This document shows, in pieces, positions 1 to 64,000 of a DNA stretch of 64,000 nucleotides. Numbering within the stretch: the stretch's first letter is position 1; each line of letters begins with the position of its first letter. Source of the DNA: Tabrizicola flagellatus (GTDB taxonomy: Bacteria; Pseudomonadota; Alphaproteobacteria; Rhodobacterales; Rhodobacteraceae); contig NZ_VMDU01000006.1 of the NCBI RefSeq assembly GCF_008271465.1, positions 62,001 to 126,000 of the forward strand, in the 5' to 3' direction. Under the pieces are notes generated by a model that worked only from the letters and a program-made list of their open reading frames with translations, was not told the DNA's origin and made no database searches. Position numbers and translations under genes: made by a program.

Positions 1-363
1 TCCCTGACCGGGACCCCGGGCGATCCTGCCAATGGAATCAAGGTGATGACGACGAATGCCCTGGGCAACTGCGTCGCGTGCCACACCATTGCCGCCCTGC
101 CGGACGTGCAGTTTCCCGGCAACATCGCCCCGCCGCTGGACGGCGTGGCCAGCCGCTGGTCCGAAGCGGAACTCCGCGGCATCGTTGCCAACGCCAAGAT
201 GACCTTCGAGGGCACCTTCATGCCGGCCTTCTACAAGACCGAAGGGTTCATCCGCCCCGGGGCCGGCTATACCGGCAAGGCGCCCGAGGGTGACCTGCCC
301 CCGATCCTGACCGGCCAGCAGATCGAGGATGTGGTGGCCTACCTGCTCACCCTCAAGGAATGA
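1..363 (+). CDS. soxX: SoxX, monohaem cytochrome c subunit of SoxXA (5' truncated)
   Basis: The gene runs in from before the window; frame 1 is open from base 1 and ends at TGA 361-363, leaving 120 residues of the C-terminal part. SoxX pairs with SoxA in the periplasm to form the haem enzyme that couples thiosulfate to the SoxY carrier cysteine. One c-type haem site (CVACH, at residues 24-28 of the visible part) and the preceding LTGTPGDP stretch fit SoxX. The signal peptide is not visible. It is followed at once by soxY, soxZ and soxA, the usual order. The identification is secure from context; the true start cannot be given. Confidence 0.93.
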   Translation, partial: SLTGTPGDPANGIKVMTTNALGNCVACHTIAALPDVQFPGNIAPPLDGVASRWSEAELRGIVANAKMTFEGTFMPAFYKTEGFIRPGAGYTGKAPEGDLPPILTGQQIEDVVAYLLTLKE

Positions 364-404
364 TGGGCCCGACCGACCGGCCCCAGACAGACAGGAGATT
401 TCCC

Positions 405-824
405 GTGACCCTCAGCAGACGCAAAGCCCTGACGCTCGGCCTCGGCGGCATCGCCTTCGCCGCCATGCCCGGCCTGTCCGCCGCCGCAACCATCGAGGAG
501 CTGACCACCGCCTTCACCGGCGGGGCGGCCCCCGGCAGCGGCGGCATCACCCTGACCACCCCGGAGATCGCAGAGAACGGCAACACGGTTCCGGTCTCGG
601 TCGATGCGCCCGGCGCAGTGGCGATCATGCTTCTGGCCAACGGCAACCCGGAACCGGCGGTGGCCACCTTCACCTTCGGTCCGGCCGCCGGCCGCCAGTT
701 CGCCGCCACCCGCATCCGTCTGGCCAAGACCCAGGACGTGATCGCCCTGGCCAAGATGGCCGACGGTTCGATCGTCCAGGCCCAGGCCACCGTCAAGGTC
801 ACCATCGGCGGCTGCGGCGGCTGA
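405..824 (+). CDS. soxY: SoxY, sulfur-compound carrier protein
   Basis: SoxY is the periplasmic carrier that holds pathway intermediates covalently on a C-terminal cysteine. The 139-residue product starts with a twin-arginine type signal (SRRKAL then a hydrophobic run ending near AAA) and finishes with the diagnostic GGCGG swinging-arm motif, whose Cys is the attachment site. I chose the GTG at 405, which has an AGGAG Shine-Dalgarno about 8 bases upstream and gives the normal family length. Upstream in-frame ATGs at 360-363 overlap the soxX stop and would add about 15 unlikely residues. It is co-transcribed with soxX and soxZ. Confidence 0.95.
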   Translation: MTLSRRKALTLGLGGIAFAAMPGLSAAATIEELTTAFTGGAAPGSGGITLTTPEIAENGNTVPVSVDAPGAVAIMLLANGNPEPAVATFTFGPAAGRQFAATRIRLAKTQDVIALAKMADGSIVQAQATVKVTIGGCGG

Positions 825-846
825 GACAGAGAACAGGAGAGACACC

Positions 847-1176
847 ATGGTCGAAGAAGTCAAACCCCGGGTGAAAGTTCCCAAGTCCGCCGCCGCGGGA
901 GAGGTGGTCACCATCAAGGCGCTGATCTCGCACAGCATGGAATCCGGTCAGCGCAAGGACAAGGACGGCAACCTGATCCCCCGCAAGATCATCAACCGCT
1001 TCACCTGCGACCTGAACGGGGTCAACGTGATCGACGTCGCCATCGACCCGGCCGTGTCGACCAACCCCTATTTCGAGTTCGATGCCAGGGTGGACGCAGC
1101 CGGCGAGTTCAAATTCACCTGGTACGACGACGACGGCTCGGTCTACGAGGACGTCAAGCCGATCGCGATCGGCTAG
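847..1176 (+). CDS. soxZ: SoxZ, partner of the SoxY carrier
   Basis: This 109-residue protein is the second half of the SoxYZ carrier heterodimer. It has the family length, an immunoglobulin-like beta pattern and the typical opening (PRVKVPKSA, GEVVTIKALISH). There is no signal peptide, as expected because SoxZ is exported piggy-back with Tat-targeted SoxY. It lies 22 bases after soxY, with an AGGAGA ribosome site before ATG 847, and 26 bases before soxA. Confidence 0.95.
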   Translation: MVEEVKPRVKVPKSAAAGEVVTIKALISHSMESGQRKDKDGNLIPRKIINRFTCDLNGVNVIDVAIDPAVSTNPYFEFDARVDAAGEFKFTWYDDDGSVYEDVKPIAIG

Positions 1177-1202
1177 CGGTCGGCACAGGGGAGGAGAAAG
1201 CC

Positions 1203-2066
1203 ATGCACCGCACCACAACAGCCATTGCCGCACTTGCCTGCGGCCTCGCCCTTTCCGGCGCGGCCCTTGCCGATCCGGTCGAGGACACGCTGGTCATCGA
1301 CAGCGAGAACGGGCCGATCGAGATCGTCACCAAGGCCCCCGCGCCGGAGTTCCTGAAGGACAAGATGGATACCATCTATTCCGGCTGGCTCTACCGCGAG
1401 GACGAGACCCGCGATCTGGAGCGCGACGATTTCGACAATCCCGGCATGGTCTATGTGGATCGGGGCCTGGATCTGTGGAACTCGCCCATCGGCAAGAACG
1501 GCGAAAGCTGCGCCGGCTGCCACCAGGGCCCGGAAAGCATGGCCGGCCTGCGCGCGGTGACGCCGCGCGTGGACGAAAAGACCGGCGCGCTGATGACGGT
1601 CGAGAACTACATCGACGAATGCGTGACCGAGCGCATGGGGCTGGAGTCCTGGAACTGGACCGGCAACGAGATGAAGGACATGCTGGCGCTGATCTCGATG
1701 CAGTCGCGCGGGATGATCGTCAACGTCGCCATCGACGGTCCCGCCGCCCCGTTCTGGGAAAAGGGCAAGGAACTTTACTACACCCGCTTCGGCCAGCTGG
1801 AGATGTCCTGCGCCTCCTGCCACGAGGACAACCAGGGCATGTTCATCCGCGCCGACCACCTCAGCCAGGGCCAGATCAACGGCTTCCCGACCTACCGGCT
1901 GAAGGATGCGGGGATCCTGTCCGCCCAGCAGCGCTTTGTCGGCTGCGTGCGCGACACCCGGGCCGAGACGTTCAAGCCCAACTCGGACGAGTTCAAGGCG
2001 CTGGAACTCTTCGTCGCCTCGCGCGGGAACGGACTTTCGGTCGAAGGCGTCGCGGTGCGGCACTAG
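1203..2066 (+). CDS. soxA: SoxA, dihaem cytochrome c subunit of SoxXA
   Basis: SoxA is the catalytic subunit of SoxXA, which oxidatively conjugates thiosulfate to SoxY. The 287-residue precursor has a Sec signal (about residues 1-23, ending ALA). It carries two CxxCH haem sites, at 103-107 (CAGCH) and 203-207 (CASCH), so this is the dihaem type. Cys248 in FVGCVRDTRAE is at the position of the persulfide-modified cysteine that ligates the active-site haem. A GGGGAGGA ribosome site precedes ATG 1203. The gap to soxB (about 114 bases) is the longest in the first half of the cluster and holds a GC hairpin. Confidence 0.95.
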   Translation: MHRTTTAIAALACGLALSGAALADPVEDTLVIDSENGPIEIVTKAPAPEFLKDKMDTIYSGWLYREDETRDLERDDFDNPGMVYVDRGLDLWNSPIGKNGESCAGCHQGPESMAGLRAVTPRVDEKTGALMTVENYIDECVTERMGLESWNWTGNEMKDMLALISMQSRGMIVNVAIDGPAAPFWEKGKELYYTRFGQLEMSCASCHEDNQGMFIRADHLSQGQINGFPTYRLKDAGILSAQQRFVGCVRDTRAETFKPNSDEFKALELFVASRGNGLSVEGVAVRH

Positions 2067-2073
2067 ACCATCC

Positions 2074-2101
2074 GGGTGGCCGATCCATCGGTCGGCCGCC
2101 C
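2074..2101 (+). other. GC-rich hairpin between soxA and soxB
   Basis: A 10-bp stem (one G-U pair) with an 8-base loop lies just after the soxA stop. There is no U-run, so it is not a standard intrinsic terminator. It could stabilise the upstream mRNA or set different SoxXYZA and SoxBCD levels; this is inference. Confidence 0.4.
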
Positions 2102-2180
2102 CTCACAACGGAAATGACGGGACGGCCCGCCTGACGCGCCTGCGCGACCGGGAAGGGCTATCCGAAGGAGAGTGAACGGG

Positions 2181-3872
2181 ATGATTACCCGGCGCGAGTT
2201 TCTTCAGGCATCCCTCGCCGCCTCGGCGATCTACGGGATTTCGGGCTTCGGCAACTGGTCGCGTCTGGCCGCGCAGCAGGCCCTGACGCAGGACCAGCTG
2301 TTGCAGTTCGACGATTTCGGCAACCTGACGCTGATCCACATCACCGACCTCCATGCGCAGATGAAGCCGATCTGGTTCCGCGAGCCGGAATGGAACATCG
2401 GCGTGGGCGAGGCGAAGGGCCAGCCGCCGCATGTGGTGGGCAAGGCCTTCCAGGAGATGTTCAAGATCGCGCCCGGCAGCCCCGAGGCCTATGCGCTGAC
2501 CTACGAGGACTTCGCCGCGCTTGGCCGCACCTACGGCCGGATGGGCGGCATGGACCGGGTGGCGACCGTGGTCAAGGCGATCCGCGCCGCGCGGCCCGAC
2601 AGCCTGCTTCTGGACGGCGGCGACACCTGGCACGGCTCGATGACCAGCTACCTGACCAAGGGGCAGGACGTCGTCAACGTGATGAACGCGCTGGGGGTCG
2701 AGGCGATGACCAGCCACTGGGAATGGACCTTCGGCACCGCCCGGGTGCAGGAGATCGTCGAAAGCCTGCCCTTCCCCTTCCTCGGCGCCAACATCTTCGA
2801 TGCCGAATGGGACGAACCCGCCTTCGAACCCTACAAGATCTTCGACAAGGCAGGTCTGCGCGTCGCCGTGATCGGCCAGGCCTTCCCCTACATGCCCATC
2901 GCCAACCCGCGCTGGATGTTCCCCGAATACAGCTTCGGCATCCGCGAGGAACGGATGCAGGAGGTGGTGGACGAGGTTCGCGCCGAGGGTGTGGATCTGG
3001 TCGTCGTCCTGTCGCACAACGGCTTCGACGTGGACAAGAAGATGGCGTCCCGCGTCCAGGGCATCGACGTGATCCTGACCGGCCACACCCATGACGCGAT
3101 CCCCGAGCCGGTGCTGGTCGGCCAGACGATCCTGATCGCCAGCGGAAGCCACGGCAAGTTCGTCTCCCGCGTCGATCTGGACGTGCGGGACGGCAAGATG
3201 ATGGGCTTCCGCCACAAGCTGATCCCGATCTTCTCGGATGTCATCACTCCCGACCCGGAGATGGCCGCGCTGATCGAGAGCGAGCGCGCGCCCTTCAAGG
3301 CAGACCTGGAAGAGGTCGTCGGCCAGACCGAAAGCCTGCTCTACCGGCGCGGCAATTTCCAGGGCACCTGGGACGACCTGATCTGCAACGCCATCCGGGC
3401 CGAGCGCGACGTGCAGATCGCGCTGTCGCCAGGCGTGCGCTGGGGCGCCTCGCTGCTGCCGGGCGATCCGATCACCCGCGAGGACATCCACAACGTCACC
3501 AGCATGACCTACGGCCAGGTCTACCGGACCGAGATGACGGGCGAGACGCTCAAGACCGTGCTCGAGGACGTGGCCGACAACATCTTCAACCCCGATCCCT
3601 ATTACCAGCAGGGCGGCGACATGGTGCGCGTGGGCGGCATGGGCTTTGCCTGCGACGTGTCGAAACCCATCGGCGAACGGATCAGCGACATGGTGCTTCT
3701 CGACACGGGCGAGACGATCGACCCCGCCAGGTCCTACACCGTGGGCGGCTGGGCCAGCGTGAACGAAGGCACCGAAGGGCCGCAGATCTGGGACGTGGTG
3801 GAAGCGCATATCCGCAAGCTGGGCACCGTCCGGCTCGAGCCCAACCCCTCGGTCTCCGTGACCGGAATCTGA
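2181..3872 (+). CDS. soxB: SoxB, thiosulfohydrolase
   Basis: SoxB is the dimanganese hydrolase that releases sulfate from SoxY-bound thiosulfate in the periplasm. The 563-residue protein begins MITRREFLQ, a Tat signal. It carries the 5'-nucleotidase/metallophosphatase motifs in order: HITDLHAQ, DGGDTWHGS, SHNGFDVD and GHTHD. I chose ATG 2181 over the in-frame GTG 2172 because the GAAGGAG site at 2164-2170 is 10 bases from the ATG but only 1 from the GTG, and because family members usually start M-I-x-RREF. It is followed 17 bases later by soxC. Confidence 0.96.
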   Translation: MITRREFLQASLAASAIYGISGFGNWSRLAAQQALTQDQLLQFDDFGNLTLIHITDLHAQMKPIWFREPEWNIGVGEAKGQPPHVVGKAFQEMFKIAPGSPEAYALTYEDFAALGRTYGRMGGMDRVATVVKAIRAARPDSLLLDGGDTWHGSMTSYLTKGQDVVNVMNALGVEAMTSHWEWTFGTARVQEIVESLPFPFLGANIFDAEWDEPAFEPYKIFDKAGLRVAVIGQAFPYMPIANPRWMFPEYSFGIREERMQEVVDEVRAEGVDLVVVLSHNGFDVDKKMASRVQGIDVILTGHTHDAIPEPVLVGQTILIASGSHGKFVSRVDLDVRDGKMMGFRHKLIPIFSDVITPDPEMAALIESERAPFKADLEEVVGQTESLLYRRGNFQGTWDDLICNAIRAERDVQIALSPGVRWGASLLPGDPITREDIHNVTSMTYGQVYRTEMTGETLKTVLEDVADNIFNPDPYYQQGGDMVRVGGMGFACDVSKPIGERISDMVLLDTGETIDPARSYTVGGWASVNEGTEGPQIWDVVEAHIRKLGTVRLEPNPSVSVTGI

Positions 3873-3889
3873 ACAGGAGAGTTCGCCAG

Positions 3890-5152
3890 ATGACCGACGA
3901 ACCTGCAACCAGCCGCCGCGCCTTCCTGGCCGGCACCGCCGCCGCCGGAGCAGGGCTTGTGGCCACAGCCGCCAGCGCCCAGACCGCGCCCGACCCGCTG
4001 ATCACCGAGGTCCAGCCCTGGGCCTCGGCCTTCGGCGATCCGGTGGACGCCACGCCCTATGGCATGCCGATCCATTTCGAAAGCCATGTGGTGCGGCGCA
4101 ATGTGGAATGGCTGACCGAAAGCCCGGTCAGTTCGATCAACTTCACGCCGATCCATGCGCTGGAAGGCACGATCACGCCGCAGGGCTGCGCCTTCGAGCG
4201 GCACCATTCCGGCGCGATCGAACTGTCCAAGCAGGACTACCGGCTCATGATCAACGGGCTGGTCGATCGTGAACTGGTGTTCACCTACGACGACCTGATG
4301 CGCTTTCCGCGCCATATCGCCATCGCCTTCTGCGAATGCGCGGCCAACGGCGGCATGGAATGGGGCGGCGCGCAGCTGGAGGGCTGCCAGTTCACGCAAG
4401 GCATGATCCACAACATGGAATACACCGGGGTCATGCTGCGCGACCTGCTGGCCGAGGCGGGGGTGAAGCCCGAAGGCAAGTGGGTCTATGTCGAAGGCGC
4501 CGATGCCTCGTCCAACGGCCGCTCGATCCCGATGGAAAAGGCGCTGGACGACGTGATGGTCGCCTTCTTCGCCAACGGCGAGGCGCTGCGCAAGGAACAC
4601 GGCTATCCCGTCCGGCTGGTGGTGCCGGGCTGGGAAGGCAACATGTGGGTCAAGTGGCTGCGCCGGATCGGAGTCTATGACCAGGCGGTGGAAAGCCGCG
4701 AGGAGACCTCGAAATACACCGACCTGATGCCGGACGGCCGGGCGCGGAAATGGACCTGGGTGATGGATGCGAAATCGGTCATCACCTCGCCCTCGCCGCA
4801 GGCGCCGATCCGGCATGGCAAGGGGCCGCTGGTCATCACCGGGCTGGCCTGGTCGGGGCATGGCCGGATCACCCGCGTCGATGTCTCGGTGGACGGCGGC
4901 AACACCTGGGTGCCGGCCCGCATCACCGGCGAGGCGCGGCCCAAGGCGCTGACCCGGTTCCACTACGACATGACCTGGGACGGGCAGGAGATGTTCATCA
5001 TGTCCCGCGCCATCGACGAGACGGGCTATGTCCAGCCCACCAAGCAGGCCCTGCGCGACATTCGCGGGCTGAACAACGTCTACCACAACAACGGCATCCA
5101 GGTCTGGTGGGTGCGCGCCGACGGAGAGGTCGAGAATGTCGAAATCGCCTGA
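3890..5152 (+). CDS. soxC: SoxC, molybdenum subunit of sulfur (sulfane) dehydrogenase
   Basis: SoxC is a sulfite-oxidase-family molybdoprotein that, with cytochrome SoxD, oxidises SoxY-bound sulfane sulfur. The 420-residue precursor has a Tat signal (TSRRAFLAGTAAAG). The central moco domain carries the AFCECAANG segment with the expected molybdenum-ligand Cys region, and a C-terminal Mo-co dimerisation domain follows (from about residue 290). The presence of soxCD indicates complete oxidation of thiosulfate to sulfate without sulfur globules, as known for Paracoccus-type systems. The end overlaps soxD by 17 bases, so the two are translationally coupled. Confidence 0.96.
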   Translation: MTDEPATSRRAFLAGTAAAGAGLVATAASAQTAPDPLITEVQPWASAFGDPVDATPYGMPIHFESHVVRRNVEWLTESPVSSINFTPIHALEGTITPQGCAFERHHSGAIELSKQDYRLMINGLVDRELVFTYDDLMRFPRHIAIAFCECAANGGMEWGGAQLEGCQFTQGMIHNMEYTGVMLRDLLAEAGVKPEGKWVYVEGADASSNGRSIPMEKALDDVMVAFFANGEALRKEHGYPVRLVVPGWEGNMWVKWLRRIGVYDQAVESREETSKYTDLMPDGRARKWTWVMDAKSVITSPSPQAPIRHGKGPLVITGLAWSGHGRITRVDVSVDGGNTWVPARITGEARPKALTRFHYDMTWDGQEMFIMSRAIDETGYVQPTKQALRDIRGLNNVYHNNGIQVWWVRADGEVENVEIA

Positions 5153-6500
5153 ATTCCCGACGATCCTTCTGGTCACCGGCTGGGCCACCGCCGCGACCAT
5201 CGCCACCGTCCTCTTTGCCACGACCGGCCCCAGGGAGCAGGTCGCCCCGGCTCCCGCGCCGGCTGTCACTGCCACTGCCGCGCCTGAACCGGCAGCAGAG
5301 GCGCCGGTCGAAGCCGTGGCAGCGGCACCCGCCGAACCGGCGCCTTACGGGGCGGCCTCGGCGGAAACCATGCCGGCGCCGGCCTCGGCTGAAACGCAGG
5401 CGGCGGCTCCGGCCATGGGCAAGCCGCTGGGCCTCGGCCGTCCCGCCCTGCCCGAAGAGGTCGAGGCCTGGGACGTGGCCGTCCTGCCCGACGGTCAGGG
5501 CCTTCCGGTCGGGTCGGGCGATGTCGAGACGGGCGAGCAGGTCTTCGGCGACAACTGCGCCTCCTGCCACGGCGATTTCGCCGAGGGTCTGGACAGCTGG
5601 CCCGTGCTGGCCGGCGGCGCGGGCAGCCTGAAGGATCCCCGCCCGGTCAAGACCATCGGCAGCTACTGGCCCCACCTGTCCACCGTCTTCGACTACGTCC
5701 ACCGCTCGATGCCCTTTGGCGCGGCGCAGACGCTGTCGGTGGACGACACCTACGCGATCACCGCCTTCCTGCTGTATTCCAACGGGCTGGTGGAGGAGGA
5801 CTTCGTCCTGTCGAACGAGAACTTCACCGAGATCGTGATGCCCAATGCCGAGGGCTTCTATGTCGATGACCGGCCGCAGACGGAATATCCGCTGTTCTCG
5901 GCCGAGCCCTGCATGGAGAACTGCCGCACCGAGCCGCCCAAGGTGACCAAGCGCGCGGTCGAGCTGAACGTGACCCCGACCGATCCCGACGGCAAGCCCG
6001 CCGGAACGCTGCCGGTGATCACCCAGGCCTCGACCGGGGCAACGGCAGAGCCCGCCCCCGAACCGGCCGAGGCCCCAGCGACCGAGTTCGCCCAGGCCGA
6101 GCCCGCGGCGGAACCGGCCACCGAGGCCGCCGCTGCCGAACCGGAGGCTCAACCGGCGGTCGCGGCGGGCGGCGCCGATCCGGCGCTGGTTGCCGCGGGT
6201 GAGGCGGTGTTCAAGAAATGCTCCGCCTGCCACAAGGTCGGCGAGGGCGCGAAGAACGGAACCGGGCCGGTGCTGAACGGCATCGTCGGCGCGCCGATGG
6301 GTCAGGTCGAGGGGTTCAAATATTCCAACACTCTGGCCGAGATGGGCGCCGCGGGCGGCATCTGGGACGATGCCTCGCTGCATGCCTTCCTCGAGAACCC
6401 CAAAGGTTTTGTGAAGGGGACGAAGATGTCCTTCGCCGGCCTGAAGAAGCCCGAGGAGCGCGACGCCGTCATCGCCTATCTGTCCACCTTCGCGAAATAA
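5136..6500 (+). CDS. soxD: SoxD, dihaem cytochrome c subunit of sulfur dehydrogenase
   Basis: SoxD is the electron-accepting partner of SoxC. The 454-residue protein has an N-terminal hydrophobic segment (about residues 9-30), then an Ala/Pro/Glu-rich tether and a first cytochrome c domain with CASCH at 141-145. A second low-complexity Ala/Glu/Pro linker (about 285-350) leads to a class I cytochrome c domain with CSACH at 362-366. SoxD proteins I know of are nearer 380-400 residues, so the two linkers make this one long. It overlaps soxC and sits 1 base before soxE. Confidence 0.93.
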   Translation: MSKSPEFPTILLVTGWATAATIATVLFATTGPREQVAPAPAPAVTATAAPEPAAEAPVEAVAAAPAEPAPYGAASAETMPAPASAETQAAAPAMGKPLGLGRPALPEEVEAWDVAVLPDGQGLPVGSGDVETGEQVFGDNCASCHGDFAEGLDSWPVLAGGAGSLKDPRPVKTIGSYWPHLSTVFDYVHRSMPFGAAQTLSVDDTYAITAFLLYSNGLVEEDFVLSNENFTEIVMPNAEGFYVDDRPQTEYPLFSAEPCMENCRTEPPKVTKRAVELNVTPTDPDGKPAGTLPVITQASTGATAEPAPEPAEAPATEFAQAEPAAEPATEAAAAEPEAQPAVAAGGADPALVAAGEAVFKKCSACHKVGEGAKNGTGPVLNGIVGAPMGQVEGFKYSNTLAEMGAAGGIWDDASLHAFLENPKGFVKGTKMSFAGLKKPEERDAVIAYLSTFAK

Positions 6501-6501
6501 C

Positions 6502-7206
6502 ATGCGCAGGAGCCTTGTCGCGCTTGCCCTCTGCCTTGCCCTCGGGCCCGTGCCGGGGGCAGCCGAGGCGATCGGCGACGCCGAACGCGGGGCCACGCTC
6601 TTTGCCCGGCAATGCAGCGCCTGCCACCAGATCGGGCCGGAAGCGCAGAACCGGGTCGGTCCCCGGCTGACCGGGATCTTCGGCCGGCAGGCGGGCAGTC
6701 TGGCCGACTTCAACTACTCGAAATCCATCGTCCGTATGGGGGCCGACGGCCTGGTCTGGACGCTCGAGACGCTGGATGCCTACATCGCCAATCCCAAGGC
6801 GCTTGTCTCGGGCACACGGATGAACTATCGCGGCATGGCCGAGGCGACGGATCGCGCCGACCTGATGGCCTATCTGCGCGCCTATTCCGACCGGCCGCAG
6901 GACATTCCTGAATCCGAACCTACCGCCCGCAAGACCGACCCGGCGCTCTCACCCGAGATCCTCGCGATCCAGGGCGACCCGGCCTATGGCGAATACCTCG
7001 CCTCGGAATGCCAGACCTGCCACCAGGCCGACGGGTCCGACCAGGGCATCCCCTCGATCACCGGCTGGCCGGCCGAGGATTTCGTGGTCGCCATGCACGC
7101 CTACAAGCAGAAGCTGCGCCCGCATCCGGTGATGCAGATGATGGCCGGCCGCCTGAACGACGAAGAGATCGCGGCGCTGGCCGCCTATTTCGCCACGCTG
7201 CAATGA
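6502..7206 (+). CDS. soxE: SoxE, dihaem c-type cytochrome
   Basis: This periplasmic 234-residue dihaem cytochrome has a signal peptide (about residues 1-22) and two CxxCH sites (CSACH 38-42, CQTCH 170-174). The N-terminal half is a class I cytochrome c like the SoxD C-terminus; the C-terminal half resembles flavocytochrome c haem subunits. In Paracoccus the gene in this position is soxE, thought to be the cytochrome partner of the flavoprotein SoxF. ATG 6502 follows the soxD stop by one base, so expression is coupled. Confidence 0.87.
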   Translation: MRRSLVALALCLALGPVPGAAEAIGDAERGATLFARQCSACHQIGPEAQNRVGPRLTGIFGRQAGSLADFNYSKSIVRMGADGLVWTLETLDAYIANPKALVSGTRMNYRGMAEATDRADLMAYLRAYSDRPQDIPESEPTARKTDPALSPEILAIQGDPAYGEYLASECQTCHQADGSDQGIPSITGWPAEDFVVAMHAYKQKLRPHPVMQMMAGRLNDEEIAALAAYFATLQ

Positions 7207-7258
7207 CAGGCGCGGGTCAACCGCGCGGGAAGACGCAACCCAAGGGGAGGAGAACCCG

Positions 7259-8521
7259 ATGCACCTGAACAGACGCCATTTCCTCGGCACCGGCATTGCC
7301 GCCAGTGCCCTTCTGACCGCACCCACCGTCTGGGGCCAGGCCAAGCCGAAGGTCGTGGTCATCGGCGGCGGGGCGGGCGGGGCCACGGCCGCGCGCTATC
7401 TCGCCAAGGACTCGGGCGGCGCGATCGAGGTCACTCTGGTCGAGGCGAACCCGGTCTATACGACCTGCTTCTTCTCGAACCTCTATCTCGGCGGTTTCCG
7501 CGACTTCGAAAGCCTGCAGCACAACTACGACAAGCTGGCCGGCGGCGGGGTCACCGTGATCAACGACATGGCGACCGGCGTCGACCGCGCGGCAAAGACC
7601 GTCACGCTGGCCGGCGGGCAGGTCCTGCCCTATGACCGGCTGGTCCTGTCGCCCGGCATCGACTTCAAGGACGGCTCGGTCCCCGGCTGGTCGCTGGACG
7701 CCGCCGAGAAGATGCCGCATGCCTACAAGGCCGGGCCGCAGACCCAGCTGCTGAAGAAGATGGTCGAGGAAATGCCCGAAGGCGGCGTCTTCGCCATGAT
7801 CGCGCCCCCGAACCCCTACCGCTGCCCGCCGGGGCCCTATGAGCGCATCAGCATGATCGCCCATGTGCTGAAACAGAAGAACCCGACCGCCAAGATCATC
7901 GTCGCCGACCCGAAAGAGAAATTCTCCAAGCAGGCGCTGTTCGAGGAAGGCTGGAACAAGCATTACGCCGGCATGGTCGAATGGATCGGCCCCGACTTCG
8001 GCGGCGGCAAGGTCGAGGTGCGCCCCGACGCGATGGAGGTCGTGATCGACGGCGAGGTGACCAAGGTCGATTGCTGCAACGTGATCCCCGGCCAGATGGC
8101 CGGCAAGATCGCGGCGCTGGCCGGGGTCACCGACGACTCGGGCTGGGCGCCGGTCGATCCGGCGACGATGAAGGCCAAGGCAGACGAGAACGTCTGGGTG
8201 CTGGGCGACAGCTCGGCGCAGGGCGACATGCCCAAGTCGGGCTTCTCGGCCAACAGCCAGGCCAAGGTCGCCGCCATGACGATCCGGGGCGAACTGACGG
8301 GGTCCAAGACCTTCCCGGCCAAATATTCCAACACCTGCTGGTCGCTGATCGCGCCGGACGACGGGGTGAAGGTCGGCGCCTCCTATGAACCGACGCCGGA
8401 AAAGATCGCCAGCGTGGAAAGCTTCATCTCCGAGACCGGAGAGGACGCGGCACTGCGCAAGGCGACCTACGAGGAATCCCTGGGCTGGTATGCCGGGATC
8501 ACGGCCGACATGTTCGGCTGA
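7259..8521 (+). CDS. soxF: SoxF, FAD subunit of a flavocytochrome c sulfide dehydrogenase
   Basis: This flavoprotein oxidises sulfide and passes electrons to cytochrome c. The 420-residue precursor has a Tat-like signal (NRRHFLGTG) and an FAD dinucleotide fold near residues 30-50 (VVVIGGGAGGATAARYL). Two cysteine regions fit the redox-active pair of FCSD enzymes: YTTCFFSN in the N-terminal third and SNTCWSL in the C-terminal third. An AAGGGGAGGAG ribosome site precedes ATG 7259. It follows soxE by 52 bases. A strong GC hairpin lies after its stop. Confidence 0.92.
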   Translation: MHLNRRHFLGTGIAASALLTAPTVWGQAKPKVVVIGGGAGGATAARYLAKDSGGAIEVTLVEANPVYTTCFFSNLYLGGFRDFESLQHNYDKLAGGGVTVINDMATGVDRAAKTVTLAGGQVLPYDRLVLSPGIDFKDGSVPGWSLDAAEKMPHAYKAGPQTQLLKKMVEEMPEGGVFAMIAPPNPYRCPPGPYERISMIAHVLKQKNPTAKIIVADPKEKFSKQALFEEGWNKHYAGMVEWIGPDFGGGKVEVRPDAMEVVIDGEVTKVDCCNVIPGQMAGKIAALAGVTDDSGWAPVDPATMKAKADENVWVLGDSSAQGDMPKSGFSANSQAKVAAMTIRGELTGSKTFPAKYSNTCWSLIAPDDGVKVGASYEPTPEKIASVESFISETGEDAALRKATYEESLGWYAGITADMFG

Positions 8522-8538
8522 AGTCTTCCTCCCAGACT

Positions 8539-8569
8539 GGCGGGCGCCCGACGGGGCGCCCGCCCTTTC
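8539..8569 (+). terminator. Hairpin after soxF, possible attenuating terminator
   Basis: A perfect 11-bp GC stem with a GACG loop (8539-8564) is followed by CTTTC. The U-tail is short, so partial termination or mRNA stabilisation between soxF and the soxH-like gene is more likely than a full stop. Confidence 0.55.
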
Positions 8570-8583
8570 ACAAGGACCTGCCC

Positions 8584-9495
8584 ATGCTGACACGCCGCCA
8601 CCTCCTGACCTTCACCGCCGCCGCGCTTGCCGCGCCGCTGGGGGCAAGGCGGCTCTGGGCCGCCAGCACCCTGACGCTGGGCGAGGTGCAGATCGACACG
8701 CTGTCGGATGGCAACCTGGTGCTGCCGGGCAACTTCATCCTCGGCGGCATGCCGCAGGAGGAGATGCAGGCCATCGTCGCGAAATACGGCCTGCCGACCG
8801 ACCAGCTGACCCCGCCCTGCAACGTGACGCTGCTGCGCGACGGCACGAACACGGTGCTGTTCGATGTCGGCGCGGGCCCGGATTTCCAGCCCTCGGCCGG
8901 CAAGCTGATGGAGGCGCTGGAGGCGCTCGGTCTGACGGTCGAGGACATCACCCATGTCCTTTTCACCCACGGCCACCCCGATCACCTCTGGGGCCTGCTG
9001 GACGAGTTCGACGAGCCGGTGTTCCCGAACGCCGAACACATGATCGGCCAGACGGAATTCGACTACTGGACGAACCCCGACACCGTGGCCGCCATCGGCG
9101 AGGCGCGGACGACCTTTGCCGTGGGCGCCGCGCGGCGTCTGGGGGCGATCGCGGAAACCGTGCGCCTTCTGGCCGACGGGGAAGAGGCCGTGCCCGGCGT
9201 CATCGCCCGGCTGACCCCAGGCCACACGCCGGGCCATCTGGCCTTCGAGATCGCCGGTCCGACCCCAGCGATGGTGCTGGGCGACTGCATCGGCAACCAT
9301 CACGTCGCCTTCGAGCGGCCCGAATGGCCCAGCGGCTCGGACCAGGATCCCGATCTTGCCGCCGCGACGCGGGTCGCGCTTTTCGACCGACTGGCCAGCG
9401 AGGGCCATGCGATCATCGGCTACCACCTGCCCGAAGGCGGCATCGGCCGTGTCGAACGGGCGGAAAAGGGCTATCGTTACAACGCCGGGGCCTGA
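8584..9495 (+). CDS. soxH: SoxH-like periplasmic MBL-fold metallohydrolase
   Basis: This 303-residue protein begins with a Tat-type signal (TRRHLLTFTAAALAA) and contains the metallo-beta-lactamase metal motif FTHGHPDHLWG (about residues 126-136), then TPGHTPGH and a GDCIGNHH segment. In Paracoccus pantotrophus a zinc hydrolase of this sort, SoxH, closes the sox cluster; its substrate is not established and it is not essential for thiosulfate oxidation there. The name is given from position and fold. It follows the soxF hairpin by 14 bases and precedes the DUF302 gene by 28. Confidence 0.72.
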   Translation: MLTRRHLLTFTAAALAAPLGARRLWAASTLTLGEVQIDTLSDGNLVLPGNFILGGMPQEEMQAIVAKYGLPTDQLTPPCNVTLLRDGTNTVLFDVGAGPDFQPSAGKLMEALEALGLTVEDITHVLFTHGHPDHLWGLLDEFDEPVFPNAEHMIGQTEFDYWTNPDTVAAIGEARTTFAVGAARRLGAIAETVRLLADGEEAVPGVIARLTPGHTPGHLAFEIAGPTPAMVLGDCIGNHHVAFERPEWPSGSDQDPDLAAATRVALFDRLASEGHAIIGYHLPEGGIGRVERAEKGYRYNAGA

Positions 9496-9523
9496 GTCCC
9501 GGCCCGCAGAGAGAGGTGCCGCC

Positions 9524-9958
9524 ATGAGCAGACTTGCCGCAACCGTCCTTGTCTTCGCCCTTGCCAGCCAGACGGCGCTCGCGCAGGACGCCACCACCTA
9601 TCCTTTCGACGGCAGCTTCGAGGATGCCACCTTCGCCGTGGAATCGGCCATCGTGGACCGGGGGCTGGTGATCGACTACCGCAGCCATGTCGGCGAAATG
9701 CTGAACCGGACCGGCGCCGATGTCGGCAGCGATGTGAAGATCTACGACCAGGCGGACGTATTCCTGTTCTGCTCGGCGGTGCTGTCGCGCAAGGTGATGG
9801 AGGCCGATCCGATGAACATCGCGCATTGCCCCTATGGCATCTTCGTCACCGACCGCGAGGGTCAGGTCGCCGTCGGTTATCGCCATCTGCCCGAAGGCGC
9901 GATGCAGGAGGTGCAGGGCCTTCTGGACGAGATCGCACGCGAGGCGACCGGGCAGTAG
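9524..9958 (+). CDS. DUF302-family periplasmic protein
   Basis: A 144-residue secreted protein: signal peptide about residues 1-21 (ending ALAQ), then a DUF302-like domain with alternating strands, two cysteines (LFCSAVL, AHCPYGI) and a C-terminal helix. No enzymatic function is established for this family. It is often seen near sox genes, where binding or handling of reduced sulfur has been suggested. I chose ATG 9524, preceded by GAGAGGTG and beginning a clean signal peptide, rather than longer in-frame starts that run back through the previous gene. It ends the + strand sox unit and converges on the next gene with a 19-base gap. Confidence 0.75.
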   Translation: MSRLAATVLVFALASQTALAQDATTYPFDGSFEDATFAVESAIVDRGLVIDYRSHVGEMLNRTGADVGSDVKIYDQADVFLFCSAVLSRKVMEADPMNIAHCPYGIFVTDREGQVAVGYRHLPEGAMQEVQGLLDEIAREATGQ

Positions 9959-9977
9959 GGCCGGGGCAGCAGGGCGG

Positions 9978-11045
9978 TCAGGCCGGGACGCGCTGGCCGA
10001 CGCCGCCCTGATCGACCAGCCAGTCGGTGACGCCCGCGCCGACCCACATGCAGAACAGCGCCAGCCAGGCGGTTGCGACGAAGATCGACCCGCCAGTTAC
10101 GCCCGCGCCGATCGCGCAACCCCCGGCCAGCATCGCGCCGAAGCCCATCAGCGCCGCCCCGGTCATCGACCGGCGCATCTGGCCCTCGCCCTCGAAGCCC
10201 TGGAACTTCAGCTCGCGCCCCCAGGCCGCAGCCAGCAGCGCGCCGAGGAACACCCCCGGCACCAGACCGATGTCGAAGTCGAGCACCGGGTTCTCGGTCA
10301 GGAAGAACATCAGCGTGTTGGCCGAGGGACCCGAGAAGGTGGCCGAGGTCACCGCCATCGGCTCGAAGGCGACCTGCGCGAGGGAATAGGTCAGCACCCA
10401 GCCCAGCGCAACGGCAAAGCCCACGCCCGAGGCGAAAACCATGGTCGAAAGCCCCAGCCCGTTGCGGCGCACCAGCACGAAAGCCAGGGCAGCGATGGCC
10501 ATTCCCAGCACCAGACCCGCGGCATCGGGCAAGCCGAGCGCCGTCAAAAGGTTGACGTTCGCGCCCCCCGGCGTGACCCAGAGCCCCGCCAGCCAGCCGC
10601 GCAGCGGAGCAAGCCAGCCGTGCAGCGACATCTGCGCCACCACGGCGAAGATCAGACCCGACACCACCGAGCGCAGGTTCCCCGTCGCCGCCAGCACCAG
10701 GAGCCGTCCGGAGCACCCCCGCGCCAGCACCATTCCGGCGCCGAACATCAGCCCGCCGATGATTGCACCGGACCAGGAACCGGCCACCGCCATCATCCGC
10801 GCCTCGCCGACCTCGAACAGGTCCAGAAGCGCGGCCCCCTGCACCCAGATCACCGCGGTCGAGAAGGCCAGGAGCCAGACCGCCACCCGCGGCCCGAGCC
10901 GGCCGCGCGCGAACTCCACCGTGGCCGCGCGCAGACAGAACTGCGACCGCTGCGCCGCCACGCCGAACACGACCCCGGTCAGAAGGCCGAACAGCGCCGC
11001 CAGCACCGGCTCGTCAACGACATCCAGAAGGGCAACCAAGTCCAT
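9978..11045 (-). CDS. YeeE/YedE (SoxT-like) sulfur-compound transporter
   Basis: This 355-residue polytopic inner-membrane protein has about nine hydrophobic segments and the conserved cysteine motifs of the YeeE/YedE family: QRSQFCLR near the N-terminus, VLARGCSGR in the middle and LAGGCAIGAG near the C-terminus. YeeE proteins import thiosulfate through cysteine relays; members in sox clusters are called SoxT and are tied to uptake or to sensing for SoxR. It is on the strand of the cbb operon, 99 bases downstream of cbbZ, and converges with the sox unit. Which compound it carries cannot be read from sequence. Confidence 0.88.
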   Translation of the reverse strand: MDLVALLDVVDEPVLAALFGLLTGVVFGVAAQRSQFCLRAATVEFARGRLGPRVAVWLLAFSTAVIWVQGAALLDLFEVGEARMMAVAGSWSGAIIGGLMFGAGMVLARGCSGRLLVLAATGNLRSVVSGLIFAVVAQMSLHGWLAPLRGWLAGLWVTPGGANVNLLTALGLPDAAGLVLGMAIAALAFVLVRRNGLGLSTMVFASGVGFAVALGWVLTYSLAQVAFEPMAVTSATFSGPSANTLMFFLTENPVLDFDIGLVPGVFLGALLAAAWGRELKFQGFEGEGQMRRSMTGAALMGFGAMLAGGCAIGAGVTGGSIFVATAWLALFCMWVGAGVTDWLVDQGGVGQRVPA

Positions 11046-11093
11046 GCGTCCACCTCCGGGCAGGGATCATGCCTGAAGGCGGATCCAGCGTCC

Positions 11094-11107
11094 TTGATTC
11101 AGGTCAG
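11094..11107 (-). promoter_or_regulatory. Weak Crp/FNR-like inverted repeat upstream of the YeeE gene
   Basis: TTGAT-N4-GTCAG matches 8 of 10 positions of the FNR-type TTGAT-N4-ATCAA box and lies about 50 bases before the YeeE/SoxT-like start in the cbbZ-soxT gap. A chance match is quite possible. Confidence 0.25.
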
Positions 11108-11144
11108 ATATCGACCCGAACCCTGCCGCCTTGCGCGCCGGAGT

Positions 11145-11840
11145 CTAGTGCGAGGTCCAACGCAACACGATGTCGGGCAACTGGCTGAAATCCCCGAAGG
11201 CCGCGGCATGGCGCAGCTCGCTGACCGGCGTCTTGCGGTAGCCCTCGGTGAACAGGAGGAACGGCAGTCCCGCGTTCAGCGCGGTCTCGGCGTCCACTTC
11301 GCTGTCTCCGATGTAGAGCACGTCCTCCCGGTCCAGTCGGCGCACCGCCTCATGGACCATGGCCGGGTCCGGCTTGCGGGTCGGCAGGCTGTCGCCGCCC
11401 AGAATGGTGCCGAACAGATGCTCCAGCCCGACATGCCGCAGCGCCGCCAGCGCCGGACGCAGGGGCTTGTTGGTGGCAACGGCCATCGGGCAACCCATCG
11501 CCGCCAGACGTTGCAGCGCCTCCGGCACTCCCGGATAGACAGCGTTCCCCTCGACCTCGGTCTCGTAGCGCAGGATCAGGTCGTCATGCACCGTCGCATA
11601 AAGCGGGCCATCGGGGTACTGGCCGTGGCGTTGCAGCAGGCAGCGCACCAGATGCGGCACGCCCTTGCCGACAAAGCTGCGAACCTCGTCGAGGTCGAGC
11701 GCCGGAAAGCCCTGCCGGGCCAGAACCGCGTTCGACACGGCATGGATCGCCGGCGCGCTGTCGATCAGCGTGCCGTCCAGATCGAAGATCAGGGCGGGGG
11801 CCGCCCGGTCGGCAAGGGGCCAGGCACCGAAGCTGCTCAT
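11145..11840 (-). CDS. cbbZ: Phosphoglycolate phosphatase
   Basis: This enzyme removes phosphate from 2-phosphoglycolate, the toxic product of RuBisCO's oxygenase reaction. The 231-residue HAD hydrolase has motif I IFDLDGTLIDS near residue 18, motif II VATNKP, and motifs III/IV RKPDP...YIGDSEVDAETA. The start ATG at 11840 overlaps the cbbY stop (ATGA), so it is the last gene of the cbb operon. A longer open frame continues upstream inside cbbY and was not used. Confidence 0.9.
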   Translation of the reverse strand: MSSFGAWPLADRAAPALIFDLDGTLIDSAPAIHAVSNAVLARQGFPALDLDEVRSFVGKGVPHLVRCLLQRHGQYPDGPLYATVHDDLILRYETEVEGNAVYPGVPEALQRLAAMGCPMAVATNKPLRPALAALRHVGLEHLFGTILGGDSLPTRKPDPAMVHEAVRRLDREDVLYIGDSEVDAETALNAGLPFLLFTEGYRKTPVSELRHAAAFGDFSQLPDIVLRWTSH

Positions 11841-12556
11841 CCCGTCATCTCCCGTCTTTTGCTGCGCTCCGCCGCCAGAAGCTGCGCAAGGGCTTTCAGA
11901 TCGGCGACTGCCGTGAAGTCGTCCAGCACTGCCGCGGCCCCGGCGAAATCCTCGCTCTCGGTATAGACCGACGGCGAGACGACACAAGCCAGCCCGGCGG
12001 CCCGCGCGGCGCGCAGGCCGTTGCGGCTGTCCTCCAAGGCAAGTGCCGCGCCCGGCGGCAGGCCGAGCCGATGAAGCGCAAGAAGATACACATCCGGGGC
12101 TGGCTTCTTCGCCGGCACTTCGTCGCCGCAGGCCAACACGTCGAAAACCGCTTCTGCGGGCCTTCCGAACGTGGCGCGGGTCAGCGCCTCGACATTGGGG
12201 CGGCTGGTCGTGGTGGCGACGGCCAGCCGCAGGCCGGATGCGCGCGCCGAGGCGATCAGCTCCGCGATGCCGGGCCGCAAGGTCGCGCCGCCCGCAGCCA
12301 TCAGGGCGGTGTAGCGGTCGGTCTTGTCGCGGTGCAGGGCCGGAATGTCGAAGGCGCCGGGATCGGCCCCCAGCTCGGCGATGTGCCGAGCGATGCGTTC
12401 CTTGCCGCCGGTGGTCGTCAGCAGGCGGCGATAGTCGTCGCGCGTCCAGTGCCAATCCAGATCGCGGGCGGCGAAGGTCTGGTTGAAGGCCTGGCGATGC
12501 AGCTCCTCGGTTTCCGACAGGGTGCCGTCGACATCGAAGATCAGCGCCTCAAGCAC
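11837..12556 (-). CDS. cbbY: CbbY, HAD-family sugar-bisphosphate phosphatase
   Basis: CbbY dephosphorylates xylulose-1,5-bisphosphate, a misfire product that inhibits RuBisCO; this activity is known for the Rhodobacter enzyme. The 239-residue HAD protein shows IFDVDGTLSETEE at the N-terminus, ATTTSRPN (motif II) and KKPAPDVYLLAL with LEDSRNG (motifs III/IV). I chose GTG 12556, which puts motif I at residue 5, has a GGAAGGGG site 6 bases upstream and overlaps the end of rpe by 8 bases. Earlier ATG codons in frame encode nothing like the family. Confidence 0.88.
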   Translation of the reverse strand: MLEALIFDVDGTLSETEELHRQAFNQTFAARDLDWHWTRDDYRRLLTTTGGKERIARHIAELGADPGAFDIPALHRDKTDRYTALMAAGGATLRPGIAELIASARASGLRLAVATTTSRPNVEALTRATFGRPAEAVFDVLACGDEVPAKKPAPDVYLLALHRLGLPPGAALALEDSRNGLRAARAAGLACVVSPSVYTESEDFAGAAAVLDDFTAVADLKALAQLLAAERSKRREMTG

Positions 12557-13241
12557 CGGCCGCCCCTTCCGCCGCGGCGCGGATGGCGCGGATGTTCGCG
12601 CCATAGACGCCCGGGTTGTCCACCGATCCGCCCTTGAACACCGCCGATCCGGCGACCAGCACATCGGCCCCCGCCGCCACCATCAGCGGCGCGGTCACGG
12701 GGTCCATCCCGCCGTCGATCTCGACATGCACCGGCCGGTCGCCGATCATGGCGCGCAAGCGGCGCACCTTGGCCGACATGTCGATGAACTTCTGCCCGCC
12801 GAAGCCGGGGTTGACGGTCATCACGCAGATCAGATCGGTCAGGTCCAGCAGATGCTCCACCGCCTCGGCCGGAGTGCCGGGGTTCAACGCCACGCCCGCC
12901 TTCATGCCTGCGCCGCGGATGGCCTGCAGCGTGCGGTGGATATGCGGCCCGGCCTCGACATGCGCGGTCAGGATGTCGGCGCCAGCCCTGGCATAGGCGT
13001 CGATCCAGGGATCGACCGGCGCGATCATCAGGTGCACGTCCATCACCGTCCTGACATGCTTGCGGAAGGCGGCGACGGCGGGCGGTCCGAAGGTCAGGTT
13101 CGGCACGAAATGGCCGTCCATCACATCGACATGCACCCAGTCCGCCCCCTGATCCTCGATCGCGCGGATCTCGCGCCCGAAGTCGGCGAAGTCGGCGGAA
13201 AGGATCGACGGCGCGATCCTGATCTTGCGGCGCATGCTCAT
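12549..13241 (-). CDS. cbbE: Ribulose-phosphate 3-epimerase
   Basis: The enzyme interconverts ribulose-5-phosphate and xylulose-5-phosphate, regenerating the RuBisCO substrate precursor. The 230-residue TIM barrel has the standard signatures: [43 protein letters not shown] and VEIDGG. It overlaps cbbX by 4 bases upstream (ATGA) and cbbY by 8 downstream, firmly inside the operon. Confidence 0.95.
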
Positions 13242-14158
13242 TCGGCAGCCTTCCTTTCATGCATCAGCCCGCCCAGGAACACGCGGGAGGCACGGATATC
13301 CCCTTCCTCGATGGTCGAGAGCGCCTCGACCGTCACTGCGCCATCAGCCGAGAACAGCCGGTTCGCCGCGCGCAGCCGCGCCCGGTCCAGGGCGTTGCGG
13401 ATCGACCGGGCATTGGCGAAATGCGGCTGGGCGCGGCGGGCGGCGATGTATTCGGCCATGGCCGCCCTTGCCCCGGGGGACAGCTGGTAGTTCTGCGCCG
13501 CCAGCATGCCTTCGGCGATACGGCCAAGCTCTTCGTCGGAATAGTCGGGAAACTCGATATGATGCGCGATGCGGCTGCGGAAGCCGGGGTTCGACTGGAA
13601 GAAGTTCTCCATCCGGTCGGCATAGCCGGCAAGGATCACGACAAGGTCGTCGCGGTTGTTTTCCATCACCTGCAGCAGGATCTCGATCGCCTCGGCGCCG
13701 TAGTCGCGTTCGTTGTCGGGCTTGTAAAGGTAATAGGCCTCGTCGATGAACAGGACGCCGCCCATGGCCTTCTTCAGCACTTCCTTGGTCTTGGGGGCGG
13801 TATGGCCGATATACTGGCCGACAAGGTCGTCGCGGGTGACGGAGACCAGATGGCCCTTGCGGACATAGCCCAGCCGGTGCAGCAACCCCGCCATCTTCAG
13901 CGCGACCGTGGTCTTGCCGGTGCCGGGATTGCCGGTGAAGGACATGTGCAGCGTGGGCGTCTCGGTCGACAGGCCGAAGCGCTTGCGCGCGCGTTCCACC
14001 AGCAGAAGCGCCGCCGTTTCCCGGATGCGGGCCTTGACCGGCGCCAGGCCCACCAGTTCGGCATCCAGCTCGTCCAGCACGGCCTTGACGCCGCTTTCCT
14101 CGAATTCTGCCCGCAGATCGACCTTCGGCGGCAGGGGTGCCGGGGTTTCGGCGTTCAT
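13238..14158 (-). CDS. cbbX: CbbX, red-type RuBisCO activase (AAA+)
   Basis: CbbX is the AAA+ ATPase that pulls on the C-terminus of red-type RuBisCO large subunits to release inhibitory sugar phosphates. The 306-residue protein has a Walker [10 protein letters not shown], Walker [12 protein letters not shown], and sensor and arginine regions (NPGFRSRI). I chose ATG 14158 with a GAAGGGAGG ribosome site. The frame stays open to about 14464, but that extension lies over cbbS. Its presence matches the red-type large subunit two genes upstream. Confidence 0.95.
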
Positions 14159-14223
14159 TCCTTCGTCCTCCCTTCCTCTGCGGCGTGGCGACGCGGCCCC
14201 GGAACGGGGACCGCGCCGGTGGG

Positions 14224-14613
14224 TCAGCGCACCGTCTCGAAGCTGTAGCGCTGCGAGCGGCCATCGACCTCCTGCCGCACCATGCGGATGCGGGGTTCCA
14301 CCTTCGGGCGGTTGACGATGAAGCTCATCGTCACCGTCTCGAACCCGCGCGTGCTGTCGAAGGCGTTGAAGCGGATGTAGCTGTCGCCATGGGCCTTGCG
14401 GCAATCGGCCAGTTCCAGCATCACGCCCTTGGCGTCCTTCAGGTCGAACATCGGGTTGCCCCACATCTCCCAGTAGGTATTCCGGGGATGCGGGTCGTCG
14501 GTGTATTCGATGCCGATCGCCCAGCCCTTGGACAGGCAGTATTCCACCTGCGCGCTGATCTGTTCGTCGGTCAGGTCGGGCAGGAAGGAAAAGCAGCCCT
14601 GGGTGATACGCAT
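14224..14613 (-). CDS. cbbS: RuBisCO small subunit (form I)
   Basis: The 129-residue small subunit opens [19 protein letters not shown] and contains [19 protein letters not shown], the conserved small-subunit core. The C-terminal extension past [10 protein letters not shown] is the beta-hairpin tail typical of red-type (form IC) small subunits. It lies 11 bases after cbbL on the same strand, with an AAGGAGAA ribosome site. Eight copies with eight CbbL make the L8S8 enzyme. Confidence 0.97.
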
Positions 14614-14624
14614 GGTGGTTCTCC

Positions 14625-16106
<1,482 letters not shown>

Positions 16107-17186
16107 TCAGGCTGCCTTGGCGGCCGGGGCCGCAGGGGAAAGGGTGCCGCTTGCGTAGCGTTTCGCCATCTCGTCCATGCCGATCACGCGGATCGAGCTG
16201 GCATGTCCGGCGGTGCCGAAGGCCTCGAACCGTTCCTTCACCAGCGCCTCCATCTCCTTCATCGCGGGGATCAGGAACTTGCGCGGGTCGAACTCGGCGG
16301 GGTTGGTCTTGGCGACGCGGCGGAACTGGCCGGTGATCGCCATCCGGCAATCGGTGTCGATGTTCACCTTGCGCACGCCATGGCGGATGCCGCGGACGAT
16401 CTCTTCCAGCGGCACACCCCAGGTCTGCGGCATCTGCCCGCCGCTCTCGTTGATCAGGTCCTGCAGGTGCTGCGGAACCGAGCTCGAGCCATGCATGACA
16501 AGGTGGGTGTTCGGGATCCTGGCGTGGATCGCCTCGATCACCCGCATCGCCAGGATGTCGCCATCGGGCTTGCGGCTGAACTTGTAGGCCCCGTGGCTGG
16601 TGCCGCAGGCGATGGCCAGCGCATCGACGCCGGTCCTGGCCACGAAATCCGCCGCCTGGTCGGGATCGGTCAGAAGCTGGCTTTCGTCCAGCTTGCCCTC
16701 GGCGCCGGAACCGTCCTCGGCCTCGGCCTCGCCGGTTTCGAGGCTGCCCAGAACCCCAAGCTCGCCCTCGACCGAGGCCCCGACCCAATGCGCGGCATCG
16801 GCGACGCGCGCGGTGATGGCGACGTTGTAATCGTAGCTGGCCGGGGTCTTCATGTCCTCCATGAGGCTGCCGTCCATCATCACGCTGGTGAAGCCGTGGC
16901 GGATCGCCGAAAGGCAGGTGGCCTCGTTGTTGCCGTGGTCCTGATGCAGGCAGATCGGGATCGTCGGGTGCATCTCGGACAGCGCCGTGACAATGTGGCG
17001 CAGCATGATGTCGCCGGCATAGCTGCGCGCGCCCCGGCTGGCTTGCAGGATGACCGGCGCGTCGCAGGCCTCGGCCGCCTTCAGGATCGCCAGACCCTGC
17101 TCCATGTTGTTGATGTTGAATGCCGGCACGCCATAGCCGTGCTCGGCGGCGTGATCCAGCAGTTGTCGCAGCGTAATCAATGCCAT
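16107..17186 (-). CDS. cbbA: Class II fructose-bisphosphate/sedoheptulose-bisphosphate aldolase
   Basis: This zinc enzyme condenses triose phosphates, or erythrose-4-phosphate with DHAP, in the Calvin cycle. The 359-residue protein carries class II motifs in order: [20 protein letters not shown] (zinc His), [11 protein letters not shown] and VMHGSSSVP, and a subtype A Calvin-cycle extension. A short acidic Gly/Ser-rich insert (about residues 150-172) is exposed sequence of no assigned role. It is 10 bases downstream of the GAPDH gene. Confidence 0.95.
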
Positions 17187-17196
17187 GCCGTCCTCC

Positions 17197-18198
17197 TCAG
17201 ATCAGCTTGCCCATGGCGACGGCAGTGTCGGCCATGCGGTTGGAGAAGCCCCATTCGTTGTCATACCAGCTGAGGACGCTGCACAACGTACCGTCCATCA
17301 CCTTGGTCTGGTCCATGTGGAAGACCGACGAATGCGGGGCGTGGTTGAAGTCGGAACTGACGTTCGGTTGCGTCGTGTAGCCGAGGATGCCCTTCAGCGG
17401 GCCGTCCGCCGCAGCCCGGATCGCGGCGTTGATCTCCTCGACGCTGGTCGCGCGGCGGGCGATGAACTTCAGGTCCACGACCGAGACATTCGGCGTCGGT
17501 ACCCGGATCGCGAAGCCGTCGAGCCTGCCCTTCAACTCGGGCAGGACCAGACCCACGGCCTTGGCCGCGCCCGTCGAGGTGGGGATCATGGAAAGCGCCG
17601 CCGCGCGGGCGCGATACAGGTCCTTGTGCATGGTATCCAGCGTCGGCTGGTCGCCGGTGTAGCTGTGGATCGTGGTCATCATCCCCTTCTCGATCCCGAT
17701 GGCGTCGTTCAGGACCTTGGCCATTGGCGACAGGCAGTTGGTGGTGCAGGAGGCGTTCGAGACCACCATGTCGGAGGCCGTCAGTGCCCCGTGGTTCACG
17801 CCATAGACCACGGTCCTGTCGGCCCCGTCGCAGGGCGCGCTGACCAGGACGCGCTTCGATCCGTTCGACAGATGCGCGCTGGCCTTGTCCTTCGTGGTGA
17901 AGATGCCGGTGCATTCCAGCGCGATGTCCACACCGGCCCAGGGCAGTTCTGCGGGGTTGCGGATGGCGGTGACCCTGATCCGTCCGGTGCCTGCGTCGAT
18001 CCAGTCCTCGCCGGTCGTCACCGCGCCGGGAAACCGGCCGTGGACCGAGTCGAAGCGCAGGAGGTGGGCGTTGGTTTCCACCGGGCCAAGGTCGTTGATG
18101 GCCACGACCTGAATGTCGGTGCGGCCCGATTCCACGATGGCGCGCAACACATTGCGACCGATGCGCCCAAAGCCGTTGATGGCAACTTTCACAGTCAT
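17197..18198 (-). CDS. cbbG: Glyceraldehyde-3-phosphate dehydrogenase (type I)
   Basis: It reduces 1,3-bisphosphoglycerate in CO2 fixation. The 333-residue protein has NAD(P) fold [14 protein letters not shown], the catalytic Cys motif [12 protein letters not shown] and [14 protein letters not shown]. The position after the adenine-binding strand reads AINDLG, so coenzyme choice is not obvious. No pgk gene accompanies it in the window, so phosphoglycerate kinase must be encoded elsewhere. It lies 15 bases after transketolase. Confidence 0.95.
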
Positions 18199-18213
18199 TT
18201 CCGTCTGTTGTCC

Positions 18214-20187
18214 TTATCCGATAAGTGTCCGGGCTGCCTTCGCGGCGGCTTCGGCCGTGATACCGAAATGGGCGTAAAGCGCGGGCGCGGGGGCCGAGGC
18301 GCCGAAGCCGGTCATGCCGACGAAGGCATCGCCTTCGCGCAGCATCGCGTCCCAGCTCTGGCGGATCGCGGCCTCGATCCCCACCCGCGGGGCCTGTCCC
18401 AGGACCTCGGCGCGGTAGTCCGCGGGCTGGGCGGCGAAAAGCTCGAAGGACGGTGCCGAGACGACGGCGGCGCGGATGCCGGCGGCGGCCAGCAGGTCGG
18501 CGGCGGCGAGCGCGATCTCCACTTCCGAGCCGGTGGCCATCAGCGTCACCTGCCGGTCCGCAGCCTCGCGCAGGATGTAGGCCCCCTTCGCCGTCAGGTT
18601 CTCGTCGGCCAGGCGGCGGACGGTGGGCAGGTTCTGACGCGACAGCGCCAGAAGTGTGGGCGTGGCCTGCGAGGCCAGCGCGATCTCCCAGGCCTCGGCG
18701 GTTTCCACCGCATCGCAAGGGCGGATGACCGTGAGGTTCGGAATGGCGCGAAGCGAGGCGAGGGTTTCGACGGGCTGGTGGGTCGGACCGTCCTCGCCCA
18801 GGCCGATCGAGTCATGCGTCATCACATAGGTCACCGGCACGCCCATCAGCGCGGCCAGCCGGATCGCAGGGCGGCAATAGTCCGCGAAGGCAAGGAAGGT
18901 GCCGCCATAGGCCCGGAAACCGCCGTGCAGCGCGATGCCGTTCATCGCGGCGGCCATGCCGTGTTCGCGGATGCCGTAGTGAATGTAGCTGCCAGAGTAA
19001 TCGGTGCGCGACACGGGCCGCTGGACCTTGGCCTTGGTCAGGTTCGATCCGGTCAGGTCGGCCGACCCGCCGACGACGAAGGGCAGCGCCTCGGCCACCA
19101 CCTGCAACGCCATTTCGCTGGCCTTGCGGGTGGCGACCTTGGGGGCATCGGCCAGAAGCCTTGCCTTGTGGGCGGCCATCGGCGCCGCAAGCGCGCCCGC
19201 ATCTGCCGCCTGCGCCGACAGGAAGGCCTGGCGATCGGGGGAGGCTGCCAACCGCGCCTCCCAGTCGGCGCGGGCGGCAGCCCCCCGCGCGGCCACCTTG
19301 GCCCAGGCCGCACGGATGGGTTCGGGGATGTCGAAAGGTTCGGAAGTCCAGCCCAGATGGGCGCGGGCGGCGGCGATCTCGGCCTCGCCCAGGGGCGCGC
19401 CGTGGATGTCATGGCCACCCTGCTTGTTGGGCGCGCCATAGCCGATGACCGACCGGCAGGCGATCAGCGACGGGCGCGGATCGGCCATGGCGGCCGTGAT
19501 GGCCGCGGCGATGGAGTCCATGTCATGCGCATCGCAGCTTGCGACATGCCAGCCCGCCGCCGCGAACCGCGCCTTCTGGTCGGTAGAGGTGGACAGCGCG
19601 GTGTCGCCGTCGATGGTAATGCGGTTGTCATCCCACAGCACGACAAGCCGGCCGAGGCCGAGATGCCCGGCCATGTCGATGGCTTCGTGGCTGATCCCCT
19701 CCATCAGGCAACCGTCGCCGGCAATCACCCAGGTCCAGTGATCGACAAGCCCCGGAAAGCGCGCGGCGGCCATGCGTTCGGCCAGCGCCATTCCGACGGC
19801 CGTGGCGATGCCCTGCCCCAGCGGCCCGGTCGTGACCTCGACGCCCTTGGCATGGCCGTATTCCGGGTGGCCCGCAGTGCGCGCACCCAGTTGGCGGAAG
19901 GACCGGATCTGGTCGATCCCCATGTCGGAATAGCCGAGAAGATGGTTGATCGCGTATAGCAGCATCGAGCCATGTCCGGCCGACAGGACGAAACGGTCGC
20001 GGTCGGGCCAGCGGTCGTCGGCCGGGTCCAGCGTGATGAACCGGTTGAACAGGACGGCAGCCACATCGGCCATGCCCATCGGCATGCCGGGATGGCCGGA
20101 ATTCGCCTTCTGCACGGCATCCATGGCAAGCGCGCGCAGCGCATTGGCCATGTCGCGCTCGCTGACGATCGGTGCGGGGTTGTTCAT
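18214..20187 (-). CDS. cbbT: Transketolase
   Basis: The thiamine-diphosphate enzyme shuffles two-carbon units between sugar phosphates. The 657-residue protein shows the transketolase start ([20 protein letters not shown]), the ThDP motif from GDGCLMEG to the DDNR region, the TTGPLGQG motif and the C-terminal [18 protein letters not shown] chose ATG 20187 with a GAGGGAGGA site. The frame remains open further upstream over cbbP but that part has no family similarity. Confidence 0.96.
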
Positions 20188-20198
20188 GGCATCCTCCC

Positions 20199-21071
20199 TC
20201 AGGCGCGCTTGCTGTCGCGGATCAGGCGTTCGATCAGCGGGGTCAGGATCAGCTGCATCGCCAGATCCTGCTTGTTTCCGGGGATCACGATGGAATTGGC
20301 GCGGCTCATCCACGACCCGTGGATCATCGAGACGAGATAGGGGAAGTCGATCCCGCGCGGATTCCTGAAGCGGATCACGACAAGGCTTTCGTCCGGCGTC
20401 GGGATCCAGCGCGCGATGAAGGGGTTCGAGGTATCGACCACCGGCACGCGCTGGAAGTTGATGTCGGTTTCGGTGAACTGCGGGGTGATGCAGTGCACAT
20501 AGGCATGCATCCGGCGCAGGATCGTGTCGGTGACGGCTTCGGTCGAATAGCCGCGATGGGCCCGGTCGCGATGGATCTTCTGGATCCATTCCAGGTTGAT
20601 GACCGGGACGACGCCGATCTTCAGGTCAGCCAGGGCGGCCAGGTTCACCTTGTCGTTCACAACCGCGCCGTGCAGCCCTTCGTAGAACAGCAGGTCCGAC
20701 CCGTCCTCGAACGGCGCCCAGGCGGTGAAGTTGCCGGGCGCGACGCCGGTCCTTGCCGCCTCGATCTCGTCATGCACATAGGTCCGGGTACGGCCCTTGC
20801 CGGTTTCGCCATACTCTCGGAACACCCGCTCCAGCTCTTCCAGCTCGTTCGCCTCGTAGCTGAAATGCGAGAAAGTGAGGTCCCCTTCGGCCGACCTGCG
20901 GGCCAGTTCGGCCTTCATGTCGGCGCGATTGTAGCGGTGGAAGGCATCGCCCTCGATCGAGACCGCCTTGATTCCCTCGCGGCGGAAGATCTGGTCGAAG
21001 GTATGCTTCACGGTGCTGGTACCCGCGCCGGACGAGCCGGTGACCGAGATGATGGGGTGTTTCTTGCTCAT
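20199..21071 (-). CDS. cbbP: Phosphoribulokinase
   Basis: It phosphorylates ribulose-5-phosphate to ribulose-1,5-bisphosphate, a reaction specific to the Calvin cycle. The 290-residue protein is the bacterial octameric type: P-loop [14 protein letters not shown] at residues about 12-25, [10 protein letters not shown], and the FYEGLHGAV segment. It is 6 bases from cbbF and 11 from cbbT. Confidence 0.97.
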
Positions 21072-21077
21072 GGGTCC

Positions 21078-22094
21078 TCAGTTCCGGAATAGTCCGCGCT
21101 TGCCGAAGAGTGCGGCTTCGGTTTCGGGCATGTCGTGATAGGCGGCGACGCGCGCGACCTTGCCGAGCGTGCCGAAGACGAAGGGGGTGCGCTGGTGCAG
21201 GCTGGTCGCGGCCTGTTGCAGGATCGGGTCGGTTCCGTCCGTGGCCCCGCCGCCGGCCTGGGTGACAAGCATGGCGATCGGCCCGCATTCGTAGATCAGG
21301 CGCAGGCGGCCGTTCTCGTATCCCTTCCGGTCGTCGCGCGGGTAAAGGAAGATGCCGCCGCGCGACATGATGCGGTGAACCTCGGCCACCAGGCTTGCGA
21401 TCCAGCGCATGTTGAAGTTCTTGCCGCGCGGACCTGCGGCACCGGCAACCGCGTCGTCCACCCAGAGCTGGATCGGCTTCGGCCAGTGGCGATAGTTCGA
21501 GGCATTGATCGCATATTCGCTCGACTCGGTCGGGATCGTCACCTGCGGATCGACAAGCCTGAACCGGCCCGCCTCGACATCCAGCACATAGCGCTGCACG
21601 CCCTGGCCGAAGCTCAGCAGCATCGCGGTCTGGGGGCCGTAGATCACATAGCCCGCGCCGGCCTGCTCCGACATCGGGCGCAGAAAGCTGAGGTCCGGCT
21701 CGGCCGCCGCCGGAAAGATCCCGAAGATTGTGCCGATCGAAACGTTGGTGTCGATGTTCGAGGATCCGTCCAGCGGATCGATCGCCAGCGCCCAGGGTGC
21801 GGCCTCGTTCAGGACCACCACCGAATCCTGCTCCTCGGAGGCGAAATGGCGCACACCGCCCTTGCGGGCCGCCGTCAGGAACAGATCGTCGGCAATGACA
21901 TCCAGCGCCTTCTGCTGATCGCCGTCGGCATTGGTGCCTGCGCTGGTTCCAAGCATGCCGTCAAGCCCGTTGCGCGAAATCAGCCTGGACAGCCGGATCG
22001 CAGCTTGCGCCATCTCCTCCATGAGAGGGCGCAGCGCCTCGGGCACATGAGCCGTCGGCAGAACCCCGTCGTCGCTCGCCATGGTCCTCCCCAT
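21078..22094 (-). CDS. cbbF: Fructose-1,6-bisphosphatase class I (with likely SBPase role)
   Basis: First gene of the operon. The 338-residue enzyme has the class I metal site [10 protein letters not shown] and the [12 protein letters not shown] and [15 protein letters not shown] motifs, and would hydrolyse fructose and probably sedoheptulose bisphosphates. Start choice is open: ATG 22094 is used, but ATG 22082 (MASDDGV) lies just after a GGGGAGG run and would give 334 residues. Neither has ideal ribosome-site spacing. It is divergent from cbbR across about 86 bases. Confidence 0.93.
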
Positions 22095-22140
22095 ACCTTG
22101 CGATGTCCTGGGGTCAGGTTGGACTTGCGTGGCCTGAGGG

Positions 22141-22180
22141 AAAATTTAATAGTTGTTATATCGCATTCAGAAAAATTTAA
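22141..22180. promoter_or_regulatory. CbbR operator / divergent cbbF-cbbR control region
   Basis: This AT-rich island lies in very GC-rich DNA. AAAATTTAA occurs twice, beginning at 22141 and 22172, 31 bases apart (about three helical turns). A TTA-N7-TTA at 22146-22158 fits the LysR/CbbR-type T-N-A-N7-T-N-A core. The second repeat abuts the cbbR start codon, so autoregulation is plausible. The assignment to CbbR is inference from position. Confidence 0.6.
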
Positions 22181-23110
22181 ATGTCTCGGACAGACAGCAT
22201 CACGCTCCGTCAGCTCCGCGCCCTTGTCGAGGTGGCTCGCCTGGGGTCGATGACTGCAGCCGGTCGGAAACTTGGACTCACGACTCCGGCAATCCATAGC
22301 CAGATCAAGAACTTGGAAGAAGCGGTCGGCACACCCCTGCTGCATCGCCATTCCGATGGGTCCGGCTCGGGACTGACCCAGGCCGGGGCAGTGCTGCTGG
22401 ACGGGGCAACGCGGGTGGAGGGCGCTTTGTCGCAGGCGCTGGCCCGGATCGCGGCGCTGCAGGCGGGCAAGGAGGGCCGAGTCGTGCTGGGCGTCGTCTC
22501 CACGGCCAAGTATTTCGCGCCGCGGCTGGTCCAGACCCTGCGCCAGCTGCATCCGGGAATCGAGGTATCGCTTCAGGTCGGCAACCGCGAAGAGACGCTG
22601 CGCGACCTTGCGATGCAGAAGTTCGACCTTGTGATCATGGGCCGCCCGCCCCGGTCGCCGCCTGTCGACGCCCAGCCGATCGGCCCGCATCCGCATGGGC
22701 TGATCGCGGCGCCCACGCATCGCCTGGCGGGACAGAAGGCCCTGTCCGGCGCCGATCTGGCCGGCGAAACCTTCCTGTCGCGGGAAGAGGGGTCAGGCAC
22801 CCGAATCCTGATGGAGCGCTATCTCGACCGGCTGGGCGACGGGCAGCCGTTCGACCTGGTCGAGATGGGGTCGAACGAGACGATCAAGCAGGCGGCGATG
22901 GCAGGTCTCGGGATCGGGTTCCTCTCGCTGCACACGGTGGCCGATGAACTGCGGACCGGAACCCTGGTCAGACTTGCCGCGCCGGGGTTGCCGGTCGAAC
23001 GTCACTGGTTCCTGGTGCGCCCGCTTCAACAGCTGGAACTGCCGGCAGCCCGCACCCTCGCAAGGACGATCCTGAACCTGAATGGCACGTTCCTGCCCCA
23101 GGTTTCATGA
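22181..23110 (+). CDS. cbbR: CbbR, LysR-type activator of the cbb operon
   Basis: This 309-residue LysR regulator has an N-terminal winged helix-turn-helix (ITLRQLRALVEVARLGSMTAAGRKLGLT...) and a C-terminal substrate-binding effector domain from about residue 90. It is divergent from cbbF, the classic CbbR arrangement; known CbbR proteins respond to Calvin-cycle metabolites. There is no Shine-Dalgarno before ATG 22181 (the leader is AAATTTAA), so translation may be weak or the mRNA leaderless. Confidence 0.93.
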   Translation: MSRTDSITLRQLRALVEVARLGSMTAAGRKLGLTTPAIHSQIKNLEEAVGTPLLHRHSDGSGSGLTQAGAVLLDGATRVEGALSQALARIAALQAGKEGRVVLGVVSTAKYFAPRLVQTLRQLHPGIEVSLQVGNREETLRDLAMQKFDLVIMGRPPRSPPVDAQPIGPHPHGLIAAPTHRLAGQKALSGADLAGETFLSREEGSGTRILMERYLDRLGDGQPFDLVEMGSNETIKQAAMAGLGIGFLSLHTVADELRTGTLVRLAAPGLPVERHWFLVRPLQQLELPAARTLARTILNLNGTFLPQVS

Positions 23111-23647
23111 TCGATGCCCGCACCGAACAAGTCGGGGGTGGCCGAGTTCATCTGCGTCGCCAGCCGGACAGGCTTCGGCTCTGTCGCCTTCGCCCCTGGC
23201 GCAGCCTCCGGGCGCGGGATTCCGCAACCCTCGGACGGGTGCACAGGGACAGCAACCGCCGCTGGCCAGAGCCGGTGGCGAATATCCCGGCGGCAGATTC
23301 CACGGCCGCAGCCACGCACCCCGGACCCTGATCCCGCTGCCGCGCACCCGGCAAGAACCGGCCTTCAGAGAGACCGGCTAGGGCCCCGCCGCCGCTCTCG
23401 CGGTCAGTGACACGACAGGGCCGACCATGCCGAGAGGCAGGCGAAACGTGCCGCGCCACGACAAGCGCCGTCGCGCTCTGCGGCCTGTGCCGGTTCCCTG
23501 GCCACGGCTTCCGCGCCATGCGCATCGTGACCGACACTCGGCCGGCCTGCCGCGCCGGCTTGACCAGTTCGACAGATCAGAACTCCAGTCCGAATTCGGG
23601 GACACCCCGGCCTTGAAGAGGCGGGATGACCTTGCAGGAGGACACGG
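23111..23647. other. 537-base gap without a convincing gene
   Basis: Short open frames exist on both strands (for example 23148-23537 on the minus strand) but none has a ribosome site, family resemblance or the usual codon pattern. No tRNA-like or strong terminator fold was seen. It is unusually long for this compact window and may hold a decayed gene. Confidence 0.5.
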
Positions 23648-24409
23648 CTAGCCGAAAGCCTGCCACAAGAGCCGCAACGCCATCCCGGTCGAGGTGGCGA
23701 CCAGAAGCGGCCGGATCAGCCGCGCGCCCACCCGCATCGCCAGCCGCGCCCCCAGGGTGGCCCCGGCGACTTGCGCTGCCGCCATGGCCAGACCCACCGC
23801 CCACCAGGTCGCGCCCGAGAAGACGAAGACCGCAAGGCTGCCAAGATTCGAGGCGAAGTTCAGCATCTTGGTATGCGCCGTCGCCTTCAGCACGCCGAAG
23901 CCGGCCAACAGGACGAACCCCATCATGAAGAATGACCCGGTGCCGGGGCCGAAGAACCCGTCATAGGCGGCGATCAGCGGAACGGCCGTGACGGCAAACA
24001 CCGCGGGCTTCATCCGCTCTGCCCGGGCGTCATCGGACAACCCCGGCTTCAGGGCGAAGAAGGCCGCGACCCCGATCAGGACGACCGGCATGACCAGGCG
24101 GAGCACCTCGGTCGGGATCATGTGCGCCATCAGCGCACCGGCCGCTCCGGCAAGCGCGCTGACCGCCGCCATCCAGAGCTGCCCCTGCGGCCTGACATGC
24201 CCCGCCCGGGCATAGGCAACGGTGGCCGTCGCCGCCCCGAAGGTGCCCTGCAGCTTGTTCGTCGCCAGCGCCTCGACCGGCGAGGCCCCGGCCAGCAGCA
24301 GCGCCGGCACCGAGATCAGCCCGCCCCCGCCCGCGATGCTGTCCACGAAGCCGGCGCAGAAGGCGGCAAGGATCAGAAGCAGGGCAAGATGCGTGGCGAT
24401 CTCGAACAT
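23648..24409 (-). CDS. TSUP-family membrane exporter (TauE/SafE type)
   Basis: This 253-residue polytopic protein has about eight hydrophobic segments and the two repeated DUF81/TauE motifs: GFVDSIAGGGGLISVPALLLAG near residue 25 and YDGFFGPGTGSFFMMGFV near residue 150. TSUP proteins move sulfite, sulfoacetate or related organosulfonate anions. Next to a thiosulfate-oxidation and CO2-fixation island, sulfite export is an attractive role, but the family is broad and this is inference. It is transcribed away from serB. Confidence 0.85.
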   Translation of the reverse strand: MFEIATHLALLLILAAFCAGFVDSIAGGGGLISVPALLLAGASPVEALATNKLQGTFGAATATVAYARAGHVRPQGQLWMAAVSALAGAAGALMAHMIPTEVLRLVMPVVLIGVAAFFALKPGLSDDARAERMKPAVFAVTAVPLIAAYDGFFGPGTGSFFMMGFVLLAGFGVLKATAHTKMLNFASNLGSLAVFVFSGATWWAVGLAMAAAQVAGATLGARLAMRVGARLIRPLLVATSTGMALRLLWQAFG

Positions 24410-24506
24410 GACCCCGGCTTCTGGCCTGTTCCCGAACCGGGGGCAAGGGGCAGCCGGTGGCCACGATCGAGGCCGGGTGCGAGGGGACAGGTCGCTGCCT
24501 CCGGCG

Positions 24507-24584
24507 GGAGTATTTGGGAAAAGGGCAAATGCATCTTGCCCTTTCCAAAATACTCTCGGGGGTCCGGGGGTGAAACCCCCGGGC
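24507..24584. repeat. G-rich palindromic repeat, copy A
   Basis: A long inverted repeat (24507-24527 against 24536-24556, containing AGTATTT and AAGGGCAA arms) runs into CGGGGG-tccggggg-TGAAA-CCCCCGGG. The core CAAATACTC / GGGGGTCCGGGGG...CCCCC recurs at 28499 and 43040. It lies 3' of serB and could terminate serB transcripts. Confidence 0.7.
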
Positions 24585-24604
24585 GCTGGGTCCGGGCGCT
24601 GGGC

Positions 24605-25483
24605 TCAGACCGGCGCGAACTCCTCGCGGCTATAGCCTTGCAAATAGAGCAGCGCCGTCAGATCGCCGTGGTTCACCCGGACCTCGCATTCGGCCTGCAC
24701 CCGGGGCTTGGCGTGCAGCGCGACACCCGTCCCGGCGGCCAGCAGCATCGGCAGGTCGTTCGCCCCGTCGCCCACCGCAAGCGCCTGGGCAGGGGCGAGT
24801 CCCAGCCGCGCGGTGATCTCGGTCAGGGCCTGCAACTTGGCCTCCTTGCCGAGGATCGGCTCGGCCACCGTCCCCGCGAGCCTGCCTTCGGCGACATGCA
24901 GCCTGTTGGCCCGGTTCTCGTCGAACCCCAGCTTCTCCGCCACCGCCGCCGTGAAGGCCGTGAACCCGCCCGAGACCAGCGCCGCATAGGCGCCATGCGC
25001 CTTCATCGTCGCCACCAGCACCCTGCCCCCCGGCATCAGCGTGATCCGGTCGCGCAGGACCTGTCCGATCACCGCCTCGGGCAGGCCTTTCAGCAGGCCC
25101 ACACGCTCGCGCAGTGCGCCCTCGAAATCCAGCTCGCCGTTCATCGCCCGGGCCGTGATCGCGGCAACATGCGCGCCGACGCCAGCCTCGTCGGCCAGCT
25201 CGTCGATGCATTCCTGCCGGATCATCGTCGAATCCATGTCCGCGATCAGCAGGCGCTTCTTCCGCCCCTCGGCGGGCTGCACCACCATGTCGATGCGCAG
25301 CGCCTGAAGGTCCGCCCAGACCTGCCAGCGGTTCTCCGGCACCGTCTCAAGATCGAACTCGGCCGCCACGCCCGGATCAAGCCAGCGCGCCTGACCGCCA
25401 CCCCAGGCATTGCGAAGGCTTTCCACAGTCACCCGCTCCAGCACCGGGGTTTCGGGGTTGGTCAGAAGCGTGACGACGAACAT
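24605..25483 (-). CDS. serB: Phosphoserine phosphatase
   Basis: It catalyses the last step of serine synthesis. The 292-residue HAD enzyme has an N-terminal ACT-like regulatory part (about 1-75), then the DxDST motif [35 protein letters not shown] and [11 protein letters not shown]. It is divergent from serC across 155 bases, so the three ser genes share one control region. Confidence 0.96.
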
Positions 25484-25572
25484 GGGGGCAGGTTTCCGAT
25501 AGTGAACAGGCGCGTCGCTTTTTCGCGACCAAGCGTCGGACTAGCGCGATTTTTCCGCTTGCGCCAGAGCGG

Positions 25573-25630
25573 GCGGGCCATTACCCACGGCGGCGGGACA
25601 CCCTTCCCCAACGAAGGGCTTTTAGCTGGA
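25573..25630 (+). ncRNA. serC-motif leader RNA with terminator-like hairpin
   Basis: Upstream of serC lies a GC hairpin followed by a conserved-looking ATTACCCACGGCGGCGGGACA block. Then a 6-bp stem CCCTTC/GAAGGG (25601-25618) with a CCCAAC loop is followed by CTTTT. This layout matches, from memory, the alphaproteobacterial serC RNA motif found before serC-serA operons. The second hairpin resembles an intrinsic terminator, so attenuation is plausible; the ligand or mechanism is not known. Confidence 0.72.
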
Positions 25631-25638
25631 AGGCTACC

Positions 25639-26796
25639 ATGACTGACCTGACCCCGCCGGCCAAGCGCCCGGCCAATCCGCGCTTCTCCTCCGGCCCCTG
25701 CGCCAAGATCCCCGGATATTCCCTCGACATGCTGGCCGATGCCCCCCTCGGGCGGTCGCACCGCGCCGCCGTCGGCAAGGCCAAGCTGAAAGAGGCGATC
25801 GACCTGACCCGCGAAATCCTCGGCGTCCCCGCCGACTATCGCATCGGCATCGTGCCGGCCTCGGACACCGGGGCCGTGGAAATGGCGATGTGGTCGCTGC
25901 TCGGCGCGCGCCCCGTTGAAATGCTGGCCTGGGAAAGCTTCGGCGAGGGCTGGGTCACCGATGTGGTCAAGCAGCTGAAACTCGACGCCACGGTGCGCAA
26001 GGCGCCCTACGGGCAGATCGTGGATTTCGCGCAGGTCGATTTCGACAGGGACGTGGTCTTCACCTGGAACGGCACGACCAGCGGAGTGCGCCTGCCCAAC
26101 GGCGACGCGATACCGGCCACCCGCGCAGGGCTGACAATCTGCGACGCGACCAGCGCAGCCTTTGCCATGGACCTGCCCTGGGACAAGCTCGACGTCACCA
26201 CCTTCTCCTGGCAGAAGGTCCTGGGCGGTGAGGGCGCCCATGGCGTCCTGATCCTGAGCCCCCGTGCCGTCGAACGTCTGGAAAGCTACACCCCCGCCTG
26301 GCCGCTGCCCAAGATCTTCCGGCTGACCGCCAAGGGCAAGCTGATCGAAGGCATCTTCCAGGGCGAGACGATCAACACGCCGTCCATGCTGGCGAACGAG
26401 GATTACCTCGTCGCGCTGAAATGGGCCAAGTCGATCGGCGGCCTGCCGGCGCTGATTGCCCGCGCCAATGCCAACGCCAAGGTCGTCTGGGACTTCTGCG
26501 CCCAGAACCCCTGGATCGCGAACCTGGCCGAAGACCCCGCGACCGCCTCGACCACCTCGGTCTGCCTCAAGTTCACCGATCCCCGCATCACCGATGGCGA
26601 GGCCTTCGCCAAGGCCGTCGCCAAACGGATCGAGAAGGCCGGCGCGGGCTTCGACCTCGGCGCCTACCGCGACGCGCCCCCGGGCCTGCGGATCTGGTGC
26701 GGATCGACGGTCGAGACGGCGGATGTCCAGGCGCTGATGCCCTGGATCGCCTATGCCTTCGAGGCCGAGATCGCCGCGCTCGCACAGGCCGCTTGA
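25639..26796 (+). CDS. serC: Phosphoserine aminotransferase
   Basis: It transfers an amino group from glutamate to 3-phosphohydroxypyruvate. The 385-residue protein is the alphaproteobacterial type ([16 protein letters not shown] at the N-terminus) with the PLP lysine in [22 protein letters not shown] ribosome site precedes ATG 25639. serA follows 96 bases later, separated by two palindromes. Confidence 0.96.
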
Positions 26797-26802
26797 GTCC
26801 CC

Positions 26803-26862
26803 GCCCCGGACCTGATCCGGGGCCTCCCCTCATCACACGAGGTCCCGGGTCAGGCCCGGGAC
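26803..26862. repeat. Two tandem REP-like palindromes between serC and serA
   Basis: GCCCCGGACCTGATCCGGGGC (21 nt, 26803-26823) and a related palindrome at 26842-26862 with GTCCCGGG/CCCGGGAC arms. These belong to the CCCGGAnnnnnTCCGGG type scattered between alphaproteobacterial genes. In the mRNA they would form two stable hairpins within the operon. Confidence 0.8.
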
Positions 26863-26892
26863 GCGATGTCCCCGAACACACAGGTTCCGAAC

Positions 26893-28485
26893 ATGCCCAA
26901 AGTCCTCGTTTCCGACGAACTTTCCGAAACCGCCGTCCAGATCTTCCGCGACCGCGGGGTGGAGGTGGACTACATGCCGAAACTCGGCAAGGACAAGGAA
27001 AAGCTGGCCGAGATCATCGGCCAGTATGACGGCCTCGCCATCCGCTCGGCCACCAAGGTCACCGAAAAGCTTCTGGAACGCGCCACCAACCTCAAGGTCG
27101 TCGGCCGCGCCGGGATCGGGGTGGACAACGTGGACATCCCGGCGGCGTCCAGGAAGGGCGTCATCGTGATGAACACGCCCTTCGGCAATTCGATCACCAC
27201 GGCGGAACATGCCATCGCCATGATGTTCGCCATTGCTCGGCAAATCCCCGAAGCCAACGCCTCTACCCACGCCGGAAAGTGGGAAAAGTCCAGGTTCATG
27301 GGGGTGGAGCTGTTCAACAAGACCCTCGGCGTGATCGGCGCGGGCAACATCGGCGGCATCGTCTGCGACCGCGCGGTGGGGCTGCACATGAAGGTCATCG
27401 CCTACGATCCCTTCCTGTCCGAGGATCGCGCGAAACAGCTGGGCGTCCACAAGGTCGAGCTGGACGAGCTTCTGGCCCGCGCGGATTTCATCACGCTGCA
27501 CGTGCCGCTCACCGACAAGACCCGCAACATCCTGTCGCGGGAGAACCTTGCGAAGACGAAGAAGGGCGTCCGCATCATCAACTGCGCACGCGGCGGGCTG
27601 ATCGACGAGGCGGCGCTGCTCGACGCGCTGAACTCCGGCCATGTCGCAGGTGCGGCGCTCGATGTGTTCGAAGTGGAACCCGCCACCGAGAACCCGCTCT
27701 TCGGCCATCCCAACGTCGTCTGCACCCCGCACCTCGGCGCCTCGACCACCGAGGCGCAGGAGAACGTGGCGCTGCAGGTGGCCGAGCAGATGTCGGACTA
27801 CCTCCTGACCGGCGCGGTGCAGAACGCGCTCAACATGCCGAACGTGACGGCGGAAGAAGCGGCGATCATGGGCCCCTGGATCAGACTGGCCGGTCATCTG
27901 GGCAGCTTCATCGGCCAGATGACCGAGGAACCGATCCGCGCCATCAACATCCTCTACGACGGCCGCGTGGCCGAGATGAACCTCGCCGCGCTGAACCAGG
28001 CGGTGATCGCGGGGGTGCTCAAGGCGCAGAACCCGGACGTGAACCTCGTCTCTGCCCCCGTCGTGGCCAAGGAGAAGGGCATCCAGATCTCCACCACCCG
28101 GCAGGAAAAGACCGGGGTGTTCGACGCCTACATCAAGGTGACGATGGTCACGGACAAGCGCGAACGCTCGGTCGCGGGAACCTGCTTCAGCGATGGCAAG
28201 CCGCGGTTCATCCAGATCAAGGGCATCAACATCGACGCCGAGATCGGGGCCCACATGCTTTACACCACGAACGAGGACGTGCCGGGCATCATCGGGCTTC
28301 TGGGGATGACCATGGGCAAGAACAACGTCAACATCGCGAACTTCACCCTCGGCCGGTCGGGCGTGGGCCAGGACGCCATCGCGATCCTCTACCTCGACCA
28401 GCCGATCGACCCGAAGGTGATCGAGACGCTGGAAGGCACCGGCATGTTCCAGCAGGTCAAGGCGCTGCAGTTCGACGTCTCTTGA
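26893..28485 (+). CDS. serA: D-3-phosphoglycerate dehydrogenase
   Basis: The first committed step of serine synthesis. The 530-residue long-form enzyme has the NAD fold LGVIGAGNIGGIVCDRAVGL, catalytic Arg/Glu/His regions (NCARGGLIDE, TPHLGASTTEAQENV), an intervening domain and a C-terminal ACT domain (from about residue 455, MLYTTNEDVPGIIGLLG). I chose ATG 26893 (MPKVLVSDEL), which matches the family start and length; the in-frame ATG 26866 would start just past the REP palindrome. Confidence 0.95.
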   Translation: MPKVLVSDELSETAVQIFRDRGVEVDYMPKLGKDKEKLAEIIGQYDGLAIRSATKVTEKLLERATNLKVVGRAGIGVDNVDIPAASRKGVIVMNTPFGNSITTAEHAIAMMFAIARQIPEANASTHAGKWEKSRFMGVELFNKTLGVIGAGNIGGIVCDRAVGLHMKVIAYDPFLSEDRAKQLGVHKVELDELLARADFITLHVPLTDKTRNILSRENLAKTKKGVRIINCARGGLIDEAALLDALNSGHVAGAALDVFEVEPATENPLFGHPNVVCTPHLGASTTEAQENVALQVAEQMSDYLLTGAVQNALNMPNVTAEEAAIMGPWIRLAGHLGSFIGQMTEEPIRAINILYDGRVAEMNLAALNQAVIAGVLKAQNPDVNLVSAPVVAKEKGIQISTTRQEKTGVFDAYIKVTMVTDKRERSVAGTCFSDGKPRFIQIKGINIDAEIGAHMLYTTNEDVPGIIGLLGMTMGKNNVNIANFTLGRSGVGQDAIAILYLDQPIDPKVIETLEGTGMFQQVKALQFDVS

Positions 28486-28498
28486 CCTGCCTTGCAGC

Positions 28499-28551
28499 TT
28501 GCCCCTTTCCCAAATACTCCACGGGGGTCCGGGGGTGTGAAACCCCCGGCT
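28499..28551. repeat. G-rich palindromic repeat, copy B
   Basis: TTGCCCCTTTCCCAAATACTCC is followed by GGGGGTCCGGGGG and, after TGTGAAA, CCCCCGG. It shares order and core words with the copies at 24507 and 43040. It sits 14 bases after serA and may act as its terminator. Confidence 0.7.
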
Positions 28552-28572
28552 TCCTCCGGTCGGACCTGACAG

Positions 28573-29328
28573 ATGCACATCTACGCCATCGGCGACATCC
28601 ATGGTCAGCTCGACCTCCTGCGGGCCGCGCATGACCTGATCGCCGATGACATGGCGCTCCACGGTTCCGGGCAGGTCGTCCATGTCGGCGATCTTGTGGA
28701 TCGCGGCCCGGACAGCCGGGGCGTCCTCGATTTCCTGATCGCAGGTATCGCCGAAGGCCGCGACTGGGTGGTGCTGAAAGGCAACCACGACCGTATGTTC
28801 ACCCGCTTCCTGCGCAACCCGTGGGAACCCGAGCCCGGGCTGCGGGCGGAACTTTCCTGGCTGCATCCCCGCCTCGGCGGGTCCGACACGCTGCGGTCCT
28901 ATGGTGTGGCGAAGGCCGGGGACCGGCCGATCGACAAGGTCCATGCCGAGGCGCTGGCCGCCGTGCCGAAGGCCCATGTCCAATTCCTGACCACCCGCCC
29001 GACCCTGCACCGCGCGGGCGAGGCCGCCTTCGTCCACGCCGGCATCCGCCCCGGCGTGCCGCTGGAAGACCAGAGCGAAACCGACCTCGTCTGGATCCGC
29101 GAACCCTTCCTCAGCGAAGGCACCAGCTTCGGCCCGCTGATCGTGCATGGCCACACCGCCATCGAGGCCGCGACCCATTACGGCAACCGGCTGAACCTCG
29201 ACAGCGGCGCGGCTTATGGCGGGCCGCTTTCGGCCGTGGTGATCGAAGGCCGCGAGGCCGCCCTCCTCACCCCGCAGGGCCGCCGTGTCCTGCCGCAGCC
29301 GCAGGTCCGGGGCGCCTGGCCAGCCTAG
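28573..29328 (+). CDS. Metallophosphoesterase (serine/threonine-phosphatase-like)
   Basis: The 251-residue cytoplasmic protein has the PPP-superfamily motifs in order: GDIHGQLD (residues 7-14), GDLVDRGPDSRG, LKGNHDRMF and HGHTAIEAAT. This fits small bacterial phosphatases related to ApaH and PrpA. The substrate, protein or dinucleotide, cannot be told from sequence. The ribosome site is weak. The stop overlaps the 3' end of the small convergent gene by 4 bases. Confidence 0.85.
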   Translation: MHIYAIGDIHGQLDLLRAAHDLIADDMALHGSGQVVHVGDLVDRGPDSRGVLDFLIAGIAEGRDWVVLKGNHDRMFTRFLRNPWEPEPGLRAELSWLHPRLGGSDTLRSYGVAKAGDRPIDKVHAEALAAVPKAHVQFLTTRPTLHRAGEAAFVHAGIRPGVPLEDQSETDLVWIREPFLSEGTSFGPLIVHGHTAIEAATHYGNRLNLDSGAAYGGPLSAVVIEGREAALLTPQGRRVLPQPQVRGAWPA

Positions 29329-29546
29329 GGATGTTCGCGCCGGATCAGCCGCTTGACCGACCGGCCGCCAAGATAGCCGAAAACCGCGACGGCCAGCCCC
29401 GCGACCTCGGCGATCGCCGGGCCCTTGGGGATGCCGCGCACGACCAGGGCCACGCCCATCAGGGACAGCCCGCCCAGGCTGGCCCAGAGCCAGAACCACA
29501 GCTCGCCCCGCGTCGGGCCGAAACGCCAGGGGTTCTTCTCGTCCAT
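29325..29546 (-). CDS. Small two-helix membrane protein, unknown function
   Basis: The 73-residue product has an N-terminal polar stretch, two hydrophobic helices (about residues 18-37 and 44-60) and a basic C-terminal tail (KRLIRREH), so it is probably an inner-membrane hairpin protein. A GGAGG site 7 bases before ATG 29546 supports translation. I do not recognise the family. Confidence 0.62.
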   Translation of the reverse strand: MDEKNPWRFGPTRGELWFWLWASLGGLSLMGVALVVRGIPKGPAIAEVAGLAVAVFGYLGGRSVKRLIRREHP

Positions 29547-29645
29547 CGCCTCGCCTCCTGCACGGCCGCCACAGCGGGCCGGATTTCGTCAGGGTAATGC
29601 ACACCGCACTTTACCGGAACCGGGCGGCATGCTTGCCTGCCGGCC

Positions 29646-30227
29646 ATGACCGACACCACCGCCCGCGACCGCCTCACCCCGATCCTGATCACCCTCGGGC
29701 TCATCCTGCTTACGGCCGCCTGGCTTCTGTGGATCGGTCGCGCGCCGATCTGCACCTGCGGCTACGTCAAGCTCTGGCACGGCGAGGTCGTCAGCGCCGA
29801 GAACTCGCAGCACCTTTCGGACTGGTACACGCCCAGCCACATCATCCACGGCTTCCTGTTCTATGGCGCGCTCTGGCTGGTCGCCCGGCGGCTTTCCTTC
29901 GGCTGGCGGCTGGCCCTTGCCACGCTGATCGAATGCGGCTGGGAAATCATCGAGAACTCGGATGCGGTGATCGAACGCTACCGGACCGTCACCATCTCGC
30001 TGGACTATTATGGGGATTCGGTGATCAACACGATGTCCGACGTCGCGGCGATGATCCTGGGCTTCTGGCTGGCCAGCCGGCTGCCGGTCTGGGCCACCGT
30101 GGCCCTCATCATCCTGTTCGAGGTGGCGACGGCCCTGATCATCCGCGACGGCCTGGCGCTGAACGTGCTGATGCTACTTTACCCGGTGGACTGGATCGCC
30201 GACTGGCAGGCGGCGCGCCCGGTCTAA
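29646..30227 (+). CDS. UPF0314 / DUF2585 membrane protein
   Basis: The 193-residue protein has about five hydrophobic segments and the family signature [13 protein letters not shown]...[12 protein letters not shown] followed by [13 protein letters not shown]0314 is widespread in alphaproteobacteria with no established role. The TAA stop is the left end of a perfect palindrome that also contains the stop of the convergent MFS gene. Confidence 0.85.
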
Positions 30228-30249
30228 GAATTTTCGTCGAAAATTCTTA
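30225..30249. terminator. Bidirectional palindrome sharing both stop codons
   Basis: A perfect 11-bp inverted repeat with a GTC centre (arm TAAGAATTTTC). Its first three bases are the UPF0314 stop and its last three are the reverse-strand stop of the MFS gene. The TTTT and AAAA in the arms give weak U-runs both ways. It is related to the AAAATTCTTCG palindromes at 34758 and 63043. Confidence 0.7.
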
Positions 30250-31347
30250 GACCCGCATCCGGCGCAGCGACAGCACCGCAGCCAGGCTCAGCCCCAGCAG
30301 GATCCCGGCCACCAGCACGAAGAATCCCCGCTCGCCCAGGGCGGCGCTGACCGGCGCCAGGATCAGCGGCGTGGTGATCGCGCCCACCAGCCCCGCGGCG
30401 ACGATGGTCGGCGGCACCCGGATGTCCTCGCCCATCTTGCCGCTGGCGGTGACGTAGTAGCCCGGAAAGAACACCCCGGCCGAGGCGCCCATCGCCACGA
30501 AGAACACCGCGGGCGACAGGACCGCCGCGCCCAGCGCGAACAGCGCGGCCGAGCCGATGGCGGCGGTGTAAAGCACGAAGGGCTCTACCCGGTGCGCGAT
30601 GAAGATCAGCCCCACGCGCGCCAGCAGGAACACGACGAAGAAGGCGCTGAGAAGCTGCGAGGCCCGCACCTCCTCCACCCCCGCCCGGATCAGCGCCGAG
30701 GGACCAAGGCCGGCAAGGCTCGCCTCCATCCCGATGGCGACCATGCCGAAGGCCAGGATCCCCCAGTGCGGCCGGAAGGCCCGCACTTCGCCCGCCGGTG
30801 CCGCCGCGACCCGACCGGCCGGGCCGGCCAGCGCGAAGATCGCCAGAAGCGCCAGCGCCACCGCGCCGAAGGTCCAGGCCGGGTCGCTGCCCAGCCAGAC
30901 AAAGACCAGCGGCGCGGCAATGGCGCCGACCCCGAAGGTCGCGTTCAGCAGGCTCAGCATCGACGGCCCCTTGGCGCCGAAGGCCCGCATCACGCGCGGG
31001 TTGAACACCGCCGTCGCCATGCCGTAGCCCACACCGAAGAGCGCGCCGCCGGCCAGCGTCAGCCACCAGCCCGGGCCCGCCGCCATCACCGCCGTCCCGG
31101 CCGCCATCGCCGCCAGGGCGTGCCTCGGCCCGATCCGGGCGCCGAGCAGATACATGATGCCCACGCCAAGGAAGCAGCCCACCCACAGAAGCGCGACGAA
31201 CAGCCCCGCCTCGCCCTCGGTCAGGGAAAACTCGCGGACATAGACCGGCAGCACCGGCCCGAACAGCGCCTGCCCCGCCCCCATCAGGATGAAGGTCGCC
31301 ACCCCGGCGAAGAGAAGCCCGGCATGGGCGCGGATCAGGTCGTTCAA
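30247..31347 (-). CDS. MFS transporter
   Basis: This 366-residue protein has about eleven to twelve hydrophobic segments and an MFS loop 2-3 type motif ([14 protein letters not shown] near residue 70). The substrate is unknown. It stands alone, convergent with the UPF0314 gene and divergent from the thiolase gene across 129 bases with no distinctive site. Confidence 0.82.
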
Positions 31348-31476
31348 GATCGGTCTCCCGTTGATCCGCCCCGTCTCCCCCGGCTGTTAGCGCATGTCAA
31401 TGGCCGCCGTGACGCGACGTTTCCTCACCCTTCGCTCCGCCCCTGGTGCATGATGGGCCAAACACCGGAGGCCCCC

Positions 31477-32634
31477 ATGACCGAGATCCACATCCTTTCC
31501 GCCGCCCGCACCGCCATCGGCGGCTTCGGCGGCGCGCTGTCCGCCCTGCCGCCCATCGACATCGCCACCCATGCCGCTAAGGCCGCGCTGGACCGCGCGG
31601 GGGTTGAAGGCGGGCAGATCGGTCAGGTCGTCATGGGCCATGTCATCAACACCGAACCGCGCGACATGTATCTTTCCCGCGTCATGGCGATGAACGCCGG
31701 CATCCCCGAGACGACGCCGGCGATGAACGTCAACCGGCTTTGCGGTTCGGGCGCGCAGGCCGTGGTCTCGGCGGTGCAGGCGCTGATGCTGGGCGATGCC
31801 GAACTGGCGCTGGCGGGCGGGGCGGAATGCATGAGCCGCTCGCCCTATATCCTGCCCGCCGCCCGCTTCGGGCAGAAGATGGGCGATACCCGCGCGCTGG
31901 ACATGATGACCGGGGCGCTGACCTGCCCCTTCGGCACCGGGCACATGGGGGTGACGGCCGAGAACGTCGCCGCGCTGCACGGTATCAGCCGCGAGGATCA
32001 GGACGCCTTCGCGCTGGAAAGCCAGACCCGCGCCGCCCGCGCCATCGCCGAAGGCCGGTTCCGCGACCAGATCGTGCCGGTCGAGGTCGGCGGCCGGAAG
32101 GGCCCGGTGACCTTCGACACCGACGAACACCCCAAGGCCACGAGCGCCGAGGCGCTGGCGGGTCTGAAGCCGGTGTTCCAGAAGGACGGCACGGTGACCG
32201 CCGGCAATGCCTCGGGCATCAACGACGGCGCCGCCGCGCTGGTCCTGTCGCGATCCGGCAAGGGCAGCCGGGCGCGGATCATGGGCTATGCGCTGGCCGG
32301 GGTGGACCCGAAGGTCATGGGCCTCGGCCCGATCCCGGCGGTGCAGGCGCTGTGTGCGAAGCTCGGGGTCAGGCCGCAGTCCTTCGACGTGGTGGAATCG
32401 AACGAGGCCTTCGCAGCCCAGGCGCTGGCCGTGTCCCGCGCGCTGGACCTCGACCCCGCGCGGGTGAACCCCAACGGCGGGGCGATCGCGCTGGGTCATC
32501 CGGTGGGGGCGACCGGGGCGATCCTGGTCGTGAAGGCGCTGCACGAACTGGAACGGACCGGTGGGCGCACCGCCCTTGTCACCATGTGCATCGGCGGCGG
32601 CCAGGGGATCGCGCTGGCCATCGAACGCGCCTGA
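31477..32634 (+). CDS. Acetyl-CoA acetyltransferase (thiolase)
   Basis: A 385-residue thiolase with the acyl-accepting Cys89 in [10 protein letters not shown], the [16 protein letters not shown] histidine motif and the C-terminal catalytic Cys in MCIGGGQG. It could condense two acetyl-CoA or cleave beta-ketoacyl-CoA; the lone context does not decide between PHB synthesis and catabolism. ATG 31477 has GGAG 6 bases upstream. A long open frame upstream of it is not part of the gene. Confidence 0.9.
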
Positions 32635-32702
32635 GCGATTTCTGTGCAGAAATCGCGTCGGAGCCTGCAAGGCTCCGGTCCGGAGTTTCCATGAAACTCC
32701 GG
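32635..32702. repeat. Three consecutive hairpins between thiolase and pbpC
   Basis: Three perfect inverted repeats fill the 68-base convergent gap: GCGATTTCTG arms (32635-32656), CGGAGCC/GGCTCCG (32659-32677) and CCGGAGTTTC/GAAACTCCGG (32680-32702). They start directly after the thiolase stop and end 2 bases before the pbpC stop. Bidirectional termination or a repeat element are both possible. Confidence 0.75.
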
Positions 32703-32704
32703 TG

Positions 32705-34798
32705 CTACCGCAGCCGCACCTGCACCCGGTCGGACCGGCCCTCGGCGTCGATCACGCTGAGGGTCACGAAGCCCGCACCCGGCATCGCCAGCATCGCCTC
32801 GCGCGCCTCGGAGCCGACGACCACCGGCACCCCGTCGGCGAGCCAGGTGAAGGGTGCGGTGCCACCCGCGACCTTGACCTTCAGCCCGGCCGCCAGCAGC
32901 TCCACCTCGGCACCGTCAGGCGGGAAGGCCACGGCGGGGGCATCCGCCGCCTCGGCAAAGGCCGCCGCGCGCGACCGGAAGCGTTGCAGCGGCTGCGGCA
33001 GCGCGGCGTTGGCGACCAGCAGGGTCGCCGGCGGCGCGGGGGGCTGCGGGTCGAGCTTTCGCTTCAGCCGGTTGAAGGCCTGGAACAGCACCGGGGCCGC
33101 CACATCCGCGCCGAAGGCCCCCGGCACGGGCGTCCCGTCCGCCCGGCCCATCCAGACCCCCACCACATGCCGGCCGTCATAGCCGATGGCCCAGGCATCG
33201 CGGTGCCCATAGGAGGTGCCGGTCTTGTAGGCCAGCCGGTTCGCCGGCGCGCCGGGTGGTGGGGCCAGTCCAGCCAGAATGTCCCCGACCTGCCAGGCCG
33301 CCACGGAGGAGACCAGCCGCTGCCCCTCGGCCCCCTCGGCCCCGAGCCGCCAGGTCAGCGGCCGCGCCACCCCACCGCGGGCCAGCGCGGCGTAAAGCTG
33401 CACCATGTCCTGCAGCGTCACCCCCACCCCGCCCAGCGCGATGGCCAGCCCCGGCTGATCGCCCGGAAAGACCGGCTTCATTCCCGCCTTCTCCATCGCC
33501 GAGATCAGTTTCGCCGGCCCCAGCGCCTCGGTCAGTTCCACCACCGGGATGTTGCGCGACAGCTGCAACGCCTCGCGCATGCGGATCGTGCCGAGGTAGA
33601 GCCGGTCGAAATTCTGCGGCGCGTAGGTGCCGAAGCGCATCGGCCGGTCCTCGATCATCGTCTCGGGATGGGCCAGCCCCTCGTCGAAGGCCAGGGCATA
33701 GACCAGGGGCTTCAGCGTCGATCCGGGGCTGCGCAGCGCCTGGGTCATGTCCACGAAGCCCTGCCGCAGATCGGCCTGATAGCCCGCCGAGCCGACCGAG
33801 GCCTGGATCTCGCCCGAGGCATGGTCGGCCACCAGGATAGCCACCTGCAAGGCCTCGCCCCGGCCGGCGACTGCCTCGGCCGCCAGCGCCTCGAGCCGGC
33901 GTTGCAGGTCGCCGTCCAGCGTCAGTCGGTGCTGCCCATCCTGCGGGCGTTCGGCGCGGACCCGGTCGGCCAGATGCGCGGCGAGCGCCGGGAAGGGCTG
34001 ACGCAGGCCCGGCACCGCCTCGCGCCGGGCGGCCTCGGCGGTTTCGGGGTCCAGCACCCCCGCCGCCACCGCGCGGGCGAGCACCCGGTTCCGCGCGGCC
34101 TCGGCCCGGTCGGCGGCGCGGTCGGGGCGGCGGCTTTCCGGGGCCTGCGGGATCGCCACCAGAAGTGCGGCTTCGGCCGGGGTCAGGCGGGCGGGCTCCT
34201 TGCCGAAATAGCTGATCGAGGCCGCGCGCACCCCTTCGAGATTGCCGCCGAAGGGCGCGAGATGCAGGTAAAGCTGCAGGATCTGGTCCTTCGACAGCCG
34301 CCGCTCCAGCGCCAGAGCCACCCGCATCTGCCGAAGCTTGCCCGCGACCTTGCCGGTCGTCCCTTCCTCCAAGAGCCGCGCGACCTGCATCGTCAGCGTC
34401 GATCCGCCCGAGACGACGCGCCCGTTCCGCGCCGCCTGCACCACCGCCCGCGCCATCGACCGCATGTCCACGCCGCCATGGTCGCGGAAGCGGCGGTCCT
34501 CGTAGGCCACCAGCATGCGCAGGTAGAGCGGGTCCACCCTGTCCGGCGGCAGGGCCAGCCGCCAGCGGCCATCGGCAACCGTATAGGCGCGCAAGAGGTC
34601 GCCGTCGCGGTCCAGCACCTCGACCGACATCTCCACCGCAAGGGGCGGCAGGACGGTCGCGTCGATGAAAGCGTCGAACCGGTCCCGTCCAAGCGCCCCG
34701 AGCCACAGGCAGGCGGCCAGCGCCAGCACCCAACCGGCGCGCGGAAACCGGGGGGCCGAAAATTCTTCGGCGAAGAATTTTCTTCCGCCCCGCGTCAT
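32705..34798 (-). CDS. pbpC: Penicillin-binding protein 1C
   Basis: Bifunctional peptidoglycan synthase of 697 residues: one N-terminal membrane helix (about 22-36), a GT51 glycosyltransferase domain with catalytic Glu100 in YEDRRFRDHGG, then a transpeptidase with STLK (Ser360), SRN (414-416) and KTGTS (525). A C-terminal BiPBP_C domain of about 90 residues marks PBP1C. GGGAGG precedes ATG 34798 by 6 bases. A 25-base palindrome (34758-34782) is read in frame as residues about 6-14. It lies 19 bases after the alpha-2-macroglobulin gene, a pairing also known in E. coli (yfhM-pbpC). Confidence 0.95.
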   Translation of the reverse strand: MTRGGRKFFAEEFSAPRFPRAGWVLALAACLWLGALGRDRFDAFIDATVLPPLAVEMSVEVLDRDGDLLRAYTVADGRWRLALPPDRVDPLYLRMLVAYEDRRFRDHGGVDMRSMARAVVQAARNGRVVSGGSTLTMQVARLLEEGTTGKVAGKLRQMRVALALERRLSKDQILQLYLHLAPFGGNLEGVRAASISYFGKEPARLTPAEAALLVAIPQAPESRRPDRAADRAEAARNRVLARAVAAGVLDPETAEAARREAVPGLRQPFPALAAHLADRVRAERPQDGQHRLTLDGDLQRRLEALAAEAVAGRGEALQVAILVADHASGEIQASVGSAGYQADLRQGFVDMTQALRSPGSTLKPLVYALAFDEGLAHPETMIEDRPMRFGTYAPQNFDRLYLGTIRMREALQLSRNIPVVELTEALGPAKLISAMEKAGMKPVFPGDQPGLAIALGGVGVTLQDMVQLYAALARGGVARPLTWRLGAEGAEGQRLVSSVAAWQVGDILAGLAPPPGAPANRLAYKTGTSYGHRDAWAIGYDGRHVVGVWMGRADGTPVPGAFGADVAAPVLFQAFNRLKRKLDPQPPAPPATLLVANAALPQPLQRFRSRAAAFAEAADAPAVAFPPDGAEVELLAAGLKVKVAGGTAPFTWLADGVPVVVGSEAREAMLAMPGAGFVTLSVIDAEGRSDRVQVRLR
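34758..34782. repeat. AAAATTCTTCG palindrome inside the pbpC coding start
   Basis: 12-bp arms (GAAAATTCTTCG / CGAAGAATTTTC) around one base. The same palindrome family lies between genes at 30225 and 63043; here it is translated as the cytoplasmic N-terminal tail of PBP1C (KFFAEEFS). Confidence 0.8.
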
Positions 34799-34817
34799 GG
34801 CCGCCTCCCGCCCCGGC

Positions 34818-37800
34818 TCAGGGCGTGACCGTCAGCGTCCCGGTCGCGCTCCGGGCGCGGAAATCGGGGCGATACATGTCCTCGACCGAGGCCGCCGGAT
34901 GGTGGAACCTGCCCGGGCTGATCGCGCGCACGACATAGGCGAGCTTGAACGGCGCATCCGACCGCCAGTCGATCGCGGCCAGGAAGCGGTCCTGCCGGAA
35001 CTCGGCATGGGCCACGTCCTGCACCGCATCCAGCCAGCCCAGTTCCGAGGTCGAGCCCGCCGACATCAGGTTCGGGTTGTCGATCTCCAGACCCGCGGGC
35101 AGGGGATCGCTGACCATCAGCCGCGCCTCGCCATAGGCGAAGGGCGTGACCTCCAGCACCACCACCAGCCGGGTGCCCGCCGCCACGCTGCCGGGCGAGA
35201 CCTCCTGACCGTCCATCGTGTAGTAGGTCCGGGTGATCGCATAGCCGTTGCCGCCCGCGGGCTCGGGCTCGGCCGGGACGCCATAGGTCGTCACCGTGAC
35301 GCTGGTGTCCGGCCCCTTGTTGCGCACGACGACCGGGGTCGCCGCGCCGGCCTCCAGCACGCGGACCAGCGGACCCTCGGCGGGCTGGCCGTCGATTGTG
35401 ATGCCCTCGGCCCCCGGCCGGTCGATCAGCGCGTTGGTGGCCAGAAGCGCCCAGGTCGCCTCCTGCGTCGAGAGGTTGGTGCCCTGCGCGGCCAGCCGGT
35501 CGGTCAGCGCCTCGCGGTCCACCGCGTTCGACCCGGCCTCGACCGCCAGCGTCAAGAGCGCCGCCGTGTCGCGGTAGCGGGTGCCGTAGTCCACCCGCCA
35601 GACCTGGCCCTGCTCCGGCCCCTGCGCATCCAGCTTGGCGAGCGCCTTGCGGAACATCGCATCCGCCCGCGACTGGTCGCCGTAGGAGGCCAGCGCCGCC
35701 GCCAGCTGCGCCTGCGCCAAGGGCGTCGCGAAATCGTCGCCCTTCACATCGGCATAATAGCGCAGGTCGCCCACCGCCGCCGCGCCCTCGCGCGCCAGCA
35801 CCATCAGCGCATAGGCCAGCGCCTCGCCGCCGCCGTTGGCCTCAGCGCTGAAGTCGGGCGCATAGTTCACCTGGTTGCGCAGGTTCGCCAGCGCGTTGCG
35901 GAACGCGAGGTCCGGCACCGTGTAACCCTGCGCCCGCGCCCGGCTGAGGAAGTCGGTCACATAGGCGTCCAGCCAGAAATCGCCCTGCTCGGGCCCCCAG
36001 AGCCCGAAGCCCCCGGACGAGGACTGGTTGGCCAGGATCTCCACCACCGCCTCGTCGATCCGGGTCTGGATGTTCTCGGCCCCCTTCAGGTCCATCACCC
36101 GCGCCACCTGGTCGAAGTACAGCAGCGGCAGCGCCTTCGAGGTGATCTGCTCGGTGCAGCCATAGGGATAGCGGTCAAGGGCCGCCAGCAGTCCCGGCGC
36201 GTTCAGCCGCGCGATCGGGCCCACCGCCATCACCGCCTTGCCCGACCCCGGCACGAGTCCCGCGAACACGTTGCCGTCGAAGGTGAAGCTCTGCCCCGAA
36301 GCAAGCTCCACCCGGCTGATGCGGGCAACTTCCGGGTCGTTCACCTGCACCGGGATCGTCAGCGTCTTCTTCAGCACCTTGCCGTCCGGCGTGGTCAGGC
36401 TGATGTCGATGCTCTGCACGCCCACATCCCCCGCCGTCACCGGCACCTCGAACACCGCCTTGGCCTTCTCGCCGAGGTCAAAGCCCGAGGGCACCGCGCC
36501 CAGCGTCAGCCCGTTCGCCGTCACGTCGAGGCTCATCCGCCCCGCAGGCCCGGTGGCATGGACCACCTCCAGCAAGAGCCGCGACGTGTCGCCCGGCGAC
36601 AGGAAACGCGGCAGGCTGGCCGTCAACACCACCGGGTCACGCACCAGCACATCCGCCGATGCCTGCCCTACCCCGGTCTTCGACCAGGCCACGGCCATCA
36701 CCTTCACCGTGCCGTTGAAGCTCGGCAGGTCGAACGTCGCCCGCGCATAGCCGTCCGCGCCCACCTCGACCGGGCCGGTGAAATAGGCCACCAGCTCCTC
36801 TGTCGGCGGTGGCGCCTGCAACCGCGCCTGCGCGCCCGCGTCGCCGCCCGAGCGGACCTCGCCGGTCGCGCCGTTCAGCCCGTCGATCAGCCGACCGTAA
36901 AGGTCGCGGATGCCCACGCCCAGCCGGCGCTGGCCGAAGTAGTGGTCCTGCGGATCGGGGGCCTTGAACCCGGTCAGGTTCAGGATGCCCACATCCACCG
37001 CCGCGATGGTGACATGGGCCGTCTCGCCCGCCGTCACGCCCTCGACCTTCACCGCCACGTCCAGCGGCCCGCGCGGCGCAGCCTCGGCCGCGACCTCGAC
37101 CTTGGCCGACAGCGCCCGCGCGCCGGGGTCGATCTTCGCATGGGTCAGCCCCAGCGCCCGCGCCGGGTTCCGCCCTGCCGCCACATCCATCGGCCGCAGG
37201 ACCGAGGCGGTGACATAGACCCCCGTGCCCCAGTCATCCGTCACCGGCAGCTGGAGCAGGTTCTCGCCCTCCTTCACCTCGACCGCCTGCATGGCGACCA
37301 GCCGGTTCGACAGCACCGTGACCAGCGCCGTCCCCGCAGCCCGCGGCACGACGCGCAAGGTCGCCGTCTCGCCGGGGCGATAGGCGGGCTTGTCCAGCGA
37401 CAATTCCAGAGTGTCGGGGGTGGCCGAGGCATCGGCGGGCGCATACCAGCCCGCGTAGAATTCCATCGACGAGGCCGCCTTTCCGCCATCCGCCCGTTCC
37501 ACCACGATCTCGTAGCTGCCCCACGTCACATCGGCGGCGATCTCCGCCGGCTGTGCACCGGGCCGGGCCTCGCCCTCGGCGACCAGCTCGCGGGTGACGA
37601 CCGGCTCCCAGCTCCATTCGCCGAAGTTCTGATACCACTGATAGTCATACTGCACCCGGTTGACCTTCCAGCGCAGCGGCAGATCGACCGCCGTCTCGCC
37701 CGCGCCGACCGCGATCAGCTGGAACCGCGCCTGACCGCCCTCGGGCGCCACGCCGTCGAACAGGGGCTTGATGCCGATCATCGGCTCGGACGGTGCCAGC

Positions 37801-40262
37801 GCGCGAACCAGCTCGCGCTGGACCGGGCGCCCCGAGCCCTCGGCCACCCGCACCGTCACCCGCGCCTCGAGCGGGCGGAAGGGATCGGCGACCTCGGGCA
37901 GGGCGACAGGCAGGGTGGCAGCGCCGGCCTCGTCGGTCTCGGCCCCCTCCAGCGCAGCCATCTGGGCGCTGAAAGGCTGGTCGTGGCGGCCGAAGACATA
38001 GCCGGGAAACTTCTCCAGCCCTTGCGCCGCGCGCAACAGCACCTCGCCCTCGACCGCCAGCCCCGCGCCCGGCGCGCCGAACAGATAGCGCGCCGACAGG
38101 GTCAGGTCGGCGGGCGCGCCGCCGAGGGTCAGCGGCGCATCGCCCATGGCCAGGTCGAAGTCGATGCGTTCGGGCAGGAAGTCCTCGACCAGGAAGGTCT
38201 TCGCGGCAAGCGCCGGGGCTTCGACATCGGCGAAGATCTCCAGCCGCCACACCCCGCGCGGCGCGCTGCCGGCGATCTGCTGGCTGAACACGTAACCGCC
38301 GGCCCAGTCATTCACCACGGTCCGGGCATATTCCACCCCGTCCGGGCGCTTGAGCACCGCCGTCAGCGGCAGGCCCTCGACCGCCTTCTGTTCCGGATCG
38401 CGGGCCAGAGCGGTGACATAGACCGTCTCGCCCGCGCGATAGGCGCCGCGGTCGGTGGTCAGGAACACATCCACCGGCGGCGCGGCCTCGCGCCCCGCCA
38501 CGCCCCGGTCGGACAGGTCGAACTCGGGGTCGGTCAGCGACAGGAAGGCGATGTCCTGTTCGCCGTCCTTCACCACCACCATCGCCGGGGCGCTGCCGCC
38601 CGTGCCGCGGGTCAGCGCCGGGTCGATGCGGGCATAGCCCTCGGTGTCGGTCACCCAGGTCGCCAGGACTGCGTTCGCCCGGTTCAGCAGCTCGACCGTG
38701 ACACCGGCCTTGGCCTTCGCGGTGGACAGGCTGCGGACGAAGACATGCAGCCCGTCAACGCCCGACATGGTGGTCACGCCCAGGTCCGAGACCACGAACC
38801 ACTGCCAGGCCGGAGGGATGTTGTAGGGGTCAACCCCCGGCACCTCGGCCTTGAGCGCATAGATCCCCGCCGGCTGGCCGGCCAGCGCCTCGCCCATCGG
38901 CAGGCGGGTGGTCACGTCGCGGTTGACCTCCTGCGCCACGCTGGCCGAGCCGGTCCAGAGCTTCTCGCCCACTTCGCCCGAGAAATACTCCTCGGAATAG
39001 ACGTCGATCGGGGTGCCGAAGTAGTTGGTCTGGATCGCGCGCAAGAGGTTGCGGTCGGTGACGCGGTAGAGCGTCAGGTCCAGCCTTTCGGTGTTCACCG
39101 TCTGCACCGGCAGCGCCGGCTCGCCGGCCTTGGGCAGCACATAGCCCCGCCCGGGGAACTTCACGCCCGGATTGCGGTCGCGGACGTATTGCGTGATCTC
39201 GACCGACTTCGCCAGGGTCTGGCCATCGGCCGCCGGCAGCCCCTCGCGGAAGGTGATGCTGTAGCGCTTGCCGTGTTCCAGCCCCGCGACGCACAGCTGC
39301 CGCCAGCCGCCGTTCTCCACCACAAGGCCCGGATCCTTCAGTTGCACGAAGGTCGAATAATCCACCCCCGAGGCCACCAGATCCTCGCTGAAGGTCGCGC
39401 AGATGCGCGGGCGTGCCAGATCGGACTGCACCTGCGTCTCGGCAATGCGGAAGCCGTATTTGCCGATCGCCGCATCCAGAAGCGCCGCCGTGTCGGTCCG
39501 GTCCTGCAACGACTGCGCCAGCCGCAGCGCCTGCACCGTGTCGCGCCCGCGGCCGTTGCGCTCCAGCACATCGGCCATGGTCACCAGGATCGTGTGGCGC
39601 AGCGCCGGACTGTCCGCGCGCAGGTAGCCGTTCACCGAGGACAGCATCGCCTGGTAGAAGAAATAGCCCGACTGGTTCGGATCGGCCTTCCCGGCCTCAA
39701 GCTGCCGCCGCGCGAATTCGCCCCAGGTCGCCGCATCGTCGGTCCGGTTCAGCGCCGCCCCGGTGAAGGCCGCCGCCCCCGCCCAGTCGCCCCGCGCCTC
39801 GGCCTCGGCGGCCGCGGCCAGATGCTCCTCGGCGCTCCACGGCCCGGTGGTATGCTGCCGGCCCAGGCCCTGCGCCTGCTCGAAGGCGGGCTGGATGTCC
39901 CAGTCGGGCAGGAAGCCCAGCTCCTTCCGCCGCTCTGCCGCCGCCGCCCGTACCGCCGGATCGGTCTCGACCACCCGCGCCGAAAGGGCCCCGGCGAAGA
40001 ACGCGCCCTCGCCGGGGCTGTTCTTCACGAAACACGACCCGTTGCGCGTGTTGAACACATAGGCCTCGCAGCGCGCATTGGTCAGACAGGCGCGCTCGCA
40101 GGCCTCGACCGTCGTGTCGAAGACCGAGGCAATGTCGCCCCCCGGCAGGTCCTCGTCCTGGGTGACGATGAATCGCCGCTCGGGGACGAGGTCCTGCGCC
40201 AATGCCCCGCCCGCAATGCCCAGAAATGCCGCCGCCACCGCAGCTTTCACAAACCCGCGCAT
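34818..40262 (-). CDS. Bacterial alpha-2-macroglobulin with N-terminal PAN/apple domain
   Basis: Very large (1814-residue) exported protein: signal peptide (about 1-22), a Cys-rich PAN/apple-like domain (about 25-105), then repeated macroglobulin beta domains, a bait region, and the thioester motif GCTEQ with reactive Cys1369 followed by the alpha-helical TED and a C-terminal receptor-like domain. Bacterial A2Ms trap proteases in the periplasm and are thought to work with PBP1C in envelope defence. There is no lipobox Cys, so it looks soluble rather than lipid-anchored. It is first in an operon with pbpC. Confidence 0.93.
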   Translation of the reverse strand: MRGFVKAAVAAAFLGIAGGALAQDLVPERRFIVTQDEDLPGGDIASVFDTTVEACERACLTNARCEAYVFNTRNGSCFVKNSPGEGAFFAGALSARVVETDPAVRAAAAERRKELGFLPDWDIQPAFEQAQGLGRQHTTGPWSAEEHLAAAAEAEARGDWAGAAAFTGAALNRTDDAATWGEFARRQLEAGKADPNQSGYFFYQAMLSSVNGYLRADSPALRHTILVTMADVLERNGRGRDTVQALRLAQSLQDRTDTAALLDAAIGKYGFRIAETQVQSDLARPRICATFSEDLVASGVDYSTFVQLKDPGLVVENGGWRQLCVAGLEHGKRYSITFREGLPAADGQTLAKSVEITQYVRDRNPGVKFPGRGYVLPKAGEPALPVQTVNTERLDLTLYRVTDRNLLRAIQTNYFGTPIDVYSEEYFSGEVGEKLWTGSASVAQEVNRDVTTRLPMGEALAGQPAGIYALKAEVPGVDPYNIPPAWQWFVVSDLGVTTMSGVDGLHVFVRSLSTAKAKAGVTVELLNRANAVLATWVTDTEGYARIDPALTRGTGGSAPAMVVVKDGEQDIAFLSLTDPEFDLSDRGVAGREAAPPVDVFLTTDRGAYRAGETVYVTALARDPEQKAVEGLPLTAVLKRPDGVEYARTVVNDWAGGYVFSQQIAGSAPRGVWRLEIFADVEAPALAAKTFLVEDFLPERIDFDLAMGDAPLTLGGAPADLTLSARYLFGAPGAGLAVEGEVLLRAAQGLEKFPGYVFGRHDQPFSAQMAALEGAETDEAGAATLPVALPEVADPFRPLEARVTVRVAEGSGRPVQRELVRALAPSEPMIGIKPLFDGVAPEGGQARFQLIAVGAGETAVDLPLRWKVNRVQYDYQWYQNFGEWSWEPVVTRELVAEGEARPGAQPAEIAADVTWGSYEIVVERADGGKAASSMEFYAGWYAPADASATPDTLELSLDKPAYRPGETATLRVVPRAAGTALVTVLSNRLVAMQAVEVKEGENLLQLPVTDDWGTGVYVTASVLRPMDVAAGRNPARALGLTHAKIDPGARALSAKVEVAAEAAPRGPLDVAVKVEGVTAGETAHVTIAAVDVGILNLTGFKAPDPQDHYFGQRRLGVGIRDLYGRLIDGLNGATGEVRSGGDAGAQARLQAPPPTEELVAYFTGPVEVGADGYARATFDLPSFNGTVKVMAVAWSKTGVGQASADVLVRDPVVLTASLPRFLSPGDTSRLLLEVVHATGPAGRMSLDVTANGLTLGAVPSGFDLGEKAKAVFEVPVTAGDVGVQSIDISLTTPDGKVLKKTLTIPVQVNDPEVARISRVELASGQSFTFDGNVFAGLVPGSGKAVMAVGPIARLNAPGLLAALDRYPYGCTEQITSKALPLLYFDQVARVMDLKGAENIQTRIDEAVVEILANQSSSGGFGLWGPEQGDFWLDAYVTDFLSRARAQGYTVPDLAFRNALANLRNQVNYAPDFSAEANGGGEALAYALMVLAREGAAAVGDLRYYADVKGDDFATPLAQAQLAAALASYGDQSRADAMFRKALAKLDAQGPEQGQVWRVDYGTRYRDTAALLTLAVEAGSNAVDREALTDRLAAQGTNLSTQEATWALLATNALIDRPGAEGITIDGQPAEGPLVRVLEAGAATPVVVRNKGPDTSVTVTTYGVPAEPEPAGGNGYAITRTYYTMDGQEVSPGSVAAGTRLVVVLEVTPFAYGEARLMVSDPLPAGLEIDNPNLMSAGSTSELGWLDAVQDVAHAEFRQDRFLAAIDWRSDAPFKLAYVVRAISPGRFHHPAASVEDMYRPDFRARSATGTLTVTP

Positions 40263-40444
40263 CGAAATGCCTCCCTGACCGATCGGCCCGACTGTCGCAT
40301 GCCGCCCCCGCCCGAGGCAAGCACGCGCAAGGCCGCTTTGCCGTTAAGCCTTGGTTCATCCTGATCGGCGAGGCTAGTCGCGAATACCCGACGTGGGCGC
40401 CCGCCCGCGCCGGGACGGGACCCGAATTCGCCGGCTGGGGCAGC

Positions 40445-42979
40445 ATGGATCTAACCGAACGACTGGTCAGGGAACGGCGCGCGCGATTGGCGGCCGAACG
40501 CCTGCTCGACCAGAAAAGCCGCGAGTTGCACGCGGCCAACGAAAAGCTGGCGATCCACGCCCGCGCGCTGTCCGACCAGATCGTCGAACAGCGCCAGGCG
40601 GTGAAGTCCGCCCGCTCCGAGGCCGAGCTCCTGAAGCACCAGAACACCCGCTTCGTCGAGGATCTGGACCGCGCCCATACCGCGGCCGTCATGGCCGAAC
40701 GCCGGCTGTGGGACGCGATCAACACCATCCGCGACGGCTTTGCCGTGTTCGACGCCGACATGCGGCTCGTTCTTGCGAACGAAGCCTGCCTGGCCTGGTT
40801 CGCCGGTCATCCGGTGGCCCCCGGCATCTCCTATGCCGAACTGGCCGCCGTCTTTGCCCGCACCATGCTCGACCTCGGCGAGGAAAGCCCCGAGGCCGTC
40901 GCCGAGCGCATCTGCGCGCGCCTGGAAGACGATCGGATCGAACCGATCACGCTCAAGCTGCGGACCGGCAACTGGATAAAGCTCCAGGAACGCCGGGCCA
41001 ACGACGGCGGGCTCGTCTCGCTGATCATCGACATCACCGAACAGATGCGCATCTGGGCCGCCATCGACGTGCTGCCCGATGCCTTCGTCCTTTTCGACAG
41101 GGAGGAACGGCTCTTGGCCTGCAATCAGCGTTACCGCGAAATGTTCCCCGACAGTGCCCCCGTCATGCAGCCGGGCGTCACCTTCGAGGAGCTTCTGCGC
41201 CACGGGCTGCGAAACGCCCATGTCCCCGATGCCGTGGGCCGCGAGGAGGAATGGCTCGCCGACCGGCTGGCGCATTTCCGCGCCGCCGACACCATCGCGG
41301 AGAACACGCTCGCCAACGGACGGGTGATCCTGGAATCCGACCATGTCACCCCCGACGGGGGCCGCGTCGGCCTGCGGACCGACATCACCGCGATTCGCGA
41401 ACAGCAGGCGCAGCTCGAGACCGCCCGCGCCGCGGCCGAGGCCGCGAACCGCGCCAAGTCCGCCTTCCTCGCCAACATGAGCCACGAGATCCGCACACCG
41501 ATGAATGGCGTCGTCGGCATGGCTGAACTTCTCTGCGACACCGCCCTGACCGAGGAACAGCGCCTCTTCGCCGAGACGATCCGGTCGTCGGGCGAGGCGC
41601 TTCTGGTCATCATCAACGACATCCTCGACTATTCCAAGATGGAGGCGGAGCGCCTGACGCTGCGCCCCGAACCCTTCGACCTCGAACGCACGATCCACGA
41701 GGTGACGATGCTCCTGCAGCCCCGCGCACGGGAAAAGGGCATCGACCTGATGATCGACTTCGACATGTTCCTGCCCACCCGCTTCGTCGGCGATCCCGGC
41801 CGTCTGCGGCAGGTGCTGACCAACCTGATCGGCAATGCCGTCAAGTTCACCGAGAAAGGCCATGTCCTGACCCGCGTCGTCGGCATCGAGGCCGAGGACG
41901 GGACCCAGACCCTGCATGTCACGGTGGAAGACACCGGCATCGGCATCGCGCCCGACCACCTCGACCACATCTTCGGCGAGTTCAACCAGGTCGAGGACGA
42001 ACGGAACCGCAAGTTCGAGGGCACCGGGCTTGGCCTCGCCATCACCCGGCGGCTGATCGAACACATGGGCGGCGCGGTCTGGGTGGACAGCGAACTGGGC
42101 CGCGGCTCCTCCTTCGGCTTCCGCGTCACCCTGCCGGTGGCCGAGGATGCGGGGCCGGTCCAGGTGCCGGTCGCGGTGCGCCGGGTGATCGCGGTGGACG
42201 ACCAGTTCATCAACCGCACCATCCTCGAACGCCAGCTTGCCCCCTGCGGGATCGAGGTCGCGCTCTGCCGCTCGGCCGCCGAGGTGCTGGAAAGGCTTGC
42301 CGCCGATCCGGATTACGACGTGGTCCTGACCGACCATGCCATGCCGGAGATGGACGGCGTGCAGCTGCTGGAGGCGATCCGCGCCGCGGGCCATACGATG
42401 CCGGTGCTCCTCCTGTCGTCGAACCCGGCGGGTCTCGGCAGCCTCGCCCATGACTTTGCGGCGATCCTGCAGAAGCCGATCCTGCGGTCGGACCTCTACC
42501 GGCACCTGCAGGCGCTGACCGCCCCCGCCGTCGTGGCCGCGGACCCGCCGCCCCCACCCGCCCCGGCCGACCTGCGCCAGATGCGGGTCCTCGCGGCCGA
42601 GGACAACCGGACGAACCAGCTCGTCTTCCAGAAGATGGTGCGCGACATGGACATCGACCTGCGCTTCGCCGACAACGGCCGCATCGCGGTGGAAATGTTC
42701 CAGGACTTCCAGCCCGACCTCGTCTTCATGGACATCTCGATGCCCGAGATGGACGGCAAGGAAGCCGCCCGAACCATCCGCGCGACCGGCTCCCGCGTGC
42801 CGATCGTTGCGCTGACCGCCCATGCCATGGAAGGCGATGCCGACGGGATCCTGGCCGCCGGAATCGACCGCTACCTGACCAAACCCCTGCGCAAGGCCGC
42901 CATCGAGGCCACGCTCACGGAATACTGCCCGCCCGAGGCCCGGCCTCCGGTCGCGAGCGTGGTGGAAAGCGCCGCCTGA
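40445..42979 (+). CDS. Cytoplasmic hybrid sensor histidine kinase with two receiver domains
   Basis: The 844-residue protein has no membrane segment. Order: N-terminal coiled coil (about 1-85), a PAS domain (about 88-195), a second PAS_7-type domain (about 200-315), HisKA with His347 in FLANMSHEIRTPMN and an HATPase domain (NAVKFTEKG, DTGIGIAP, GTGLGL). Two receivers follow, with Asp630 (LTDHAMPEMDG) and Asp763 (FMDISMPEMDG). It would sense an internal signal and relay phosphate to an unlinked Hpt/response partner; none is adjacent. ATG 40445 gives the natural coiled-coil start. Confidence 0.93.
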   Translation: MDLTERLVRERRARLAAERLLDQKSRELHAANEKLAIHARALSDQIVEQRQAVKSARSEAELLKHQNTRFVEDLDRAHTAAVMAERRLWDAINTIRDGFAVFDADMRLVLANEACLAWFAGHPVAPGISYAELAAVFARTMLDLGEESPEAVAERICARLEDDRIEPITLKLRTGNWIKLQERRANDGGLVSLIIDITEQMRIWAAIDVLPDAFVLFDREERLLACNQRYREMFPDSAPVMQPGVTFEELLRHGLRNAHVPDAVGREEEWLADRLAHFRAADTIAENTLANGRVILESDHVTPDGGRVGLRTDITAIREQQAQLETARAAAEAANRAKSAFLANMSHEIRTPMNGVVGMAELLCDTALTEEQRLFAETIRSSGEALLVIINDILDYSKMEAERLTLRPEPFDLERTIHEVTMLLQPRAREKGIDLMIDFDMFLPTRFVGDPGRLRQVLTNLIGNAVKFTEKGHVLTRVVGIEAEDGTQTLHVTVEDTGIGIAPDHLDHIFGEFNQVEDERNRKFEGTGLGLAITRRLIEHMGGAVWVDSELGRGSSFGFRVTLPVAEDAGPVQVPVAVRRVIAVDDQFINRTILERQLAPCGIEVALCRSAAEVLERLAADPDYDVVLTDHAMPEMDGVQLLEAIRAAGHTMPVLLLSSNPAGLGSLAHDFAAILQKPILRSDLYRHLQALTAPAVVAADPPPPPAPADLRQMRVLAAEDNRTNQLVFQKMVRDMDIDLRFADNGRIAVEMFQDFQPDLVFMDISMPEMDGKEAARTIRATGSRVPIVALTAHAMEGDADGILAAGIDRYLTKPLRKAAIEATLTEYCPPEARPPVASVVESAA

Positions 42980-43039
42980 CTGCCGCACGGTTGCGCCCGG
43001 CGCGCCCGGACCGCCACGGAGATCTGCCCGCCCCCCGGA

Positions 43040-43092
43040 TTTGCCCTTTGGCAAATACTCTCGGGGGGTGCGGGGGGCGAAGCGCCCCCGTG
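43040..43092. repeat. G-rich palindromic repeat, copy C
   Basis: TTTGCCCTTTGGCAAATACTCTC is followed by GGGGGG, TGC and the hairpin GGGGGGCG-AAG-CGCCCCC. The gap 42980-43267 between convergent genes otherwise holds only an AT-rich patch and a short palindrome at 43248. Confidence 0.7.
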
Positions 43093-43247
43093 GCCGAGCC
43101 GGTTGGCCGCAGGCCAGAGGCGAGAGAAAAGGCTTGCGCGCCAGCGCTCGATGCGGTCGGCCGGCCCCGGGACCAGTCGCCGAGCACATCTTGCCAAATC
43201 CCTAACGGAAAATGACAAACTTCTGATTTTCTTATGAAATCCGGAAA

Positions 43248-43262
43248 TGTCCACCGTGGACA
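43248..43262. promoter_or_regulatory. Perfect 15-bp palindrome beside an AT-rich patch
   Basis: TGTCCAC-C-GTGGACA lies 6 bases past the recQ stop. Just before it on the + strand, 43195-43245 is strikingly AT-rich, with ATGACA and TATGAA words. It resembles an operator, but no gene starts here except antisense to recQ. Confidence 0.35.
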
Positions 43263-43267
43263 GGCCG

Positions 43268-45313
43268 TCAGCCGTCCCGCAGGACCTCCAGGAAGGCCGC
43301 GCCGAAACGCTCGATCTTCGCGTCACCCATCCCCTGGATCCGGGCCAGTTCGGCCAGGGTCGAAGGCCGCCGCTCCACGATGGCCCGCAGGGTGGCATGG
43401 GTGCAGTTCAGATACTTTCCCGTCCCGTCCTCGCCCCGGGCCAGGGCCAGCTGCACCTCCGCCAGCCGGTCGAAGAGCGCCCCTTCCGGCCGCCCCGCCA
43501 GCCGCATCCGCGCCGGATGCAGCCCCTCCGCCGCACCGGTGATGACCTCCAGGAACGCGGCGCCATAGCTTTCCAGCTTTTTCGCCCCGACACCGGTGAT
43601 CCCAGCCATCTGGTCCAGCGTGGCGGGCTTCCGCTCCGCCATCTCGATCAGCGTCCTGTCCGGGAAGACGACATAGGCCGGCACGTTCTGCGCCTCGGCC
43701 AGCACCCGCCGCCGGGCCTTGAGCGCGGCAAGCAGGACCGCATCCTCTTCCGCCACCTGCGCCCGCACCACCGGCTCCCGCTCCCCCGCCGCCGCCACCG
43801 TGTCGCGGCGCAGCGTCACCGTCGCCTCGCCGCGCAGCACCGGCCGCGCGGCCTCGGTCATCCGCAGCGCGCCGTGGCGGTCGGGATCGGGCCGCACGAG
43901 GTCGCGCCCCATCATCTGGCGGAACACCGCCCCCCAGGCCGGTTTCGACAGGTCGCGGCCCACCGCGAAGGTCGGCAACTGATCGTGCCCCCTTTCGCGC
44001 ACCTTCGCGGTTGCTGTTCCGGTCAGGATGTCGATCAGATGCCCCGTCCCGAACCACTCCCCCGTCCGCAGGATCGCCGACAGCGCCTTGCGCACCGCCT
44101 CGGTCGCGTCGAACAGCTGCGCCGGCCGATCGCAGAGATCGCAGTTCCCGCAGGGCTCGGCCGTCTCGCCGAAATAGCCCAGCAGCACCTGCCGCCGGCA
44201 GCCCAGCGCCTCGGCGAGGCCCAGGAGAGCGTTCAGCCGCGCATGGTCCGCCGCCTTCCGGTCCGGCGGCGCCGCGCCTTCGTCGATCTGGGTCCGGCGC
44301 AGACGGATGTCGTCGGGACCGTAGAGCGTCAGCGTCTCGGCCGGACTGCCGTCGCGGCCCGCGCGGCCGATCTCCTGGTAATAGGCCTCGATCGACTTCG
44401 GCAGGTCGGCATGGGCCACCCAGCGGATGTCGGGCTTGTCGATCCCCATGCCGAAGGCCACCGTCGCCACCACGATCAGCCCGTCCTCGCGCTGGAACCG
44501 GGTCTCGACCAGACGCCGCTCATCCGCCTCCATCCCGCCGTGATAGGCCACGGCCGGATGCCCCGCCTCGCGCAGCGCCTGGGCCAGCGTCTCGGTCTTG
44601 GCGCGGGTCGCGCAATAGACGATGCCCGACTGCCCGCGCCGCGCGGCGGCAAAGCGCAGGATCTGCGCGCGCGGGCCATCCTTGACCGCGAAGGCCAGAT
44701 GAATGTTCGGCCGGTCGAAACCGCGCAGGAAGGTGACCGGCGCCTCGCCGTCGAAGAGCCGCGCCACGATCTCCGCCCGCGTCTCCTCGTCCGCCGTGGC
44801 GGTGAAGGCGGCAAGCGGCACGCGCAGGGACCGGCGCAACTCGCCGATCCGGAGGTAGTCGGGGCGGAAGTCATGCCCCCACTGGCTGACGCAATGCGCC
44901 TCGTCCACCGCGATCAGGCCGCACCGCGCCCGCCGCAGAAGCGCCGCCGTGCCGGCAGAGGCCAACCGTTCGGGCGCCATGTAGAGAAGCTTCAGCCGGC
45001 CATCGTCGATGGCCCGGAACACCTCTTCGGTTTCGTCATCGGTATTACCCGAGGTCAGCGCCCCCGCCTCGACCCCCGCTGCCCGCAGCGCCCGCACCTG
45101 ATCCCGCATCAGCGCGATCAGCGGCGAGATGACGACCGTCACCCCTTCGCGACAGAGCGCGGGCAACTGATAGCACAGCGACTTGCCCCCGCCCGTGGGC
45201 ATGATGGCCAGCGTATTCCGGCCCTGCAGGACGGACTGCACGATCTCGGCCTGGCCCGGCCGGAACCCGGGAAATCCGAAGACGGAATGAAGAAGCCGGG
45301 CCGCGTGGTCCAA
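43268..45313 (-). CDS. recQ: ATP-dependent DNA helicase RecQ
   Basis: The 681-residue 3'-5' helicase has Walker A MPTGGGKSLCYQ, the DEAH box AVDEAHCVSQWGHDFRPDY, a RecQ zinc-binding region (CRRQ...PCGNCDLC) and two C-terminal HRDC-like domains (about 520-590 and 605-680). It acts in recombination repair. yggT lies 14 bases upstream on the same strand, so the two may be co-transcribed. Confidence 0.96.
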   Translation of the reverse strand: MDHAARLLHSVFGFPGFRPGQAEIVQSVLQGRNTLAIMPTGGGKSLCYQLPALCREGVTVVISPLIALMRDQVRALRAAGVEAGALTSGNTDDETEEVFRAIDDGRLKLLYMAPERLASAGTAALLRRARCGLIAVDEAHCVSQWGHDFRPDYLRIGELRRSLRVPLAAFTATADEETRAEIVARLFDGEAPVTFLRGFDRPNIHLAFAVKDGPRAQILRFAAARRGQSGIVYCATRAKTETLAQALREAGHPAVAYHGGMEADERRLVETRFQREDGLIVVATVAFGMGIDKPDIRWVAHADLPKSIEAYYQEIGRAGRDGSPAETLTLYGPDDIRLRRTQIDEGAAPPDRKAADHARLNALLGLAEALGCRRQVLLGYFGETAEPCGNCDLCDRPAQLFDATEAVRKALSAILRTGEWFGTGHLIDILTGTATAKVRERGHDQLPTFAVGRDLSKPAWGAVFRQMMGRDLVRPDPDRHGALRMTEAARPVLRGEATVTLRRDTVAAAGEREPVVRAQVAEEDAVLLAALKARRRVLAEAQNVPAYVVFPDRTLIEMAERKPATLDQMAGITGVGAKKLESYGAAFLEVITGAAEGLHPARMRLAGRPEGALFDRLAEVQLALARGEDGTGKYLNCTHATLRAIVERRPSTLAELARIQGMGDAKIERFGAAFLEVLRDG

Positions 45314-45327
45314 GGGTCAGGTCGGTG

Positions 45328-45615
45328 TCAGAGAAAGACCGCCACATTGTTGCGCAGGATGATCTCCAGCGCGTAAATCCCGATCAGCACCACCAGCGGC
45401 GACAGGTCGATCCCCCCCATGGCCGGCAAGAGCCGGCGGATGGGGCCGTAGAGCGGTTCGAGCAGGCGATTCAACCCGTGCCAGACCTGCGCCACCAGCG
45501 GCTGGCGGATGTTCAGCACCTGGAAATTGATCAGCCAACTCATCACGAAATGCGCCAGGATCAGGAACTTGGCGATGCCGAGGATCAACATCAGGATTTC
45601 ATAAAGCGAGGTCAT
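45328..45615 (-). CDS. YggT-family membrane protein
   Basis: A 95-residue inner-membrane protein with two hydrophobic helices (about 8-30 and 68-92) separated by the family loop containing LLEPLYGPIRRLLPAMGGIDLSP, quoted here only to mark the PxRRxxPxxGGxDxSP signature. YggT proteins are linked to osmotic stress and membrane or division processes without a settled role. I chose ATG 45615; upstream in-frame codons have no family match. Confidence 0.9.
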   Translation of the reverse strand: MTSLYEILMLILGIAKFLILAHFVMSWLINFQVLNIRQPLVAQVWHGLNRLLEPLYGPIRRLLPAMGGIDLSPLVVLIGIYALEIILRNNVAVFL

Positions 45616-45741
45616 CGGGCACTCCGTCCGGTCTGCGCCAGAGGTAGCCGCCGGGGCGGCGAAGGGCAATGCCTTCCGCAGCGTTCCGCTTGACGCAGGC
45701 GCGCGGCCGGGCAAGTCAGGGCGCCCAACCGGAGTGTGCCG

Positions 45742-46293
45742 ATGTATCCCTTCCTGCGCATGTTCAAGGAACTGGCCCGCGCCCGCCGCATGCCGGCGCT
45801 TGGGCTGTTCGACACCCATGTCAGCCATCACCTCTGCTGGCCCTGGGATCTGGACCCGTGGTTCGAGTTGAACAACGGCCGCACGCTGACGCTCTACGAC
45901 CTGGGCCGCCTGCCGCTGGGTGCACGAACCGGCCTGCACCGGGTCCTGAAGGCGAAGGGCTGGGGGATGACGGTGGCCGGCTCTTCGGTGCGCTACCGGC
46001 GGAGGGTGACGATGTTCTCGCGGCTTACGACCTACAGCCGCTGCCTCGGCTGGGACGACCGCTTCCTCTACACCGAACAGTCGATGTGGCAGGGCGACGA
46101 CTGCGCCTCGCAGGTGCTGATCCGCTCGGCCGTGGTGGGCAGAACGAACGGCACGCGGACCGGGATCGTGCCTCCGGCAGAGCTGGCCGTGGCGCTGGGG
46201 GCCGCGCCGGACAGCCCGCCCCTGCCCGCCTGGGTCGAAGCCTGGATCGCCGCCGAAGCCACCCGTCCCTGGCCGCCCGAACGGCTGGGCTAG
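45742..46293 (+). CDS. Acyl-CoA thioesterase-like (hotdog fold) protein
   Basis: A 183-residue protein resembling the 4HBT/THEM6-like group: an early histidine-rich DTHVSHHLCWPWDLDP, then ELNNGRTLTLYDLGR, and the beta-strand pattern of a hotdog domain. It may hydrolyse acyl-CoA thioesters; the substrate is unknown. I chose ATG 45742, 7 bases after CGGAG, rather than the GTG 6 bases upstream. Confidence 0.72.
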   Translation: MYPFLRMFKELARARRMPALGLFDTHVSHHLCWPWDLDPWFELNNGRTLTLYDLGRLPLGARTGLHRVLKAKGWGMTVAGSSVRYRRRVTMFSRLTTYSRCLGWDDRFLYTEQSMWQGDDCASQVLIRSAVVGRTNGTRTGIVPPAELAVALGAAPDSPPLPAWVEAWIAAEATRPWPPERLG

Positions 46294-46414
46294 GCTCCTC
46301 GCTTGCCTGCGGCGCGCTCCTCGCCGCGATGAGCAAGCGGCAGCGCCGCGAAGAGCCTTCGCTTGCGCCGCGACCCGTTTCCGGGTTCACTTCCGAAAAA
46401 GGCAGGGGGCAGGC
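46294..46414. other. Self-complementary GC stretch before the UMF1 gene
   Basis: Repeated GCTCCTCGC / GCGGCGC and GCGCCGC / GCAAGC words allow a long imperfect hairpin over about 46290-46375 after the thioesterase stop. The final 40 bases hold an ordinary leader for the next gene. Confidence 0.4.
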
Positions 46415-47785
46415 ATGGCGACCGAACGGCAGCGCATCTGGGGCTGGTACTTCTTCGACTGGGCCAGCCAGCCCTACAACACGCTGCTCCTGACCTTCAT
46501 CTTCGGCCCCTATTTCGCCGAGATCGCCCGTGGCTACTACATGGGCGCGGGGCTTGACGAAGAGGCCGCCAAGGCCGCAGCCCAGGCCTACTGGGGCTGG
46601 GGCCTGGCCATCGCCTCTTTCGCCATCGCGGTGCTGGCCCCGATCCTCGGTGCCATCGCCGACGGCACCGGGCGCCGGCTGGTCTGGGTCTGGGCCTTCT
46701 CGGCCTTCTACGTCGTGGGTTCCGCCGGGCTCTGGTGGGTCGCGCCGGGCGGGGGCGAGGCGATGCTGTTCTGGGCGGTCTGCCTGTTCGGCATCGGCTT
46801 CATCGGGATGGAATTCGCGACGATCTTCACGAATGCGCTGATGCCCTCGCTGACCCAGGCCGACGATCTGGGCGCGATCTCGGGCTCGGGCTTCGCCTTC
46901 GGCTATCTGGGCGGGCTCCTCGCGCTGATCGTGATGTTGCTGTTCTTCGCCGAAGGGGCAGACAGCGGGCAGACCCTCCTCGGCACGCCGCCCCTCTTCG
47001 GCCTCGACCCCGAGGCGCGCGAAGGCACGCGCTTCGTCGGGCCGTTCACCGCGCTCTGGTACGTCTTGTTCATGATCCCCTTCTTCCTCTGGGTGAAGGA
47101 ACCGCACACCGACCGCCGCCCGCTGCACCTCGGCCGCGCCTTCGCCAGCCTGAAGGAGCTGATCCTCAGCCTGCGCTACAGGCGCAGCCTGTCGGCCTAC
47201 CTGGCCTCGTCGCTGTTCTACCGCGACGCGCTGAACGCGCTTTACGGGTTCGGCGGGGTCTATGCCTCGGGTGTCCTTGGCTGGTCGATCATCCAGATCG
47301 GGATCTTCGGCATCGTCGGCGCCGTCACCGCAATGATCGCCGCCTGGATCGGCGGGCGGGCCGACCGCGCCTATGGGCCAAAGCCGGTGATCATCGTGTC
47401 GATCCTCGTGCTGATCTTCGTCTGCCTGATCATCGTCGGCATGACGCGCGAAAGCCTCTGGGGCCTCGCGCTCGACCCCGCCTCGTCGATGTCGGACCGC
47501 ATCTTCTTTGCCTGCGGGGCGCTGATCGGGGCGGCCGGCGGGTCGCTTCAGGCCGCCAGCCGCACGATGATGGCGCGCCACACCACGCCCGACCGCGCGA
47601 CCGAGGCCTTCGGCCTGTTCGCCCTGTCCGGCAAGGTCGCCAGCTTCATGGCGCCCACCCTGATCGCGCTGGCCACGACGATCAGCGGATCGCAGCGGAT
47701 CGGCATCGCGCCGCTGATCCTGTTGTTCCTGATTGGCCTGGTTCTGCTAAGCTTCGTCAAACCGAAAGGCGAGATGCCCGCATGA
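46415..47785 (+). CDS. MFS transporter of the UMF1 (Atg22-like) family
   Basis: The 456-residue protein has about twelve hydrophobic segments and the UMF1/Atg22 start (WGWYFFDWASQPYNTLLLTFIF). Bacterial members are uncharacterised MFS permeases, with amino acid or metabolite efflux suggested from the yeast relative. The stop overlaps the mepA start (ATGA), so the two genes form an operon. Confidence 0.87.
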   Translation: MATERQRIWGWYFFDWASQPYNTLLLTFIFGPYFAEIARGYYMGAGLDEEAAKAAAQAYWGWGLAIASFAIAVLAPILGAIADGTGRRLVWVWAFSAFYVVGSAGLWWVAPGGGEAMLFWAVCLFGIGFIGMEFATIFTNALMPSLTQADDLGAISGSGFAFGYLGGLLALIVMLLFFAEGADSGQTLLGTPPLFGLDPEAREGTRFVGPFTALWYVLFMIPFFLWVKEPHTDRRPLHLGRAFASLKELILSLRYRRSLSAYLASSLFYRDALNALYGFGGVYASGVLGWSIIQIGIFGIVGAVTAMIAAWIGGRADRAYGPKPVIIVSILVLIFVCLIIVGMTRESLWGLALDPASSMSDRIFFACGALIGAAGGSLQAASRTMMARHTTPDRATEAFGLFALSGKVASFMAPTLIALATTISGSQRIGIAPLILLFLIGLVLLSFVKPKGEMPA

Positions 47786-48678
47786 CCCTGATCCGCATTG
47801 CCCTGCTGGCCTGTCTCCTCGGAACCCCTGCCCAGGCCGAGAAGCTTGCCAACAAACTGTTCGGCGCCAAGGCGTCACCTTCTCGGCAAGAGCCGATGCC
47901 GATCGGCTCCTACGCCCGCGGCTGCGGGGCGGGGCTGGTGCAGTTGCCGGAAACCGGGCCGACCTGGCAGGCGATGCGGCTGTCACGCAACCGGAACTGG
48001 GGCCAGCCCGAGATGATCCGGTTCCTGATGGACCTGTCGCAGACCGCGCGCGACATCGGGTTTGGCCAGGGCCTCTACATCGGCGACATCAGCCAGCCGC
48101 GCGGCGGACCGATGACCTCGGGCCATGCCAGCCACCAGATCGGGCTGGACGCCGACATCTGGATGCTGCCGCCGCAGAGCCTGTCGCTCAGCGTCGCCGC
48201 GCGCGAGGAGATCAGCTCGATCCCCGTGCGCTCGGCCGACCAGCGGTCGGTGACCGAGAACTGGACGAAGGTGCACCACCGCCTGCTGAAGGAAGCCGCG
48301 AGCGACCCGCGCGTGGACCGGATCTTCGTCGCCGCCGCGGTGAAGATCGAGATGTGCAAGACCGCGAAGAGATCCGACAGGAAATGGCTCCAGAAGATCA
48401 GGCCCGTAGCCGGGCATGACACGCATTTCCATGTCCGGCTGAAATGCCCTGCCGGCGCACGGCTCTGCGAGACGCAGAAGCCCACGGTCGAAGAGTTGTC
48501 CAAGGGCGGCGACGGCTGCGACGAGACGCTGATGTGGTGGGTGACGGACTACCTCAACCCGCCCAAGCCGGGTGCAAAGAAGCCCAAGGATGACGACGCG
48601 CCGAAGAAGAAGGGCCCGCGCGAGTTCACCATGGCCGACCTGCCGAAGCAGTGCCAGGCGGTGCTGGCCTCGGACTGA
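47782..48678 (+). CDS. mepA: Penicillin-insensitive murein endopeptidase
   Basis: A periplasmic LAS-type (M74) zinc peptidase that cleaves D-Ala-mDAP crosslinks. The 298-residue precursor has a signal peptide (about 1-19), the zinc motif SGHASHQIGLDADIWM and the C-terminal HDTHFHVRLKCP. A Lys/Pro-rich stretch near the C-terminus (KPGAKKPKDDDAPKKK) is a probable flexible tail. ATG 47782 overlaps the preceding stop. Confidence 0.93.
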   Translation: MTLIRIALLACLLGTPAQAEKLANKLFGAKASPSRQEPMPIGSYARGCGAGLVQLPETGPTWQAMRLSRNRNWGQPEMIRFLMDLSQTARDIGFGQGLYIGDISQPRGGPMTSGHASHQIGLDADIWMLPPQSLSLSVAAREEISSIPVRSADQRSVTENWTKVHHRLLKEAASDPRVDRIFVAAAVKIEMCKTAKRSDRKWLQKIRPVAGHDTHFHVRLKCPAGARLCETQKPTVEELSKGGDGCDETLMWWVTDYLNPPKPGAKKPKDDDAPKKKGPREFTMADLPKQCQAVLASD

Positions 48679-48681
48679 GGT

Positions 48682-48708
48682 TGACTGCGGCCTGTGCCGG
48701 GTATAGGT
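48682..48708 (+). promoter_or_regulatory. Possible promoter for the VUT-family transporter
   Basis: TTGACT is followed, after 15 bases, by TATAGG, just past the mepA stop. The words are good but the spacer is short. Confidence 0.3.
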
Positions 48709-48765
48709 CGCACTCGCTCCGCCCTGGGGCCAAGTCTCCGCGACCTTGCCAAAACGGACCACAGC

Positions 48766-49386
48766 ATGCGCATCCTGATCCCCGGCGTTCTCGCCATGGC
48801 GGCGATCGTCGTCGCCTCGAACATCCTCGTCCAGTTCCCGCTGGGCGCCTTCCTGACCTGGGGGGCGCTGAGCTACCCCTTCGCCTTCCTCGTCACCGAC
48901 CTGACCAACCGCCTGCAGGGCCCCGCCGCCGCGCGCCGCGTGGTGCTGGCGGGATTCGCGGCGGGCATCCTCTGTTCCTTCGTCGGGACGCAGATTACGG
49001 GCGAATTCGGCCCGCTCGTCACCCTGCGCATCGCGCTGGGGTCGGGCCTTGCCTTCCTCTGCGCCCAGCTTCTGGACGTGGCCGTGTTCGACCGGCTGCG
49101 GCAGGGGTCGTGGTGGAGGGCGCCGCTGGTCTCCACTCTCCTGTCCTCGACGCTGGACACCGCGCTGTTCTTCACCATCGCCTTCTCGGCCGCGCTGACC
49201 TTCCTCGAACCGGGCAACGATGTCTCCTGGGCGACCGGGCCCGCGCCGCTTCTGGGCCTTGGACCCGAGGCCCCGTTCTGGGTTTCGCTGGCCGTTGGTG
49301 ACTGGCTGGTGAAACTTCTGCTCGCCCTGGTGGCATTGTTGCCATTTCGATTGGCGGTCGCGAAACTGGGCGCAAAGGTTGCGTGA
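48766..49386 (+). CDS. Queuosine-precursor transporter (YhhQ/VUT family)
   Basis: The 206-residue protein has about six hydrophobic helices and family features (SNILVQFPLG, LSYPFAFLVTDLTNR). Members take up queuine or preQ0/preQ1 for tRNA modification. I chose ATG 48766; the open frame upstream to 48694 lacks a ribosome site. I looked for a preQ1 aptamer in the 87-base leader and did not find one. Confidence 0.85.
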   Translation: MRILIPGVLAMAAIVVASNILVQFPLGAFLTWGALSYPFAFLVTDLTNRLQGPAAARRVVLAGFAAGILCSFVGTQITGEFGPLVTLRIALGSGLAFLCAQLLDVAVFDRLRQGSWWRAPLVSTLLSSTLDTALFFTIAFSAALTFLEPGNDVSWATGPAPLLGLGPEAPFWVSLAVGDWLVKLLLALVALLPFRLAVAKLGAKVA

Positions 49387-49392
49387 TTTCTT

Positions 49393-49420
49393 TTGACAAA
49401 CACAAAATCTGTGGCACGCT
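49393..49420 (+). promoter_or_regulatory. Candidate promoter of the small 49.4-kb transcript
   Basis: TTGACA (49393-49398), a 16-base AT-rich spacer, then CACGCT. The -35 is a perfect consensus; the -10 is poor. The start of transcription would be near 49427. Confidence 0.5.
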
Positions 49421-49440
49421 CCCCCTATCGGCAACTTTTC

Positions 49441-49457
49441 GAAAGGAGGTGATCCAG
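49441..49457 (+). promoter_or_regulatory. Extended Shine-Dalgarno: 17-nt complement of the 16S rRNA 3' end
   Basis: GAAAGGAGGTGATCCAG is the exact reverse complement of the conserved 16S tail CTGGATCACCTCCTTTC. The core GGAGG (49445-49449) sits 7 bases before the GTG start, so it is also correctly placed as a ribosome site. The last G is the first base of the start codon. Confidence 0.85.
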
Positions 49458-49513
49458 TGTCTAGAGTGATATTGGAGAGAGGTGTCGGGACAGTCGGGAG
49501 GGGAATTTTCTAA
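49457..49513 (+). CDS. 18-residue small ORF, possible leader or small protein
   Basis: GTG start to TAA; product MSRVILERGVGTVGRGIF, a basic amphipathic peptide with alternating Gly/Val. It uses codons that look rare in this GC-rich genome: AGA twice, ATA, AGG and TTG in only 18 positions. It is preceded by the 17-nt 16S-complementary ribosome site. No family is recognised. The strong site argues that it is translated; the peptide itself may or may not matter. Confidence 0.6.
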   Translation: MSRVILERGVGTVGRGIF

Positions 49514-49583
49514 GGGCAGCCCCTGGAAAATGGACCACCGATTGGATTTGGATGCCTAACTGGCCCATCTCCTTGGATCTCGG

Positions 49584-49620
49584 AAAGGGTTGCCTGAGCA
49601 GGGCAACCCTTTCTCTATTT
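49584..49620 (+). terminator. Rho-independent terminator of the small transcript
   Basis: Perfect 11-bp stem AAAGGGTTGCC / GGCAACCCTTT with a 7-base loop, followed by CTCTATTT. It separates the small transcript from the amide-sensing operon 236 bases further on. Confidence 0.85.
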
Positions 49621-49662
49621 CGCCGCGGGGCAACAGGCCCCCGCCGGCGTGCCGACAGGCCG

Positions 49663-49700
49663 GGATTGCCCGTTCCTTGATCACTTCGCCCCGGCAATCC
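49663..49700 (+). other. Stem in the amiC leader region
   Basis: GGATTGCC (49663-49670) can pair with GGCAATCC (49693-49700) around a 22-base loop. It lies in the 343-base stretch 49514-49856, which otherwise holds the two terminator-like hairpins listed separately and no gene. Confidence 0.35.
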
Positions 49701-49796
49701 GGGATCGGTGCAAGAAAATCCACATGGACCCTTGACCAAAGCTTCGTCGCGCATATCGTCGGTCAGGAAAATCGCAGACATGTGATGTGGCACTCG

Positions 49797-49839
49797 GGCC
49801 TTGGACGCAGACGGTAATCCGTCTGCGACAGGGCCTTTT
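49797..49839 (+). terminator. Leader terminator-like hairpin before amiC, possible AmiR target
   Basis: GGCC pairs with GGCC around an inner perfect 9-bp stem CGCAGACGG-TAAT-CCGTCTGCG, followed directly by TTTT. It ends 17 bases before the amiC start. In AmiC/AmiR systems the ANTAR protein AmiR disrupts such leader terminators. The loop does not show the usual A1/G4 hexaloop of ANTAR sites, so the link is inference from position. Confidence 0.6.
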
Positions 49840-49856
49840 GACGTTTGGGGAATGTC

Positions 49857-50936
49857 TTGAAACGGCAGATCAAGCTGGGGCTCCTCCTGTCGCGCTCGGG
49901 CAGCTATTCGCTGATCTCCGAAGCCTGCCGCTCCGGCGCGCTGGCCGCCATCGCCCGGGTCAACGGTGACCCTGCCCTCGACCTGTGCTTTCAGCCGGTA
50001 GAGCGCGACCCCGGCGGCAACATCGACGCCTACGCACCGCTCTGCGAGGAGATCCTGCGCGACAGCGGGGCGCGGCATGTGCTGGGCTGCATCACCTCGT
50101 GGAGCCGGAAGGAAGTGATCCCGACCGTGGAAAAATACGGCGGGACGCTCTGGTATGCGGTCCCCTACGAGGGGTTCGAGGCCTCGGACCATGTGGTCTA
50201 TACCCATGCCTGTCCGAACCAGCACCTTCTGCCGCTGCTCGACTGGGTGATGCCGGCGCATGGGCGGCGGGCCTATCTGGTGGGCTCGAACTACATCTGG
50301 GGCTGGGAGATGAACCGCCTCGCCCGGGAACGCATCACCGCTGCCGGCGGCGAGGTCGTGGGGGAACGTTACCTGCCGATCGGCTCGCCCGAGGTGGGGC
50401 GGATGATCGAGGAGCTGCGCTTTGCCCGGCCGGATTTCATCCTGAACTCGCTGATCGGCCCGTCGTCCTATGAATTCATGGCCGCCTACCGGGCGCTTGG
50501 CCTTGAGGACGCGGCCTTCCGGCCCGACCGCTGCCCGGTCCTGTCCTGCAACGTGACCGAATGCGAACTGCCGGCGCTCGGCCAGGCGGCCGAAGGGCTG
50601 GTGGCGGCCGGTCCCTATTTCCGGGGCGTCGCGGGTTGGCCGGGCGCGGGCAGCTTCGGGTCCTCGCACGAGGCGGCGGCCTTCTCTGCCGTCATGGAAC
50701 TGGCGCGGCTTCTGGCGGGGCGCGAAGGGGCCGAGAACTGGCCGCTGTCGCAGCTTCTGGCCGACCGCGCGGGGATCGTCGATCCCGAGACGCATCACAC
50801 GGTCCTGCCGGTCATCATCGCGCGGGTCGAGGGCGGGGCGTTCCGGCCCATCAAGCGCTGGGAGGCGGTGGCGGGCGACCCCTACCTGACGCGCAGCCGC
50901 CAGACCCTGGCTCCGGCCCTGCGGGTGGTGTCATGA
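49857..50936 (+). CDS. amiC: AmiC-like amide-binding sensor (periplasmic-binding-protein fold)
   Basis: A 359-residue type I binding-protein fold without a signal peptide (KRQIKLGLLLSRSGSYSLIS at the N-terminus), hence cytoplasmic. In Pseudomonas AmiC binds short amides and sequesters the antiterminator AmiR when ligand is absent. I chose the TTG at 49857: GGGGA is 5 bases upstream and it gives the usual MKRQIK start. Its stop overlaps the start of the ANTAR gene (ATGA). A role as transporter binding protein (UrtA-like) is less likely because export signals are absent. Confidence 0.8.
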   Translation: MKRQIKLGLLLSRSGSYSLISEACRSGALAAIARVNGDPALDLCFQPVERDPGGNIDAYAPLCEEILRDSGARHVLGCITSWSRKEVIPTVEKYGGTLWYAVPYEGFEASDHVVYTHACPNQHLLPLLDWVMPAHGRRAYLVGSNYIWGWEMNRLARERITAAGGEVVGERYLPIGSPEVGRMIEELRFARPDFILNSLIGPSSYEFMAAYRALGLEDAAFRPDRCPVLSCNVTECELPALGQAAEGLVAAGPYFRGVAGWPGAGSFGSSHEAAAFSAVMELARLLAGREGAENWPLSQLLADRAGIVDPETHHTVLPVIIARVEGGAFRPIKRWEAVAGDPYLTRSRQTLAPALRVVS

Positions 50937-51535
50937 AGCGCCGCCCGATCCGTATCCCGAACCTCGGCGGCGCGCAGGCGATCATCCTGCACCGCCCCCA
51001 TGCCACCGTGCAGGCGTTGACGCGGCAGCTGACGGCGATCGGGTTGCAGGTCACGCAGTCCTGGCCGGACCTCGGTCCCGAGGCGATGGCGGCCGACTAC
51101 ATCTTCTTCGACGCCGACATGGGCCATGACGGCATGTTCCCCTGGGAGCCGGGCCAGCCGCCGATCCCGATGATCGCGCTGATCGGCTCCGAGGCGCCGG
51201 GCCGGATCGAGTGGTCGCTGAAGGCGGGCGCGCACGCCCAGCTTCTGAAGCCCGTGGGCGACAGCGGGGCGTACTCGGCGCTTCTGATCGCGCGCGACAC
51301 CTTCGATGCGCAAAAGGCCCTGTCGGCCGAGATCGCCGATCTGCGGCGGCGGCTGGAGGACCGGCAGACGGTGGTCCGCGCGGTGACGCTCCTGGCCGCG
51401 CGGGGCAAGTCCGACGCCGAGGCCTATGCGCAACTCCGCCGGATGGCGATGGCCTGGCGGATCAGCTTCGAGGACGCGGCCGCGCGGATCGTCGCGGCGC
51501 AAGGGGGGGCGGATGACCGATCTGAGCGCGGCTGA
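50933..51535 (+). CDS. amiR: AmiR/NasT-type antiterminator with ANTAR domain
   Basis: The 200-residue protein has an N-terminal pseudo-receiver domain (about 12-125; FFDADMGHDG, LKPVGDSGA), a coiled-coil linker and a C-terminal ANTAR RNA-binding domain (about 140-195; LAARGKSDAEAYAQLRRMAM). It would bind leader RNA and prevent termination when released by AmiC. It overlaps amiC by 4 and the permease gene by 23 bases, so regulator and transporter are on one mRNA. Confidence 0.87.
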   Translation: MKRRPIRIPNLGGAQAIILHRPHATVQALTRQLTAIGLQVTQSWPDLGPEAMAADYIFFDADMGHDGMFPWEPGQPPIPMIALIGSEAPGRIEWSLKAGAHAQLLKPVGDSGAYSALLIARDTFDAQKALSAEIADLRRRLEDRQTVVRAVTLLAARGKSDAEAYAQLRRMAMAWRISFEDAAARIVAAQGGADDRSERG

Positions 51536-52394
51536 AGCGGTTCCCCAGGGTGCCCTTGCCCGGCTGATGCGGCGCAAGCTGGCGCTTCTGGGTCTGGTCA
51601 TCATCGTCGTCGTGGTCGCGGGCGCGGTCCTTGCGCCCTGGATCGCGCCCTTCGACCCCAACGACCAGATGTTCGACGGCCTGACGCTGGAAGGCGCACC
51701 GATGCCGCCGGACGGAAAGTTCTGGATGGGCACCGACCTTCTGGGCCGCGACCTGTTCAGCCGGCTTCTCTACGGCGCGCAGACCTCGCTGGTGATCGGC
51801 GTGGTGGCCAATGGCCTCGCGCTGGTGATCGGCACGCTGGTCGGGATCACGGCGGGCTTCTTCCGGGGCTGGATCGGCGGCATCCTCATGCGCTTCACCG
51901 ACCTGATGATGGCCTTCCCGGCGCTGCTTCTTGCCATCTGCCTGGCCGCGATCTTCCAGCCCTCGCTCTGGATCGTCGCCATGGTCATCGCGCTGGTGAA
52001 CTGGGTGCAGACCGCGCGGGTGATCTATACCGAGACCTCGTCGCTTGCGACGCGCGACTTCATCGCGGCCGAGCGGACGCTGGGGGCCTCCACCTCCCGC
52101 ATCCTCTTCCGCCACATCCTGCCGCACCTTCTGCCCACGATCATCGTCTGGGGCACGCTGGGGATCTCGACCACCGTCCTGCTGGAGGCGACACTGTCCT
52201 TCCTCGGCATCGGCGTGCAGCCGCCCACGCCCAGCTGGGGCAACATCATCTTCGAGAACCAGACCTATTTCCAGACCGCGCCCTGGCTGGTCTTCATCCC
52301 CGGCGCCGCGATCATCCTGCTGGCGCTGGCCTTCAACCTGGTCGGCGACGCGCTGCGCGACGTGCTGGACCCCACGCAACGGGGGCGCGACTGA
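51513..52394 (+). CDS. Peptide/amide ABC transporter permease (DppC type)
   Basis: The 293-residue inner-membrane permease has an N-terminal helix (about 23-45), the OppC/DppC marker HWMGTDxxGRD-like WMGTDLLGRDLFSRLLYGA, five further helices and the EAA loop (AAERTLGASTSRILFRHILP). It pairs with the DppB-type subunit, whose start overlaps the stop here by one base. Having the C-type permease before the B-type is the reverse of the common dpp order. Confidence 0.92.
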   Translation: MTDLSAAEAVPQGALARLMRRKLALLGLVIIVVVVAGAVLAPWIAPFDPNDQMFDGLTLEGAPMPPDGKFWMGTDLLGRDLFSRLLYGAQTSLVIGVVANGLALVIGTLVGITAGFFRGWIGGILMRFTDLMMAFPALLLAICLAAIFQPSLWIVAMVIALVNWVQTARVIYTETSSLATRDFIAAERTLGASTSRILFRHILPHLLPTIIVWGTLGISTTVLLEATLSFLGIGVQPPTPSWGNIIFENQTYFQTAPWLVFIPGAAIILLALAFNLVGDALRDVLDPTQRGRD

Positions 52395-53314
52395 TGGCCG
52401 CCTATCTGCTTCGCCGCCTGATCCAGTCCGCGCTGATCCTCCTCGGCGTCAGCTTCATCACCTTCTTCCTGCTCTACGTCCTGCCCGCCGACCCCGTGCG
52501 CCAGATCGCGGGCCGGTCGGCGACGGCGCAGACCGTGGAAAACATCCGCGAGCAGCTGGGCCTCGACAAGCCCTTCGTCGTCCAGTACGCGCGCTACATG
52601 GGCGGCCTTCTGCAAGGCGACATGGGCCGCAGCTACCTGCAGAAGACGCAGGTGGCCGAGCTGATCTGGTCGCGCCTTCCTGCCACGCTCCTCCTCATGG
52701 CCGGGGCGATCTTCTGCGAACTGGTCTTGGGCCTGACCATGGGCATCATCGCCGCGCTCTGGCGCGGCAGGTCCATCGACCAGACGCTGATGGTCACCTC
52801 GTTCATCACCGTCTCGGCCCCGCAATTCGTGGTGAGCCTCCTGCTCCTCTACATCTTCGCGGTGAAGCTGGGCTGGTTCCCGATCGGCGGCTACGGCACC
52901 TTCGCGCATCTGGTGCTGCCCGCCGTGACCCTGGGCATCCTCGGGTCCGGCTGGTATTCCCGCATGATGCGGTCCTCGATGATCGACGTCCTGCGCGCCG
53001 ATTACATCCGCACCGCCCGCGCCAAGGGGCTGACCCGTGCGCGCATCATCCTGCGCCACGCCCTGCCGAACGCGATCCTGCCGGTCATCGCAATGATCGG
53101 CATCGACATCGGCATCTTCATGGGCGGGATCGTCGTCGTCGAAAGCGTCTTCGGCTGGCCCGGCATCGGGCAACTGGCCTGGCAGGCGATCCAGCGCGTC
53201 GACATCCCGATCATCATGGGCGTCACGCTCGTCTCGGCCTGCGCCATCGTGCTCGGCAACCTGCTGGCCGACCTGATCGCGCCCCTGATCGACCCCCGCA
53301 TCCGACTTCGCTGA
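52394..53314 (+). CDS. Peptide/amide ABC transporter permease (DppB type)
   Basis: The 306-residue permease has the DppB/OppB N-terminal signature (AYLLRRLIQSALILLGVSFITF), six hydrophobic helices and the EAA loop RTARAKGLTRARIILRHALP. It forms the channel with the preceding DppC-type protein. It overlaps that gene by one base (TGATG) and is followed 22 bases later by the binding-protein gene. Confidence 0.92.
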   Translation: MAAYLLRRLIQSALILLGVSFITFFLLYVLPADPVRQIAGRSATAQTVENIREQLGLDKPFVVQYARYMGGLLQGDMGRSYLQKTQVAELIWSRLPATLLLMAGAIFCELVLGLTMGIIAALWRGRSIDQTLMVTSFITVSAPQFVVSLLLLYIFAVKLGWFPIGGYGTFAHLVLPAVTLGILGSGWYSRMMRSSMIDVLRADYIRTARAKGLTRARIILRHALPNAILPVIAMIGIDIGIFMGGIVVVESVFGWPGIGQLAWQAIQRVDIPIIMGVTLVSACAIVLGNLLADLIAPLIDPRIRLR

Positions 53315-53336
53315 AACCCAACAGGAGAGAATGACA

Positions 53337-54950
53337 ATGAAGAAACTGCTCGCCTCCACCGCCGTCATGCTGGCGCTCGCGCTGCCCGGCGTCGCGCAGG
53401 ACTATACCCCCGACCCGGCAGCCAAGCCCGGCGGGTCCATCACCATCACCTACAAGGACGACGTGGCCACGCTCGACCCCGCCATCGGCTATGACTGGCA
53501 GAACTGGTCGATGATCAAGTCCCTCTTCGACGGGCTGATGGACTACACCCCCGGCACCACCGACCTGCGCCCGGGCCTTGCCGAAAGCTACGAGATTTCC
53601 GAGGACGGCCTTATCTACACCTTCAAACTGCGCGCCGGGGTCAAGTTCCACAACGGGCGCGAGATGACGGCCGAGGACGTGAAATACTCGCTCGACCGCG
53701 TGACCAACCCGGAAACCCAGTCGCCGGGGGCCGGGTTCTTCGGCGCCATCGCCGGGTTCGAGAACGCCGGGCCGGGCGGCCTGTCGGGAGTCGAGGTCGT
53801 GGACCCCCTGACCGTGAAGATCACCCTGTCGCGGCCCGACGCGACCTTCCTGCACGTCATGGCCCTGAACTTCGCCAGCGTGGTGCCGAAGGAAGCCGTG
53901 GACGAGGCCGGCGCCGACTTCGGGAAGAAACCCGTGGGAACCGGGGCCTACAAGCTGGCGGAATGGACACTGGGCCAGCGGCTGGTGTTCGAGAAGAACG
54001 CCGACTACTGGCGCCCGGGCGTGCCGTTCCTCGACAGCATCGTCTTCGAGGTCGGGCAGGAACCCGTCGTGGCGCTGCTCCGGCTTCAGAACGGCGAGGT
54101 CGACCTGCCCGGCGACGGCATCCCTCCGGCCAAGTTCCAGGAGGTGATGGGCGATCCGGCCCAGGCCGCGCGCGTGGTGCAGGGCGGCCAGCTTCAGACC
54201 GGCTACATCACGCTGAACGTGACCATTCCGCCGCTGGACAAGGTCGAAGTCCGCAAGGCCATCAACATGGCGATCAACAAGGAGAGGATCACCCAGATCA
54301 TCAACGGCCGCGCCATCCCCGCGAACCAGCCGCTGCCGCCCTCGATGCCCGGCTATACCAAGGACTACGCGGGCTATCCCTACGACCCGGAAGGCGCCAA
54401 GAAGCTTCTGGCCGATGCTGGCCTCGCCGACGGGTTCGAGACCGAGCTTTACGTCATGAACACCGACCCGAACCCGCGCATCGCGCAGGCGATCCAGCAG
54501 GACCTCGCGGCCATCGGCATCAAGGCCAACATCCAGAACCTCGCCCAGGCCAACGTGATCGAGGCCGGCGGCGCGGGCACCGCGCCGATGATCTGGTCGG
54601 GCGGCATGGCCTGGATCGCCGACTTCCCCGATCCGTCCAACTTCTACGGGCCGATCCTCGGCTGCGCGGGCGCCGGCGAGGGCGGCTGGAACTGGTCCAA
54701 GTTCTGCGACCCCGCCCTTGATGCCAAGGCGGTCGAGGCGGACAGCATGTTCGACCCGGCCAAGTCGGCGGATCGGCTCAAGCTCTGGTCCGACATCTAC
54801 ATGGGCGTGATGGAACAGGCCCCCTGGGTGCCCGTGTTCAACGAGGAACGCTACACGATGAAGTCGGAACGCATGGGCGGCGAGGATGCGCTTTACGTCG
54901 ATCCGGTCTCGATCCCGGTCAACTACGACTACGTCTGGGTCAAACAGTAA
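53337..54950 (+). CDS. ABC transporter substrate-binding protein (family 5)
   Basis: A 537-residue periplasmic solute-binding protein: signal peptide (about 1-20, ending GVAQ), the SBP family 5 sequence VKFHNGREMTAEDVKYSLDR near residue 100, and a large C-terminal lobe. Family 5 binds peptides, nickel or other small compounds; with a linked amidase and AmiC/AmiR, an amide-containing solute is likely. I chose ATG 53337, 8 bases after GGAGA, instead of ATG 53331. Confidence 0.9.
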   Translation: MKKLLASTAVMLALALPGVAQDYTPDPAAKPGGSITITYKDDVATLDPAIGYDWQNWSMIKSLFDGLMDYTPGTTDLRPGLAESYEISEDGLIYTFKLRAGVKFHNGREMTAEDVKYSLDRVTNPETQSPGAGFFGAIAGFENAGPGGLSGVEVVDPLTVKITLSRPDATFLHVMALNFASVVPKEAVDEAGADFGKKPVGTGAYKLAEWTLGQRLVFEKNADYWRPGVPFLDSIVFEVGQEPVVALLRLQNGEVDLPGDGIPPAKFQEVMGDPAQAARVVQGGQLQTGYITLNVTIPPLDKVEVRKAINMAINKERITQIINGRAIPANQPLPPSMPGYTKDYAGYPYDPEGAKKLLADAGLADGFETELYVMNTDPNPRIAQAIQQDLAAIGIKANIQNLAQANVIEAGGAGTAPMIWSGGMAWIADFPDPSNFYGPILGCAGAGEGGWNWSKFCDPALDAKAVEADSMFDPAKSADRLKLWSDIYMGVMEQAPWVPVFNEERYTMKSERMGGEDALYVDPVSIPVNYDYVWVKQ

Positions 54951-55909
54951 TGTGCAAGGCCTGCGACTACACGATCCACGGCGCGCAGCATCATTTCGGC
55001 TGGGACAACTCCCTGCCGCCGGCGCTGCGCGTCGCGCCGGGCTCGACCATCGAGTTCCACTGTCATGATTCCTCGGCGGGCCAGCTTGGCCCGTCGTCCA
55101 CCCTGCAAAGCGTGATCGACCTCGACTTCGGCAAGATCAACCCGGTCTCGGGGCCGATCTGGGTCGAGGGGGCGAAACCGGGCGACGTGCTGAAGGTGAC
55201 GCTGGAGGGCTTCGCCCCCAGGGTGTTCGACGGCAAGGGCTTCGGCTGGACCGCGAACATCCCGGGCTTCGGCCTTCTGGCCGACCAGTTCAAGGACCCC
55301 GCGCTGTGTCTGTGGTCGTATGACCCGGCGAGCATGGAGCCCGCGATGTGGGGGTCATCGGCCCGCGTGCCGCTCAAGCCGTTCAGCGGCACCATCGGCT
55401 GCGCGCCGGCGGAAGCCGGCCTGCACTCCGTCGTCCCGCCGCGTCGGGTCGGCGGCAACCTCGACATCCGGGACCTGACGGCGGGCGTCACGCTCTACCT
55501 GCCGGTCGAGGTCGAGGGCGCACTGTTCAGCGTGGGCGACACCCACGCCGCGCAGGGCGATGGCGAAGTCTGCGGCACGGCGATCGAAAGCCCGATGAAC
55601 GTCGTCCTGACGCTGGACCTGGTGAAGGACCAGCCGCTGAAGTTCCCGCGCTTCACCACGCCGGGGCCGGTGACGCGGCATCTGGACGCCAAGGGCTACG
55701 AGGCGACGACGGGTGTCGGGCCGGACCTGATGACGGCGGCCCGCGACGCGGTGTCGGGGATGATCGACCTGCTGACCCGCCAGCAGGGCATCTCGGCGGT
55801 GGACGCCTACATGCTCTGTTCCGTCTGCGGCGACCTGCGCATCTCGGAAATCGTGGACATGCCGAACTGGGTCGTCAGCTTCTACTTCCCCCGGGTCGTC
55901 TTCGAATGA
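54950..55909 (+). CDS. Acetamidase/formamidase family protein
   Basis: The 319-residue cytoplasmic enzyme matches the FmdA/AmdA family: EFHCHDSSAGQL near residue 40, the GPIWVEGAKPGDVLKVTL segment, GGNLDIRDL, FSVGDTHAAQGDGEVCGTAIE, and LCSVCGDLRISEIVD near the C-terminus. Members release ammonia from formamide, acetamide or related amides using zinc. It overlaps the binding-protein stop by one base (TAATG). This gene gives the operon a probable purpose: import an amide compound and use it as nitrogen source. Confidence 0.9.
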   Translation: MCKACDYTIHGAQHHFGWDNSLPPALRVAPGSTIEFHCHDSSAGQLGPSSTLQSVIDLDFGKINPVSGPIWVEGAKPGDVLKVTLEGFAPRVFDGKGFGWTANIPGFGLLADQFKDPALCLWSYDPASMEPAMWGSSARVPLKPFSGTIGCAPAEAGLHSVVPPRRVGGNLDIRDLTAGVTLYLPVEVEGALFSVGDTHAAQGDGEVCGTAIESPMNVVLTLDLVKDQPLKFPRFTTPGPVTRHLDAKGYEATTGVGPDLMTAARDAVSGMIDLLTRQQGISAVDAYMLCSVCGDLRISEIVDMPNWVVSFYFPRVVFE

Positions 55910-57684
55910 CCCTGGCGGAAGCCCTGCCAGCCACCGGGGCGGCCACCGCCCCGGACACCGTCCTGCGGGTCGAGGGCCTCTGCGTCTCGGCCCGCACCGA
56001 AGCTGGGTTGAAACCCCTGGTGCAGGACCTGTCCTTCGAGCTGAGGAAGGGCGAGACGCTGGCCATCGCCGGGGAAAGCGGCTCGGGCAAGTCGATCACC
56101 TCGCTGGCGATCATGGGCCTTCTGCCGCAACCCGCCGTCCGCGTGACCGGCGGCAGCATCCGCTTTGCCGGACAGGACCTGACCGGGCTGTCCGAACCCG
56201 CGCTGCGCGCGATCCGCGGCGACCGGATCGCGATGATCTTCCAGGAACCGATGACCAGCCTGAACCCGGTGATGACCGTGGGCGCCCAGCTGGCCGAGGC
56301 GATCCGGGCGCATGAGGCGGTCAGCCGTCCCGAGGCCGCGAAGCGCGCCGCCCTCGCGCTGCGGGCGGTGCGCCTGTCGGAACCCGAACGGCGGATGACG
56401 CAATATCCGCACGAACTGTCCGGCGGCATGCGCCAGCGGGTGATGATCGCCATGGCCTTGGCGCTGAAGCCCGAGGTGCTGATCGCCGACGAACCCACCA
56501 CGGCGCTCGACGTGACCGTGCAGCGCGAGGTGCTGGACCTTCTCCGCGACCTGCAGGCGCAGATGGGCACGGCCATCATCCTCATCACGCACGACATGGG
56601 CGTAGTGGCAGAGATGGCCGACCGGGTGATCGTGATGCGCCAGGGCCGCCAGGTCGAGGCCGCGCCGACCCTGCAGATCTTCGACCGCCCCTCGGCCGAC
56701 TATACCCGGGCCCTGCTGGCCGCCGTGCCCCGCATGGGCCAGGGGCCGACCCGCCCCCCGGTCAGCACCGAGCCGGTCGCGCGGCTGACCGATGTCGTCG
56801 TGCGCTATCCCCTGCGTCAGGGCGTCCTGGGCCGCGTCTCGGCCAACGTCCATGCCGTGGAACACGTCAGCTTCGACATCCGCAAGGGCGAAACCTTCGC
56901 CCTGGTGGGCGAGTCCGGCTGCGGCAAGTCCACCATCGCCCGGGCGCTGGTAGGCCTTGCCCCGCATCAGGGCCGGATCGAGATCGCCGGCCAGGCGATG
57001 GAGGGGCTGGACGCCCAGGGCCTGAAGGCGATGCGCCGGAAGGTGCAGATGGTGTTCCAGGACCCGATGGCCGCGCTCAACCCGCGGATGCGGGTGGGCG
57101 ACCTGATCTCCGAACCCCTGCTGATCCACGGCATCGGCGATGCCGCAAGCCAGCGCGCCCGGGCCGCGGACCTGATGGCGCGCGTCGGGCTGGAGCCGGA
57201 ACACCTGAACCGCTATCCGCACGAATTCTCGGGCGGCCAGCGCCAGCGCATCTGCATCGCCCGGGCGCTGGCCCTGCAACCCGAACTGGTGATCGCCGAC
57301 GAAAGCGTCAGCGCGCTGGATGTCAGCGTGCAGGCGCGGGTGCTGGACCTCTTGCGCGCCCTGCAGACCGAATTCGGGGTGGCCTACCTGTTCATCAGCC
57401 ACGACATGGCGGTGGTGGACAACATCTCGGACCGGGTGGCGGTGATGTATCTGGGCCAGATCGTCGAACTCGGCACGCGGGCACAGATCTTCGGCAACCC
57501 TCAGCACCCCTATACCCGCCGCCTTATCGGCGCCGTTCCCGTCCCGGACCCCAGGCAGAAACGCCGCTCCGGTCCAAGGCTGGCGGTGGAGATCCCGAGT
57601 CCGGTCCATCCGCCCGGCCAGGCGCCGGCGCGCGTCGTCCTGCGCGACATCGGCGAGGGCCATCTGGTCGGGTCAGAGCTCTGA
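55906..57684 (+). CDS. Fused DppD-DppF ABC transporter ATPase
   Basis: A 592-residue protein with two complete ABC cassettes. The first has Walker A GESGSGKS, signature LSGGMRQRV and Walker [13 protein letters not shown]. The second (from about residue 290) has [17 protein letters not shown] and [12 protein letters not shown]. In the second Walker B the usual catalytic Glu is present (ADES). The C-terminus has the oligopeptide-transporter tail after HPYTRRL. It powers the two permeases upstream and overlaps the amidase gene by 4 bases. Such fusions occur in the peptide-type families. Confidence 0.93.
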
Positions 57685-57713
57685 GACACAGGTCTTGTCT
57701 CGACCGCTCCGGG

Positions 57714-58346
57714 TCAGGCCATCCTTTCGGGCTGGGGCCGCATGAGGGCGGCAAGGGCAATCGTCTGCGCCTCGCTTGCCCGATGCAGATCGTGCATCGG
57801 CATCGCGTCGTCCTTGACGAACTCGATGAACAGCTGGTTCAGCGCGCTGAACACGATCTGCCCCAGGACCGCGGGATCAAGGTCGCCCCTCGTCAGCCCG
57901 CGAAGTTTCAGCGCGGACAGCAGCTCGCAGACCTGAGCCGACAGCATCGCATCCAGCTGCGTGTAATGCCGCGAAAACGGCGTCGCCGGGGCCTCGATCG
58001 AAATCGCCATGGCCTTGCGCCACATCTCTTTCGACAGGTAGTTCAACGAATGGTCGTAGTAGATCCGGATCAGCTCGACCAGCGCGCGGGCCACGTCCGA
58101 AGGCGGCGACAGCACAAGGGCGCGGCCCGCCTCGATCACCTCTTCCACCTCCATCGAAACGATGGACAGGAGGAGATCACCCTTGGTGGAAAAGTAGTTG
58201 TAGCAGGTGCCCGCCGACACTTCGGCCGCGGCCGCGATGTCCTCGATGCGCACGGCATCGTAGCCCTGGGCGCGGAACAGCCGCGAGGCCGCCTCGAGGA
58301 TCCGGCGCGTGCGGTCGGCCTTCTGTCTTTCGCGCAGCCCGGTCAT
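57714..58346 (-). CDS. TetR-family regulator
   Basis: The 210-residue repressor has an N-terminal helix-turn-helix (ADRTRRILEAASRLFRAQGYDAVRIEDIAAAAEVSAGTCYNYF region) and a ligand-binding C-terminal domain. I chose ATG 58346 with AGGA 5 bases upstream; the frame is open to a TTG at 58385 that overlaps the operator-like palindrome. It is divergent from the ABC transporter genes and probably controls them and itself. Confidence 0.88.
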   Translation of the reverse strand: MTGLRERQKADRTRRILEAASRLFRAQGYDAVRIEDIAAAAEVSAGTCYNYFSTKGDLLLSIVSMEVEEVIEAGRALVLSPPSDVARALVELIRIYYDHSLNYLSKEMWRKAMAISIEAPATPFSRHYTQLDAMLSAQVCELLSALKLRGLTRGDLDPAVLGQIVFSALNQLFIEFVKDDAMPMHDLHRASEAQTIALAALMRPQPERMA

Positions 58347-58368
58347 GCGGTTCCTGTCTTGCCCATTA

Positions 58369-58386
58369 TTTGATGTTGACTTCAAA
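58369..58386. promoter_or_regulatory. Operator-like palindrome in the tetR-ABC intergenic region
   Basis: TTTGATGTTGACTTCAAA is a near-perfect inverted repeat (TTTGA-n-GT / AC-n-TCAAA). It overlaps a TTGACT -35 word (58376-58381) whose 17-base spacer leads to CAATTC, so a bound TetR dimer would block transcription toward the ABC genes. Confidence 0.6.
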
Positions 58387-58449
58387 AATGAACGAACTCA
58401 ATTCTTTTCTCAAGCGCCCGACCAGAGGCCCCCCAACATGGAGATGACG

Positions 58450-59490
58450 ATGACCCGCACGCTGTCCGCCCTTGCCCTGATCCTGACCGCGACGCCCGGC
58501 CTTGCGCAGGAGCTGAACGCGCTTGTCTGGTGCGACCACACCGACCCCGCGCTGATCCGGCCCTTCGAGGAGAAGTTCGGCGTCAAGGTGAACCTCAAGG
58601 AGTATGAGGGCACGGCGGCCGGCCTGGCGATCCTTGACCAGTCGCAGCCCGGCGACTGGGACGTGCTGGTGATCGACGCGGTGGACGTGAAGCGCGCGGT
58701 CGAGGCCGGGCATCTGGCGGAACTGCCCGCCGACCAGCTGCCGACGGCGGATTTCTTCCCCGAACTGGTGATGGCCGAGAACAACACCGTGGGCGGCAAG
58801 ACCTATGCCGTGACCGAGAAGTTCGGCTACAACACCGTCTCCTACGACAAATCCAAGGTCGATCCGGCGGACATGGAGGACATGGCCACCCTCACCTCGG
58901 GCAAGTATGACGGGCGGATCGGGATCTACGACTATTACCTGCCGGTGCTGGGTCTGGTGGCCCTGAGCCAGGGGATCAAGACCGCGGACATCACCGCCGA
59001 AAACCTCGGTGCGCTGCGCGAACCGCTGATGGCGCTGCGCAAGGCGTCCAAGCAGGTCTCCGAGGTGGTCGCGGCGCAGACGGCGCTGGCGACGGGCGAG
59101 GTCGATATCGTGGTCGGCGGTGGCGAATGGCTGACGGCGGTGCTGGCGACCGAGAACCCGAACCTCGACTGGACCATCCCGAAGCAGGGCGCGCTTCGCT
59201 GGGCGCAGTCGATCGGAGTGGTGGCGGGCTCCACCCAGCCCGACCTCGCGCTGGAATTCGTGAAATACATCGTCTCGCCGGAAGGTCAGGCGGCCCTTGC
59301 GACCTCGTCCTGCTACTGGGGCATGCCGGCGAACGCCAAGGCCGGCGAGGTGCTGAGCCCCGAGGCAAAGGCCGTCCTGCGCTGGGACCAGCAGCCCGAC
59401 TTCCTGGCCCGCGCCCAGCTTTACCCGATCCCGGACGCGGCGCTTGATACCGCGATGCAGGACCTCTGGACCGAGATGCTGAACCAGTGA
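58450..59490 (+). CDS. ABC transporter solute-binding protein (polyamine/iron type)
   Basis: A 346-residue periplasmic binding protein: signal peptide (about 1-20, ending GLAQ), then the PotD/FbpA-like start LNALVWCDHTDPALIRPFEEKFG. It binds the transported solute; polyamine-like compounds or other small organics are possible. Three in-frame ATGs lie close together (58438, 58444, 58450). I chose 58450 because GGAGA ends 5 bases upstream. The stop overlaps the permease start (GTGA). Confidence 0.86.
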   Translation: MTRTLSALALILTATPGLAQELNALVWCDHTDPALIRPFEEKFGVKVNLKEYEGTAAGLAILDQSQPGDWDVLVIDAVDVKRAVEAGHLAELPADQLPTADFFPELVMAENNTVGGKTYAVTEKFGYNTVSYDKSKVDPADMEDMATLTSGKYDGRIGIYDYYLPVLGLVALSQGIKTADITAENLGALREPLMALRKASKQVSEVVAAQTALATGEVDIVVGGGEWLTAVLATENPNLDWTIPKQGALRWAQSIGVVAGSTQPDLALEFVKYIVSPEGQAALATSSCYWGMPANAKAGEVLSPEAKAVLRWDQQPDFLARAQLYPIPDAALDTAMQDLWTEMLNQ

Positions 59491-60341
59491 GTCTCGCCGC
59501 CCGCGACCGCCGTCTCGCCTGGGGCCTCATGGCCCCGGCCCTGCTCTGGACGGCTGCCTTCTTCGTCCTGCCCTTCCTGGGCATGATCGCGCTATCCTTC
59601 GCCCACATGGAGGGGCGGCAGGTCGTCCAAGGCTTTGACACGGGCAACTATGCCCGCATCTTCACCGACTGGACGATGCTGAAGGCGCTGATCAACAGCC
59701 TTGAGATCACGGCGGTCGTGACGGTGATCTCGGTCGTCCTCGCCTATCCCCTGGCCGCGATCATCGCCTTCCGGGTGCCCGCGCGCTGGCAAAGGCTGGC
59801 GCTGCTGATGGCGGTGCTGCCGTTCTGGACCTCTTACGTCGTGAGGTCTTATTCCTGGCCTCTGGTCCTCGGGCAGAACGGGGTGGTGAACCAGACGCTG
59901 CTGGGCCTCGGGCTGATCGCCGAGCCGGTGCAGATCGCCTCGACCCGGGCCGCGACGGTGGTCGGCTTCGTGCATTTCTTCGTGATGCTCCTGACGCTGA
60001 CGATCTATGCCAACCTGATCCAGCTGTCGCCGAACTACGCCCGCGCCGCGCAGGACCTGGGCGCAAGCCGCTGGCAGACCTTCGTCCATGTCATCCTGCC
60101 CCTGACCCTGCCGGGCGTGGTGACCGGGGCCTTCCTGACCTTCGTCCTCTGCATCGGCGACTACATCACGCCGCAGATCCTGGGCGGCAACACGGAACTG
60201 ACCCTGCCGCAGCTGATCATGCTGCAACTGGGCCGCAGCGGGAATTTTCCCCTGGCCTCGGCGCTGAGCGTGGTGCTGATGGCGGTGGTGACGCTGGCCT
60301 ATTTTGCGAGCAGCCGCTGGTTGCGGCTGGACCGGGTATGA
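59487..60341 (+). CDS. ABC transporter permease (PotB type)
   Basis: The 284-residue permease has six hydrophobic helices and the PotB-type features PFLGMIALSF, LPFWTSYVVRSYSW and the EAA loop AAQDLGASRWQTFVHVILP. It starts at GTG 59487, overlapping the preceding stop. A 158-base inverted-repeat element separates it from the second permease gene. Confidence 0.9.
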   Translation: MSLAARDRRLAWGLMAPALLWTAAFFVLPFLGMIALSFAHMEGRQVVQGFDTGNYARIFTDWTMLKALINSLEITAVVTVISVVLAYPLAAIIAFRVPARWQRLALLMAVLPFWTSYVVRSYSWPLVLGQNGVVNQTLLGLGLIAEPVQIASTRAATVVGFVHFFVMLLTLTIYANLIQLSPNYARAAQDLGASRWQTFVHVILPLTLPGVVTGAFLTFVLCIGDYITPQILGGNTELTLPQLIMLQLGRSGNFPLASALSVVLMAVVTLAYFASSRWLRLDRV

Positions 60342-60350
60342 TGGCCTGCC

Positions 60351-60508
60351 GCCAGCCCCCCACCCCCATCCCCTCCCCACAAGGGGGAGGGGAGGCGCTC
60401 TTTTCGTCGCGACCTTGCCATCTGTCCACCGTCGAAGCACTCCTGCGCCAGTTCCACCCGAGCCTCCCCTCCCCCGCCGCGGGGAGAGGATGGGGGTGGG
60501 GGGCCGGC
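60351..60508. repeat. 158-bp inverted-repeat element between the two permease genes
   Basis: Arms of about 48 bases (60351-60400 and 60460-60508) are near-perfect inverse copies; the outer 28 bases match at 26 positions and are built on CCCCCCACCCCCATCC / GGATGGGGGTGGGGGG. Each arm also contains a smaller CCCCTCCCC-acaa-GGGGGAGGGG hairpin. The loop of about 60 bases has no ORF of note. This is a dispersed alphaproteobacterial repeat type. Confidence 0.85.
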
Positions 60509-60528
60509 GGCCTGAACGGAGGCACCTG

Positions 60529-61296
60529 ATGCGCCTGCTCTCCTGGGCCTATCTCGCGGCGGCCTATGTCTTCGTCTTCCTGCCCGTCGCGGTGCTGGTC
60601 GTCTTCAGCTTCCAGGACGGCCGCCTGCCGGTGCCGCCCTTCCGGGGGGTCACGTTCGAGTGGTACGCCAAGGTCCTGTCCGACGGGAAACTGATGACGG
60701 CACTGGGAAATTCGCTGCTGGTCGCGGTGGTCTCCTCCACTGTCGCGCTCATCCTCGGCTTCCTCGCCGCCCATGCCCTGGCCCGTGTCCGCCTGCCGGG
60801 GTCCGCCCTGATGCGGGGGGTCCTGATCGCGCCCCTGACCGTCAGCTACCTGATCATCGCGCTCGGCCTTCTGAACCTCTTCACCCAGACCGGGGTACGC
60901 CTGTCCCTCTGGACCGCCGGGATCGGCCATGTCGTCATCAACCTTCCCCTCTGCTTCGCCATCACCTATGCCGCCATGGGCGACCACCAGCGGAACGCCG
61001 AACGCGCCGCCCGCGACCTTGGCGCGCCGGAGTGGAAGGTGCTTCTCCTGATCTCCGCCCCCATGCTGGCCGCGCCGCTCGCCGCCGCCTTCTTCCTGTC
61101 GGTCACCTTCTCCTGGGATGAATTCATCATCGCCTTCCTGCTGACGCGCTTCGACGTCACCCTGCCGGTGGAAATCTGGTCCATGCTCCGCTCGGGCCTG
61201 TCGCCCGCCACCAATGCGGTGGGCTCGCTCGTCTTCCTCGTCTCGGTGACGCTGGTGATCCTGCTTGAACTTCTCGTCTTCCGGAGGACGAAGTGA
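60529..61296 (+). CDS. ABC transporter permease (PotC type)
   Basis: The 255-residue permease has six helices, the PotC-like FLPVAVLVVFSFQDG start and the EAA loop AARDLGAPEWKVLLLISAPML. ATG 60529 follows GGAGG by 6 bases; the open frame continues upstream only because the repeat element reads through (PHPHPLP and similar). Its stop overlaps the ATPase start (GTGA). Confidence 0.9.
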   Translation: MRLLSWAYLAAAYVFVFLPVAVLVVFSFQDGRLPVPPFRGVTFEWYAKVLSDGKLMTALGNSLLVAVVSSTVALILGFLAAHALARVRLPGSALMRGVLIAPLTVSYLIIALGLLNLFTQTGVRLSLWTAGIGHVVINLPLCFAITYAAMGDHQRNAERAARDLGAPEWKVLLLISAPMLAAPLAAAFFLSVTFSWDEFIIAFLLTRFDVTLPVEIWSMLRSGLSPATNAVGSLVFLVSVTLVILLELLVFRRTK

Positions 61297-62291
61297 CCGC
61301 CTCCGTCTCGATCCGTTCCGTCTCGCAACGCTATGGCACCGCTTTGGCGCTGAACGATGTCAGCCTCGACATCGCGGCGGGAGAGTTCGTCGTTCTTCTC
61401 GGCCCCTCGGGCTGCGGCAAGACCACGCTTCTGAACCTGATCGGCGGGTTCGCCGAGCCGACCTCGGGCCAGATCCTGATCGGCGGGCGCGACATGGCCG
61501 GTGTCGCGCCGAAGGACCGGCCGACGACGACCGTCTTTCAGGATTACGCGCTGTTTCCCCACATGTCGCTGCGCGACAACGTGGGGTTCGGTCTGCGCAT
61601 GCGGGGCGTGCCCCGTGCCGACCGCGCGAAGAAGGCCGATGCGATGCTGGCGCTGGTGGGCCTCGAGGGGCGCGGCGACCGCCGTCCGCACGAACTGTCG
61701 GGCGGGCAGCGCCAGCGGGTGGCGCTGGCCCGGGCGCTGGCGGTGGAGCCTGACGTTCTCCTGCTGGACGAACCCCTGGGCGCGCTGGACCTGAAGCTGC
61801 GCCGCCAGATGCAGGATGAGCTGAAGGCGATCCAGCGCCGGGTGGGCACGACCTTCGTCCATGTCACCCACGACCAGGAGGAGGCCATGGCCATCGCCGA
61901 CCGGATCGTGGTGATGAACCATGGCCGGATCGAGGATCACGGCCCCCCGCGCGAGGTCTATCTGCATCCGAAGACGCTCTTCACCGCCGGCTTCATGGGC
62001 GAGGTCAACCGGATCCCGGTCTCGGGCGGAAATGCCCCCTTCGGCCCGGTCCCGGTGGCGGATGGCATCCTCTGCATCCGGCCCGAGGCGATTTCGCCCA
62101 CCGGCGCGCTGCGCCTCGGCCCCTGCACGGTGCAGGACGCGGCCTTCTTCGGGTCCTATGTTCGCGCCCATGTCAGCCCGCTGACCGCACCGGACTTGCG
62201 GCTGGTGGTGCATCTGCCGCAATCTCAGTTGGTTGAGGAGGGCCGCGTGCTGGACCTCGGCGCAGAGACCCATGTGGTGCTGTCGGAATGA
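61293..62291 (+). CDS. ABC transporter ATP-binding protein (PotA type)
   Basis: A 332-residue ATPase: Walker A GPSGCGKTT (about 38-46), signature LSGGQRQRV, Walker B VLLLDEPLGALD, H-loop HVTHDQEEAM, and a C-terminal TOBE domain (from about 240). It starts at GTG 61293 and overlaps the MBL hydrolase start by 4 bases. Confidence 0.93.
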   Translation: MTASVSIRSVSQRYGTALALNDVSLDIAAGEFVVLLGPSGCGKTTLLNLIGGFAEPTSGQILIGGRDMAGVAPKDRPTTTVFQDYALFPHMSLRDNVGFGLRMRGVPRADRAKKADAMLALVGLEGRGDRRPHELSGGQRQRVALARALAVEPDVLLLDEPLGALDLKLRRQMQDELKAIQRRVGTTFVHVTHDQEEAMAIADRIVVMNHGRIEDHGPPREVYLHPKTLFTAGFMGEVNRIPVSGGNAPFGPVPVADGILCIRPEAISPTGALRLGPCTVQDAAFFGSYVRAHVSPLTAPDLRLVVHLPQSQLVEEGRVLDLGAETHVVLSE

Positions 62292-63013
62292 GGGCGAAAC
62301 CAGAAGACTGGTGGCGGGTGCGTGGGGTGGGCGATGGTGTCACCCATATCGACGAGCCGCATATCCGCGAGTTCTACCGCTGCAATGTCTGGCACGTCCG
62401 GGGCCGCGACAGCGACATGCTGGTGGACAGCGGCATGGGCGTGGTCTCCTTGCGCGAGCAGGTGCCGCTGTTCACCGAACGCCCGCTTCAGGCCGTGGCC
62501 AGCCACACCCATTTCGACCACATCGGCCTGCACCACGAATTTCCCTGCCGGCTCTGCCACGCCGCCGAAGCGCATCTGCTCCGCGCGCCGACGCGAGAGA
62601 ACACACTTGCCGAGAACTATGTGACCGACGAGATCTTCACGACCCTGCCGCCCGAACCCTACCGGTCCGAGACTTACTCCGTCCGGGCCGCACCGGTCGG
62701 CCGCATCCTCTGGGACGGCGACGTGGTCGATCTTGGCGACCGGCAGTTCGAGGTGATCCACACCCCCGGCCATTCCCCCGGCGGCATCGCGCTCTGGGAG
62801 GCGGCGACGGGCATCCTGTTCTCGGGCGACATCGTCTATGACGGCGAGTTGATCGAGGGCACGAGCGACCTTGAACGCTGGCAGTACATCGCCTCCATGG
62901 AACGGCTGTTGCGGCTGCCGGTCCGGGTCGTCCACGGCGGCCATTTCCCGAGCTACTCGGGAGAGCGTCACCGCGAGATCATCCGCGACTGGCTGCGTCA
63001 GAAGGGACGCTGA
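62288..63013 (+). CDS. MBL-fold metallohydrolase
   Basis: The 241-residue cytoplasmic protein has the metallo-beta-lactamase motif SHTHFDHIG (about residues 77-85), HTPGHSPGG, SGDIVYDG and a late VVHGGHFPS. It is translationally coupled to the transporter, so it probably acts on the imported compound or its product. The reaction is unknown. It ends 30 bases before a strong palindrome. Confidence 0.82.
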   Translation: MRAKPEDWWRVRGVGDGVTHIDEPHIREFYRCNVWHVRGRDSDMLVDSGMGVVSLREQVPLFTERPLQAVASHTHFDHIGLHHEFPCRLCHAAEAHLLRAPTRENTLAENYVTDEIFTTLPPEPYRSETYSVRAAPVGRILWDGDVVDLGDRQFEVIHTPGHSPGGIALWEAATGILFSGDIVYDGELIEGTSDLERWQYIASMERLLRLPVRVVHGGHFPSYSGERHREIIRDWLRQKGR

Positions 63014-63042
63014 TGCCTGCATCCCGGAAACCCTCGCGGGGA

Positions 63043-63071
63043 CGCAAAATTCTTCGCCGAAGAATTTTGCG
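63043..63071. terminator. AAAATTCTTC palindrome after the MBL hydrolase gene
   Basis: 13-bp perfect arms around GCC (CGCAAAATTCTTC / GAAGAATTTTGCG). It has the same core as the repeats at 30225 and 34758. As RNA it would be a long hairpin with AAAA/UUUU in the stem, able to end the ABC operon. Confidence 0.65.
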
Positions 63072-63107
63072 CTCGCCTGACGGCGGGGCCCGCGCCATAA
63101 CCGCGCC

Positions 63108-63530
63108 ATGCTGCACATCACCGACACCCTGGCCATCGCCGAGTGGGAACTGAGCGAAAGCTTCATGCGCGCCTCGGGCCCCGGCGGGCAGAACGTCAAC
63201 AAGGTCTCGACCGCCGTCGAGCTGCGGTTCGAGGCCGAGCGTTCGCCGCATCTGACGCCGGGGGTCAAGGCGCGGCTGAAGCGGCTGGCGGGGCGGCGCT
63301 GGACGACGGAAGGGGCCATCGTCCTCCAGGTGGACGAGACGCGCAGCCAGGCCCGCAACCGCGAGATCGCACGCGAAAGGCTCGTCGAACTGATCCGCGC
63401 CGCGCTGGTCGCGCCGAAACGGCGGATCGCGACCAAGCCGACGCTTGCCAGCCAGCGCCGCCGGGTCGCCGCCAAGACTGCGCGGGGCCAGGTCAAGGCC
63501 CTGCGCGGCAAGGTCGGGGACGAGGAATGA
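63108..63530 (+). CDS. arfB: Alternative ribosome-rescue hydrolase ArfB
   Basis: The 140-residue protein releases ribosomes stalled without a stop codon. It has the release-factor GGQ motif in SGPGGQNVNKVST (GGQ at 26-28) and a basic Arg/Lys-rich C-terminal tail (KPTLASQRRRVAAKTARG) that enters the mRNA channel. The length is typical. Its stop overlaps the next start (ATGA). Confidence 0.94.
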   Translation: MLHITDTLAIAEWELSESFMRASGPGGQNVNKVSTAVELRFEAERSPHLTPGVKARLKRLAGRRWTTEGAIVLQVDETRSQARNREIARERLVELIRAALVAPKRRIATKPTLASQRRRVAAKTARGQVKALRGKVGDEE

Positions 63531-64000
63531 CCCCGGCCGAGACCGCCGCGCAGGCCTGGGGCGGGCGCGTGCTGCGGCTGCTGCGCGACCGCGAGAACCA
63601 TGTGTTCGAGATGGCCCTGCCCTCGGGCGCCCGCGCCGCGTTGCGGCTGCACCGGGCGGGCTATCAGTCCCCCGCCGCGATCCGCTCGGAACTCTGGTGG
63701 TGCGCCGAACTGGCCGCGGCCGGCTGTCCCGTGCCCGCCGCCCTGCCCGCGCTGGATGGCCGGCTTCTGGTGCCGCTGCCGGACGGCCGCCATGCCTCGG
63801 CGATCGCCTGGATGGAGGGCGAGGCCCTGGGCGAGGCAGCCCTGCCCTTCGCCCGCCCGCTGGTCGAGGTGCTGGACCTCTATCACGCCCTCGGCGCGCT
63901 CCTCGCCCGTGTGCACCGGGCGACCGATGCCCTGGTGCTGCCCGAGGATTTCACCCGCCCGCGCTGGGATCTTGCGGGGCTGGTCGGGGAAGACCCGCTC
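63527..64000 (+). CDS. Phosphotransferase (aminoglycoside/homoserine-kinase-like), 3' truncated
   Basis: The visible 158 residues continue past the window end. They show an N-terminal kinase lobe (LRLHRAGYQ with the ATP-site region, IRSELWWCAELAAAGCPVP) and a hinge region (IAWMEGEALGE) as in the APH/SrkA-like family. The catalytic loop is beyond the window. The substrate cannot be assigned. Confidence 0.75.
   Translation, partial: MTPAETAAQAWGGRVLRLLRDRENHVFEMALPSGARAALRLHRAGYQSPAAIRSELWWCAELAAAGCPVPAALPALDGRLLVPLPDGRHASAIAWMEGEALGEAALPFARPLVEVLDLYHALGALLARVHRATDALVLPEDFTRPRWDLAGLVGEDPL

Follow-up and report, generated by a model that had tools for sequence, protein, structure and literature searches.

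Why does a perfect complement to the 3' end of 16S rRNA stand directly in front of a GTG codon in the genome of Tabrizicola flagellatus? The window, which is the whole stretch of 64,000 nt analysed here, carries the exact 17-mer GAAAGGAGGTGATCCAG at 49441-49457 on the forward strand, and a sequence-only reading had claimed for it 17 contiguous base pairs with the 16S tail. A whole-genome scan of the 3.6-Mb assembly found this single exact copy, the runner-up site having 2 mismatches. A search of the source-genome assembly with the 16S model RF00177 gave no match; the 16S 3' ends compared were those of four Rhodobacterales (Paracoccus, Thioclava, Tritonibacter and Sulfitobacter) and of Ensifer, all five of which read GGCTGGATCACCTCCTTTCTAAGGA, and all 17 bases of the 17-mer pair with each of them, as had been claimed. 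The same reading had judged a chance match unlikely, which agrees with two window matches at up to 3 mismatches, where 100 shuffles averaged 0.10, and with the retention of the element in relatives.

The spacing from the GTG was also borne out, as the gap between GGAGG and GTG is 7 nt, which suits initiation and places the element in the Shine-Dalgarno (SD) position ahead of a short open reading frame (ORF). The 17-mer ends in the very G that opens the GTG, and formation of all 17 pairs should therefore be incompatible with this codon occupying the P site; a shorter part of the 17-mer can act as an extended SD. Conservation is highest over the first 14 bases, GAAAGGAGGTGRTC, which we take to be complementary to the 16S tail beyond helix 45, with the helix boundary assumed. 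The base immediately 5' of the 17-mer is variable among copies, and the complementarity thus stops short of the precursor 16S.

The element forms the 5' part of a unit of some 190 nt that stands by itself and comprises an inferred promoter, a maximal SD, an 18-codon ORF and a terminator (Table 1). Transcription is expected to start near 49429-49433. The promoter is absent from the list returned by a consensus promoter scan, as is the 49583-49613 stem-loop from that of a consensus terminator scan; the block TTGACAAACACAAAATCTGTG recurs 5' of the RNA within the genus. The promoter spacer also holds an inverted repeat, CACA-AAATC-TGTG (49401-49413), which recurs in many copies from the genus and may be an operator.

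Table 1. Features of the small RNA locus and its neighbourhood, in window coordinates.
Feature	Position	Strand	Basis
Upstream neighbour, Vut_1 family transporter (start codon uncertain)	48694..49386	+	PF02592, 102 bits
Inferred promoter: TTGACA 49393-49398, weak -10-like CACGCT 49415-49420	49393..49420	+	read from letters
Whole small RNA, divergent RF01867 (CC2171) homologue	49433..49620	+	RF01867 match, fold stability
Extended Shine-Dalgarno site, 17 nt, complementary to the 16S rRNA 3' end	49441..49457	+	letters, genome scan, 16S ends of relatives
Start-codon hairpin: UCCAGUGU 49453-49460 with AUAUUGGA 49469-49476	49453..49476	+	RNAalifold, 37 sequences
18-codon ORF, GTG start, TAA stop, MSRVILERGVGTVGRGIF	49457..49513	+	letters; Rhodobacterales comparison
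Internal 16S-tail mimic CAUCUCC, within ACTGGCCCATCTCCTT 49559-49574; pairs with SD core GGAGGUG 49445-49451	49566..49572	+	inverted repeat I2, MFE fold, alignment
Intrinsic terminator stem-loop, perfect 12-bp arms, then TCTATTT	49583..49613	+	inverted repeat, fold, alignment
arfB-like GGQ (RF-1 domain) gene	63108..63530	+	PF00472

The unit is related to a catalogued RNA. The CC2171 family, RF01867, which reportedly originated in a Caulobacter small RNA (sRNA) described by Landt et al. 2008, matches 49433-49610 from the first to the last position of its model (1-159) with 30.7 bits and an E-value of 4.9e-5. The gathering score of RF01867 is 75 bits, and at the default Rfam cutoff the RNA goes undetected in the window, while a search by E-value finds it; because the score lies below the curated threshold, we refer to a divergent homologue and not to a member. 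The 5' element of the family (the anti-16S stretch plus UGUCU) is present in a gapless alignment at model positions 1-30, and so is the terminal GC-rich hairpin or terminator. RF01867 scores above its cutoff at 8/20 sister loci with the same element. Amongst the genomes of the class, 96/385 match the model at E<=0.01, 13 of them above the cutoff. In 14 control genomes Caulobacter gave matches, and Deinobacterium, which lies outside the class, gave one match below the cutoff, indicating that weak RF01867 matches can be due to chance there. On sequence grounds, the window RNA is a new branch of this catalogued sRNA type.

Literature on CC2171/RF01867 yielded no assigned function; the relevant mentions were a table of improved structures in the Rfam 15 paper, where CC2171 is named, and a table from Mesorhizobium huakuii in which MH_s33 is assigned to RF01867 (PMC5596092), and an earlier mention of the SD or the ORF is possible. 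As described in the latter source, 34/35 non-riboswitch candidates gave RNA-seq products, the exception being MH_s6 (PMC5596092), which places MH_s33 amongst the RNA-seq-supported candidates and means that a relative is transcribed. A literature search by sequence strings returned, among the matches listed, only a common 16S primer for the DNA string.

To follow the RNA independently of the 5' element, we used a covariance model of the body only (R1), for which 33 Rhodobacterales sequences were trimmed of their first 27 nt (17-mer plus start). R1 matches 214/248 genomes of the same family, or 213/247 genera, with 10 of the 214 matches being weak (E >1e-4); the exact pattern AAAGGAGGTGATCNRNTGTC occurs in 103/248 family genomes. 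Given that RF01867 stays below its cutoff on the window copy, this RNA type is far wider than the Rfam cutoff shows. We then read 70 loci, of which 30 had been listed automatically and 40 were picked for lacking the exact motif. A 21-mer spanning the element is kept with 0-3 mismatches in 67/70 (24 unchanged, 36 with one mismatch, 6 with two and 1 with three); of the remaining three, L271 and L282 have a 1-nt deletion within the element, and the 5' match of L300 was not located. The sequence-only reading had proposed a check for conservation in Rhodobacterales, and the element is indeed kept in relatives, upstream of a short ORF.

Element positions 4-11 show zero mismatches in the 70 loci. The commonest substitution puts G in place of A at position 12 (33/67 aligned loci; C in 4/67). 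This position is unpaired in the RNA consensus fold and faces a U in 16S, so that the change retains a wobble pair. With GU allowed, 222/229 distinct sites pair with 16S over 14-17 contiguous bases, and the start codon begins with G in 186, A in 39, T in 4 and C in 0 of the 229; these sites were mostly found by motif, include a few unrelated ones and come from a search in which AGGAGGTG and a start-codon TG were obligatory. There is usually one copy of the RNA per genome. Four further matches to the 17-mer (L009-L012) were the 16S genes themselves, with CCGCAGG following the match, and were set aside. A plasmid search gave no match and viral contigs gave six. In one IMG/VR contig (L190), GAAAGGAGGTGATCCAATGTC precedes a longer viral ORF with no evident kinship to the RNA family, which means that such long SDs occur elsewhere too.

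The ORF behind the element is kept in length and frame. All 56/56 Rhodobacterales-type ORFs, a set that was not selected by length, have 18 codons and end in TAA (20), TAG (20) or TGA (16). Of the 46 loci found by R1 that have motif changes, 41 have 18 codons, one has 17, one has 19 and 3 were unaligned. No in-frame stop falls within the first 14 codons in any of 180 sequences, which were mostly motif-found and include a few unrelated sites, while in the two shifted frames a stop occurs within 18 codons in 33 and 34 of the 56 Rhodobacterales-type sequences and within 14 codons in 48 and 37 of the 124 others. In the MSHC group (46 aligned), indels in multiples of three make up 31/46 of those within the ORF and 45/169 of those past the stop. 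The 37 aligned Rhodobacterales have 0 indels within the ORF and 130 past the stop, a count that is partly built in, as the sequences in alignments A1 and A3 come from a group picked for its 18 codons. The share of synonymous changes is only moderately highest in frame 0 (0.41 vs 0.31 and 0.22), which speaks against a functional peptide. The RNA thus shows the conserved start, frame and stop that characterize a translated small mRNA or dual-function sRNA. At four loci (L082, L112, L124 from Azospirillum, and L162) the same extended SD precedes an ORF of 56-59 aa (MSHGA...) that resembles a small exported protein and is perhaps a recruited version.

The RNA is also predicted to be strongly structured. 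The fold of 49430-49620 reaches -82.6 kcal/mol (z -4.6), and 0/200 shuffles were equally stable. For 37 Rhodobacterales sequences, RNAalifold returned the terminator, the start-codon hairpin, a short stem-loop past the stop codon, and a pairing of the SD core with a downstream CAYCUCC, with 97.4% of the alignment cells paired against 93.3% in shuffles. In the terminator, two-sided changes were seen at 11/12 pairs. The SD-mimic helix (98.5% of cells paired) and the start-codon hairpin (97.3%) showed one-sided variation, few broken cells and no two-sided compensation in these 37 sequences, because the SD side hardly varies.

The strength of the SD-mimic duplex relative to shuffles differed between clades. 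The comparison was limited to terminator-bearing sequences (31/39, 45/65, 11/14, 8/10 and 13/20 kept in the five groups; one MSHC sequence with a short body was also dropped). The mean rank out of 100 was 10 in Rhodobacterales, 3 in Bradyrhizobium, 19 in the MSSE group, 28 in MSHC and 27 in the mixed group, with z below -2 in 9/31 Rhodobacterales. By this measure the predicted duplex stands out only moderately in Rhodobacterales and faintly among MSHC and mixed sequences, and the hiding of the SD by a 16S mimic in every clade is weakly supported outside Rhodobacterales and Bradyrhizobium. The 5'-3' helix of RF01867, between UCAUUGU early in the ORF and ACAAUGG before the terminator, was tested in five groups (129/148 sequences with a terminator found). 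It beat permuted arms in MSHC, MSSE and mixed sequences (0/200 as good) and failed in Rhodobacterales (197/200 permutations as good) and Bradyrhizobium. The RNAalifold consensus of the MSHC group was poor.

Folding of naked RNA at increasing nascent lengths predicts that the SD in the window is mostly open (0.70-0.92) at 60-120 nt and closed from 140 nt. Opening of the 14-nt site is predicted to cost 11.7 kcal/mol against a gain of 23.5 kcal/mol from pairing with 16S, so that 16S pairing would repay the opening of this core. The start codon is predicted to be paired at every nascent length of at least 50 nt, which counts against translation, as does a report on Caulobacter that describes ncRNA regions as mostly untranslated (PMC4117421). 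A passage of a Caulobacter ribosome-profiling paper gives two formerly predicted ncRNAs, unnamed there, as translated.

Weighing these observations, we lean towards reading 49433-49620 as a translated CC2171-type small RNA with a ribosome-responsive fold. We infer that the RNA is transcribed and translated and that binding of the 30S subunit competes with the internal mimic. The RNA would act as a switch in which the real 16S tail and the internal mimic are two partners of the same sequence for one SD. On the nascent RNA, a 30S subunit would dock at the SD and go on to translate the ORF; after some 130-140 nt had been made, the mimic would fold back and close the SD site, and the long match to 16S would let the 30S subunit compete with this fold. 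The state of the RNA could in this way report whether ribosomes had been loaded in time. A bolder version is a class-wide switch sensing 30S availability, with the 16S tail and the mimic competing for one SD and with loading setting the fold, lifetime and output of the RNA; we put it forward tentatively and regard it as rather doubtful. If true, the CC2171 family would be a sensor of ribosome status and not an ordinary base-pairing sRNA, and should ribosome loading control the RNA, free 30S subunits would be reported directly by an RNA. The family also gains a testable function, as its most conserved feature is a complementarity to the 16S tail ahead of a frame-conserved mini-ORF. The sequence-only reading was right about a conserved match in SD position that is not due to chance; it missed the structured RF01867-homologue sRNA with its own terminator and the predicted hiding of the SD by a mimic of the 16S tail. 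Its proposals that the site might capture 30S subunits tightly, titrate them or respond to 16S 3'-end processing are conjectural.

Our first strong idea had been a cis-acting leader, or attenuator, coupling the synthesis of a ribosome-rescue factor to ribosome loading. The gene downstream, which we take to be arfB from its GGQ domain and size, adjoins the RNA in most relatives within the genus; 47 loci have a gene for an arfB-like protein on their downstream side (a single BLAST cluster), and a GPGGQ motif lies at most 420 nt away, past the terminator, in 27/36 of the Rhodobacterales-type loci listed. The idea was dropped once the gene was found elsewhere, more than 2 kb away, in 6/30 genus genomes showing both, including the source genome, with the 17-mer intact. 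Of the separated copies, G026 (L021) was read and is intact, and four others are known as exact 17-mers alone. In the window the distance is 13.5 kb and the interval is filled with transport and other genes. Outside Rhodobacterales the nearest downstream ORF, picked heuristically, is on the opposite strand at 9/13 loci, and the folds computed here show no antiterminator. An arfB leader is thus most improbable. This separation and the opposite-strand neighbours in other orders suggest that the RNA stands alone, and to judge from its genomic settings it appears to do so, without a fixed downstream gene. An ordinary non-coding sRNA, with a 5' end that targets mRNAs through anti-SD-like sequence and a 16S complementarity that is a by-product, would accord with the filing of RF01867 as an sRNA and with a passage on alphaproteobacterial sRNAs, some of which use anti-SD motifs (PMC3927594). 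The start, stop and frame signals speak against it, as does a match of 14-17 bases to the 16S tail itself, and we hold it to be highly unlikely.

Two further explanations centre on the ORF or on the SD. If the 18-aa peptide of a small mRNA were the functional product, the long SD would serve very strong initiation, and the conservation of the frame and recognisable peptides at the level of clades, such as MSRVILERGVGTV and MSYTKRCHLAGIAR, would be expected. The peptides, however, look unrelated between clades while the 5' RNA element is shared, the entropy by codon position is flat (0.69/0.65/0.66), and in some clades the coding parts coincide with the segments predicted to pair with the SD, all of which makes a functional peptide distinctly unlikely. 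Such clade-divergent peptides next to a kept frame, start and stop make it more likely that the act of translation matters, or an RNA which translation reshapes or stabilises, rather than the peptide. The RNA could alternatively hold the 30S subunit through a 14-17 bp duplex and so brake translation, leaving the ORF incidental. This would explain a complementarity that reaches far past normal SD length and is mostly kept even at the position unpaired in the RNA's own fold; full 17-bp pairing would extend to the start codon and favour a non-productive complex, and the predicted net pairing energy for the 17 nt is -15.9 kcal/mol. A conserved start, stop and frame would be needless for such a role, though, the usual single copy per genome would hardly titrate many ribosomes, and in Rhodobacterales the predicted fold hides the element; we consider this explanation unlikely.

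The reading that we prefer can be set beside known systems. RF01867/CC2171 shares with the window RNA the 5' element cAAcaAucGAAAGGAGGUGAUCCAGUGUCU, a similar size and a terminal hairpin; the body in the window differs in having an SD-mimic helix and a start-codon hairpin instead of a supported UCAUUGU/ACAAUGG closing helix. The extended SD sites described for Staphylococcus aureus (PMC13009471) are alike in their extended pairing, and leader-peptide uORFs figure there as well. They are presented in that source as a general rule of initiation, whereas the window type is usually one RNA per genome that pairs with the 16S tail and is predicted to sequester itself. In Sinorhizobium, the dual-function sRNA and leader peptide rnTrpL-peTrpL (PMC10117765) is likewise a short RNA, with an ORF of 14 aa; rnTrpL is described as leaderless and derived from the trp attenuator, in contrast to the maximal SD of the window RNA and its lack of a fixed downstream gene. 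SD/anti-SD mimicry is also found in SmelA075, SmelA099 and RS0680a, sRNAs of the same class that, according to a passage on them, carry the anti-SD loops CCUCCUCCC (PMC3927594), while the window RNA carries the SD side together with a mimic able to pair with it.

As for the surroundings of the RNA, the Vut_1 gene belongs to a BLAST cluster found upstream at 54 loci. Between the RNA and the arfB-like gene, the window holds at 49845-51535 a gene for an AmiC-like binding protein (Peripla_BP_5), then an ORF, which we take to be a possible AmiR-type regulator, and then peptide transporter genes. One genome (L172) has the alphaproteobacterial tmRNA gene some 1.2 kb away from the RNA. Elsewhere in the window, a serC leader RNA (RF00517) was identified at 25591-25642 with 67.4 bits.
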